From a virus: DNA of 34,948 nt. The translations under genes were made by a program, and so were the position numbers. Below the pieces are notes generated by a model that saw only the letters and a program-made list of their open reading frames with translations, did not search any database and was not told where the DNA came from. Below are positions 1 through 34,948 of this stretch, one piece after another (the stretch's first letter is position 1; each line of letters opens with the position of its first letter). The DNA lies in IMG/VR virus record IMGVR_UViG_3300037502_002560, positions 1 to 34,948 of that record. One strand, given 5' to 3'.

Positions 1-1
1 A

Positions 2-157
2 AAGTTACGACCATTATGCACCAAAGAATATGTGTACGAAGATATTCAAACAGTGCTTAGGCTTTCAGATTATAAAAAGTATAACAGACCTTCTAACTAC
101 GAAGATTTAATTGCAGCAATCGAAACATTGGTAAATAATAGTCATGAAAACGTATAA
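2..157 (+). CDS. 3' end of an unidentified protein (partial)
   Basis: An open frame runs from the left edge to a TAA at 155-157 and encodes about 51 residues. The tail is mixed charged and helical, ending NNSHENV. The start lies outside the window. It overlaps the ATG of the following glycosyltransferase by 14 nt, the same tight packing seen throughout, so it is probably the upstream member of the same sugar-gene operon. Too little remains to assign a family. Confidence 0.6.
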   Translation, partial: KLRPLCTKEYVYEDIQTVLRLSDYKKYNRPSNYEDLIAAIETLVNNSHENV

Positions 158-1481
158 TAAAAGAGTCGGCTTCTTAGTAAGTTATCAAACATTAATACCG
201 CATGGTGGCATAGGTCAGTTCGCAAAAAGTTTTTGCGAGTTAATGGACGAACACAATATCAAAGTAGATATCATTACAGACAAAGAACCGAAAGATAATG
301 AATTTGTAAAGTCATTGAAGGCAAACATTATTGCCCCATTGGAATCATTACCCTATACTACCCATAGCAACATTTTTATGTATGGAGATACATACTGTTA
401 TGAACGTATGGCAAACTTTCGTAATGCAATTGTAGAAGCATTGGAACATAATATCTATGACGCCTTTGTTTGTAATACATATGAAAGCATTCAAGTAGCA
501 CTAACAATGGGACTTGAAGATTGTATTCAGATTATTGCTTACACGCACCTAGAAAGCCAAATATTTAAAGACACTAAAAATCCTTTTTTACATTCTACCA
601 ACGATATGATGCGTAAACAATTAGAATGTAATTCTCTATGGATCGGCACACAAAGTAAGTTCAATCAAGTATCAATGAGTAATGGTGCATGGCATCTTCC
701 TATACCTGTTACAGAACAAGACTTATTACTAGAACATCACAAGCCACGTGAGGGTGTATTATTTGTTGGTCGATGGGAAGAAGGAAAGAATCCTGAACTT
801 TTCATTGAGTTGATTGAGCAAACCAAACTGCCAGCTAAGGTCATGACTAGCCCAAATGGTGTTAAAAAGTTTGAAGAACGGTTGAAGAAGATCGGGGTTA
901 AGTATGATGTTCGTGCTAGTATTGTCGGTAAAGAAAAAGTAGACTTCATCACTAGTGCTAGAGTAGCATTTAATCCTAGCATAGTTGAAAGCTATGGTAT
1001 GGCGTTCTATGAACAACACCTTCAATTACCTACACTAGTATTAGAAAATCAACGTTGGACTAATAACTTTAATGAGGATTTCTTTTACAAATGCAATAAG
1101 AAAAATATGGCTCAGAGAACAAAAGAGTTGTATGAATTATTTCCGACAGCCGAATCTTGGTACAATGTAGAATCGCTGAGTCACGGCCAATTTATGGAAA
1201 GGCGTGTGTTTGGAAAATGGAACGATTGTTTTTCAGAATTTTGTTCTAAACAATCGAACAGTAATACAGCAAAAATTTGTACAGAAACCACAGTAAAGCT
1301 ACAAGATTACGTCCGTGGGCTAAAGCGTAATATAGTTTGTATTGATGACATACGTAGTGTTCTTACTAATAAACATAAATTTCGTGTCATTTATACCGAT
1401 AATGATACATATCTAACTAAAGACCCGACCTTTGAGCCAACAGAGGAAGTTACAGGGCTATCACTTTTTGAGGAAATTTAA
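144..1481 (+). CDS. GT-B glycosyltransferase (GT4-like)
   Basis: This 445-residue protein looks like a retaining GT-B glycosyltransferase that would move a sugar from a nucleotide donor to an unknown acceptor. The N-terminal domain has the glycine loop HGGIGQFA (residues 20-27). The C-terminal domain opens with VLFVGRWEEGKNPELFI (205-221), typical of GT4 enzymes, and carries an E-x7-E motif at E282 and E290 within PSIVESYGMAFYEQ, the usual donor-binding site. The last 80 residues are not recognisable and may be an acceptor or protein-interaction tail. The stop codon shares one base with the start of the next gene, an epimerase, so the two probably act together. In phages such pairs decorate virion proteins or DNA, or alter host surface polysaccharide; which applies here cannot be told. 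Confidence 0.82.
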   Translation: MKTYNKRVGFLVSYQTLIPHGGIGQFAKSFCELMDEHNIKVDIITDKEPKDNEFVKSLKANIIAPLESLPYTTHSNIFMYGDTYCYERMANFRNAIVEALEHNIYDAFVCNTYESIQVALTMGLEDCIQIIAYTHLESQIFKDTKNPFLHSTNDMMRKQLECNSLWIGTQSKFNQVSMSNGAWHLPIPVTEQDLLLEHHKPREGVLFVGRWEEGKNPELFIELIEQTKLPAKVMTSPNGVKKFEERLKKIGVKYDVRASIVGKEKVDFITSARVAFNPSIVESYGMAFYEQHLQLPTLVLENQRWTNNFNEDFFYKCNKKNMAQRTKELYELFPTAESWYNVESLSHGQFMERRVFGKWNDCFSEFCSKQSNSNTAKICTETTVKLQDYVRGLKRNIVCIDDIRSVLTNKHKFRVIYTDNDTYLTKDPTFEPTEEVTGLSLFEEI

Positions 1482-2311
1482 TGAAAAAGATTTTGATTAC
1501 AGGTAGTTCAGGATACATAGGTTCTCATCTTTGTAATATGCTCTCCGGTGAATATGAAATTCACGGACTTGATATTGTTGATTCACAAGTTGAAATAGAG
1601 AAATTTTACAAAATTGATATTAACAAACAATTTTCTATTGAAGGTATTGAGTTTGATGCAGTTGTTCATTTGGCAGCGTTAACTAGCGTAAGTGAAAGTG
1701 AAGAACGTCCTATCAGTTATTACATTACCAATTTGAATGGTACAATGAATGTGTTAAACAAAGTAAAAACCAAAAACTTTATCTTTGCTAGTACAGGTGC
1801 AGCACAAGATTGTTTAAGTGCATATGGTGTTAGTAAACGTGGTGCTGAAGATGTAGTTCGTGCATACACTAAAATGTCAGGTGCTGAATATACTATTTTC
1901 AGGTTCTATAATGTTATAGGTTCTACGGTTGTAATGCCCACTAACGCAGACGGATTGTTTTATAACTTAAACAAGGCACGTGAGACTGGAGAATTTACTA
2001 TCTATGGTAAAGACTATCCAAATACTAGCGATGGAACTTGTGTCCGAGATTATTTGCATGTAGAAGAAGTGTGTCATTCTATTAAATTGGCTATAGAAAG
2101 GCCTGCAAATAATGTCGAATGTTTGGGACATGGTGTAGGATATACAGTTAAAGAAATGGTAAGATTGTTTGAAGAAGTGAACAATTGTGATATCAATGTC
2201 ACCTATGGTCCAAGACGGCAAGGTGATATTGAATATTATGTGTTGGAAGATGTTTCACCATATATGAAGAATCTGTACACAATAAAAGATTTACTAAAAG
2301 TAAATGGTTGA
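1481..2311 (+). CDS. NAD-dependent sugar epimerase/dehydratase (extended SDR, GalE-like)
   Basis: This 276-residue extended short-chain dehydrogenase/reductase would use NAD(P) to epimerise or dehydrate a nucleotide sugar. The Rossmann loop GSSGYIG is at residues 8-14, VVHLAALTSV at 61-70, the catalytic Y115-x3-K119 in YGVSKRGAED, and the RFYNVIG strand at 141-147. A DGTCVRDYLHVEEV stretch matches the GalE-type substrate region. At 276 aa it is shorter than typical GalE (about 330 aa), mainly at the C-terminal substrate domain, so substrate specificity cannot be predicted. ATG overlaps the upstream glycosyltransferase stop (TAATG), indicating translational coupling. It probably supplies or modifies the sugar donor used by that enzyme. 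Confidence 0.85.
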   Translation: MKKILITGSSGYIGSHLCNMLSGEYEIHGLDIVDSQVEIEKFYKIDINKQFSIEGIEFDAVVHLAALTSVSESEERPISYYITNLNGTMNVLNKVKTKNFIFASTGAAQDCLSAYGVSKRGAEDVVRAYTKMSGAEYTIFRFYNVIGSTVVMPTNADGLFYNLNKARETGEFTIYGKDYPNTSDGTCVRDYLHVEEVCHSIKLAIERPANNVECLGHGVGYTVKEMVRLFEEVNNCDINVTYGPRRQGDIEYYVLEDVSPYMKNLYTIKDLLKVNG

Positions 2312-2519
2312 GGTTATCATCCAACATAAATCTAGCAATCAAATCAGCGAAATTGTGTCTGAATTAAAAGATTTAGGGTATAGAGTACACATTGATTTTG
2401 ATTTCGAGTACTCCACGGGAAAGTTTGATTGGAGCACTATGATAGATGTACCTAGACAAACTAAGTTTACTTTTTACAACGAACCAATGGCTAGTTGGTT
2501 CGTATTAAAATACAGTTAG
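2304..2519 (+). CDS. hypothetical protein, 71 aa
   Basis: A 71-residue ORF that begins 8 nt inside the epimerase gene and meets the minus-strand Gp88-like gene tail to tail with a 4-nt overlap. The N-terminal part (VEVIIQHKSSNQISEIVSELKDLGYRVHIDF) alternates strand, helix, strand. I do not recognise the family. Its overlap with the sugar genes suggests co-translation. Confidence 0.55.
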   Translation: MVEVIIQHKSSNQISEIVSELKDLGYRVHIDFDFEYSTGKFDWSTMIDVPRQTKFTFYNEPMASWFVLKYS

Positions 2520-3931
2520 TGTTTTAGCAATAATGTGCTGAGTACACCCGGGTCTTTTGCGGTTAAGTCAGGTTCGCCGGGAGTGATAATCACATTCCAC
2601 TTCATCATATTATTTTTCTTACCTCTGGTATCCCATTCATCATATGTAAGAATGCTACTCGGGCTAATATTGTAGGCACTTGCCAATCTTTGTTTTAGTT
2701 CAGGGATCTTATCAGGTATCACTTGCCATTGGCCTTCTGGACCCTTAACAAGATTTTTCTTTTCGTCCTTCACTAACAAGTCATAGAATAAATCGCTAGG
2801 AACAATTCTGCTATTCTTAGTTGTTTCTAGCTCAGGATCTTGTGCTTTTACTTTCTTCTCCTGTCCGGCGCTAGCACCTTCGCTCCAGTTGATGATAAAG
2901 TTTTCTGGCTTTTTGCCTAATGCAACATCAGCCACTTTAGTGTATGCATAGAAATCTACATTAGGTAGTGACTCTGCTAACTTAAACGCCATTTCTGCAT
3001 ATTCAGGGCTAAAGAAATCTCCTGCATCATGCCAGCGTATACTTACACTGTACCCACCTTTTTTACCTTTTAGTTCTTCTTTGCTAATTTCTGCTTTTAA
3101 TTGATTGAAGAAACCTTCTGGGTCATTTAACAAATATGTCAGTATTCGACCATCACTTAGCCATGGACCTTGGAATTGTACTTTACCGCCTTTCATAGCA
3201 AAGCAATCTATTTTACAACTGCCAGCGCCTGGGCAGGTGTTTACTATGATTAGTTCATTAGTTTGTTCATCAAGTGCTATACCAACCAATGCAGCAAAAC
3301 CAATATTGAAGAACTGTTCTAATTCTCCATCACTGTGCTTCATCTTTTCGTTTTTCTTCAGTAATGCTTTGGGTCTTTCTGCTAATGCCGACTTGATGGC
3401 ATCTATATTGTATTTCTTACCTTCTTCGTTATAGTAATCAACTACACTGCTACGATGTATGTATGGTAATTTGTATTTGTCTGTTTTCTTCTTTTCTCTA
3501 TTACGAATACGATCCAAGTAATCTGTTAATTCAGGCTCGCCGATTGGTCTAGTTGGTGCAGCTAATTTTGGTGCTTCAGATATGCTGCTTTTCTGCTTAT
3601 AATGTTGTTTTAGTGCAAGGATTGCTTCTTGTTTTGAATTGAAAGGTCCACCGATTGATGTACCGTGCCATTTAGCATCATATGGAATAGCATCCCACAT
3701 ACCGTCGGCATCTTGTGTCAATTGACCAATAGCTTCTTTACCCAAAAATACATCTTTATATCCCGCAAATCCCCTTCCAGCACCCATGCCTTCGTCAACT
3801 TCTTTGTCTGCTGCAGGTTCTTCTTCCCCGGTACTCTTGGCAACAAACTGTTGAGGTGTCATAATTTGTACACCTTTGGGCGCTCCCGGTAGCTTTGGCT
3901 CTACGCCTTCCATCAATTCTAAGTATTTCAT
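2516..3931 (-). CDS. Gp88-family protein (mycobacteriophage gene product 88-like)
   Basis: This 471-residue protein carries the signature of the phage Gp88 family: a Cys cluster NTCPGAGSCKIDCFAMKGG (C233, C239, C243), then IRWHDAGDFFSPEYAEMAF (H301, D302, D305) and the FYAYTK strand (327-332). Family function is unknown; the conserved Cys/His/Asp residues suggest a metal or Fe-S site. The first 130 residues are an extra low-complexity region with an acidic EEEPAADKE stretch. I chose the ATG at 3929-3931, with a weak GGA site upstream, over the in-frame TTG at 3955. It is transcribed against its neighbours. The gap to uvdE (3932-4007) holds the divergent uvdE promoter and a possible GATAAATA late-type box for this gene. 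Confidence 0.72.
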   Translation of the reverse strand: MKYLELMEGVEPKLPGAPKGVQIMTPQQFVAKSTGEEEPAADKEVDEGMGAGRGFAGYKDVFLGKEAIGQLTQDADGMWDAIPYDAKWHGTSIGGPFNSKQEAILALKQHYKQKSSISEAPKLAAPTRPIGEPELTDYLDRIRNREKKKTDKYKLPYIHRSSVVDYYNEEGKKYNIDAIKSALAERPKALLKKNEKMKHSDGELEQFFNIGFAALVGIALDEQTNELIIVNTCPGAGSCKIDCFAMKGGKVQFQGPWLSDGRILTYLLNDPEGFFNQLKAEISKEELKGKKGGYSVSIRWHDAGDFFSPEYAEMAFKLAESLPNVDFYAYTKVADVALGKKPENFIINWSEGASAGQEKKVKAQDPELETTKNSRIVPSDLFYDLLVKDEKKNLVKGPEGQWQVIPDKIPELKQRLASAYNISPSSILTYDEWDTRGKKNNMMKWNVIITPGEPDLTAKDPGVLSTLLLKH

Positions 3932-3948
3932 GTTCGGTTTCCGTATGT

Positions 3949-3977
3949 TTGACAATAATTTGTCTTTATGTTAGACT
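3949..3977 (+). promoter_or_regulatory. sigma70 promoter for the UV endonuclease gene
   Basis: TTGACA at 3949-3954, 17-bp spacer and TAGACT at 3972-3977. It begins with the 10-mer TTGACAATAA shared by five other promoters in the window. The -10 is weaker than in the others; an alternative TATATA lies at 3977-3982. Expected start is near 3984, about 24 nt before the ATG. Confidence 0.65.
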
Positions 3978-4007
3978 ATATACATATTTATCTATACTGG
4001 TCATCTT

Positions 4008-5042
4008 ATGCACACTTTCAACATGTCTGTTCAACGTATTGGTTTCGCTTGCAAATGGGCTGAAATCAACAAAAAAGGCGAGATTGCTAGTACCGAAGGT
4101 CTCAATACCGGTGGTACTACTCACGCATGGGCTAAACGTCAAAAGTCTCGAAAGACCGTTGAGGACAAGCTTATTGATGTTGCCAAACGTAACATTCTTA
4201 ATACTCATGCATTAGTCAAAAAAGTAGCACAGTTGCCTCAACCACTACGTATGCTACGCCTCACTAGTGATATGTTTTCGTTCTATACTATGGACGAGTA
4301 CAAGGACTTTTGGCACAGCACTGATGTTCAGAATAGTCTAGAACGCTGGATGGCTCCTATCGGTGAAACTGCACGTGCGAATGATGTCCGTCTTAGTTTT
4401 CACCCTGATCAATTTGTAGTTCTTGCAAGTGATCGTCCTGAGGTAGTAAATAAGAGTATAGAGGAGTTTGAATATCATGCAGATATGGCCCGCTTCATGG
4501 GGTATGGTAAACAGTTTCAGGACATTAAAATCAACGTCCACATCTCGGGTCGAGCCGGTCCAGAAGGTATCCGACAAGCCTACAAGAGATTGTCTACAGA
4601 AGCAAGGAACGGACTCACAATCGAGAACGAAGAAATCAGCTGGGGTCTCGATTCTTGCTTAGAACTAGCCGATCTAGTTCCTATCGTGCTTGACATTCAT
4701 CATCATTGGATACACACAGGAGAATACATTGAAAAGTCTGACGGCCGTATTAAAATGGTTACTGATAGTTGGCGTGGTGTTCGCCCTACTATGCACTATT
4801 CCGTCTCTAGGGAAGATGTACTTGTTGGCCATTCCGGATCACAGCGCCCCGATATTCGGACGCTACTAGAAAGTGGACATAACAAGCAAAAGCTACGTGC
4901 CCACAGTGATTATTACTGGAACAAGTCAGTCAATGACTGGGCTATGTCGCACAATGAATGGGCTGATATTATGTGCGAAAGCAAGGCTAAGAACCTTGCT
5001 AGCTTCAAACTATATGAGGAATATGTAAATGGGAATATTTGA
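4008..5042 (+). CDS. uvdE: UV-damage endonuclease (UvdE/UvsE family)
   Basis: This 344-residue TIM-barrel repair enzyme nicks DNA 5' to UV photoproducts, starting alternative excision repair. Motifs fit the family: the N-terminal strand RIGFACKW (10-17), RLSFHPDQFVVL (128-139, metal ligand H132), INVHISG with H178, LTIENEE around E206, and VLDIHHHWIHTG (D229 and H231-H233). Length is normal for the family. The ATG at 4008 is used because it is nearest the promoter; an ATG at 4023 (MSVQRIGF) is nearly as likely, since neither has a clear Shine-Dalgarno. It has its own sigma70 promoter and overlaps the next gene by 14 nt. A photoproduct endonuclease suits a phage of sunlit water. Confidence 0.9.
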   Translation: MHTFNMSVQRIGFACKWAEINKKGEIASTEGLNTGGTTHAWAKRQKSRKTVEDKLIDVAKRNILNTHALVKKVAQLPQPLRMLRLTSDMFSFYTMDEYKDFWHSTDVQNSLERWMAPIGETARANDVRLSFHPDQFVVLASDRPEVVNKSIEEFEYHADMARFMGYGKQFQDIKINVHISGRAGPEGIRQAYKRLSTEARNGLTIENEEISWGLDSCLELADLVPIVLDIHHHWIHTGEYIEKSDGRIKMVTDSWRGVRPTMHYSVSREDVLVGHSGSQRPDIRTLLESGHNKQKLRAHSDYYWNKSVNDWAMSHNEWADIMCESKAKNLASFKLYEEYVNGNI

Positions 5043-5478
5043 TAAGTTATTTGGCAAAAAACAGGTGGAGGTACAGGCGCCTCCTGAACCTGTTAAGGAA
5101 GAAAAACCTAAAAAACCAAAAAAACCACGACAGCCCAAAGTTAATCAACATGAACAACTGTCACCAAAAGAAATCGCAACACAAAAGGGAGAACCATATG
5201 TACATATTGTACGTATGGAGATAGATCCTAATGATGTTAACAATGGGGCTTTTGAATTAGACTGGAATGAGAAGTTTGTAGCTAATCTTGTACGTGCAGG
5301 GTATTCAATAAAGCCTGGAGAAGCCGAAAACGTTATAGTTGACCGATGGTTTCAAACGGTTTGTCGGAATGTTGCATTAGAAGTCTATGAACAGGAACAA
5401 GCCGATCCCGAAAAACGGGATGATGTACGGGTAATCCGCAGTAGAGACATTGGTAATGGTAGAACGGAAGTAAGCTAA
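5029..5478 (+). CDS. hypothetical protein with basic Pro/Lys linker, 149 aa
   Basis: The protein starts with a short amphipathic segment MGIFDKLFGKK, followed by a Pro/Lys-rich disordered stretch (about residues 14-40), then a compact C-terminal domain from about residue 55 (VHIVRMEIDPNDVNNGAF onward). An amphipathic start plus flexible basic linker resembles proteins that dock to a membrane or larger assembly, but no function is known to me. A GAGGA site precedes the ATG, which lies inside the 3' end of the UV endonuclease gene, so translation is probably coupled. Confidence 0.65.
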   Translation: MGIFDKLFGKKQVEVQAPPEPVKEEKPKKPKKPRQPKVNQHEQLSPKEIATQKGEPYVHIVRMEIDPNDVNNGAFELDWNEKFVANLVRAGYSIKPGEAENVIVDRWFQTVCRNVALEVYEQEQADPEKRDDVRVIRSRDIGNGRTEVS

Positions 5479-5508
5479 GTTTTTTGGGTAAATTTTCTTT
5501 CCAACCTC

Positions 5509-5537
5509 TTGACAGGTATTCTAAATAGTAGTATACT
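5509..5537 (+). promoter_or_regulatory. sigma70 promoter for the exonuclease operon
   Basis: TTGACA at 5509-5514, 17-bp spacer, TATACT at 5532-5537. It is the only sizeable gap in this part of the window (5479-5572). The start would be near 5544, leaving about 29 nt of leader. Confidence 0.75.
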
Positions 5538-5572
5538 TTGCACTATCTGTCTAACTATATACTATCCCGCAC

Positions 5573-6574
5573 ATGAATTACGCACTCATTGACACTGCCA
5601 ACACTTTCTTTCGTGCCCGTCACGTTGCTAGCCGTAACACTGACACATGGGAAAAGATTGGTATGGCACTTCATCTTACTCTTGCATCGGTCAATCAAGT
5701 GGTTCGCAATCACAAAATTGACCATGTTGTTTTTTGTCTTGAGGGTCGTAGCTGGCGCAAGGAGTTCTACAAGCCTTACAAAGCTAATCGTAAGCTTGAT
5801 GAATCGGCTATGACTGATGCCGAAATCGAAGAAAACAAAATGTTCTGGGAAACGTATGAAATGTTTACTACATTTCTGCGTGAGAAAACCAACGTGTCTG
5901 TATTGCGTGAACCCAACGCTGAGGCAGACGATCTAATTGCAAGGTTTGTTGCACTACACCCCAATGACTCGCATTACATTATTAGTTCTGATACTGATTA
6001 CGTTCAGCTTATCAGTGAAAACGTGTTCCAATACAATGGCGTCAGCAATGAACTTATCACCCTCAAAGGGTACTTCAAGGACAACGGAAAGCCTGTACTA
6101 GATAAAAAGACTAAAGAACACAAGTTACTTGAGGACCCGCAATATCTACTCTTTAAGAAATGTATGCGTGGGGATGCTACCGACAATGTATTCAGTGCAT
6201 ATCCCGGTGTGCGTGAGAAGGGTAGCAAAAACAAAGTTGGTCTAGTTGAGGCTTATGCTGATCGTAACAAACAAGGATTCAACTGGAACAATATGATGCT
6301 ACAGCGTTGGCTAGATCATGAGGGTGTAGAGCAACGTGTGCGTGATTGCTATGAACGTAATCGTACACTTATCGACTTGACTGCACAACCTCAGGATGTC
6401 AAGGACAAGGTTGACTATGCTATTCGTGCAGGTGTGCGTATTAGTACTACACCTCAGGTCGGCATTCACTTTATGCGATTCTGTGGTAAGTACGAACTGA
6501 ATAAAATCAGTGAGCAGGCTGAAGCTTATGCAAAGTGGCTTAACAATCCGTATGTTGGAGAGTTGAAGGTATGA
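5573..6574 (+). CDS. 5'-3' exonuclease / flap nuclease (T4 RNase H, Pol I 5' nuclease family)
   Basis: This 333-residue FEN-type nuclease would remove RNA primers and 5' flaps during phage replication. Acidic metal ligands fall where expected: LIDTANTFFRA (D7), EGRSWRKEFYKPYKANR (helical arch region, 57-73), NAEADDLIARF (E117, D119, D120), ISSDTDYVQLI (D140, D142) and MRGDATDNV (D201, D204), followed by a YPGV helix-hairpin-helix start. Length matches T4 RNase H (about 305 aa). It leads a long run of overlapping small genes from its own sigma70 promoter and probably acts with the DNA ligase at 15776 in Okazaki fragment maturation. The next ATG overlaps its stop (ATGA). Confidence 0.9.
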   Translation: MNYALIDTANTFFRARHVASRNTDTWEKIGMALHLTLASVNQVVRNHKIDHVVFCLEGRSWRKEFYKPYKANRKLDESAMTDAEIEENKMFWETYEMFTTFLREKTNVSVLREPNAEADDLIARFVALHPNDSHYIISSDTDYVQLISENVFQYNGVSNELITLKGYFKDNGKPVLDKKTKEHKLLEDPQYLLFKKCMRGDATDNVFSAYPGVREKGSKNKVGLVEAYADRNKQGFNWNNMMLQRWLDHEGVEQRVRDCYERNRTLIDLTAQPQDVKDKVDYAIRAGVRISTTPQVGIHFMRFCGKYELNKISEQAEAYAKWLNNPYVGELKV

Positions 6575-6804
6575 CCATTAAGTTCACAATTAAACAAACC
6601 TGTATTCGTACAATTAGACAAGGTGATCCTAAGTGGCTTATCGTTGATGGCACAGTGGCTGCTCCTAGAGCAGGATTCGAAATTACCACTAGATGCCCTA
6701 GAGAATACAAAGAACTCATTCAAGATTGTATTGATCGTGGGTGGTTAAAGCCTATTGCCAATGTCAGAGATAACGAATTGTTTTGGGAAGAATTTAGCAA
6801 ATGA
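6571..6804 (+). CDS. hypothetical protein, 77 aa
   Basis: A small ORF with ATGA overlap to the exonuclease gene and a GGAGAG site about 9 nt upstream. It has a strand-rich N-terminal half and a helix with REYKELIQDCIDRGWL. No family recognised. Both edges overlap neighbours by 4 nt, which supports it as a real operon member. Confidence 0.6.
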   Translation: MTIKFTIKQTCIRTIRQGDPKWLIVDGTVAAPRAGFEITTRCPREYKELIQDCIDRGWLKPIANVRDNELFWEEFSK

Positions 6805-7097
6805 ATGCAAAACTTTTATGCAAAGATTGTAAACATAGTTTTGTTCCCTTTGAACAACGTTTATTACATTTAGGAATTGCAAGGTTTATCGATGCGGCTT
6901 TTTACAAATGTAGGTTAACAAGAAAAGAAACTCATATAGAATTCAATCCAGTTACTGGACCTAAAAGAATTGATACTAGATACGATGCCTGTCATATAGC
7001 TAGATTACGTCTAGGTCCATGCGGAGAAGAAGGTAAGAACTGGGTGCCAAAGCACAAGAAACATTTGTTCCTAGCTATTACTAGAGGTGAAACATGA
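6801..7097 (+). CDS. putative zinc-binding protein, 98 aa
   Basis: The spacing of cysteines looks like a small zinc fold: C7-x2-C10 with H12, C37, C64 and C74. The tail GPCGEEGKNWVPKH resembles a motif in short phage and plasmid proteins with the order CxxC, C, C, CGxEG. Function unknown; DNA or RNA binding would be a guess. ATGA overlap with the preceding gene and 4-nt overlap with the next. Confidence 0.6.
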   Translation: MNAKLLCKDCKHSFVPFEQRLLHLGIARFIDAAFYKCRLTRKETHIEFNPVTGPKRIDTRYDACHIARLRLGPCGEEGKNWVPKHKKHLFLAITRGET

Positions 7098-7561
7098 AAA
7101 AGATTTTTTACGAAAAGGTAGGTCGTCGTTATGTCCCCGTAAGGGAATATGATAGCAATTTCTTAGATGCACTACCTAAAGGTAATCATCTTATTATGAG
7201 TTATCCCGGTGGTAAATCTACCCAATACAACATTGATCCTAACTATGCAGCTATGATTGCGGCTGGGCGTGTTGCACAAGATACAATGACTAAGGTAGTT
7301 CAAGAAGCTAGTGAAATTCGTAGAGAACAAAATAGTGAAAATCCATTGACTCCCGAACAAAAGGATGCTTGGGAAAATCTTGTCAAAGTGTTCGGAGAAC
7401 GTGCAAGGTACTTGTATTGGCCTAGTGCCCGTGATGTTGTTGAAGCAGGATTAACGGCTATGGAGAAAGAGGCAGATAAACTTATGACACACCCTAGTGT
7501 TAAAAATGCCTACGAACATTTTTTACTTGTGTGTGAGTTAACCAAAAATGACAAAACTTGA
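7094..7561 (+). CDS. conserved hypothetical phage protein, 155 aa
   Basis: The protein begins KKIFYEKVGRRYVPVREYD and has a Gly/Pro-rich turn (MSYPGGKSTQYNIDP) before a helical C-terminal half. I recall similarly starting proteins in large aquatic phages but cannot name a function. No catalytic motif is visible. A GGTGAAAC site precedes the start, and the 3' end overlaps the next gene by 14 nt. Confidence 0.6.
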   Translation: MKKIFYEKVGRRYVPVREYDSNFLDALPKGNHLIMSYPGGKSTQYNIDPNYAAMIAAGRVAQDTMTKVVQEASEIRREQNSENPLTPEQKDAWENLVKVFGERARYLYWPSARDVVEAGLTAMEKEADKLMTHPSVKNAYEHFLLVCELTKNDKT

Positions 7562-7799
7562 TCCAGAACATTTTGATAAACTCGGCAATCAACTCAAGGT
7601 CAATGATGTGGTGGTGGCGCCACACCATAACAGTCTAATGATTGCCCGCGTAACAAAACTCAATAACAAAATGATTAAGGTGAAAGAGTTTAGAAAAACA
7701 ACATCACGTTGGGATACCGGTGAGCATAACAAATATGCTCATGATACTGTTAGACTTCACGAAGCCGATGCAGTAATGTACATTTTAAAATACACATGA
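7548..7799 (+). CDS. hypothetical protein, 83 aa
   Basis: A small beta-rich ORF (KVNDVVVAPHHNSLMIARVTKL then MIKVKEFRK), the pattern of a small barrel such as a KOW- or SH3-like fold. This is only a fold-level impression. It overlaps both neighbours (14 and 4 nt). Confidence 0.55.
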   Translation: MTKLDPEHFDKLGNQLKVNDVVVAPHHNSLMIARVTKLNNKMIKVKEFRKTTSRWDTGEHNKYAHDTVRLHEADAVMYILKYT

Positions 7800-7999
7800 A
7801 AACAAGAGATGAAATAATAACCGAAATGTGCTATACCTATCGTCATGACTATGGATTGACCCGTAGTAATGACGATCCGCCATGGGTAGCAGGCATGACG
7901 GAAATAGAACGTAAGGGACTATGGAGAACAATGGCACAAATTTTCGACAATAACATTGTACCGTACATGGAGATGAAAAATGATTTACCTAAATCTTAA
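7796..7999 (+). CDS. hypothetical protein, 67 aa
   Basis: A short helical ORF (KTRDEIITEMCYTYRHDYG and MTEIERKGLWRTMAQIFDN). Family not recognised. It overlaps the previous stop by 4 nt and the next start by 20 nt. Confidence 0.5.
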   Translation: MKTRDEIITEMCYTYRHDYGLTRSNDDPPWVAGMTEIERKGLWRTMAQIFDNNIVPYMEMKNDLPKS

Positions 8000-8273
8000 T
8001 CTAAGAAATCCATGGGCCGAAAACGATTCTTTCAAGAATATCAAGACTTGGCACGGTAGTACATTTGTTACAAACAAATACTGGGAAATTCAAATTCTTA
8101 GAAACGATAATTGGTTGAGATTTGAATTTGGATTTACCATTAGAGAAGACCATGCAGGTCTAAATCTAGAACTAGGTTTATTCGGATACGAAATTCATTT
8201 TACGATTTATGATAATCGACATTGGGACTATATAAATAACCGTTGGGAGAAATATGAAGAATCTAATAGCTAA
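7980..8273 (+). CDS. conserved hypothetical phage protein, 97 aa
   Basis: A strand-rich, Trp/Tyr/Phe-rich protein starting MIYLNLNLRNPWAEND, a beginning I associate with a conserved family in large phages of unknown function. A GGAGATG site lies before the ATG inside the upstream gene. Its 3' part contains a perfect TATAAATA at 8231-8238, followed by a GGGAGA site and the next ATG, so a late promoter for the next gene could be embedded here. Confidence 0.6.
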   Translation: MIYLNLNLRNPWAENDSFKNIKTWHGSTFVTNKYWEIQILRNDNWLRFEFGFTIREDHAGLNLELGLFGYEIHFTIYDNRHWDYINNRWEKYEESNS

Positions 8274-8712
8274 ACCGATCATCAAAGATCAATACTGGGT
8301 CATCACTGATGGTAACCAAAAAGTTGGAAATGTAGTTGCTGAAGGATCAGGCGTACAATTGATTATGAATGGTAAAGCCACGCATTTCGACAGTACCGCA
8401 GAACTTAAAAACAAAACTAGAATACAGTTTCAGGCGCTCAAAACTAACCGCACGAAAATTGATTTGCCCTTTGCTCATTATCCAACTACAAGCAAAGTCT
8501 ATAATTCAATACTTGACATTAAACGCAAGTTGCATTTGTTCACCAAAACAACTAAAAGCAAATGCTATTATGCTGCTGGTTGGTTTGCAATAAATCAAAA
8601 CGGGTCTTTTGAAACAGTATTTTGTCCCAAGTACATCTTTATTCAGCGATACGATTACCATGGACCTTTTAAAACTGAAACTGAAGCGGAAAATGTGATA
8701 AATAATCTATGA
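8254..8712 (+). CDS. conserved hypothetical phage protein, 152 aa
   Basis: The N-terminal 50 residues form repeated strands (DQYWVITDGNQKVGNVVAE), and the C-terminal part ends with YDYHGPFKTETEAENVI, a pattern seen in small beta-sheet modules that follow an 'FKT.EEA' helix. No known function. RBS GGGAGAAAT precedes the ATG. It overlaps neighbours by 20 and 4 nt. Confidence 0.58.
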   Translation: MKNLIAKPIIKDQYWVITDGNQKVGNVVAEGSGVQLIMNGKATHFDSTAELKNKTRIQFQALKTNRTKIDLPFAHYPTTSKVYNSILDIKRKLHLFTKTTKSKCYYAAGWFAINQNGSFETVFCPKYIFIQRYDYHGPFKTETEAENVINNL

Positions 8713-8915
8713 TACACATTAAAAGGTTTATTGATAGAGTGTCTATGGTAGAAAGTAAACAAGGTAAAGATTTTGTTATGCCCATTATTGAGGCGCGCGG
8801 TCTTCGTGATGAGCTAGCAAAGCTCCTAGCCGATAAATATCAATTAAACCAAGAAGTAAAAACAGATGAGGAGCCCGTCATCAAATTAGAAATTAAAGGT
8901 GGAAGTTTTAAATGA
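8709..8915 (+). CDS. hypothetical protein, 68 aa
   Basis: A small helical protein (AELRDEL-like region GLRDELAKLLADKYQL) with a short charged tail. Family not recognised. The ATG overlaps the previous stop; a GATAAATA sits 12 nt before the ATG but inside the upstream coding region, so its meaning is unclear. Confidence 0.5.
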   Translation: MIHIKRFIDRVSMVESKQGKDFVMPIIEARGLRDELAKLLADKYQLNQEVKTDEEPVIKLEIKGGSFK

Positions 8916-9211
8916 GTCGATCACAGCCCAAAGTTTTACTAGAACTTGTAGACAAAGTGACATACAAGTGCGACCAAATTGTAGAAGCCTCAGGCATTTG
9001 GGCAGTGTTCTACGAAGGACAACCTATCAATTTGAAATCCTCGCATTATCTAGATAACGAAGCTACTCCTAAATACAAAAAAACCAGTTTTAGTAATCCC
9101 GGTCATGCAAGAAATCTGTGCAGGAAATTGAATACTCAATTTAAGACTGACAAGTTTACTGTAGTTTTCATGAATTCGGGAAGCATTGTTTATCCCGATG
9201 AGCAATCTTAA
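8912..9211 (+). CDS. conserved hypothetical phage protein, 99 aa
   Basis: The protein has the segment VEASGIWAVFYEGQPINLKS followed by a region ending NPGHARNLCRKLNTQF, a recurring arrangement in small phage proteins of unknown role. RBS GGTGGAAG. It overlaps the previous gene by 4 nt and the next by 14 nt. Confidence 0.55.
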   Translation: MSRSQPKVLLELVDKVTYKCDQIVEASGIWAVFYEGQPINLKSSHYLDNEATPKYKKTSFSNPGHARNLCRKLNTQFKTDKFTVVFMNSGSIVYPDEQS

Positions 9212-9602
9212 AACAGTAAAACAAAAAATTACTGAGGCAATATTGGCTGAGATTCCCAAATCTCATCGAATATACCACGAACTTCCCATTGAGGACGTTA
9301 TGTTTAAATGGTGGTTCACTGGTAGGCAAGATGGACTACGGTTGACAGACGAAGGAGTCACTGCCTTTCAATTAGCTGATATTGCTTTTTATGATTATGA
9401 CTTTAAGCAAGACGGTCAAAGCTATCATAGCTTTGTGTTAGAACTCAGCAAAAAAATTCAATGTCCGTATTATTTGGGTGTAAATAAAAAGGACAAATCT
9501 AAATCATTTTATATAAGAATTTACGATAGTAAGATTGCCATGATGTTAGGACTTTATGGTAATCTAAAAGAATATTTAGAATCTGTGAGGATAAGAAAAT
9601 GA
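9198..9602 (+). CDS. conserved hypothetical phage protein, 134 aa
   Basis: I chose the ATG at 9198 rather than an upstream in-frame TTG at 9186. The protein contains FKWWFTGRQDGLRLTDEG, which looks like a conserved core, and a helical C-terminus. The C-terminal part (KDKSKSFYIRIYDSKIAMMLGLYG) suggests an alpha/beta fold. No function known to me. Confidence 0.58.
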   Translation: MSNLKTVKQKITEAILAEIPKSHRIYHELPIEDVMFKWWFTGRQDGLRLTDEGVTAFQLADIAFYDYDFKQDGQSYHSFVLELSKKIQCPYYLGVNKKDKSKSFYIRIYDSKIAMMLGLYGNLKEYLESVRIRK

Positions 9603-9751
9603 CTGAAAAGAAAAATAGCAATAATCCCTTTACTAATCAACCCAAAAAGAATCCTACGCCTAAGTTTGATCCTAAAGGATTTAAAGGGTCTAAGCCAAAC
9701 AAAGGATTCAATAGTACAACCGTCGTTAGACGAAGCGGTAGAGGCGGTTAA
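9599..9751 (+). CDS. small basic disordered protein, 50 aa
   Basis: A short ORF starting at an ATG that overlaps the previous stop by 4 nt. It is almost entirely Asn, Pro, Lys, Gly and Phe with a repeated KxFxPKGFKGSKPNKGF pattern, ending VVRRSGRGG. This is a disordered, strongly basic peptide that might bind nucleic acid; that is an inference from composition only. Its stop overlaps the end of the convergent minus-strand gene by 4 nt. Confidence 0.5.
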   Translation: MTEKKNSNNPFTNQPKKNPTPKFDPKGFKGSKPNKGFNSTTVVRRSGRGG

Positions 9752-10236
9752 TACCAAACACCTTCATTACGCATACGTTTAATGAAGGTCAAATAATTGC
9801 TACATACTCCGTAACATCTCAATTTTACGGTGCTAAACATAGCCCTATCTTGAATTTCAGGTAAGAATACGATACTCTGATTATTGATAGGAACAGTGCC
9901 TGGTGTTATGATTTGGCCACCGCTTGTGGTCGCAGGATCGTTTTCTTCGGAGTCATTGAACCAAAAGTAATTAGGGTAATCAGTAGAAGATTGGGCCTGT
10001 ATCCAAGTTTGCATCTCCGTATTACGAACATTGATCCAAAATCTTTTACCTTTTAAAAAGTTAGGACTCACTTCAGTCAATGGTTGCGTTGTTCCTAAAT
10101 ATAGCTTATCATCAACTCGCCAAACGTCTACCATGCAGGAAAAGCCTGCGTTAAAGGCTTTTCCTATTTGATTTGGTGTATTCGCATCTTGAAAGTTTTG
10201 ACCATCAAAAATGCCTCGATAGGATATGTATAACAT
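9748..10236 (-). CDS. GDPD-like protein lacking catalytic residues (162 aa)
   Basis: The protein matches the beginning of a glycerophosphodiester phosphodiesterase-like TIM-barrel family: ISYRG (4-8) where active members have a His-Arg-Gly, MVDVW (35-39) where they have Glu-x-Asp, and YLGTTQP (46-52) where they have a His-Asp pair. In this copy the first His is Tyr, the Glu is Met and the His-Asp is Thr-Thr. It is also short (162 aa against about 230-250). It therefore probably binds a ligand or partner rather than hydrolysing phosphodiesters. It is on the opposite strand to its neighbours, with no Shine-Dalgarno and a TAAATA-type promoter box almost touching the ATG. Confidence 0.6.
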   Translation of the reverse strand: MLYISYRGIFDGQNFQDANTPNQIGKAFNAGFSCMVDVWRVDDKLYLGTTQPLTEVSPNFLKGKRFWINVRNTEMQTWIQAQSSTDYPNYFWFNDSEENDPATTSGGQIITPGTVPINNQSIVFLPEIQDRAMFSTVKLRCYGVCSNYLTFIKRMRNEGVWY

Positions 10237-10240
10237 CTAG

Positions 10241-10248
10241 TATTTATG
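10241..10248 (-). promoter_or_regulatory. late-type promoter box for the GDPD-like gene
   Basis: On the minus strand the octamer CATAAATA begins 12 nt before the ATG at 10236. A TTGACA (10264-10269) lies 17 bp upstream of the TAAATA part, so a sigma70 reading is also possible. Either way transcription would start at or next to the ATG. Confidence 0.45.
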
Positions 10249-10299
10249 AATCGGGTAAGTAATTGTCAACGAATTCGTAGTTGAAACGTTAAATATAGT

Positions 10300-10319
10300 A
10301 CACAGAGCGATTTCTGTGT
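10300..10319 (+). other. leader hairpin before the exported Ala/Lys-rich gene
   Basis: A 7-bp perfect inverted repeat (ACACAGA/TCTGTGT) with a 6-nt loop, ending 19 nt before the ATG at 10339 and just upstream of the AAAGGAAA site. It could stabilise the leader or modulate translation. A TTAAATA box at 10289-10295 may be the promoter. Confidence 0.4.
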
Positions 10320-10338
10320 TTAACTTAAAGGAAAAACT

Positions 10339-10584
10339 ATGAAACTAGTATTAGCATTGATTGCATCATTGGGTCTTGCAACTGCATTTGCAGCGGAACC
10401 CGCAAAAAAGGACGAGAAGAAGGCTGAAGCGAAACCAGCTACTGCTGCTCCCGCTGCTGCTCCCGCTGCACCAGCAAAGAAGGAAGAAATGAAACTTCCC
10501 GCTAAAAAGGATGACGCCAAGAAAAGCGACAAGCCTGCCGCAAAAGCCGAAGATTCCAAGAAAGCTGAAGCTCCTAAGAAGTAA
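10339..10584 (+). CDS. exported Ala/Lys/Pro-rich protein, 81 aa
   Basis: A clear Sec signal peptide (MKLVLALIASLGLATAFA, likely cleavage after residue 18) is followed by about 60 residues made almost only of Ala, Lys, Pro, Glu and Asp. The mature part would be a disordered, highly charged periplasmic polypeptide resembling a histone H1 tail. A strong AAAGGAAA site precedes the ATG. Such signal-plus-AKP proteins are familiar from betaproteobacterial genomes, so it may have been taken from a host. Function unknown; binding to envelope or to DNA outside the membrane is possible. Confidence 0.75.
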   Translation: MKLVLALIASLGLATAFAAEPAKKDEKKAEAKPATAAPAAAPAAPAKKEEMKLPAKKDDAKKSDKPAAKAEDSKKAEAPKK

Positions 10585-10801
10585 TCCTTCTAGGTTATCG
10601 TATCTAGTAAACGGCAATAGTTTTGGATTATTGATAGATGATGAGGATATACTTAGTGGTTACCGAGTCAATACAACTGTACGCAGACCAAATAACTATC
10701 CCGAATCAGATGACGATGACGATCTTAGTGACTATGTAAAATTTAGGCTTTGGTTGGCAAGGCAATTAGCACTAAGAAAATATCATGAAAAGTGGGGTTA
10801 A
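10511..10801 (+). CDS. hypothetical acidic protein, start uncertain
   Basis: The frame is open from an ATG at 10511, inside the 3' end of the exported protein gene in the +1 frame, to TAA at 10799-10801. The first 25 residues are simply the alternative reading of the Ala/Lys-rich sequence and may not be translated. The later part looks like genuine coding sequence: LIDDEDILSGYRVNTTVRR, an acidic run (ESDDDDDLSDY) and a helix VKFRLWLARQLALRKY. A TTG at 10631 is an alternative start. The stop codon is inside the following terminator stem. Confidence 0.45.
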   Translation: MTPRKATSLPQKPKIPRKLKLLRSNPSRLSYLVNGNSFGLLIDDEDILSGYRVNTTVRRPNNYPESDDDDDLSDYVKFRLWLARQLALRKYHEKWG

Positions 10802-10818
10802 ATTACCCCACTTTTTTT
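10788..10818 (+). terminator. rho-independent terminator
   Basis: An 11-bp perfect stem (AAAAGTGGGGT/ACCCCACTTTT) with a 6-nt loop and a run of T at 10812-10818. It overlaps the stop codon of the upstream ORF. Confidence 0.9.
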
Positions 10819-10835
10819 AACTACATATTGATAGG

Positions 10836-10843
10836 CATAAATA
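10836..10843 (+). promoter_or_regulatory. late-type promoter box for the phasin-like gene
   Basis: CATAAATA, 49 nt before the ATG at 10885. It lies between two arms of an inverted repeat (ATTGATA/TATCAAT), and a second one follows (TGTAAC/GTTACA). Transcription would start just after the terminator at 10788-10818. Confidence 0.4.
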
Positions 10844-10884
10844 TCAATGTAACACAGTTACATTACACACAGAAAGGAAAAATT

Positions 10885-11169
10885 ATGTTCAATTTACCAG
10901 AATTAACCGTTGACGCTATTCAAAACGGTAAAAAGCAATTCATCAACAAATACATCACAAATCCAGATTTATCAAGAGCCTGGACACAGTATGTAGATTC
11001 ACAAACTGAGTTTCTTCACACTTCTATCAAAACAGGCACAACTGTTATGACTACATTAGGTCGTGAAGTTATGGAAACTAAAGTAGAAAAAATCTTCAAC
11101 CCATTTAGTATTGATTGGTTCCGTGCAGGGTGGGATGCATGGACTGCTCAAACTAATAAAAAGCACTAA
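10885..11169 (+). CDS. phasin-like small protein, 94 aa
   Basis: The start ATG at 10885 is fixed by a strong AGAAAGGAAAA site and by the terminator upstream, which rules out earlier in-frame starts. The protein is mostly amphipathic helix: ELTVDAIQNGKKQFINKYI, NPDLSRAWTQYVDSQTEF and a long helix with TVMTTLGREVMETKVEKIF, then IDWFRAGWDAW. This layout resembles phasin-type helical proteins, but the match is by impression and the function in a phage is unknown. It starts a cluster of tiny genes. Confidence 0.6.
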   Translation: MFNLPELTVDAIQNGKKQFINKYITNPDLSRAWTQYVDSQTEFLHTSIKTGTTVMTTLGREVMETKVEKIFNPFSIDWFRAGWDAWTAQTNKKH

Positions 11170-11170
11170 T

Positions 11171-11365
11171 ATGTTAACAGTATTTTTTATTGTTATATCT
11201 GTAGTCATGGTTGGAATAGTTCTCCCACTATTAGGAATGTTTACTGAAGAAAATTATGGAAGAACTTTAGAAAATTACATAATGCGCCATAATCCACAAA
11301 ACGCAGGTGATATTGAAAGACTAACCGTGCAATTTCACAGAGACCAAGAAAGGAATTTCATATGA
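11171..11365 (+). CDS. small single-pass membrane protein, 64 aa
   Basis: The ATG is one base after the stop of the phasin-like gene. Residues 2-21 (LTVFFIVISVVMVGIVLPLL) form a transmembrane helix, followed by about 43 charged residues likely facing one side of the inner membrane. Stop overlaps the next start (ATGA). Family unknown. Confidence 0.6.
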   Translation: MLTVFFIVISVVMVGIVLPLLGMFTEENYGRTLENYIMRHNPQNAGDIERLTVQFHRDQERNFI

Positions 11366-11454
11366 AATATATAACAAAGTTTTATGAAACATTAGTTAGC
11401 TGGGGGGAAGCCATTTATGAATATCGAAAAAATCGCTATCCTAAATATTACTAA
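11362..11454 (+). CDS. microprotein, 30 aa
   Basis: A 30-residue ORF with a good site (AAGAAAGGA about 8 nt upstream) and ATGA overlap with the membrane protein gene. It is aromatic- and lysine-rich (KYITKFYETLVSWGEAIYEY, RKNRYPKYY). Amphipathic helix likely. Function unknown. Confidence 0.45.
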   Translation: MKYITKFYETLVSWGEAIYEYRKNRYPKYY

Positions 11455-11545
11455 TTGGTGGCCAGTAAGCAATGAAGAATGGGAAAGGTTAAACTATCCC
11501 GAAAAGTTCAACAAACCTGTTGACAAAGAAGAAAAAAAGAAGTAA
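11417..11545 (+). CDS. microprotein, 42 aa
   Basis: A 42-residue ORF overlapping the previous microprotein by 38 nt in another frame, with a GGGGGGAAG site 6 nt before its ATG at 11417. It contains a Trp-rich middle (NITNWWPVSNEEWERLNYP) and a lysine/glutamate tail. The strong ribosome site supports it; function unknown. Confidence 0.45.
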   Translation: MNIEKIAILNITNWWPVSNEEWERLNYPEKFNKPVDKEEKKK

Positions 11546-11574
11546 CATAACACATACACACAAAGGAGAAGGTT

Positions 11575-11859
11575 ATGAATAGTGATCGTATTTTACCAGA
11601 AGTAAAAATGCCCGAAGTTAAGTTCAACAAGAACGGATATGAAATCCGCACCGACATTTTAGCAATGGCTAAGGATCTTGTAGCACAAGAATATACATAC
11701 AAGTGGCAAGGTTGGGAAATCAGCGCCATGCGTGATGAAAAGACCGGTCAAATTGTAAACAGGGTTGATATGCCTGCATTTCCAGGACTTGACAAAGTTT
11801 TGGAGACTGCTGAAAAAATGTACGCATTTGTAAATCAAAGCAACGTTTCCAAGAAGTAA
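11575..11859 (+). CDS. conserved hypothetical phage protein, 94 aa
   Basis: An AAGGAGAAGGTT site precedes the ATG. The protein has PEVKMPEVKFNKNGYEIRTD at the start and a C-terminal helix with PGLDKVLETAEKMYAFV. The arrangement resembles a conserved hypothetical of marine T4-like phages (recalled, not checked). It is the last gene before a terminator at 11863-11887. Confidence 0.65.
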   Translation: MNSDRILPEVKMPEVKFNKNGYEIRTDILAMAKDLVAQEYTYKWQGWEISAMRDEKTGQIVNRVDMPAFPGLDKVLETAEKMYAFVNQSNVSKK

Positions 11860-11862
11860 TTA

Positions 11863-11887
11863 AAAAGCCCCTATAAACGGGGCTTTT
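11863..11887 (+). terminator. rho-independent terminator
   Basis: A 9-bp perfect stem (AAAAGCCCC/GGGGCTTTT) with a 7-nt loop. The T-tract is only the 4 T of the stem, so termination may be partial. Confidence 0.75.
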
Positions 11888-11894
11888 CCACGGC

Positions 11895-11923
11895 TTGACA
11901 ATAAATCCATACGGTAATACAAT
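11895..11923 (+). promoter_or_regulatory. sigma70 promoter for a 27-aa membrane peptide
   Basis: TTGACA at 11895-11900, 17-bp spacer, TACAAT at 11918-11923, starting with the shared TTGACAATAA 10-mer. It sits directly after the terminator at 11863-11887. Confidence 0.75.
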
Positions 11924-11955
11924 ATGTTTGTTACGTTCAAATAGCGGAGATAACC

Positions 11956-12039
11956 GTGATTTACTTTTTGGGTTGGCTGTTTTGTGTTGTACTCATCCTT
12001 GTGTTCCTCACTGGGGCTACCCTGGGTGACGATGACTGA
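11956..12039 (+). CDS. membrane microprotein, GTG start, 27 aa
   Basis: A GTG start at 11956 with a CGGAGATAACC site encodes 27 residues with one hydrophobic helix (IYFLGWLFCVVLILVFL) and an acidic end GDDD. A dedicated promoter 33 nt upstream and a ribosome site favour a real gene despite the length. It is the only product between the promoter at 11895 and the next promoter at 12043. Function unknown. Confidence 0.45.
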   Translation: MIYFLGWLFCVVLILVFLTGATLGDDD

Positions 12040-12042
12040 AAG

Positions 12043-12071
12043 TTGACAATAAATAGGTTTGGGTATATAAT
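12043..12071 (+). promoter_or_regulatory. sigma70 promoter, TTGACAATAA family
   Basis: TTGACA at 12043-12048, 17-bp spacer, TATAAT at 12066-12071, all consensus. The spacer closely resembles that of the promoter at 28914. Drives the gene at 12102. Confidence 0.9.
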
Positions 12072-12101
12072 ACGTGTATTGATTGATTAACAGGACTTGT
12101 G

Positions 12102-12368
12102 ATGACTGCGTTTCGAAAAGATTTGTTTCAAATCTCTGGTGAGTTTCTCCTGTATAACAACGAATTCGTTGCACGTGTTAAGCGTGGTCGGCCCATCACT
12201 AAGGCTATGATCAAGCAGGTGCTCTGCCGGTACTATCATGTTGAAAACTACATGAGGCGTGTAAAGGAAACTGCGCCACTGAAGATCCTGCAAGAGGACG
12301 GTCATCTTTGGTTCGAAAACGGGTCGATGTTTTTCAACGACAAAAAAGTTTTTCCTGTCTCACGCTAA
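12102..12368 (+). CDS. hypothetical protein, 88 aa
   Basis: ATG at 12102 has AGGA six nt upstream; the adjacent GTG at 12099 is less likely. The protein is basic and mixed alpha/beta (KDLFQISGEFLLYNNEFVARV, GRPITKAMIKQVLCRYYHVE). Family unknown. It lies right after a consensus early promoter, so it is probably expressed early. Base composition is higher in G+C than the AT-rich ORFs nearby. Confidence 0.6.
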   Translation: MTAFRKDLFQISGEFLLYNNEFVARVKRGRPITKAMIKQVLCRYYHVENYMRRVKETAPLKILQEDGHLWFENGSMFFNDKKVFPVSR

Positions 12369-12379
12369 AAGGAACAAAA

Positions 12380-12646
12380 ATGTCTGAAGCTTTTAAGGTC
12401 AAGTTTTACTCGGATCCCGGTCATGGCTGGGGAGCGGTCAAGCGCAAGGTGTTGTTCGACCTCGGCATTGCACACAAGATTACGCCCTACAGTTACCAAA
12501 AGGGTGACACCGTCTACCTCGAGGAAGACTGTGACCTTAGTACGCTGGTGACTGCTCTTGCTACCAAAGGAATAGTTATCAAGTACGAGGAGCACACTAC
12601 TGATCGCCGCAGCCCTATCCGCGGTTATGATCGGTTCGTGGCTTGA
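12380..12646 (+). CDS. conserved hypothetical phage protein (HGWGAVKRK motif), 88 aa
   Basis: ATG at 12380 with AAAAGGAAC upstream. The protein has the pattern DPGHGWGAVKRKVLFDLGI, then SYQKGDTVYLEEDCDLS, which I recognise as a short conserved family in phages and plasmids of unknown role. The stop TGA at 12644-12646 lies inside the -35 box of the next promoter. Likely an early gene. Confidence 0.65.
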   Translation: MSEAFKVKFYSDPGHGWGAVKRKVLFDLGIAHKITPYSYQKGDTVYLEEDCDLSTLVTALATKGIVIKYEEHTTDRRSPIRGYDRFVA

Positions 12647-12671
12647 CAATAATTCCCAAATCGTATATAAT
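12643..12671 (+). promoter_or_regulatory. sigma70 promoter, TTGACAATAA family
   Basis: TTGACA at 12643-12648, 17-bp spacer, TATAAT at 12666-12671. Its TTGACAATAATTCCC start is identical to the promoter at 29178, and its leader has a related ACGGAG site. It contains the TGA stop of the upstream gene. Confidence 0.9.
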
Positions 12672-12702
12672 ATCGGTATAGTCTGAAACAACGGAGAAAC
12701 AA

Positions 12703-13338
12703 ATGGCTCGCTATCAACGCCCGGTTCTGAATCTGCAAGCTTCTGACGTTTGGGGTGCCGCTTGTGCAGCCCAGCGAATCAATGGTGCCTACCTCAAAAC
12801 TATCGAGGATGGCAAGAACACCGAGACCAATCGTCAAATTGTTGACAATTTCCTTGCTAACACGGACCTCATCACTGAGGCTGATCGTGAGCAAGGTGAA
12901 GCCGTTCGGCGCTACTACAAGGGTCTGACTTTCAAGATCCTGCAGGGCAAGAAGTTGAATGACTTCGACAACACCGCAATGGTGATTGCCAATCGTGACG
13001 TTATCGAATCCAACTACGATGTTGCGGTTATCGCAAGCCTCCCGTCGTGCTACGAACGTGCCGTCAAGCGTGATAACCTCAATCGTAAGATTGAAGGTGC
13101 TAGTGGTGGCTTCATCGGCCGAATCGGTGAAAAAATTAAGATCAACATCGAGGTCATTCGTAGCGTGTTTAGCCAGCAATGGGGTGTGTACTTTGTTACT
13201 GGTATCACTGCGGAAGATCAGGTCGTTTTCTTTAGCTACCGTGATGCTATTCCTGCAGGCAAGCTTGTCATTGCACAGGGCACTGTCAAGGCTCATCGTG
13301 ATAACAGCACCCAACTGAACCGTGTCAAGGTTGTGTAA
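12703..13338 (+). CDS. conserved hypothetical phage protein, 211 aa
   Basis: Strong ACGGAGAAACAA site. The N-terminal half is helical; from about residue 140 it turns strand-rich (IGEKIKINIEVIRSVFSQQ, VYFVTGITAEDQVVFFSYR) and ends GTVKAHRDNSTQLNRVKVV. The C-terminal pattern resembles a small OB-like barrel as found in nucleic-acid-binding proteins; that is an inference from strand order and the conserved QLNRVKV tail. It heads a long run of overlapping genes under a consensus promoter. GC-rich codon use compared with the downstream ORFs. Confidence 0.6.
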   Translation: MARYQRPVLNLQASDVWGAACAAQRINGAYLKTIEDGKNTETNRQIVDNFLANTDLITEADREQGEAVRRYYKGLTFKILQGKKLNDFDNTAMVIANRDVIESNYDVAVIASLPSCYERAVKRDNLNRKIEGASGGFIGRIGEKIKINIEVIRSVFSQQWGVYFVTGITAEDQVVFFSYRDAIPAGKLVIAQGTVKAHRDNSTQLNRVKVV

Positions 13339-13553
13339 TGAAGTACGTAAACGGGTATCAACCTTCTCGTAGCCAACATTTATCTATTGCTAAGTTGGTG
13401 ATGGAGAAGTATAATATTGATGGAGAAGTCATCATCCATTATGTATTGATTGACAACCCAATGCGACTCTACGTACAAGCCGAAATTCATCGTAAAATTA
13501 CTGCCAATGGCGTCGAGTACAAGGATATTTCTTTTCCGAGGTTAGATATTTAA
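13338..13553 (+). CDS. hypothetical protein, 71 aa
   Basis: A small alpha/beta protein (RSQHLSIAKLVMEKYNI helix, then VIIHYVLIDNPMRLYVQAEI). Starts at the last base of the previous gene. Not recognised. Confidence 0.5.
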   Translation: MKYVNGYQPSRSQHLSIAKLVMEKYNIDGEVIIHYVLIDNPMRLYVQAEIHRKITANGVEYKDISFPRLDI

Positions 13554-13774
13554 TGAACGATAATATAAAAACTTTAATTGAGCAAGCTATAAGCAACGCT
13601 CCATTTGAATGTGCATCATATACTAAACGGCAATGGCTTGAAACATTTGCCGATTTGGTTGCCCAAGATTATCAGACTCGCCTTAATAAGGCAGAATTAG
13701 AATGTGAACGGTTAACCAAGATGGTTAAAGATATAGAGAGTAAATTGGATCGTTTGATTGATAACGGGGAATGA
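13553..13774 (+). CDS. coiled-coil protein, 73 aa
   Basis: The C-terminal half (LNKAELECERLTKMVKDIE) has a heptad pattern typical of a coiled coil, preceded by a helix ending QDYQTR. Function unknown; may be an oligomerisation or adaptor peptide. Its ATG overlaps the previous stop by one base. Confidence 0.5.
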   Translation: MNDNIKTLIEQAISNAPFECASYTKRQWLETFADLVAQDYQTRLNKAELECERLTKMVKDIESKLDRLIDNGE

Positions 13775-13775
13775 T

Positions 13776-13982
13776 ATGGAAATTCAATTTGCAAATCAAA
13801 ATCAAGTCAAAATTGCCGACCTGATGTGGGAGGCAGATTCAAAAGATGAGGTAGATAAAATTATTTCTATCTTCGGTCATGATGCCATTGTTGTGTTTCA
13901 GATGATCACCGCAGCCACGTTTGATGAGGTTGGCGAAGTAGATATTGCTAAAGAAATTTTGGACAGAATTTTTCAGTTTTGA
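13776..13982 (+). CDS. conserved hypothetical phage protein, 68 aa
   Basis: Start chosen at the ATG at 13776 with GGGGA six nt upstream; an upstream in-frame TTG lacks such a site. The sequence QVKIADLMWEADSKDEVDK and HDAIVVFQMITAATFD resembles a widely distributed small phage family of unknown function. It is mostly helical and acidic. Confidence 0.6.
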   Translation: MEIQFANQNQVKIADLMWEADSKDEVDKIISIFGHDAIVVFQMITAATFDEVGEVDIAKEILDRIFQF

Positions 13983-13991
13983 AAGTGTATT

Positions 13992-14381
13992 ATGGGACTA
14001 GATCAATACGCATACATTGCTAGCAAAGAAGGCACCGATTGGGATGACCCCAGCCGTCAAGAAATTGCCTATTGGCGCAAACATCCTAACCTGCAGGGTT
14101 GGATGGAAAAGCTTTGGATCTTACGCGGTGGTTCCAATAAAGACAGCCTAGGAATCTATGATGACAATTTCAATGGTGTTGAACTTGAACTCTTTTGGGA
14201 AGATATTAACCGCCTAGAGCAAGATATTAAATCAGGAGAAATGTCCAAGTTAGAGACTACCGGGTTCTTCTTTGGTAGACCCAGTGATGATTATTATAAC
14301 GATCATGACCTGCAGTTTTGCGCTACCGCTAGATCGGAGCTTTTCCTAAAGCGTCGAGTGTTTTACAATTCAAGTTGGTGA
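13992..14381 (+). CDS. conserved phage protein of the MGLDQYAY family, 129 aa
   Basis: A protein starting MGLDQYAY, with IAYWRKHPNLQGWMEKLW and a tail RVFYNSSW, the fixed ends of a family common in large phages. Some database entries call it phosphoglycerate kinase; nothing in this sequence supports that (no nucleotide-binding motif, and far too short). Role unknown. Confidence 0.75.
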   Translation: MGLDQYAYIASKEGTDWDDPSRQEIAYWRKHPNLQGWMEKLWILRGGSNKDSLGIYDDNFNGVELELFWEDINRLEQDIKSGEMSKLETTGFFFGRPSDDYYNDHDLQFCATARSELFLKRRVFYNSSW

Positions 14382-14385
14382 TAAT

Positions 14386-14751
14386 ATGACTGGATTTTAT
14401 TTAGTGCAGAGAATCCGTAGATTGGAAGCTGAATGCGACACTCTCGGTTTGATGATGTGTTCTTCAAGATTCGGCGCAAGAGGAAGTAATTCTACAGATG
14501 TTGTTGGGGTAGTACCAAAAGACTACGAAAGCCTACCTATCTTTTCACGTGATGCTGAGTTATTTGTGGGAACTCTTGATGCACTTGAACATTGGATTGA
14601 AGGTATTAAGTGGGCTAGAAACTATGACCGAATGTTGTTTGGTAAAAATAATGACGCCAAGCGTAGACGCAAGGAACAAGATTATCGCAACCAACAACTG
14701 GTAAACATACTGGTAGCAAAGGAGGAAAAGGCGGTGATAGATGGCAAGTAA
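14386..14751 (+). CDS. conserved hypothetical phage protein, 121 aa
   Basis: Begins with a helix LVQRIRRLEAECDTLGLMM and has FSRDAELFVGTLDALEHWIEG, then a basic C-terminal helix rich in Arg and Lys. These blocks recur in small phage proteins of unknown role. The last 11 nt overlap the next gene. Confidence 0.6.
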   Translation: MTGFYLVQRIRRLEAECDTLGLMMCSSRFGARGSNSTDVVGVVPKDYESLPIFSRDAELFVGTLDALEHWIEGIKWARNYDRMLFGKNNDAKRRRKEQDYRNQQLVNILVAKEEKAVIDGK

Positions 14752-15265
14752 ATATTCAGAAGAACAGTTTGCAGCCGATGAAATCTTGTTAGAAAAAATT
14801 TATCGGTTCGCAGGATATCGTAAGAGTCACCTACCTGGCTTAAAGAAAGCAGTCAGGCAAGGTGACCTTGCCATGGAGAGTATGGTAGAGAATGCTATAT
14901 CACGTGTTGGCAAGCTTGAGCGAACAAACAAGCAAGGTATGGATTTCATTGACGGCAGTGATGCTAAGAAGGTCACTGTAGTCAATCAAGGCACAATCAA
15001 AGATCCTAACCGTGGCGCAGGTTTCAGCACCAAAAACAAAAAGGGTGTGCTTAGGGTTGTTGTTGTGGATCCAATGGTAGAAGATGTTTTCTATTTTCGC
15101 ATACCGCCTGAATTTTATATCGGTGTCAAGCAAAAACGTAGAGAGGTCGGCCTACGTATACGTTTTAGCAAGAACGGCGGGATGCCTGAACGATTCACAC
15201 CGAATGGTACATCAAAAGAAATTTGGTCTTTCCAAGTTAATAGTTTTAAGGAGTTGTGTGAATGA
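14741..15265 (+). CDS. hypothetical protein, 174 aa
   Basis: N-terminal helical part, then SDAKKVTVVNQGTIKDPN and a strand block KGVLRVVVVDPMVEDVFYFRIPPEF. Alternation of strands with acidic residues is reminiscent of restriction-enzyme-like folds but I see no definite motif, so this is only a guess. Overlaps both neighbours. Confidence 0.5.
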   Translation: MASKYSEEQFAADEILLEKIYRFAGYRKSHLPGLKKAVRQGDLAMESMVENAISRVGKLERTNKQGMDFIDGSDAKKVTVVNQGTIKDPNRGAGFSTKNKKGVLRVVVVDPMVEDVFYFRIPPEFYIGVKQKRREVGLRIRFSKNGGMPERFTPNGTSKEIWSFQVNSFKELCE

Positions 15266-15768
15266 ACGAAGTGTTGTATAGAATCAAACCTGTAGATAAA
15301 AAATCTATTGAACAATTTTATGATGTTTACAAAGAACTTCCTGATGGTAGCATTGTCGGATGGACAGTTAAAGAGTTGTATCGTTGGGGACAGGGTTTTG
15401 TAGAAACCGAAGATGAATTGCCTTATCTTGAAGATAAATGGATTAGTGTCAATCCTAATATAGGTGATGGGTGTGAGCTAGACGATGGAGTCGGTATCGA
15501 TTTTGATTTTGAAGATGAAATCACTGAACAAGAACGGGAAGAAATTGAACGTTTGTATTGTGATGGCGATGAAGATGGCAGAATGTGCGGTGCTTGGCTA
15601 TACGACGGTGACCACAATTGGCAAATTGAAGAGGATTCGGTAATTATTTACGGACCCTTTGAGGTTGACAAAATTACCTATTCCGACTATAATATCGTTT
15701 CAATAGAAAAAGTGGAACTTAAATCAAGACCCCCACTTGACCGCAATAGTGCGTGGCCCTTCAAATGA
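15262..15768 (+). CDS. conserved acidic hypothetical protein, 168 aa
   Basis: A very acidic protein with a dense Asp/Glu stretch (CELDDGVGIDFDFEDE) and a compact end CGAWLYDGDHNWQIEEDS. AAGGAG site before the ATG. Such acidic phage proteins sometimes mimic DNA, but no known DNA-mimic family is recognised here. It ends 7 nt before the DNA ligase. Confidence 0.55.
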   Translation: MNEVLYRIKPVDKKSIEQFYDVYKELPDGSIVGWTVKELYRWGQGFVETEDELPYLEDKWISVNPNIGDGCELDDGVGIDFDFEDEITEQEREEIERLYCDGDEDGRMCGAWLYDGDHNWQIEEDSVIIYGPFEVDKITYSDYNIVSIEKVELKSRPPLDRNSAWPFK

Positions 15769-15775
15769 GGAATAT

Positions 15776-17113
15776 ATGAGTGCAAGTTGGATCAACAAAC
15801 TGAATGAAAGTGACAGTCGCCTTCACAAGGAAGATGTTATCAAACAAGCCCTCGAGGCGAGTGTCCTAGGTAGCACCAATGCACAGATTTTTCTGGGCTT
15901 CCTCAAGGCGTGTTACAACCCATATGTGACCTTCGGCGTTAAGCAGATTCCCGATACTGTGGGCATCGTTAACGCCGAAAATCCATGGACTGAGTTTAAT
16001 GAACTTATGCTCCAACTAAGTCAACGTAGGCTTACCGGAAATGCTGCACGTGAGGCTATTCAAGAAATGGCTGAACGTTTTGATAGTGAAGAATGGAATA
16101 CATTCCTTGCTCCTGTGCTGCGTCGAGACATGCGGGCGGGCATCAGTGACAAGACTATCAATAAAATCTGCAAAAAAACTGATTACGAGATTCCTATCTT
16201 TGGTTGCCAACTTGCGACCAACAGCGAAGGTCGTCCCGAAATGCGTGGCATCAAACGCCTCGAACCCAAGCTTGATGGTGTTCGTGTTTTGATGATGGTC
16301 ATTCCCAGTGATAGTGGTGTGACTGTACTTAGCTTTAGTCGTAACGGTAAGGTGTTTGAGAACTTTACGCACATCGAGGAACAAATCTCTCTCAACTGGC
16401 TCAAGATGATTCGCCAAACTAAAATGGCTAAACAATTGAGTGGTGGGTTTGTTCTCGATGGTGAAGTCATCGGTAATACATTTCAAGAATTGATGCGACA
16501 AGCCCGACGTAAGGAAAACGTGCAGGCTGACGATAGTGTGTTCAATATCTTTGACATTATTCCTCTTGCAGACTTCCGCCGAGGTCATTGGAATGCTCAA
16601 CTGAGCAAACGTATCGAAGTGCTTGAGGCAATGCGTAGTGTCATTCTCACTATGGCTAACGTTGAACTTCTGCCTCACATTATGGTAGACCTTGACACTG
16701 CGGCTGGCAAGGATCAACTTATGCGTTATGCTAAGGATCAAGTCAATGCAGGATTCGAAGGCATCATGATCAAGGATGTGAATGCTCCATACGAGTGCAA
16801 ACGTAATACGTTTTGGATGAAGTGGAAGCCCACAATTACTGTTGATCTTACCGTTGTCGGTATCGAAGAGGGTACTGGTCGTAATCAAGGTCGTCTTGGT
16901 GCTCTAGTGTGTGAGGGCATGGATGATGGCAAGTTTATTCAAGTCAACGTAGGTAGTGGGTACAGTGACGAGGATCGTGATGATTACTGGAAGAACTCTA
17001 ATCTAGTTATCGGTCGCACTGCTGAGGTTCTTTGTGATGTTATCACACAAAACCAAGATGGTAGCTATAGTCTGCGGTTCCCCCGTTTCGTGCGTTTTCG
17101 TGATGACAAGTAA
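15776..17113 (+). CDS. ATP-dependent DNA ligase
   Basis: This 445-residue enzyme seals nicks with ATP. Nucleotidyltransferase motifs are in order: motif I EPKLDGVR with the nucleophile K165, motif III FVLDGEVIG, motif IIIa FNIFDIIPL, motif IV GFEGIMIKD and motif V FWMKWKP, followed by an OB-fold (TVVGIEEGTG onward). An N-terminal helical domain of about 140 residues resembles T4 gp30. The ATG at 15776 with a GAGGAATAT site is preferred over in-frame starts further upstream. It would join Okazaki fragments processed by the exonuclease at 5573. Confidence 0.95.
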   Translation: MSASWINKLNESDSRLHKEDVIKQALEASVLGSTNAQIFLGFLKACYNPYVTFGVKQIPDTVGIVNAENPWTEFNELMLQLSQRRLTGNAAREAIQEMAERFDSEEWNTFLAPVLRRDMRAGISDKTINKICKKTDYEIPIFGCQLATNSEGRPEMRGIKRLEPKLDGVRVLMMVIPSDSGVTVLSFSRNGKVFENFTHIEEQISLNWLKMIRQTKMAKQLSGGFVLDGEVIGNTFQELMRQARRKENVQADDSVFNIFDIIPLADFRRGHWNAQLSKRIEVLEAMRSVILTMANVELLPHIMVDLDTAAGKDQLMRYAKDQVNAGFEGIMIKDVNAPYECKRNTFWMKWKPTITVDLTVVGIEEGTGRNQGRLGALVCEGMDDGKFIQVNVGSGYSDEDRDDYWKNSNLVIGRTAEVLCDVITQNQDGSYSLRFPRFVRFRDDK

Positions 17114-17122
17114 GGAGTAAAA

Positions 17123-17299
17123 ATGATTAATATCATCCTATCGTTTTTGGTTGTGTTTGGCTTGACGTTTTTTGGCATCAAAGCCGTTCGTGAAATGACG
17201 GGAATGGAACAGTGGGCGTTGACAAAATATGTTTTGTACAGTATACTCTGCTCTGTAATCACTATTGTCTTTTTGATTACGATTGTAATGTTGTTTTAA
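17123..17299 (+). CDS. small membrane protein with two TM helices, 58 aa
   Basis: ATG at 17123, with TAAGGAGTAA upstream. Residues 2-18 (INIILSFLVVFGLTFFG) and 36-58 (YVLYSILCSVITIVFLITI and following) are hydrophobic helices separated by a short charged loop. A sigma70 promoter lies inside its coding sequence. Function unknown; placed just before the SPFH lipoprotein, so a membrane partner role is possible. Confidence 0.6.
   Translation: MINIILSFLVVFGLTFFGIKAVREMTGMEQWALTKYVLYSILCSVITIVFLITIVMLF
17219..17247 (+). promoter_or_regulatory. internal sigma70 promoter for the SPFH lipoprotein unit
   Basis: TTGACA at 17219-17224, 17-bp spacer, TATACT at 17242-17247, within the 58-aa membrane protein gene. 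It would give the 29-aa peptide and SPFH gene their own transcript. Confidence 0.7.
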
Positions 17300-17308
17300 A
17301 GGAAAAAA

Positions 17309-17398
17309 ATGAAGGCTCTTGATGTTGCTGGTCGCCTAGTGTATTTTGCACTTGGTTTTGTTGTGTGTTTGGTTGTTCTTCTGTTTGGAGTAATGTAA
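17309..17398 (+). CDS. membrane microprotein, 29 aa
   Basis: ATG at 17309 with AAAGGAAAAA upstream. It is essentially one transmembrane helix (LVYFALGFVVCLVVLLFGV). Its TAA is immediately followed by the ATG of the SPFH lipoprotein gene, so the two are probably co-translated and may share a membrane location. Confidence 0.5.
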   Translation: MKALDVAGRLVYFALGFVVCLVVLLFGVM

Positions 17399-18199
17399 AT
17401 GAAAAGTCTTTTTAAGCTTGGTATTATCGCGGCTGCTATTCTTGCTGCTGGTTGCACCCGTATTGAAACGGGTGAGGTGGGTGTTCGTGTGGGCTTTGAC
17501 AAACAGGTCAAACCTGGCGAACTGTTGCCCGGTTCTTTCAATCAGGTTATGATTGGTGATGTCCTCACTTTTCCAGTCAAGGACGTCAATGTCACGCTGG
17601 AGAACATGACTCCTGTCGCCAAAGATAATAGCACGATGAAAGACCTCGATGCTGTTGTGGTCTATAACATTAATCCTAATCAGGTTAGCGAACTCTACGC
17701 AAGCAAAAACAAGAGCTTCCACGCTACTGACAAGAGCGGCGACGTTTTCCTGATGTACAATTACATCGTTCAGAACGCACGTAATGCTATCTACAAGGCT
17801 GCACGTAAGTATGAGGCACTTGATATGGCAGACAATCGTAGCGAAATGGAAAACTTCATTAAGGATGAAATTGTCCGCAACCTTGCCGAAGAAAAGCTGG
17901 ATGGATCTCTAAACATCAGCCAAGTCTTGATTCGTAATGTTGTGCCTGCTGACAGTGTTGTTGCAAGTGCAAACGAACTGGTTCGTGCTAAGAACGAACT
18001 CAAGCAAAAAGAAATTGAAGTCAAGACTGCCGAAGCTGAAAGTCGTCGTATGGCTGCACTGGCAAACAACAGTGCAAACAGTATTGCTTTCATGCAAGCA
18101 CAGGCTATGCTGAACATCAGCGAAGGTATTAAGAATGGCAAGGTACAGACCATTGTTGTTCCTAGCAACTTCACTGCATTGATGACTCCTTCTAAGTAA
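17399..18199 (+). CDS. SPFH/prohibitin-like lipoprotein
   Basis: A 266-residue protein with a lipoprotein signal peptide: lipobox LAAGC with lipidated C19. Then follows an SPFH-type domain (TGEVGVRVGFDKQVKPGELL, DLDAVVVYNINPNQV, an R-N-A region near IVQNARNAIYKAARKY) and a long helix (ANELVRAKNELKQKEIEVK) that assembles such proteins into rings. SPFH proteins scaffold membrane domains. In phages the role is unknown; they may protect the envelope or interact with the rII products. The ATG follows the previous TAA directly. Two small TM peptides precede it. Confidence 0.85.
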   Translation: MKSLFKLGIIAAAILAAGCTRIETGEVGVRVGFDKQVKPGELLPGSFNQVMIGDVLTFPVKDVNVTLENMTPVAKDNSTMKDLDAVVVYNINPNQVSELYASKNKSFHATDKSGDVFLMYNYIVQNARNAIYKAARKYEALDMADNRSEMENFIKDEIVRNLAEEKLDGSLNISQVLIRNVVPADSVVASANELVRAKNELKQKEIEVKTAEAESRRMAALANNSANSIAFMQAQAMLNISEGIKNGKVQTIVVPSNFTALMTPSK

Positions 18200-18363
18200 T
18201 GAGCAATTTGTGGTTTAACATACGATTCGGGACCTATCACTGGCAGTGGGGTCCTGATGGTATGACATGGCGGCAAAATCCTGTCCAAGTATCATGGAGA
18301 GATAATGAACCTTCTACTTGGAAAAGATTTGCCGTCTATTGTTTCTTCGGGAAGCATTACTAA
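18199..18363 (+). CDS. conserved small phage protein, 54 aa
   Basis: ATG overlaps the SPFH stop by one base (TAATG). A Trp/Phe/Tyr-rich protein (LWFNIRFGTYHWQWGPDG, then WKRFAVYCFFGKHY). I think it belongs to a small conserved phage family but cannot name its function. The stop overlaps the next ATG. Confidence 0.55.
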   Translation: MSNLWFNIRFGTYHWQWGPDGMTWRQNPVQVSWRDNEPSTWKRFAVYCFFGKHY

Positions 18364-18635
18364 TGAATTTTTTACAATTTTTAGGTTTAAAAAAAGCTAT
18401 GGATGATACTGATCCAAAAAATGTTGTGAAGCTGCCAGTCGATTACATTAAGCCAACGTTAATCTCAAAACCAAAAGAATATTATCGTGTAGGAGTCACT
18501 ACAGACGGAGGTACCACACTAACATTAATGGGTGACAATGGTACCAGTATGACACTTACTATGACCAGAGAATATTGCGAACAACTCATTAGAATGTTGG
18601 AATCAACCTTCGAGGATGACGATGAATCTGAGTGA
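18363..18635 (+). CDS. conserved hypothetical phage protein, 90 aa
   Basis: ATG at 18363 overlaps the previous stop (TAATG) and is preferred over in-frame starts upstream. Contains YRVGVTTDGGTTLTLMGDNG and MTREYCEQLIRML, a strand-strand-helix pattern I associate with a small conserved phage family of unknown role. Acidic C-terminus. Confidence 0.6.
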   Translation: MNFLQFLGLKKAMDDTDPKNVVKLPVDYIKPTLISKPKEYYRVGVTTDGGTTLTLMGDNGTSMTLTMTREYCEQLIRMLESTFEDDDESE

Positions 18636-18867
18636 GTATTTTGAAAAAAATCGATACAAACCTACGTACTTTATAGGTGATCGTGTTCGTGGTAAATGGA
18701 ATGGTATACCTTTTATAGGTACTGTAGGCAATGATAGTGTAGTGAGCGAAACAGAAGGTCCTAAAATTAGCGTCTTTCTAGACTTGCCTATTAAATATGA
18801 AGATAAAATACATAACGTAATCTTCATAAAACATAAAGACATAAGCAAGAATGGTAAGTTTCGATAA
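18622..18867 (+). CDS. hypothetical protein, 81 aa
   Basis: The ATG at 18622 has a GAGG site six nt upstream and is preferred over the ATG at 18616. The protein has a strand-rich core YFIGDRVRGKWNGIPFIGTV, typical of small KOW/SH3-like barrels, but no named family. It overlaps the previous gene by 14 nt and the next by 17 nt. Confidence 0.5.
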   Translation: MNLSEYFEKNRYKPTYFIGDRVRGKWNGIPFIGTVGNDSVVSETEGPKISVFLDLPIKYEDKIHNVIFIKHKDISKNGKFR

Positions 18868-19855
18868 CCACATATTATACAACTTCTTTGACAGTGAAAT
18901 TAAAACACTAAACTACAAAGTCGTTGAGGATTTCTTAGATAGCAAACACCCAGTACGTATAATATATCAGATTTGGGATGTGTGTCATATGAGCAGAGAT
19001 GCTTGGACACACATCCGTTCCATTTTAGAGCAAGCATCTAAAAAGTCTAAGGTAATACTGGTGTTAGCCGATTGGCTACACAACAAAGTAGAGGCAGACT
19101 TATCAGGGCTAGATATAGAGGTACATTACGTTAATGGCATAGGACTTATTGCATATCATGATTTGATTTACAGAAAAAGATGTCCTATGAATATAGCATG
19201 GAAACCGCATAGCAATTTTTTGTTTTTAACAGGTAAATGGAGCAAGACGAATCGGTTTCCGTTGTTTAAAAAATTACTAGAGCAATCATTGTTGAATCAT
19301 GCTATATACTCATTGTATCTTCCTGAGTCACATGAATATAGTAGATTCAATAGCAATCCGGATAATGTGAATACATCGTTAGTAGGTCATACACCTGCCA
19401 TACCATATGATCATACTATGTATCAACGTACTGGATTTAGATTAATAAGTGAAACAGAGTATGATACGGACTTGAGCCACTTATACGAACAAGGTGATGA
19501 TCCGTGGCTCACTGAAAAGACTTGGCTTACCATTCTTAACAAACATCCTTTCATTATGGCAGGACAGAAAGGTACATTGGCAAAGCTAAAAAGGTTAGGA
19601 TATAAAACTTTCGAAGAATACTTACCCTATAAATATGATGATGCAGACAATGTATCCAGATTAGACTTGATAGTAGAAAATGTAAAGTACCTTACAGAAA
19701 ACATTAAAAACCATCACGATATGCTTTATGATATAGAACTCAATTACAGGCATTTCTGTGCCCAAGCAGAAACTGACTTGTCTTTGATTTCTGATATAAT
19801 AAAGAGACATGATTTAAATTGTGATATCAGAGACATTATTACTGCCCAATTTTAA
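18851..19855 (+). CDS. putative glycosyltransferase-like protein, 334 aa
   Basis: The C-terminal third carries DDPWLTEKTWLTILNKHPFI (217-236), then GTLAKLKRLGYKTFEEY (241-257) and a late RLDLIVENV segment. The order 'E-K-T-W, HPF, G..L..LK.LGY.TF' is characteristic of the donor-binding half of fucosyltransferase-like and related glycosyltransferases. The N-terminal half has a Rossmann-like start (HPVRIIYQIWDVC, VILVLADWL) but no clear family. A sugar-transfer role is therefore likely but not certain. It sits away from the sugar genes at 144-2311 and ends 9 nt before the zinc-ribbon gene. Confidence 0.6.
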   Translation: MVSFDNHILYNFFDSEIKTLNYKVVEDFLDSKHPVRIIYQIWDVCHMSRDAWTHIRSILEQASKKSKVILVLADWLHNKVEADLSGLDIEVHYVNGIGLIAYHDLIYRKRCPMNIAWKPHSNFLFLTGKWSKTNRFPLFKKLLEQSLLNHAIYSLYLPESHEYSRFNSNPDNVNTSLVGHTPAIPYDHTMYQRTGFRLISETEYDTDLSHLYEQGDDPWLTEKTWLTILNKHPFIMAGQKGTLAKLKRLGYKTFEEYLPYKYDDADNVSRLDLIVENVKYLTENIKNHHDMLYDIELNYRHFCAQAETDLSLISDIIKRHDLNCDIRDIITAQF

Positions 19856-19864
19856 GGAGAACCC

Positions 19865-20404
19865 ATGGTAACTATTGTAAAACATGAATGGCATAGCGTA
19901 GATAGTCAATTCGCATACGAACTGGATACTGAAATTCTAGCAGAAATTTATCCAGATTTAAGTGAAGATGAATTAGACGAATTGCTAGTTCAGATAGAAA
20001 CAGGATATAAAGATGTTGAAGAAGTAATCAACGATGCATGGGAAAATGATATTGAAATAGAGTGGGAACGTCAATACGATGATTGGTGGACCGAACGTAA
20101 GGGAGGGTACGAGGTAACATACGATCTAGGGAACGAAGATAGTTGGCATAGTGAACCTGCCCCAGCCGAACCCACTCACAAATGTACTAAGTGCCGTTGG
20201 AAAGGACAAAGTTATGAAACAGGAACAATGTATCTAAACGAGGATGGTTCTATTTATAAAGAAGATGATTTAGAATTTCATTCTACAAAAGATGTATGTC
20301 CTATGTGCGACAGCGATTTGGAACTGACTGAAGAAGGTGTTAAAAGAGATCAATCCATGAAAAAACTCATGGACGATCTCGACAATGAGATTTTTGATGA
20401 ATGA
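19865..20404 (+). CDS. acidic zinc-ribbon protein, 179 aa
   Basis: AAGGAGAACCC site before the ATG. Residues 1-100 are acidic and helical with many Glu/Asp/Trp. A split zinc ribbon follows: C107-x2-C110 (CTKC) and C145-x2-C148 (CPMC), separated by 34 residues. Zinc ribbons often bind nucleic acid or proteins of the transcription machinery; whether this one does is unknown. Confidence 0.6.
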   Translation: MVTIVKHEWHSVDSQFAYELDTEILAEIYPDLSEDELDELLVQIETGYKDVEEVINDAWENDIEIEWERQYDDWWTERKGGYEVTYDLGNEDSWHSEPAPAEPTHKCTKCRWKGQSYETGTMYLNEDGSIYKEDDLEFHSTKDVCPMCDSDLELTEEGVKRDQSMKKLMDDLDNEIFDE

Positions 20405-20621
20405 TTTAATAGGAAAAAGTTACAAATTTGAAGATGGAGATACCATATCCATCGTACAAATCAAGGTTCGTGATGGCGGAGAAAAATGGATCACCTATCA
20501 CGTACAACAAGGTCCGGGTATCCCTAGAAAACTAGTAATGCGTCAGGAAGAGTTTGTGGATACATACGGGCACTTGTTTGGAATAATATCTGACGATAAA
20601 TCAGATATTACTGAAGAATAA
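20397..20621 (+). CDS. conserved hypothetical protein, 74 aa
   Basis: The ATG at 20397 (MNDLIGKSY) is chosen over 20385 on homology-like start grounds; both are inside the previous gene. A strand-rich module (YKFEDGDTISIVQIKV, WITYHVQQGPG) with a helix near the end. Unknown function. It ends just before the AATAAATA box of the membrane coiled-coil gene. Confidence 0.5.
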   Translation: MNDLIGKSYKFEDGDTISIVQIKVRDGGEKWITYHVQQGPGIPRKLVMRQEEFVDTYGHLFGIISDDKSDITEE

Positions 20622-20624
20622 ATA
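20617..20624 (+). promoter_or_regulatory. late-type promoter box for the coiled-coil membrane gene
   Basis: AATAAATA starting 15 nt before the ATG at 20632, with no Shine-Dalgarno between. By T4 late promoter geometry the transcript would start about 3 nt before the ATG. Confidence 0.4.
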
Positions 20625-20631
20625 CATACTT

Positions 20632-22131
20632 ATGAAAAGAATTTTCAGCCTTTCCAACCTAACATTATTAGTGGCGCTAGCACTGAGCGCCGTTGCAGCC
20701 TATTATAGTATTATAGGTCTGACTGCTATTTTTGCTGGAGCAGTGATACCTGTTATAATTATGGGATCCATGTTAGAAATAGGCAAAATAACAGCCACTG
20801 TTTGGTTGAGAAAATATTGGCACAAATCTAGTTTGATACTAAAACTATATCTGGTACCCGCTGTAGTTGCATTAGCGGTGTTGACCAGCATGGGTATTTT
20901 TGGATTCTTATCTAAAGCACACACTGATGTAGGATTGGTATCAGGTGATGCCCAAGCTAAACTAGCTATTATTGATGAAAAAATTAAAACACAACGAGAC
21001 AATATAGAACTAGCACGGAAAGCCTTGCAACAATTAGATGCCCAAGTGGACACACGACTGTCTAGGGGACAATCAGAACAGGGTGTAGAACGTGCTGTAG
21101 TTATTCGTAGGCAACAGGCTACAGAAAGAACAAAATTACAAAAAGACATTGCAGATGCACAGCAAATTATTTCTAAATTAAATGAAGAACGTGCGCCACT
21201 TGCAGCAGAAACACGAAAAATCGAAGCAGAAGTTGGTCCTATAAAATATATTGCGGCATTGATATATGAGGATAATCCTGGAGCAGAATTATTAGAACGT
21301 GCAGTTCGATGGGTCATCATTCTGTTGGTTATAGTTTTTGATCCATTGGCAATAGCATTGGTCTTGGCTGCTAATGCAAGTAGAGAATGGGACAACGAAG
21401 AAGAACCCAAAGAAGAACCCAAAGAAGAACCCAAAGAAGAACTAGTAACTGAGGTTCCCAAAGTAGAAGAACCGCATATAGAAGAACCCATAATAGAACC
21501 AGAGGTTAAAAAAAAAGAACCTCCCTTAATTGAAAAATATCCCTACCTAAATGCTGGGTTCGGAAAATTACCTGATAACTATGAGCGAATACCGCCTCAA
21601 GTATACAAACCTGAAACTGTGGTATCCAAAGAAGAACCTATTCCTGTAATCAAAGAAATTACAGAAGAAGAATTAACAGCTTCAAGTGTACTTACCACTG
21701 ACTCATCCGTTAAGATGAACACCGATATGAAAATATCTCCATCTAAAACTTACAAAGAGGTAGATGGAGGATATGTTATCTATGATGATAAGATGGTTGC
21801 AAAAGAAGCACTAAAAGAAATGCATCCCGAATTGTTTTTAATAGAAGCAGATGATATTGGAAAATCATCAACTAATTTTGGAACACACTTCCCCAAATTT
21901 GCTAATAAAGGTGATACGTTTGTGCGTGTAGATGTACTACCTAATCGTGTTTTCAAGTTTGATGGTACACGTTGGTTTGAAATTAACAAAGATAGTTCAA
22001 ATTCTTATTTGACAAATGATGAATATATACAATTCTTAATATCTAAAATAGAAAGTGGTGAGTATGATGTTGAACTTTTATCCGATTACGAAAAAGAACA
22101 AATCGAATCTTACCTTAACTCTAGAAAGTAA
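20632..22131 (+). CDS. coiled-coil membrane protein with acidic tail (DUF4407-like), 499 aa
   Basis: Three N-terminal transmembrane helices (about 8-25, 28-50, 70-94), a long coiled coil (about 105-200, Gln/Glu/Lys/Arg-rich), a fourth transmembrane helix (about 225-247) and a disordered tail with tandem EEPK repeats (from 257) before a folded end (about 400-499). This layout resembles DUF4407 proteins. Its role is unknown; it could be a virion-associated or host-membrane remodelling protein. No ribosome site precedes the ATG; a late-type promoter box ends 7 nt upstream. Confidence 0.65.
   Translation: MKRIFSLSNLTLLVALALSAVAAYYSIIGLTAIFAGAVIPVIIMGSMLEIGKITATVWLRKYWHKSSLILKLYLVPAVVALAVLTSMGIFGFLSKAHTDVGLVSGDAQAKLAIIDEKIKTQRDNIELARKALQQLDAQVDTRLSRGQSEQGVERAVVIRRQQATERTKLQKDIADAQQIISKLNEERAPLAAETRKIEAEVGPIKYIAALIYEDNPGAELLERAVRWVIILLVIVFDPLAIALVLAANASREWDNEEEPKEEPKEEPKEELVTEVPKVEEPHIEEPIIEPEVKKKEPPLIEKYPYLNAGFGKLPDNYERIPPQVYKPETVVSKEEPIPVIKEITEEELTASSVLTTDSSVKMNTDMKISPSKTYKEVDGGYVIYDDKMVAKEALKEMHPELFLIEADDIGKSSTNFGTHFPKFANKGDTFVRVDVLPNRVFKFDGTRWFEINKDSSNSYLTNDEYIQFLISKIESGEYDVELLSDYEKEQIESYLNSRK
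21400..21442 (+). repeat. 12-bp tandem repeat encoding the EEPK motif
   Basis: Three perfect copies of GAAGAACCCAAA starting at 21400, plus a partial fourth. The copies are identical in DNA, suggesting recent expansion by slippage. It encodes the flexible acidic linker after the fourth membrane helix. Confidence 0.85.
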
Positions 22132-22183
22132 TCGATTATAGTAATATAATTTAATGTAATTATTTTCCATAGATATATAAGAG

Positions 22184-23383
22184 ATGACACAAGAAACCAA
22201 AATCAATCATTGTTCTTTTTGCGGATCGCATAAAGACGCTGTAAAAAAATTAATTGTTTCAGAAAATGTTTCAATATGTAGCGATTGCATTGAGTTATGC
22301 AACCAACTAATTTCTGATGATTCGACTATAGAACCTGACAAAAAGATCGTTAAAGAATACGATCCAGTTGAAATAAAAAATTATTTGGATAACTATGTCA
22401 TAGGTCAAGAAAATGCTAAAATGACTTTGAGCGTAGCTATAGCTAATCATTACAAAAGAATAGATAATCCCCCTTCTAATCTAGAAATATCCAAAAGCAA
22501 TATTTTACTTATTGGACCAACTGGTTCAGGTAAAACACTACTTGCAAAAACAGTAGCCAAATATTTAAATGTTCCTTTTGTAGTTGCAGATGCTACATCA
22601 TTAACCGAAGCTGGATATGTAGGGGACGATGTAGAAAGTATGATTAGTATGCTTGTAAATGCAGCGGGCGGCGATGTCAAGTTAGCAGAGAGAGGAATTG
22701 TTTTTATTGATGAAATAGATAAAATTGCACGTAAGGGTGAAAGCACTAGCATTACGAGGGATGTAAGTGGCGAGGGTGTTCAACAGGCTCTACTTAAGTT
22801 AGTGGAGGGAACCGTGTGTAGAATTCCCGCAGGAGGCGGACGAAAGCACCCCGGTGGTGATATGCTAGAAGTGAACACAAAAAACATTCTGTTCATCAGT
22901 GGTGGAGCCTTTGTAGGACTCAAAGAAATTATCAAATCTAGGGTTAAGGGCACTACGATGGGGTTCAGTGCAGAAGTGAAATCCAAACATGAAGAAGTTG
23001 ATCTTTCGGAAGTATCTCCTGATGATTTGACTAAATTCGGTATGATTCCAGAATTTATAGGACGATTTACTACATCAGTTACACTTAAAGACTTGAACAA
23101 AGATGAGTTATTTCAAGTTCTGACTGACATTAAAAACAATTACATCCAACAATACCAGTATTTGTTCTCTGTAGATAATGTAGAATTGAGTTTTGATAAA
23201 AAATCACTAGAACAGATAGTCGATAATTGTCTAACTTTGAAGACCGGTGCACGTGGGCTACACACTGAAATTGAGAAAGTTCTAATGCCTCATATGTATA
23301 ACCTCAAGAAATATGAGAAAAATGGCATAAGTAAGATAAATATAAGTCAAGATTTAGTTCTTAAGCCCAAATCTCTATTATGA
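22184..23383 (+). CDS. clpX: ClpX AAA+ unfoldase
   Basis: A 399-residue full-length ClpX that unfolds substrates with ATP and feeds ClpP. The zinc-binding domain has C10, C13, C32 and C35. The AAA+ core has Walker A GPTGSGKT (111-118), pore loop GYVGDD (144-149), Walker B VFIDEID (173-179), the RKH loop (220-222), PEFIGRF (289-295) and sensor-2 GARGL (356-360). The ClpP-docking loop, IGF in E. coli, reads MGF here (259-261), a conservative change. It is close to the E. coli length (424 aa), somewhat shorter at both ends. A ClpP gene (27763) and ClpS gene (24209) are nearby. The bS21 gene overlaps its stop by 4 nt. The leader shows no clear Shine-Dalgarno (GAG abuts the ATG). Confidence 0.95.
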   Translation: MTQETKINHCSFCGSHKDAVKKLIVSENVSICSDCIELCNQLISDDSTIEPDKKIVKEYDPVEIKNYLDNYVIGQENAKMTLSVAIANHYKRIDNPPSNLEISKSNILLIGPTGSGKTLLAKTVAKYLNVPFVVADATSLTEAGYVGDDVESMISMLVNAAGGDVKLAERGIVFIDEIDKIARKGESTSITRDVSGEGVQQALLKLVEGTVCRIPAGGGRKHPGGDMLEVNTKNILFISGGAFVGLKEIIKSRVKGTTMGFSAEVKSKHEEVDLSEVSPDDLTKFGMIPEFIGRFTTSVTLKDLNKDELFQVLTDIKNNYIQQYQYLFSVDNVELSFDKKSLEQIVDNCLTLKTGARGLHTEIEKVLMPHMYNLKKYEKNGISKINISQDLVLKPKSLL

Positions 23384-23601
23384 CTATAAAAGGTAGAAAA
23401 GTTATTGTTCAAGATGGTAATGTAGACAAAGCCCTACGCAAGTTTAAAAAGAAAATTAGTGAGGACGGTCTATTAATGGAATTGCACGAAAGACAATTCT
23501 ACACTAAACCTACCATTAAAAGAAAATTGGCTAAGGCTCAAGCCATCCGACGTTGGAAAAAATGGCTATCAAATCAAGAACTTCCCAAGAAATTGTTTTA
23601 A
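23380..23601 (+). CDS. rpsU: ribosomal protein bS21
   Basis: A 73-residue small-subunit protein with the bS21 signature: VIVQDGNVDKALRKFKKKIS (8-27), EDGLLMELHERQFYTKPTIK (28-47) and the Lys/Arg-rich C-terminal helix. bS21 sits near the platform by the anti-Shine-Dalgarno region and helps initiation. It is the ribosomal protein most often carried by phages, including some infecting Pelagibacter. It starts with an ATGA overlap inside clpX, so the two are translationally coupled. The phage copy could replace or supplement host bS21 and bias initiation on phage mRNA. Confidence 0.92.
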   Translation: MTIKGRKVIVQDGNVDKALRKFKKKISEDGLLMELHERQFYTKPTIKRKLAKAQAIRRWKKWLSNQELPKKLF

Positions 23602-23609
23602 CCTAAATA

Positions 23610-23638
23610 CTTTATTTTTTTGCGTAATCACGTATAAT
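23610..23638 (+). promoter_or_regulatory. putative hsp20 promoter
   Basis: A consensus TATAAT at 23633-23638; the -35 region at 23610-23615 is weak (CTTTAT). An overlapping AATAAATA box (23636-23643) is a late-type alternative. Either would begin the transcript near 23645, just upstream of the thermometer hairpins. Confidence 0.5.
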
Positions 23639-23648
23639 AAATAATGTT

Positions 23649-23700
23649 GTAGATGCCGATGGTCGGGTCTACATGTCATTCTTGCTTAATGAAAGGAGAA
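23649..23700 (+). promoter_or_regulatory. ROSE-like RNA thermometer in the hsp20 leader
   Basis: Two hairpins. The first is 23649-23672 (GTAGA/TCTAC around an inner CCGA/TCGG). The second is 23679-23700: arm TTCTTGCTT pairs with AAGGAGAA across a 5-nt loop, giving UUC/GAA, U-A, U-G, one unpaired G (23684), C-G, U-A, U-A. This is the ROSE signature: a UUGCU opposite the Shine-Dalgarno AGGA with a bulged G. The SD (AGGAG, 23694-23698) is fully sequestered six to seven nt before the ATG at 23706. Heating would melt the weak pairs and release it. ROSE elements control small heat-shock genes of proteobacteria. Confidence 0.72.
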
Positions 23701-23705
23701 TTGAA

Positions 23706-24149
23706 ATGACAAACCTATCTCTACGTTCCTTAGACATTCCGTCTATTCACAAATTTGCAGTTGGTTTTGACAACATGTTCGATGAACTATTGCGTCATAC
23801 AAATGCACAAGCAGGAACAAACTATCCCCCTTATAATGTCGTAAAATTTAGTGATGACAAATTCGCTATTGAATTAGCCGTTGCTGGTTTTAAAGACGGT
23901 GACATTGATGTAACCGTTGAAAAAAATCAACTGACAGTAAAGGGAGAGAAATCAGTAGAACTTAATGAAAATATTGAGTATCTACATCGTGGCATTAGTG
24001 CCCGCAATTTTCTACGTTCTTGGACTTTAGCAGATCATGTAGAAGTAACTGGAGCGGAAATCAAAGATGGGATTTTGACTGTTCAACTAGAACGACAAGT
24101 TCCTGAAGAACAAAAACCCAAGAAGATTGCAATTACCTACACTAAATAA
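23706..24149 (+). CDS. hsp20: small heat-shock protein, Hsp20/alpha-crystallin family
   Basis: A 147-residue IbpA-type chaperone that binds unfolding proteins. The alpha-crystallin domain spans about 40-130: PPYNVVKFSDDKFAIELAVAG, DIDVTVEKNQLTVKGEK, and the HRGISARNFLRSWTLADHVEV block, with a C-terminal PKKIAI segment (I-x-I anchor-like). The ATG at 23706 follows a strong AAAGGAGAA site; an ATG at 23673 in frame is rejected because it lies within the hairpin without a site. Hsp20 is a hallmark of many T4-like cyanophages and a few other aquatic phages. Temperature-dependent translation is expected from its leader. Confidence 0.93.
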   Translation: MTNLSLRSLDIPSIHKFAVGFDNMFDELLRHTNAQAGTNYPPYNVVKFSDDKFAIELAVAGFKDGDIDVTVEKNQLTVKGEKSVELNENIEYLHRGISARNFLRSWTLADHVEVTGAEIKDGILTVQLERQVPEEQKPKKIAITYTK

Positions 24150-24164
24150 TATTATAGTAGTGAC

Positions 24165-24194
24165 AAGTGTGCGGCATTCGTCGCACACTTTTTT
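24165..24194 (+). terminator. rho-independent terminator between hsp20 and clpS
   Basis: A 9-bp perfect stem (AAGTGTGCG/CGCACACTT) with an 8-nt loop and a T-run (24189-24194). It separates hsp20 from clpS, whose ATG is only 15 nt further. No separate clpS promoter is obvious, so clpS may depend on read-through. Confidence 0.85.
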
Positions 24195-24208
24195 AAAGAG
24201 AACAAAAC

Positions 24209-24514
24209 ATGTCAAAAACAGAAACCAAAGTTAAAATCAAGCCTAATATTGGTCTTCAAGAACCTCCGTTGTTTAAAATCATTTACATTAATGATGATGT
24301 TACATCGATGGAATTTGTGGTTCAGTCATTGGTTGATTATTTCAATTATAATGTGGATACTGCTACTACAATAACAAAAAACATTCATGATGAAGGAAGT
24401 GCTGTAGTAGCAATCCTCCCATATGAAATCGCTGAACAAAAGGGCATTGAAGTTACTTTGGATGCAAGGGCTCAAGGATATCCCTTGCAAATTAAAGTGG
24501 AAGCAGAAGCTTAA
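24209..24514 (+). CDS. clpS: ClpS N-degron adaptor
   Basis: A 101-residue adaptor that in bacteria delivers proteins with N-terminal Leu, Phe, Tyr or Trp to ClpAP. It matches ClpS: PPLFKIIYINDDVTSMEFVV (19-38), then helices and AIL..EIAEQKG and the ARAQGYPLQI end. The key ligands are present: N28, D29, D30, the gatekeeper M34 and H60. The N-terminal 18 residues form the flexible extension. A short AAAGAGAAC site precedes the ATG. ClpA is not seen in this window, so it may use host ClpA (or AAA+ partners) or work with the phage ClpX in an unusual way. Confidence 0.92.
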   Translation: MSKTETKVKIKPNIGLQEPPLFKIIYINDDVTSMEFVVQSLVDYFNYNVDTATTITKNIHDEGSAVVAILPYEIAEQKGIEVTLDARAQGYPLQIKVEAEA

Positions 24515-25209
24515 ACTTCTACATCAATTCTTTTAGCCCAATACGTGTTCTTTTTATAATACGTATAGGGGTTGCAAACATAGTTGATACCGTCTACATT
24601 GGTATCAACTATTTTTTTATACGATCCATACGCCCAATTAGAAATTTTTGATTCTAAATCAGAATCTAATACTAATGAAAGTTCTGGAAGATTTTCTATG
24701 CTTTCAGGAGACTCTCCGAAATATAAATTCTTGTTAGGAACACTGTTTGTTAAAACTAAAATTCTTTTAACATCCAAGTGTTTTTGTAACTTGTCTATTG
24801 AATTTTTCAAGTACACTAAGTCCTCGAACCTGTTTACACCGTGTACTTCTTCAAAATTATAGTTATCTTCATCACCGTACCATCCTGTACAGCCCAAGAT
24901 TGCAATGCCATCTATAATAACAACGTGATGGTGTAATAATGCCACGTTACGTATTTTCTTGCAAATACCGGTGATATCATTCATCCGTTTGTTATAGTTT
25001 TCTACACCCTCAAATTCTAATGAACCTGGGGTATAGAAAACACCCTGATAAAACCTTGATAAATGATTTAACGTCAATAGTATAGTTCTTAAATCTGAAC
25101 TTATGTTCCCAGCCACTAGGCAATATAAACTGGTAGCTTTATTTTCCCAATTAAAACTATCGTCAGGCGAGAGGTTTAAATCACTTATTAAATCAAATCC
25201 GATCTTCAT
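24511..25209 (-). CDS. metallophosphoesterase-like protein with lost metal ligands
   Basis: A 232-residue protein that follows the calcineurin-like phosphoesterase layout: SDLNL (9-13) where enzymes have SD-His, GNIS (34-37) for GD-x, PGSLEF (61-66) for PGNHE, ILGCTGWYG (104-112), LTNSVPN (153-159) for THHxP and WAYGSYKK (192-199) for the WxHGHxH block. In each case the metal-binding His, Asp or Asn is replaced. So it keeps the fold but probably cannot bind metals normally or hydrolyse. ATG at 25209 is preferred over the TTG at 25212. It is on the opposite strand, 5 nt after the anchored Ala/Lys-rich gene. Confidence 0.65.
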   Translation of the reverse strand: MKIGFDLISDLNLSPDDSFNWENKATSLYCLVAGNISSDLRTILLTLNHLSRFYQGVFYTPGSLEFEGVENYNKRMNDITGICKKIRNVALLHHHVVIIDGIAILGCTGWYGDEDNYNFEEVHGVNRFEDLVYLKNSIDKLQKHLDVKRILVLTNSVPNKNLYFGESPESIENLPELSLVLDSDLESKISNWAYGSYKKIVDTNVDGINYVCNPYTYYKKNTYWAKRIDVEV

Positions 25210-25214
25210 CAAAT

Positions 25215-25535
25215 TTACTTAGCAACGGTCATTGATGGTTTTTTCGTTCTAGGTTTTGCAGGGGCCTTAGCAGTTGTTTTTTCTGCCTTAGGTTTTGCAG
25301 CACGTTTAGTTTTTGCTGGTTTAACAACAGCTGGTTCTGCTTTCGGTGCTTCCTCTACGACAACGGGTTCAGTAACAGGTTTTGCTTCTGCTTGTGTAGC
25401 GACAGGCTCGGGTTTGGTCTCAACCTCAACTTTGTAGGGAGCCTCAGACTTTGCCTCTTTTACCAGTTCTTTGTCTCTAAAAAAGAAATACCATACTGCT
25501 GCTGCAATTACGGCAATGATAATAACTAATTCCAT
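25215..25535 (-). CDS. membrane-anchored Ala/Lys/Pro-rich protein, 106 aa
   Basis: A single N-terminal transmembrane helix (LVIIIAVIAAAVWYFFF) followed by about 85 disordered residues rich in Ala, Lys, Pro, Glu and Val, becoming strongly basic at the end (KPAKTKRAAKPKAEKTTAK). AGGAGAACATA site before the ATG. A GTTAAATA box at 25564-25571 on the minus strand could be the promoter. It recalls the exported Ala/Lys-rich protein at 10339, but without cleavage. Together with the downstream pseudo-phosphoesterase it forms a minus-strand pair. Confidence 0.65.
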   Translation of the reverse strand: MELVIIIAVIAAAVWYFFFRDKELVKEAKSEAPYKVEVETKPEPVATQAEAKPVTEPVVVEEAPKAEPAVVKPAKTKRAAKPKAEKTTAKAPAKPRTKKPSMTVAK

Positions 25536-25563
25536 TATGTTCTCCTAAATATAGTTAACAATG

Positions 25564-25571
25564 TATTTAAC
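25564..25571 (-). promoter_or_regulatory. late-type promoter box for the minus-strand pair
   Basis: GTTAAATA on the minus strand, about 29 nt before the ATG at 25535; a normal Shine-Dalgarno follows, so this transcript would have a regular leader. Confidence 0.35.
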
Positions 25572-25632
25572 GGGTTATACCCCAAAGCTCAATTTTTCCT
25601 AATAATTTTGAGATTTTTGGTAAAAATGATAG

Positions 25633-25640
25633 CATAAATA
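25633..25640 (+). promoter_or_regulatory. late-type promoter box for the SprT-like gene
   Basis: CATAAATA starting 12 nt before the ATG at 25645, with no Shine-Dalgarno between. The transcript would begin at or next to the ATG. The preceding stretch 25536-25632 holds no gene. Confidence 0.45.
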
Positions 25641-25644
25641 CATT

Positions 25645-26136
25645 ATGTCCAAGAACACTCTACAACAAATGATGTATGAGGATATGCCCGGCCTTACATA
25701 CCAAAAAAGGCAGGCGTACAGAACCTCACATCGTGAAATTGTCGGGCTTTTTAAACTATTAAACAAAGAGATATTCAATAATAGGTTACCCTTACCGGAA
25801 TTTCGTGTTCTTCAACGGTCACAAGATTACTGGGGAATGTGTGCTGCAAAACATTTCGTGCCAACAAATAATAAGCGCAGTAATTGCGTAATAACACTTA
25901 ATAATAAATGGTATTGTAAACAATGGTTAATAATGACCTTAGCACATGAAATGTGTCACCAATATCAATGGGACGTTATTAGCTTCAAGCGTCAAAAAGA
26001 AGGTAAGAAACCGCTAATGAGTCATGGACCTAGCTTTTTTATATTTCGTGACAGACTAGCAAAACACGGGATCCCGTTGCGTAGAGCGCATAGTATACGC
26101 AAATGGTTCAAACACCAAAATTTATTTAAGTGCTAA
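25645..26136 (+). CDS. SprT-like zinc metalloprotease
   Basis: A 163-residue protease of the SprT family with HEMCH (H101, E102, H105) and a third ligand H127 in SHGPSF. Such proteins degrade DNA-crosslinked or nucleic-acid-bound proteins (Spartan in eukaryotes). This one lacks a C-terminal zinc ribbon, and the Cys near its end (C163) is isolated. It is basic (RR, KWFK), fitting DNA association. It lacks a Shine-Dalgarno and is preceded by a late-type promoter box. A second proteolytic function besides the Clp set. Confidence 0.85.
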   Translation: MSKNTLQQMMYEDMPGLTYQKRQAYRTSHREIVGLFKLLNKEIFNNRLPLPEFRVLQRSQDYWGMCAAKHFVPTNNKRSNCVITLNNKWYCKQWLIMTLAHEMCHQYQWDVISFKRQKEGKKPLMSHGPSFFIFRDRLAKHGIPLRRAHSIRKWFKHQNLFKC

Positions 26137-26140
26137 AAAG

Positions 26141-26148
26141 CATAAATA
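26141..26148 (+). promoter_or_regulatory. late-type promoter box for the 516-aa gene
   Basis: CATAAATA starting 15 nt before the ATG at 26156, preceded by AAAAG; no ribosome site between. The mRNA would be nearly leaderless. Confidence 0.45.
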
Positions 26149-26155
26149 ATAGATT

Positions 26156-27706
26156 ATGCGTGATTTATTAGATAAAATTGCTTACCTTGCAGAAGACCGC
26201 ACACTTAGTGCCGGTACAATTAAAAAATACCCTGAACGTTTTGATAAATTTATCACAATGATTAGGAATGAAGTTCCTTTCTACACTGTAGACAAAGAAC
26301 CCGTTATTGCTGATCCGTCTGAAGCTGATAGATTCCAAGCTATGTATGACGATAACAAGTTTACCGGAACACTTAAAATGGCAGTCACAACTGATGGTGG
26401 AGAAAAGAAAGAATTACCACTTAGTCAGTTATTGAAAACCAAAGATTTAGGTGGCCAAGCTAGCACGGGTGAAGAAGGCGAAGAAACAGGTAAGGAAGCT
26501 GCATTATTAAAACCTAGTCAAATAGGTATCACAGACCAAGACATACCTGCTACTGAATTGGGTGATGCTATCATTAATAATTCAGTTCTGCAATCTACTG
26601 ATTACGGACAAATAGTAATACAGATGGCAGAAACTATCATGCAAGGTAATAATCCTACTATACCTAAAGAAGTATCTACAAAGATACGTGCAAGTATCGT
26701 AGACTATGCAGGCGAATATCTAGGTGTGTTAGCACTTGTTCAAGGTACTTCAAGATTTCCACGCAGACAAGGTTTTGAAAAGTGGTTAGGAGGTGAAGTA
26801 AGCTCATTAACGATTAATTTTCCTAGCAAATCAAATACAAATATTGCAGATAGTTTTGCAAGTATTAAAAACGAAAAAACTCAACACACTGTAAATATTT
26901 CTAGCAAGGGTAAAGGCGGCGGAGCACCTCCTAGTGTTGGTGGATTGAAGATTCCTCAGGAGATTAGAGATAATCCCGATTATGAAGCTAGTGTGGCATT
27001 CATAGATTTGTGTGACAGTGGAAAAAATCCCAAATATAATCTACCAGAACCAAGAACTATTAGCCAAGTATTCCAAGCTATGAATTTGTTATATCAATAT
27101 GTTCCTGATGCCATACCTGAAAAATTTAATGAATTTTTACCATGGAAAGCTGATATCATTAATCGTGTTAATGACAGTATGGCAGCATTCAAACAAAGAA
27201 AAAATTTAGCGTTACCAAAATATCAAAGTTTGTGGTCTGATATTGATTTCAAAAAACCTAGTAGTGATGGTGGTAAATTAACACATGCAGTAAAGCTTGC
27301 AGTTATGCAAGCGGTAAATGAAGGTAATGCATTACCGGATTTCCAAGACGTTATTCTTGCAATCTTAGATATGAATTTCATACAACAGTATGCGGACTAT
27401 GATGCCAAGTCACGTACTATGAGTTTCGCCACACAATGGCCTGCCAAGTTGGAAGGTAAAATCACATTAGAATCTAAATCAGGTGCAACTGATCCTACTA
27501 AAGGTGGGTTCAGTTTCAAGCTATCCAACACAGACCCGAAAACTAGTCTAGAACAACCAAATGAATTGGGGATAGGTACAGCTGGTACTGACCAAACTGA
27601 AAAAGATTTTACTGCAGGAGCAGAAAAAATAGCCAAAGGTGGCAGTTCTGTACTAGCAAAAGAGCCCACTTCAGTGGGTGACGTTGGGCGTAAGAAACGC
27701 AAATAA
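26156..27706 (+). CDS. putative structural or DNA-associated protein, 516 aa
   Basis: A 516-residue protein with a helical N-terminal part (DLLDKIAYLAEDRTL), a Gly/Glu-rich linker (about 99-113), a central region with HTVNISSKGKGGGAPPSVGG, then helices (EPRTISQVFQAMNLLYQYV) and a disordered basic tail (VGRKKRK). The Lys/Gly/Pro-Ser loop resembles elements of some restriction-nuclease-like proteins, but the overall size and late-type promoter position suit a virion or head-associated protein as well. I cannot decide. No ribosome site is seen before the ATG. Confidence 0.5.
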   Translation: MRDLLDKIAYLAEDRTLSAGTIKKYPERFDKFITMIRNEVPFYTVDKEPVIADPSEADRFQAMYDDNKFTGTLKMAVTTDGGEKKELPLSQLLKTKDLGGQASTGEEGEETGKEAALLKPSQIGITDQDIPATELGDAIINNSVLQSTDYGQIVIQMAETIMQGNNPTIPKEVSTKIRASIVDYAGEYLGVLALVQGTSRFPRRQGFEKWLGGEVSSLTINFPSKSNTNIADSFASIKNEKTQHTVNISSKGKGGGAPPSVGGLKIPQEIRDNPDYEASVAFIDLCDSGKNPKYNLPEPRTISQVFQAMNLLYQYVPDAIPEKFNEFLPWKADIINRVNDSMAAFKQRKNLALPKYQSLWSDIDFKKPSSDGGKLTHAVKLAVMQAVNEGNALPDFQDVILAILDMNFIQQYADYDAKSRTMSFATQWPAKLEGKITLESKSGATDPTKGGFSFKLSNTDPKTSLEQPNELGIGTAGTDQTEKDFTAGAEKIAKGGSSVLAKEPTSVGDVGRKKRK

Positions 27707-27709
27707 CTG

Positions 27710-27737
27710 TTGACAGTCAGAAAAATTCCTGTATAAT
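27710..27737 (+). promoter_or_regulatory. sigma70 promoter for clpP
   Basis: TTGACA at 27710-27715, 16-bp spacer, TATAAT at 27732-27737. The AAAGGAATTTT site follows and the ATG is at 27763. Confidence 0.85.
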
Positions 27738-27762
27738 TGTCTTTATTTGACAAAGGAATTTT

Positions 27763-28350
27763 ATGAGTTTGGTACCTATCGTTTTGGAACAAACAAGTCG
27801 TGGCGAACGCAGCTATGACATTTATAGCCGATTGTTGCGTGACCGTGTAATTTTACTTGAAGGTGAAGTACACGACCAGATGGCCAATCTAATCGTCGCA
27901 CAGTTGTTGTTTCTAGAAAGCGAAAACCCCGACAAAGATATCAGCCTATATATCAACAGTCCTGGTGGCAGTGTTACTGCTGGTATGGCTATCTATGATA
28001 CGATGCAGTTTATTAAGCCTGATGTACAAACGATTGTCATGGGACAGGCTTGTAGTATGGGTAGTCTACTTGCACAGTCAGGTGCACCCGGTAAACGCAT
28101 GATTCTACCACATGCCCGTCATATGATTCACCAACCAAGCGGCGGTGCAAGAGGTCAAGCAACTGACATGGAAATCCAAGTGAGAGAAATTCTTGCACTT
28201 AAAAAGTCATTGACTGATATCTATGTTAAGCATAATTCTAAAGGTCGTAATTACATGCAATTGCAACAAGACATGGAGCGTGACTTCTTTATGTCTGCAC
28301 AAGAGGCTGTAGATTATGGGCTAGCAGATAAGGTAATCCAAAATCGTTAA
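27763..28350 (+). CDS. clpP: ClpP serine protease
   Basis: A 195-residue ClpP with intact catalytic triad S98 (GQACSMGS), H123 (MIHQPSGG) and D174 (ERDFFMS). It resembles E. coli ClpP along its length. It starts [16 protein letters not shown], the sequence at which the mature E. coli enzyme begins, so it has no propeptide and needs no processing to expose the axial loops. The ClpX gene of this phage is about 5 kb upstream. It has its own consensus promoter and AAGGAA site. Phage 'ClpP-like' head proteases differ in domain order; this one looks like the true cellular enzyme. Confidence 0.95.
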
Positions 28351-28353
28351 TAT

Positions 28354-28382
28354 TTGACAGAAATTACCGAATAGTATATAAT
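28354..28382 (+). promoter_or_regulatory. sigma70 promoter for the phosphatase gene
   Basis: TTGACA at 28354-28359, 17-bp spacer, TATAAT at 28377-28382, four nt after the clpP stop. A GAGG site and ATG at 28402 follow. Confidence 0.9.
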
Positions 28383-28401
28383 CTGTGCTTGAGGTAATAA
28401 T

Positions 28402-28911
28402 ATGAACAACTGGATTCAAAACATTTCTTTGGCTGATGCACGTAAGGGTTTCCACTTCGATCCGGGACCCAATTCCATGCTGATCCAAATCTGCGATCCT
28501 CCTGGGGATTTTCCTACTCCGAAGTTTAGCTTCAAGGAAGTTCATCAGTTCCAGTTCCTAGATGTAGAAAAGGATGACTTTGTCCTAGATGAGGCTATGC
28601 GTTGCAGCCAAGAACAAGCTAACGAACTGGTTCGCCTGTTGCAACATGCATTGGACAACCATATGAATGTGATTGTTCATTGCCATGCAGGTGTATGCCG
28701 TAGTGGCGCTGTCTGCGAAGTCGGCGTCATGATGGGATTCCGTGATCCTGAAGTCTTTCGTAGCCCTAATCTGTTGGTCAAGCACCGCATGATGAAGGCT
28801 CTGGGCTGGACATACGATGAACAAGAACCGCACACCGTAAATGGTGTGCCGTTCGAATATGATGAACTAAATAACAAAATTTGGTTGCATATGAAAAACA
28901 AGGAAATCTGA
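28402..28911 (+). CDS. protein tyrosine/dual-specificity phosphatase
   Basis: A 169-residue phosphatase with the P-loop HCHAGVCRSG (93-102): nucleophile C94, R100, S101, matching HCx5R(S/T). The acid loop likely comes from DVEKDD (54-59), and a helical C-terminal part follows. It would dephosphorylate Tyr or Ser/Thr of a host or phage protein, or an RNA 5' end as some such enzymes do. A GAGGTAATAAT site and separate promoter suggest an early gene. It neighbours clpP. Confidence 0.8.
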   Translation: MNNWIQNISLADARKGFHFDPGPNSMLIQICDPPGDFPTPKFSFKEVHQFQFLDVEKDDFVLDEAMRCSQEQANELVRLLQHALDNHMNVIVHCHAGVCRSGAVCEVGVMMGFRDPEVFRSPNLLVKHRMMKALGWTYDEQEPHTVNGVPFEYDELNNKIWLHMKNKEI

Positions 28912-28913
28912 GG

Positions 28914-28942
28914 TTGACAATAAATCGGTTTGGATATATAAT
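28914..28942 (+). promoter_or_regulatory. sigma70 promoter, TTGACAATAA family
   Basis: TTGACA at 28914-28919, 17-bp spacer, TATAAT at 28937-28942, nearly the same as the promoter at 12043 through the whole spacer and beyond the -10. Drives the 28966 gene. Confidence 0.9.
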
Positions 28943-28965
28943 ATGTTTATTGAATGGAGAAAGAT

Positions 28966-29181
28966 ATGTCCAAACTGTACGATGAACGACACGGTGGTCC
29001 CTACGACAGGGGTGCGGCCGATTCTTACTATGGTCGTCCCTTCAACCCTCACTTTTATGCAGGCGCTACAATGACCAGTCCTCGCATTCCGCTGGATGCT
29101 ATGACGGCCGAGGAAATCACTGCTTACACCGCAGGTTATCGTGACAATGAAGAATCAGGCAATCACAAAGATTGGGGTTGA
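28966..29181 (+). CDS. conserved phage protein (YDRGAADSYYGR), 71 aa
   Basis: ATG at 28966 with a GGAGAAAG site; an ATG at 28954 upstream lacks a site. Core GGPYDRGAADSYYGRPFNPH and a TAEEITAYTAGYRDNEESG end recur in many phages; role unknown. The final TGA is within the -35 box of the next promoter. Confidence 0.7.
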   Translation: MSKLYDERHGGPYDRGAADSYYGRPFNPHFYAGATMTSPRIPLDAMTAEEITAYTAGYRDNEESGNHKDWG

Positions 29182-29206
29182 CAATAATTCCCGATTCTGA
29201 TATACT
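29178..29206 (+). promoter_or_regulatory. sigma70 promoter for the rII unit
   Basis: TTGACA at 29178-29183, 17-bp spacer, TATACT at 29201-29206. It begins TTGACAATAATTCCC exactly like the 12643 promoter and ends a related leader (ACGGAG). It starts a unit that includes rIIA and rIIB and ends at the terminator at 32865. Confidence 0.9.
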
Positions 29207-29235
29207 ATCATCATAGTCAAAAAACGGAGTAAGAA

Positions 29236-29499
29236 ATGTCTCAGATCCCTACTGTGTCTCTCCAATTGTGCGAGTACGACAAGACCCGTAAGGTTCTTAA
29301 ATTGGCTTCCGAGTACTTTGGTATGCCCCGTACTCTCTTTGTCAAGAGCCATCACACTGGTAAGGAAGTGCGTTTCGTTACTGTTGGTCCTGAGGACAAG
29401 TTGTTCGATCCGGATCAGTGGGACGGTGAAATGCAAGTTTATCGTCCGCTTGGCGATGTGCCTGGCGTCGATCACATGGTTATCTATCATCAGTGGTAA
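29236..29499 (+). CDS. hypothetical protein, 87 aa
   Basis: ACGGAGTAAGAA site. A mixed alpha/beta protein (IPTVSLQLCEYDKTRKVL, then EVRFVTVGPEDKLFDPDQW). Not recognised. First gene of the promoter at 29178. Confidence 0.55.
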   Translation: MSQIPTVSLQLCEYDKTRKVLKLASEYFGMPRTLFVKSHHTGKEVRFVTVGPEDKLFDPDQWDGEMQVYRPLGDVPGVDHMVIYHQW

Positions 29500-29503
29500 A
29501 ATT

Positions 29504-29764
29504 ATGAATAGTCAGGCTATTCTCGATTCGATTGAAACGTGGGCCAAGGGTCGCAATTTTACTGCACCATATGGCATTCTCACAGGCAGTCATGTCAACA
29601 AAAGTGGTCGCAAGTATCTGAGTATCACCTTTGGTCGTGCCCGAACACTTGATGCTACTGTAGAAATTTACAACCGCAATTTTCTGATCCTGCGTACCAA
29701 TCGGCATGGTTCGCAGGTGTTCAAAAATTTTTCTGATCTCCAACCCGTACTTGAAACTCTATGA
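29504..29764 (+). CDS. hypothetical protein, 86 aa
   Basis: ATG at 29504, four nt after the previous stop. Has SIETWAKGRNFTAPYGILTG followed by strands (KYLSITFGRARTLDATVEIY). Family not recognised. The stop overlaps the rIIA start (ATGA), so rIIA is translationally coupled to it. Confidence 0.55.
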   Translation: MNSQAILDSIETWAKGRNFTAPYGILTGSHVNKSGRKYLSITFGRARTLDATVEIYNRNFLILRTNRHGSQVFKNFSDLQPVLETL

Positions 29765-31890
29765 TTATCAATAACAGTCCCCAAAATCAAGCCGTTCTTT
29801 CCAACGTAGGTCAGATCGGTGAGTTCCGCATTCGTAATAGTGCGAAGGCATTCAACATCCTATCCAGCGGTCTCTATGCTAACAAGATCCGCGCTATCGT
29901 TCGGGAACTGTCCTGTAATGCAGTAGATAGTCACGTTGCTGCAGGTAAACCCGATCTTCCTTTTGATGTTCATCTTCCGAATACACTTGAACCTTGGTTC
30001 AGTATTCGTGACTATGGTACAGGTCTAAGCCATGATCAAGTTACCAACATCTACACCACCTATTTCGAATCTACCAAGACTGATTCTAATGATTTCATTG
30101 GCGCCCTTGGTCTTGGTTCTAAGTCTCCATTTAGCTATACGGATAATTTCACCGTAACGGCTATCAAAGATGGTCGCAAGGGTATCTACACTGCGTTTAT
30201 CAACGAACACGGTGTGCCTAGCATTGCATTGATGACAGAATCTGACTCCACTGAACCCAATGGCGTCGAGGTGAAATTCAGTGTGAATGATCGCTGGGAC
30301 TTTGAAAAATTTGTTAGCGAAGCGAAAAACGTTTACAAGTATTTCAAACTGCGCCCTGTTATTCATGGTTGCAAGTCCTTCGAATTCCCTGAAATTCAGT
30401 ATAAGGACAAGAATATTATCTATGGCGTTCATACTGTAGAAAACAGCCGTAGCATTGCTATCATGGGCAATATTTCGTATCCGATTGAAGTGCCCAATGC
30501 TGACACCAATCTAGGTGAACTGCGCCATATGCTCGATTGTGGTTTGCTGATGGAATTTGATATCGGTGAACTAGACTTTCAAGCTAGCCGTGAAGGTCTT
30601 AGCTACATTCCTAGTACAGTGGATGCTATTAAGCGTAGGCTTGAGCAGTTGAATCAGCAGCTGGCTCGATTCATTGCTATGGAAGCTGACAAGATTACCA
30701 ATCTTTGGGACCGTGCTGACTATCTCGAAACTCGCAAACGTGAGACTCTTTGGTCTAACGCTGTAACCAAGTACGTTGCAGACACTAATTTCCCGTTAGC
30801 TCTTGTTACTGGTAACCACTATAACTTCCTGAAGCCCTTCAACTTCAAGGTTGAAGATTTGGCGAAGAAGTATAATATTGCTATTCGTGGCTTTACTAAG
30901 CAACGCCATTCTGACAAGTGCCAAAACTTGAAGCCTGAAAGCACAATGGATGATGTTACCAAGACCTATGTGTTGAATTGGAAAATCTATCCTAGCAAGA
31001 ATGTACACCTTGTTGTTACTGACACTAAGCGTGGTGCGCTGGAACGTGCTAAGTTTCATTGGCGTCAAAACAAGCAAACCAATTCTGATGAATGTGTGAT
31101 TGTTTTGGAAAGGGCTGATAAGACCCGCACTTGCAGGTTCACTCAATTCTTAAAGGACCTGCATAATCCTCCCCGTGTGCAATACGCCAGCCAACTTCTT
31201 GAAAAGGATCGTGCTAGCGGAAATAACTGGGGTCGTGCAAGCATTCTGCGATTAGAAGAAAAGCAACGGTCTCGGCATACTAACACACTGTCTTGGACTA
31301 ATGCTGGTACTGCGGGAGACATGGATAGCAATAAAACTTACTACTACATCGAACTGAAGGCTTGGGATGCGGTTGGTCTGCCCATGAGTGATATCAAGAA
31401 TTTTTATCGGTGCATTCGTCAAGCTGGTATTTTTTCTGATGATATTTATGGTGTGCGTAAGGCTGACATTGAATCTATCAAGACTCAAAAGAATTGGGTA
31501 GAACTTTCTGGATTCGTTCGTGAAAAACTTAAGACGGTAGATTTGGGTAATGTCATGGGTTTGGTCAAACAATCTATTGACTTCAATGCACTGTTCAAGT
31601 ACAATAGCGACAAGATTAATCAAGACAGCCCGTACTCTAAGCTTTACAATGAGTTTAAGGGTGTAGGTGACTACGATGCTAACAAACGCCATAATCTTGA
31701 ACAACTATTTAGGGCTTATGGAATTCCCACCAACAACTCTGTCGATCATACTGCTTTGACTGCAAAATACAAAGCAGAGGTTGACAAAATGTATAAGAGG
31801 TATCCTCTTCTCAAGAGCTTGTCCTACTATGTTGACAAGGCAGCAGTAGCCGAGTATATTAACGTTATCGATCAAACCAAAGGAAACTAA
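29761..31890 (+). CDS. rIIA: RIIA-like GHKL ATPase
   Basis: A 709-residue protein of the T4 rIIA family, with a GHKL/HSP90-type ATPase N-terminus: the N-box around VRELSCNAVDSHV (E49, N53, D56), D84-x-G86-x-G88 in DYGTG, and the glycine-rich lid GALGLGSKSPF (114-124), followed by YTDNFTV. The T4 protein acts at the inner membrane with rIIB to shield infection from prophage exclusion (Rex) and related abortive systems. Length is near T4 rIIA (725 aa). It is coupled upstream to the 86-aa gene and downstream to rIIB. Confidence 0.93.
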   Translation: MIINNSPQNQAVLSNVGQIGEFRIRNSAKAFNILSSGLYANKIRAIVRELSCNAVDSHVAAGKPDLPFDVHLPNTLEPWFSIRDYGTGLSHDQVTNIYTTYFESTKTDSNDFIGALGLGSKSPFSYTDNFTVTAIKDGRKGIYTAFINEHGVPSIALMTESDSTEPNGVEVKFSVNDRWDFEKFVSEAKNVYKYFKLRPVIHGCKSFEFPEIQYKDKNIIYGVHTVENSRSIAIMGNISYPIEVPNADTNLGELRHMLDCGLLMEFDIGELDFQASREGLSYIPSTVDAIKRRLEQLNQQLARFIAMEADKITNLWDRADYLETRKRETLWSNAVTKYVADTNFPLALVTGNHYNFLKPFNFKVEDLAKKYNIAIRGFTKQRHSDKCQNLKPESTMDDVTKTYVLNWKIYPSKNVHLVVTDTKRGALERAKFHWRQNKQTNSDECVIVLERADKTRTCRFTQFLKDLHNPPRVQYASQLLEKDRASGNNWGRASILRLEEKQRSRHTNTLSWTNAGTAGDMDSNKTYYYIELKAWDAVGLPMSDIKNFYRCIRQAGIFSDDIYGVRKADIESIKTQKNWVELSGFVREKLKTVDLGNVMGLVKQSIDFNALFKYNSDKINQDSPYSKLYNEFKGVGDYDANKRHNLEQLFRAYGIPTNNSVDHTALTAKYKAEVDKMYKRYPLLKSLSYYVDKAAVAEYINVIDQTKGN

Positions 31891-31891
31891 A

Positions 31892-32866
31892 ATGAGCTAT
31901 CCGTATATTCTTCAAGGTGACAATGTTGTAATCGTCATTGATGGTGCTCCGCATACCATCAACAAAACTCATATCACTTATTCTAAAGTTGTTGATGCTA
32001 TCAAGGCAGGACTTTGGGATACTGTCAAAGAACTTATCAATCCTGCTAAGGCAATCACAACCTTTAGCAAAGGTAATGTTGCAGTTGTCGATGGTGAAAT
32101 GTTTTGGCGTGGTCAAGTATTTCATAGTGCGTTGGCTACTCGGATCGTAAAAATGTTGGAAGATGGCTTTGACATTGATCCAATGATCAATTTTATGCAC
32201 AACCTAATGCAAAATCCTAGTAAGCGGGCAGTAGATGAACTCTATGGCTTCTTGGAAAAGAACAGTCTGCCTATTACTCCTGATGGATGCTTCCTTGCAT
32301 ACAAGAAAGTCCGTGATGACTACAAGGATGTTCACAGTGGTACTATGGACAACAGTGTTGGTCGTGTAGTTGAAATGGAACGCAACATGGTTGATGACAA
32401 TCGTGATAATACCTGTAGCACTGGCCTTCACTTTTGCAGCCATAGTTATCTGTCTAGTTTTAGTGGTGACCGTGTTGTTATTGTCAAGGTCAATCCTGCT
32501 GATGTTGTGAGTATCCCCAGTGACTACAACAATGCCAAAGGTCGTACTTGCCGTTATGAGGTCATCGGTGAAGTTGATGCGAAGCCTGTTGATTCTGTAG
32601 AATTCAACAAGCCTGTTCAGACTAACGCTAGCACACTAGAACCTAAGACTGGTAGCACTGCTTTCTACAAGGGTTATACTGACGGTTACATGGGTTACGA
32701 TTATAACCCTCTAGATAGCTACGTGTACACTGATCAAAACAAGTACGAGCAGGGTTTCGAAAAGGGTGAAATGCACTCTGGAGATGGAATTCCTCAACGT
32801 TACAAGTATGTTGAAAAGGCTAAGTCTACTGGTGCATGGCCTAATCCAACTGGTTGGCGGGGCTAA
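31892..32866 (+). CDS. rIIB: RIIB-like protein
   Basis: A 324-residue partner of rIIA. Its centre carries NFMHNLMQNPSKRAVDELY, LPITPDGCFLAYKKV, DNTCSTGLHFCSHSYL and VNPADVVSIPSDYNN, the conserved blocks of the rIIB family. The C-terminal part (about 260-320) is Tyr/Gly-rich. AAAGGAAAC site; starts one nt after rIIA stops. With rIIA it forms the last genes before the terminator at 32865. Confidence 0.92.
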   Translation: MSYPYILQGDNVVIVIDGAPHTINKTHITYSKVVDAIKAGLWDTVKELINPAKAITTFSKGNVAVVDGEMFWRGQVFHSALATRIVKMLEDGFDIDPMINFMHNLMQNPSKRAVDELYGFLEKNSLPITPDGCFLAYKKVRDDYKDVHSGTMDNSVGRVVEMERNMVDDNRDNTCSTGLHFCSHSYLSSFSGDRVVIVKVNPADVVSIPSDYNNAKGRTCRYEVIGEVDAKPVDSVEFNKPVQTNASTLEPKTGSTAFYKGYTDGYMGYDYNPLDSYVYTDQNKYEQGFEKGEMHSGDGIPQRYKYVEKAKSTGAWPNPTGWRG

Positions 32867-32892
32867 AAAAGGGCACTTCGGTGCCCTTTTTT
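32865..32892 (+). terminator. rho-independent terminator after rIIB
   Basis: A 12-bp perfect stem (AAAAAAGGGCAC/GTGCCCTTTTTT) closed by a TTCG tetraloop with a C-G closing pair, one of the most stable hairpin caps. It overlaps the rIIB stop codon. Confidence 0.95.
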
Positions 32893-32922
32893 CTTACACT
32901 AAAATTATGTTTATGCTATACT
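32893..32922 (+). promoter_or_regulatory. sigma70 promoter with extended -10 for the NAD unit
   Basis: Extended -10 TGCTATACT (TATACT 32917-32922). The -35 is weak: CTTACA at 32893-32898 at 18-bp spacing. It lies directly after the terminator. Confidence 0.6.
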
Positions 32923-32925
32923 AAG

Positions 32926-32933
32926 TATAAATA
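32926..32933 (+). promoter_or_regulatory. late-type promoter TATAAATA
   Basis: A perfect match to the T4 late consensus TATAAATA, 52 nt before the NadM ATG. The gene could therefore be transcribed early from 32893 and late from here. A 6-bp hairpin (ATGAAC/GTTCAT) at 32939-32959 is in the leader. Confidence 0.5.
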
Positions 32934-32984
32934 AAGATATGAACTGATAGACGGTTCATAGACAATTATTCTAAGGAGTTTAGA

Positions 32985-34010
32985 ATGTCAAAGAAGTATG
33001 ATACACTTGTCCTCATTGGTCGATTTCAACCCTTGCACAATGCTCACCTTGAGATTATCAAGCGTTGCACTGCATTGACTGATCAATTGGTAATTATCGC
33101 AGGCTCTGCAAAACAACCTCGCACATACAAAAATCCATTCACGTTTGATGAACGTGCCAATATGATTAAGGCTGCTACAGCCGGATTGTCAATGCGTGTT
33201 TATGTAGAACCCAATATAGATACTATCTACAATGACCATGCATGGGCTGTCCGTGTGCAAGGAATCGTAAGTAAATACCGTGTACTTGGTGGTGCAGGTA
33301 TCGGAATCATTGGTCATAAGAAAGATGAATCTAGCTTCTATCTTGACATGTTCCCTCAATGGAAATTTGAAAACGTAGAAAAAATTGAACCGCTTGACGC
33401 TACTGATATTCGTGACCTTTATTTCAAGCGTGATGTTAGCATGAATTTTATCAAGGCAGTTGTACCACAAACTACCTTCGATTTTCTAGAAAAGTTTAAA
33501 AACACTCCTGAGTATGAGCAAATCATCCGCGAACGTGAATTTATTGCCAACTACAAAAAGCAATATGCTAGTTTGCCTTACCCACCCGTGTTCGTTACAA
33601 CTGATGCTGTTGTATTACAATCAGGTCACGTATTGATGATCAAGCGTAGGAGCGAACCTGGTAAAGGTTTATGGGCACTACCTGGTGGATTCTTGAATGC
33701 AGATACTGACAAGAGTTTGATTGATGCATGTATCCGAGAACTGCGTGAAGAAACAGGTATTAAAGTGCCTGCACCCGTGCTGCGTGGCAGTATTGTACGT
33801 AGTAAGGTGTTTGATGCGGTCAATCGTAGTGCAAGAGGTCGCACAATCACACAAGCTACATTTATTGTTCTTGGAGCAGAAGGTGAACTGCCTAAGATTA
33901 AGGGTGCTGATGATGCTGAAAAAGCACGTTGGGTGCCTATCGCAGAAGTTCGTAGTGAGGAATGCTTTGAAGATCACTATGAAATCATTCAACACTTTTT
34001 AGGAGCATAA
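32985..34010 (+). CDS. nadM: bifunctional NMN adenylyltransferase / Nudix hydrolase (NadM-Nudix)
   Basis: A 341-residue fusion. The N-terminal nucleotidylyltransferase has GRFQPLHNAHLEII (12-25, H18-x2-H21) and DATDIRDLYF (138-147). The C-terminal Nudix domain has GGF (234-236) and RELREETGI (251-259). The Nudix box first half is irregular: two extra residues and no obvious Glu at the GX5E site. The first domain makes NAD+ from NMN and ATP; the Nudix domain hydrolyses ADP-ribose or related products in similar proteins. AAGGAGTTTAG site. It stands in a unit with the macrodomain gene and, after its own promoter, NAMPT. Confidence 0.93.
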   Translation: MSKKYDTLVLIGRFQPLHNAHLEIIKRCTALTDQLVIIAGSAKQPRTYKNPFTFDERANMIKAATAGLSMRVYVEPNIDTIYNDHAWAVRVQGIVSKYRVLGGAGIGIIGHKKDESSFYLDMFPQWKFENVEKIEPLDATDIRDLYFKRDVSMNFIKAVVPQTTFDFLEKFKNTPEYEQIIREREFIANYKKQYASLPYPPVFVTTDAVVLQSGHVLMIKRRSEPGKGLWALPGGFLNADTDKSLIDACIRELREETGIKVPAPVLRGSIVRSKVFDAVNRSARGRTITQATFIVLGAEGELPKIKGADDAEKARWVPIAEVRSEECFEDHYEIIQHFLGA

Positions 34011-34011
34011 T

Positions 34012-34251
34012 ATGGAAAACATTTGGGAAGCAAAATTGGATAAAGAATTTGACTGTAAAGTAGAACGCCTTAGTGAACGTGTTGGTCATTTGTCAGTGAC
34101 AAATACTGAATCAAAAGAAGTAATCCTTGACAAGGATGTGGATCTTAGTTATGGTGCCTTGTTTGGTCCTGACGTAGATGATGTTGCATATTGGCAAGAT
34201 TTGTGTGTTGAAGCTGTGGATGAGATTAGACGCTATGTTAAAGCACAGTAA
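34012..34251 (+). CDS. conserved hypothetical phage protein, 79 aa
   Basis: TAGGAG site before the ATG. Begins ENIWEAKLDKEFDCKVERL and contains LSYGALFGPDVDDVAYWQDL, a small conserved pattern in phages. Function unknown; placement between NadM and macrodomain genes suggests co-expression with NAD metabolism but proves nothing. Acidic. Confidence 0.65.
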   Translation: MENIWEAKLDKEFDCKVERLSERVGHLSVTNTESKEVILDKDVDLSYGALFGPDVDDVAYWQDLCVEAVDEIRRYVKAQ

Positions 34252-34720
34252 AGGTAACCTACTTGACCTCGCAGAAGCAGGTGAGTTTGACGTTGTAGTT
34301 CACGGCTGCAACTGTTTTTGCACAATGGGTGGTGGTATAGCCAGAGAGATTCGTGAACGATATCCTGAAGTTGCCGCAGTAGATACTGTAACTAGTTGCG
34401 GCGACTATTACAAACTAGGAAACTGGACAACAGAGAACGTCATCAGAAAAAATGGATCCGTTAATTTTCATGTAATCAACGCCTATACCCAATACAATAT
34501 GAGTACAGGTCAAGATGTGTTTGAGTATGCAGCATTTCAACTAATTCTGCAAAAACTTTCACATTTATACGGCACAAAACGTTTTGGATTTCCCTACATT
34601 GGTATGGGCTTAGCAGGTGGCAACAAGGAAAGAATTATGGCAATGTTAGAAAGCTTTGCCAAAGAGGTTTCGGCTCAAAGTGGCAGTGCTACTTTGGTCG
34701 AATTCAGTTTGACACAATAA
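34235..34720 (+). CDS. macrodomain protein (ADP-ribose binding/hydrolysing), 161 aa
   Basis: Start at the ATG at 34235, overlapping the previous gene by 17 nt; earlier in-frame ATGs belong to the other gene's reading. Macro signature: GNLLDLAEAGEFDVVVHGCN (7-26) then CTMGGGIAREIRERYP (29-44), and GFPYIGMGLAGGNKERI (118-134) for the phosphate-binding loop. Such proteins bind ADP-ribose, remove it from proteins, or dephosphorylate ADP-ribose-1''-phosphate. With NAD salvage genes on both sides it probably handles ADP-ribose made by host NADases. Confidence 0.88.
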   Translation: MLKHSKGNLLDLAEAGEFDVVVHGCNCFCTMGGGIAREIRERYPEVAAVDTVTSCGDYYKLGNWTTENVIRKNGSVNFHVINAYTQYNMSTGQDVFEYAAFQLILQKLSHLYGTKRFGFPYIGMGLAGGNKERIMAMLESFAKEVSAQSGSATLVEFSLTQ

Positions 34721-34737
34721 TGGTGTTGTGTTAAACT
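34709..34737 (+). promoter_or_regulatory. sigma70 promoter for nadV
   Basis: TTGACA at 34709-34714, 17-bp spacer, TAAACT at 34732-34737. The -35 overlaps the last codons of the macrodomain gene. Confidence 0.8.
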
Positions 34738-34747
34738 GGTATCAAGT

Positions 34748-34948
<201 letters not shown>

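What the first reader, a model, noticed from the sequence alone, without database searches (positions are those of the whole stretch)
23649..23700. ROSE-like RNA thermometer in front of a phage hsp20
The leader ends with a hairpin in which UUCUUGCUU pairs with AAGGAGAA, hiding the Shine-Dalgarno, with a single bulged G in UUGCU opposite AGGA. That is the diagnostic ROSE pairing known for proteobacterial small heat-shock genes. A second hairpin precedes it. I do not know of a described ROSE element in a phage. The phage would make Hsp20 when the host is warmed or heat-stressed.
Basis: partly seen in the sequence, partly recalled or inferred. Interest (0 to 1): 0.75.

Follow-up and report, generated by a model that had tools for sequence, protein, structure and literature searches.

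The report
ROSE-type heat-sensing leader of phage hsp20
The leader of this phage's small-heat-shock-protein gene folds into a ROSE-type RNA lock like the one bacteria use as a thermometer; the same lock stands before this gene in every related phage examined (freshwater, SAR11, methylotroph, cyanobacterial and Pseudomonas phages), and a matching change in RNA and protein suggests that the chaperone itself reads the lock.

Summary
Window 23649-23711 is a two-hairpin ROSE-like leader: hairpin I 23649-23672 (bulged G 23655) and an anti-SD/SD hairpin CUU[G]CUU 23681-23687 with AAGGAG 23693-23698. A T4-type late promoter (23636-23643) places transcription start at about 23649. In this lineage UGUCAU (23674-23679) can also pair with the start codon AUGACA.

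Rfam's best hit is ROSE_3 (26.7 bits, gathering cut-off 43). The SD motif is in 288/288 distinct phage hsp20 leaders against 23/326 control genes, with two-sided compensatory changes. Fifteen named phages carry it, including Melnitz, HTVC008M, S-PM2, P-SSM3 and PA5oct. Phage dnaK genes carry it too.

Unexpected: in one phage group the bulged G is A in both hairpins of dnaK and hsp20 together, and a single Hsp20 residue (E. coli IbpA A54) is Ala in 318/318 G-type and Thr/Ser in 28/28 A-type proteins. This suggests that Hsp20 reads the bulge, as IbpA represses its own ROSE-led mRNA. The number of independent switches is uncertain (1-4).

Heat response itself is untested; nearest-neighbour folding is not diagnostic. 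I found no published ROSE element in a phage.

The parts
23636..23643 (+). T4-type late promoter, AATAAATA
   Evidence: 198 of 275 relatives have TAAATA within 22 nt upstream of hairpin I, nearly all ending 1-5 nt before it, against 1.2% of random windows; NATAAATA is the published cyanophage late promoter (PMC2984593). Predicted +1 about 23649 is inference.
23649..23672 (+). Hairpin I: GUAGAU [G23655] CCGA UGG UCGG GUCUAC, bulged G beside a U.G and a C-G pair
   Evidence: Present in 270/288 leaders against 3.9% of shuffles; arms co-vary, 0/2000 permutations
23674..23679 (+). UGUCAU, anti-start segment that can pair with AUGACA 23706-23711
   Evidence: GUCAU nearly invariant and AUGACA invariant in the freshwater group; the pairing is predicted by folding. 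No covariation test is possible because the start codon is invariant. Not seen in the other phage groups.
23681..23687 (+). ROSE anti-SD CUU[G]CUU, bulged G at 23684
   Evidence: 288/288 leaders; n3 pair with two-sided changes
23693..23698 (+). Shine-Dalgarno AAGGAG, sequestered in hairpin II
   Evidence: SD varies together with the anti-SD (AAGGAG/AAGGAC/AAGGAGG; AGGGAG in S-CREM2)
23706..24149 (+). hsp20: IbpA-type small heat shock protein; A60 = IbpA A54, R100 = IbpA R93
   Evidence: Pfam PF00011 71.8 bits; alignment with E. coli IbpA
24166..24194 (+). Intrinsic-terminator-like hairpin plus T-run closing the hsp20 unit
   Evidence: Read from sequence: AGUGUGCGGC AUUC GUCGCACACU then a U-run; not tested further

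Best explanation
A ROSE-type translational lock on a phage late gene. Transcription from the phage late promoter begins at the base of hairpin I. The mRNA leader folds so that the Shine-Dalgarno (in this lineage probably the start codon too) is held by an anti-SD strand with one bulged purine, so hsp20 mRNA is made late in infection but translated little. Warming weakens the bulged hairpin and lets the ribosome in. As with IbpA of gamma-proteobacteria, free Hsp20 probably also binds the bulged hairpins and holds the lock shut until unfolded or aggregating protein draws it away. Shown here by computation: the element, its position, its conservation and covariation, its spread. Inferred: melting by heat, feedback by Hsp20.
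For: Full-length ROSE_3 alignment; stronger in cultured phage Melnitz, 34.1 bits, and L258, 37.3 bits. Motif in 288/288 hsp20 leaders against 23/326 controls. Covariation in both hairpins. Fixed late-promoter spacing. A pattern scan not seeded with hsp20 returned 64 ORFs: 53 Hsp20, 3 DnaK, 2 others with the full leader, 6 without hairpin I. Named phages from several host groups carry it. The IbpA self-repression residue R93 is conserved in 290/300 Hsp20s and residue 34 is aromatic in 300/300 (role of R93 and Y34 in PMC10474464).
Against: No temperature experiment. Nearest-neighbour folding shows no sharp melting and only slightly better SD sequestration than control genes for this group (opening energy at 25 C 2.81 vs 2.62 kcal/mol; 3.3-4.5 in the other large groups); the same method does not show melting of E. 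coli and P. aeruginosa ibpA leaders either, so it is not diagnostic. The score is below Rfam's gathering cut-off. Whether hosts meet relevant heat stress during infection is unknown.
Confidence: 0.78

Rival explanations
1. The leader is first of all an operator for Hsp20, an IbpA-like autorepressor, and temperature matters little: aggregated protein in the infected cell titrates Hsp20 and frees hsp20 (and dnaK) translation.
For: Bulge identity is concordant in both hairpins of phage dnaK leaders (after hand correction of parsing errors) and between dnaK and hsp20 leaders of one genome (29/29 A-type genomes; G-type controls). Hsp20 residue 54 is the only alignment column that separates the two leader types, Ala 318/318 vs Thr/Ser 28/28. 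R93 and aromatic 34 conserved. Hairpin I of Pseudomonas ROSE does not melt with temperature and its function is unknown (PMC3669281), yet its bulge switches too.
Against: No binding data. Number of independent switches small: 3-4 minimum changes on the best trees, one A-type clade rejected at p-AU 0.038 on DnaK but not on Hsp20 (p 0.21), so lineage hitch-hiking is not excluded. One genome (L627) has a G-type dnaK SD hairpin with an A-type hsp20 leader.
Confidence: 0.45
2. The bulge purine only tunes hairpin stability; both genes of a phage switch together because they are selected for the same temperature range.
For: The bulge is part of the melting helix in hairpin II.
Against: Hairpin I, which stays closed up to 50 C in Pseudomonas (PMC3669281), switches as well; it does not explain the residue-54 co-switch.
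Confidence: 0.15
3. TTGCTTAA is a T4 MotA box of a middle promoter, not an anti-SD.
For: The MotA box consensus TGCTTtA (quoted in PMC9004378) resembles the anti-SD.
Against: The motif is locked to the SD (spacing 5-7 nt in 259/288), lies downstream of a late promoter, switches to TCGCTT or TTACTT with the pairing kept, and co-varies with the SD; cyanomyoviruses lack motA (PMC2984593).
Confidence: 0.02
4. Hairpin I only stabilises the transcript; SD masking is incidental.
For: 5' hairpins can stabilise mRNAs, suggested for Pseudomonas hairpin I (PMC3669281).
Against: The SD/anti-SD pairing has two-sided compensatory changes.
Confidence: 0.05

Closest known systems
Short two-hairpin ROSE-like thermometer of Pseudomonas ibpA (Rfam RF02523, ROSE_3; PMC3669281)
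   Same: Two hairpins, hairpin I with bulged G (GAUGCC..GGGUC), U(U/C)GCU anti-SD with bulged G, IbpA-type gene downstream; end-to-end ROSE_3 alignment
   Different: Phage late promoter instead of sigma-32; A/U-rich; in this lineage the start codon is probably paired too (unpaired in Pseudomonas); scores below the gathering cut-off; also in front of phage dnaK; A-bulge subgroup
E. coli ibpA ROSE_2 (RF01832) with IbpA self-repression (PMC10474464)
   Same: Bulged-G hairpin next to the SD hairpin (ROSE_2 consensus); downstream protein keeps R93 and an aromatic residue at 34
   Different: ROSE_2 hairpin sequences differ; feedback not shown for the phage protein
Synechocystis hsp17 thermometer (PMC4477652)
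   Same: Start codon and SD sequestered in two stacked stems (abstract)
   Different: Single hairpin, not the two-hairpin bulged-G form; cyanophages carry the ROSE type instead
Known phage RNA thermometers: lambda cIII, SPbeta blyA fourU, Caudoviricetes sigma-70 fourU (PMC11182007, PMC10586365)
   Same: Temperature-dependent translation of a phage gene
   Different: fourU or other types, none a ROSE element, none on a chaperone gene

Membership tests
ROSE-like RNA thermometer (published definition) | Terminal hairpin pairs the SD with U(U/C)GCU | tested here: met
   UUGCU in the window; UUGCU/UCGCU in all 288 distinct leaders; co-varying pairs
ROSE-like RNA thermometer (published definition) | Single bulged G opposite the SD | tested here: met
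   G23684; conserved in all G-type leaders
ROSE-like RNA thermometer (published definition) | One or more hairpins upstream of the SD hairpin (two to four in all) | tested here: met
   Hairpin I 23649-23672; 270/288 relatives
ROSE-like RNA thermometer (published definition) | 5' leader of a small heat shock gene | tested here: met
   PF00011, IbpA-type
ROSE-like RNA thermometer (published definition) | Opens and permits translation with rising temperature | not testable with these tools
   Folding models are not diagnostic, also for known ROSE elements; needs reporter and probing
Rfam RF02523 ROSE_3 | Score at or above the curated gathering score (43 bits) | tested here: not met
   26.7 bits window; 26.8-37.3 in other phage leaders that match. 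Not filed as a member of this Rfam family.
IbpA-type self-repressing sHsp | Arg at IbpA position 93 and aromatic residue at 34 | tested here: met
   R93 in 290/300 (10 Lys), aromatic 300/300; window R100, Y40
IbpA-type self-repressing sHsp | Protein binds its own leader and represses translation | not testable with these tools
   Only indirect support from the bulge/residue-54 co-switch
T4-type late gene | TATAAATA-like late promoter upstream | tested here: met
   AATAAATA 23636-23643; conserved spacing to hairpin I

The most novel reading that the evidence does not exclude
Phage Hsp20 is the trans-acting reader of ROSE hairpins: both hairpins are protein-binding sites whose bulged purine is recognised by the sHsp, with specificity set by the residue at IbpA position 54 (Ala reads G, Thr/Ser reads A). 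One Hsp20 then controls a small chaperone regulon (hsp20 plus dnaK) in the phage, and the unexplained hairpin I of ROSE elements is its second binding site.
Probability: 0.42. Interest if true: 0.88.

Novelty: new variant of a known kind. Interest (0 to 1): 0.76.

Why it matters
Hsp20 is a core gene of T4-like cyanophages with no settled role (capsid scaffolding was suggested, PMC3037559). A conserved translational lock on a late gene says that it is a chaperone on demand, made when the infected cell is hot or full of unfolded protein. It adds a widespread ROSE class to the three phage thermometers found in the library, including in cyanophages, while the cyanobacterial thermometer described in the library (hsp17) is of another type. 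The coupled RNA-protein switch gives a direct, cheap test of two open questions: how IbpA-type sHsps recognise their mRNA, and what the non-melting hairpin I of ROSE elements is for.

Tried and rejected
ViennaRNA folding at 10-45 C: hairpin I nearly always forms, SD accessibility not informative, also for validated ibpA leaders. Rfam gathering search of the window: nothing; the genome search with RF02523 returned only a 9-bit hit elsewhere in the window. MAFFT alignment misplaces the SD, so I used anchored pair counts. Host-side comparison failed: the single genome-contig scan returned only two remote acidobacterial sHsps, so where the phages got the element is open. Whole-genome pattern counts for TYGCT..AAGGA are not specific without hairpin I and start codon. 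ClpX, ClpS and ClpP leaders of the window have no ROSE motif, nor has the phasin-like ORF at 10885. MotA-box reading rejected (see rivals). Automatic bulge typing of some dnaK leaders was wrong (L413, L433, L435, L427, L489 and others) and was corrected by eye: about 64 G/G, 29 A/A, 1 discordant (L627/L672), 1 unclear (L629) of 96 distinct leaders.

Full report
What is there. Window 23600-24200 holds a small, complete expression unit: late promoter AATAAATA (23636-23643), a 57-nt leader, hsp20 (ATG 23706, stop 24149) and a terminator-like hairpin (24166-24194). The leader has hairpin I (23649-23672) with bulged G23655 and an SD hairpin in which CUU[G]CUU (23681-23687) pairs with AAGGAG (23693-23698). 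The core is the same in both: a U, a bulged G, then a C, facing two Gs. Between them lies UGUCAU, complementary to the start codon and second codon AUGACA. The protein is Hsp20 by Pfam (71.8 bits). The window is an IMG/VR virus record of 34,948 bases; its rIIA resembles those of T4-type and jumbo phages such as XacN1.

Is it more than chance. In dinucleotide shuffles of the leader with the SD kept, 2.6% show the SD motif, 8.1% a bulged-G hairpin I and 0.17% both. Rfam's ROSE_3 model aligns end to end at 26.7 bits, E = 0.0015 in 401 nt, under the gathering score of 43; E. coli ibpA, as positive control, scores 100 bits with ROSE_2. Stronger phage hits are Melnitz, 34.1 bits, and L258, 37.3 bits.

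Relatives. Five viral-contig searches seeded with Hsp20 of the window, Mosig, S-RSM4, Melnitz and P-SSM3 gave about 400 loci and 288 distinct 80-nt leaders (one of them, L083, is probably bacterial). All 288 have [U/C]GCU followed by AGGA before the start; 23 of 326 control ORFs do, and several of those 23 turned out to be dnaK with a genuine ROSE leader. Hairpin I with a bulged G is found in 270/288 against 3.9% of shuffles; most of the rest have a UUCG-type loop that my rule missed. Named phages with the element by sequence are Melnitz, Mosig, HTVC008M, HTVC115P, C48C1, S-CAM1, P-SSM3, S-RSM4, S-PM2, S-RIM2, S-CREM2, ACG-2014d, ACG-2014f, P-HM2 and the Pseudomonas jumbo phage PA5oct, where hsp20 is followed by clpS as in the window.

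Covariation. Counting pairs without using pairing to align, SD-hairpin position n3 is C-G 126, G-C 36, U.G 30 and other 1 of 193 distinct hairpins; where n3 is U.G in pelagiphage-like leaders, the next pair is C-G with a longer SD, AAGGAGG. S-CREM2 has CUUGCCU/AGGGAG, another two-sided change. Hairpin I arms, anchored only on the inner part, pair with their own partner at 3.95 of 5 positions against 2.66 with the arms of other leaders; 0 of 2000 within-group permutations reach the observed value. GUCAU opposite AUGAC is conserved but cannot be tested by covariation.

Promoter. Of 275 leaders with hairpin I, 198 have TAAATA in the 22 nt upstream, nearly all ending 1-5 nt before it; random windows of the same loci have it in 1.2%. 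NATAAATA is the published late promoter of cyanomyoviruses (PMC2984593). With the usual T4 spacing (own knowledge) the start falls at 23649, the first base of hairpin I. So hsp20 is probably a late gene whose mRNA is born folded.

Other genes. A pattern scan not seeded with hsp20 gave 64 ORFs behind CUUGCUU-N(2-9)-AAGGAGA: 53 Hsp20, 3 DnaK, 2 phasin-like short proteins with the full two-hairpin leader, and 6 without hairpin I that look like chance. Most phage dnaK leaders have the element (43 of 63 with G); the others have CUUACUU.

The concerted switch. In dnaK leaders the bulged base is the same in hairpin I and hairpin II: after hand correction about 64 G/G, 29 A/A, 1 discordant and 1 unclear of 96. 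All 29 genomes examined with an A-type dnaK leader have an A-type hsp20 leader next to dnaK. Among 23 G-type or control genomes with a readable hsp20, 20 hsp20 leaders are G-type, 2 have no readable motif, and 1 (L627, with the discordant dnaK leader) is A-type. In the Hsp20 alignment of 346 phage sequences exactly one column separates the two leader types: E. coli IbpA position 54 (window A60, in AVAGF) is Ala in 318/318 G-type and Thr (27) or Ser (1) in 28/28 A-type proteins. R93, which IbpA needs to bind its own leader (PMC10474464), is Arg in 290/300 and the residue at 34 is aromatic in 300/300.

How strong is that. Phylogeny limits it. The A type needs 4 changes on the DnaK tree and 3 on the Hsp20 tree; one A-type clade is rejected on DnaK (p-AU 0.038, marginal) and not on Hsp20 (p 0.21); only two independent pairs stand on well-supported branches. 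Four hairpins in two genes changing with one otherwise invariant residue is hard to explain by thermodynamics of the SD hairpin, because hairpin I does not melt in the Pseudomonas element (PMC3669281). A single ancestral event with hitch-hiking is not excluded.

Mechanism. Shown by computation: structure, conservation, covariation, promoter position, spread. Inferred from homology to ROSE elements: low translation when cool, opening on warming. Inferred from IbpA and the co-switch: feedback by Hsp20 that is lifted when clients draw Hsp20 away. Folding models could not test melting.

Known or new. The library describes phage thermometers of other kinds: lambda cIII, SPbeta blyA and a sigma-70 gene (PMC11182007). 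Searches for ROSE with phage found no such element, and the Melnitz genome paper, which discusses riboswitches, does not mention a thermometer. Subscription papers are not covered. I file it as a ROSE-like element by the published definition and as a new variant (phage late gene, probable start-codon lock, dnaK regulon, A-bulge form), not as a member of Rfam ROSE_3.

Noticed in passing
L029:533, L064:532 and the dnaK loci L413-L492, L615-L691: Phage dnaK genes carry the same two-hairpin ROSE-type leader, often directly upstream of hsp20 with its own leader.
   Followed up: yes
L470, L478, L444-L490, L616-L644 with L692-L720: A-bulge variant of the leader in both hairpins of dnaK and hsp20, with Hsp20 residue 54 Thr/Ser instead of Ala.
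   Followed up: partly
L502 near 2800 (minus strand), L561 near 4185 (plus strand): Two short phasin-like proteins with no Pfam match stand behind a full ROSE-type leader; possible further members of the regulon.
   Followed up: partly
window 22184-23383, 24209-24514, 27763-28350, 17399-18199: The phage carries ClpX, ClpS, ClpP and an SPFH/Band_7 protein around hsp20, a proteostasis set; none of the three clp leaders has a ROSE motif.
   Followed up: partly
L745 (PA5oct, NC_071039.1): The Pseudomonas jumbo phage PA5oct has hsp20-clpS in the same order as the window, with a ROSE-like leader.
   Followed up: partly
window 10836-10885: A phasin-like ORF has a late promoter followed by a perfect hairpin (AAUGUAAC ACA GUUACAUU) just before its SD, a different leader structure.
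   Followed up: no
L746 (P-HM2, GU075905.1:133301): The annotated hsp20 start of P-HM2 lies upstream of the ROSE-like leader and is probably wrong; the leader is inside the annotated CDS.
   Followed up: no
L083 (OQ572409.1): 'Pseudomonas phage Y7' (UNVERIFIED) carries a full ROSE_3 (69 bits) and ibpA; likely a bacterial contig, as are probably the Salmonella and Campylobacter phage records with hsp20.
   Followed up: no
window 23673: An in-frame ATG inside the leader would be picked by gene callers as the hsp20 start, which would hide the leader.
   Followed up: yes
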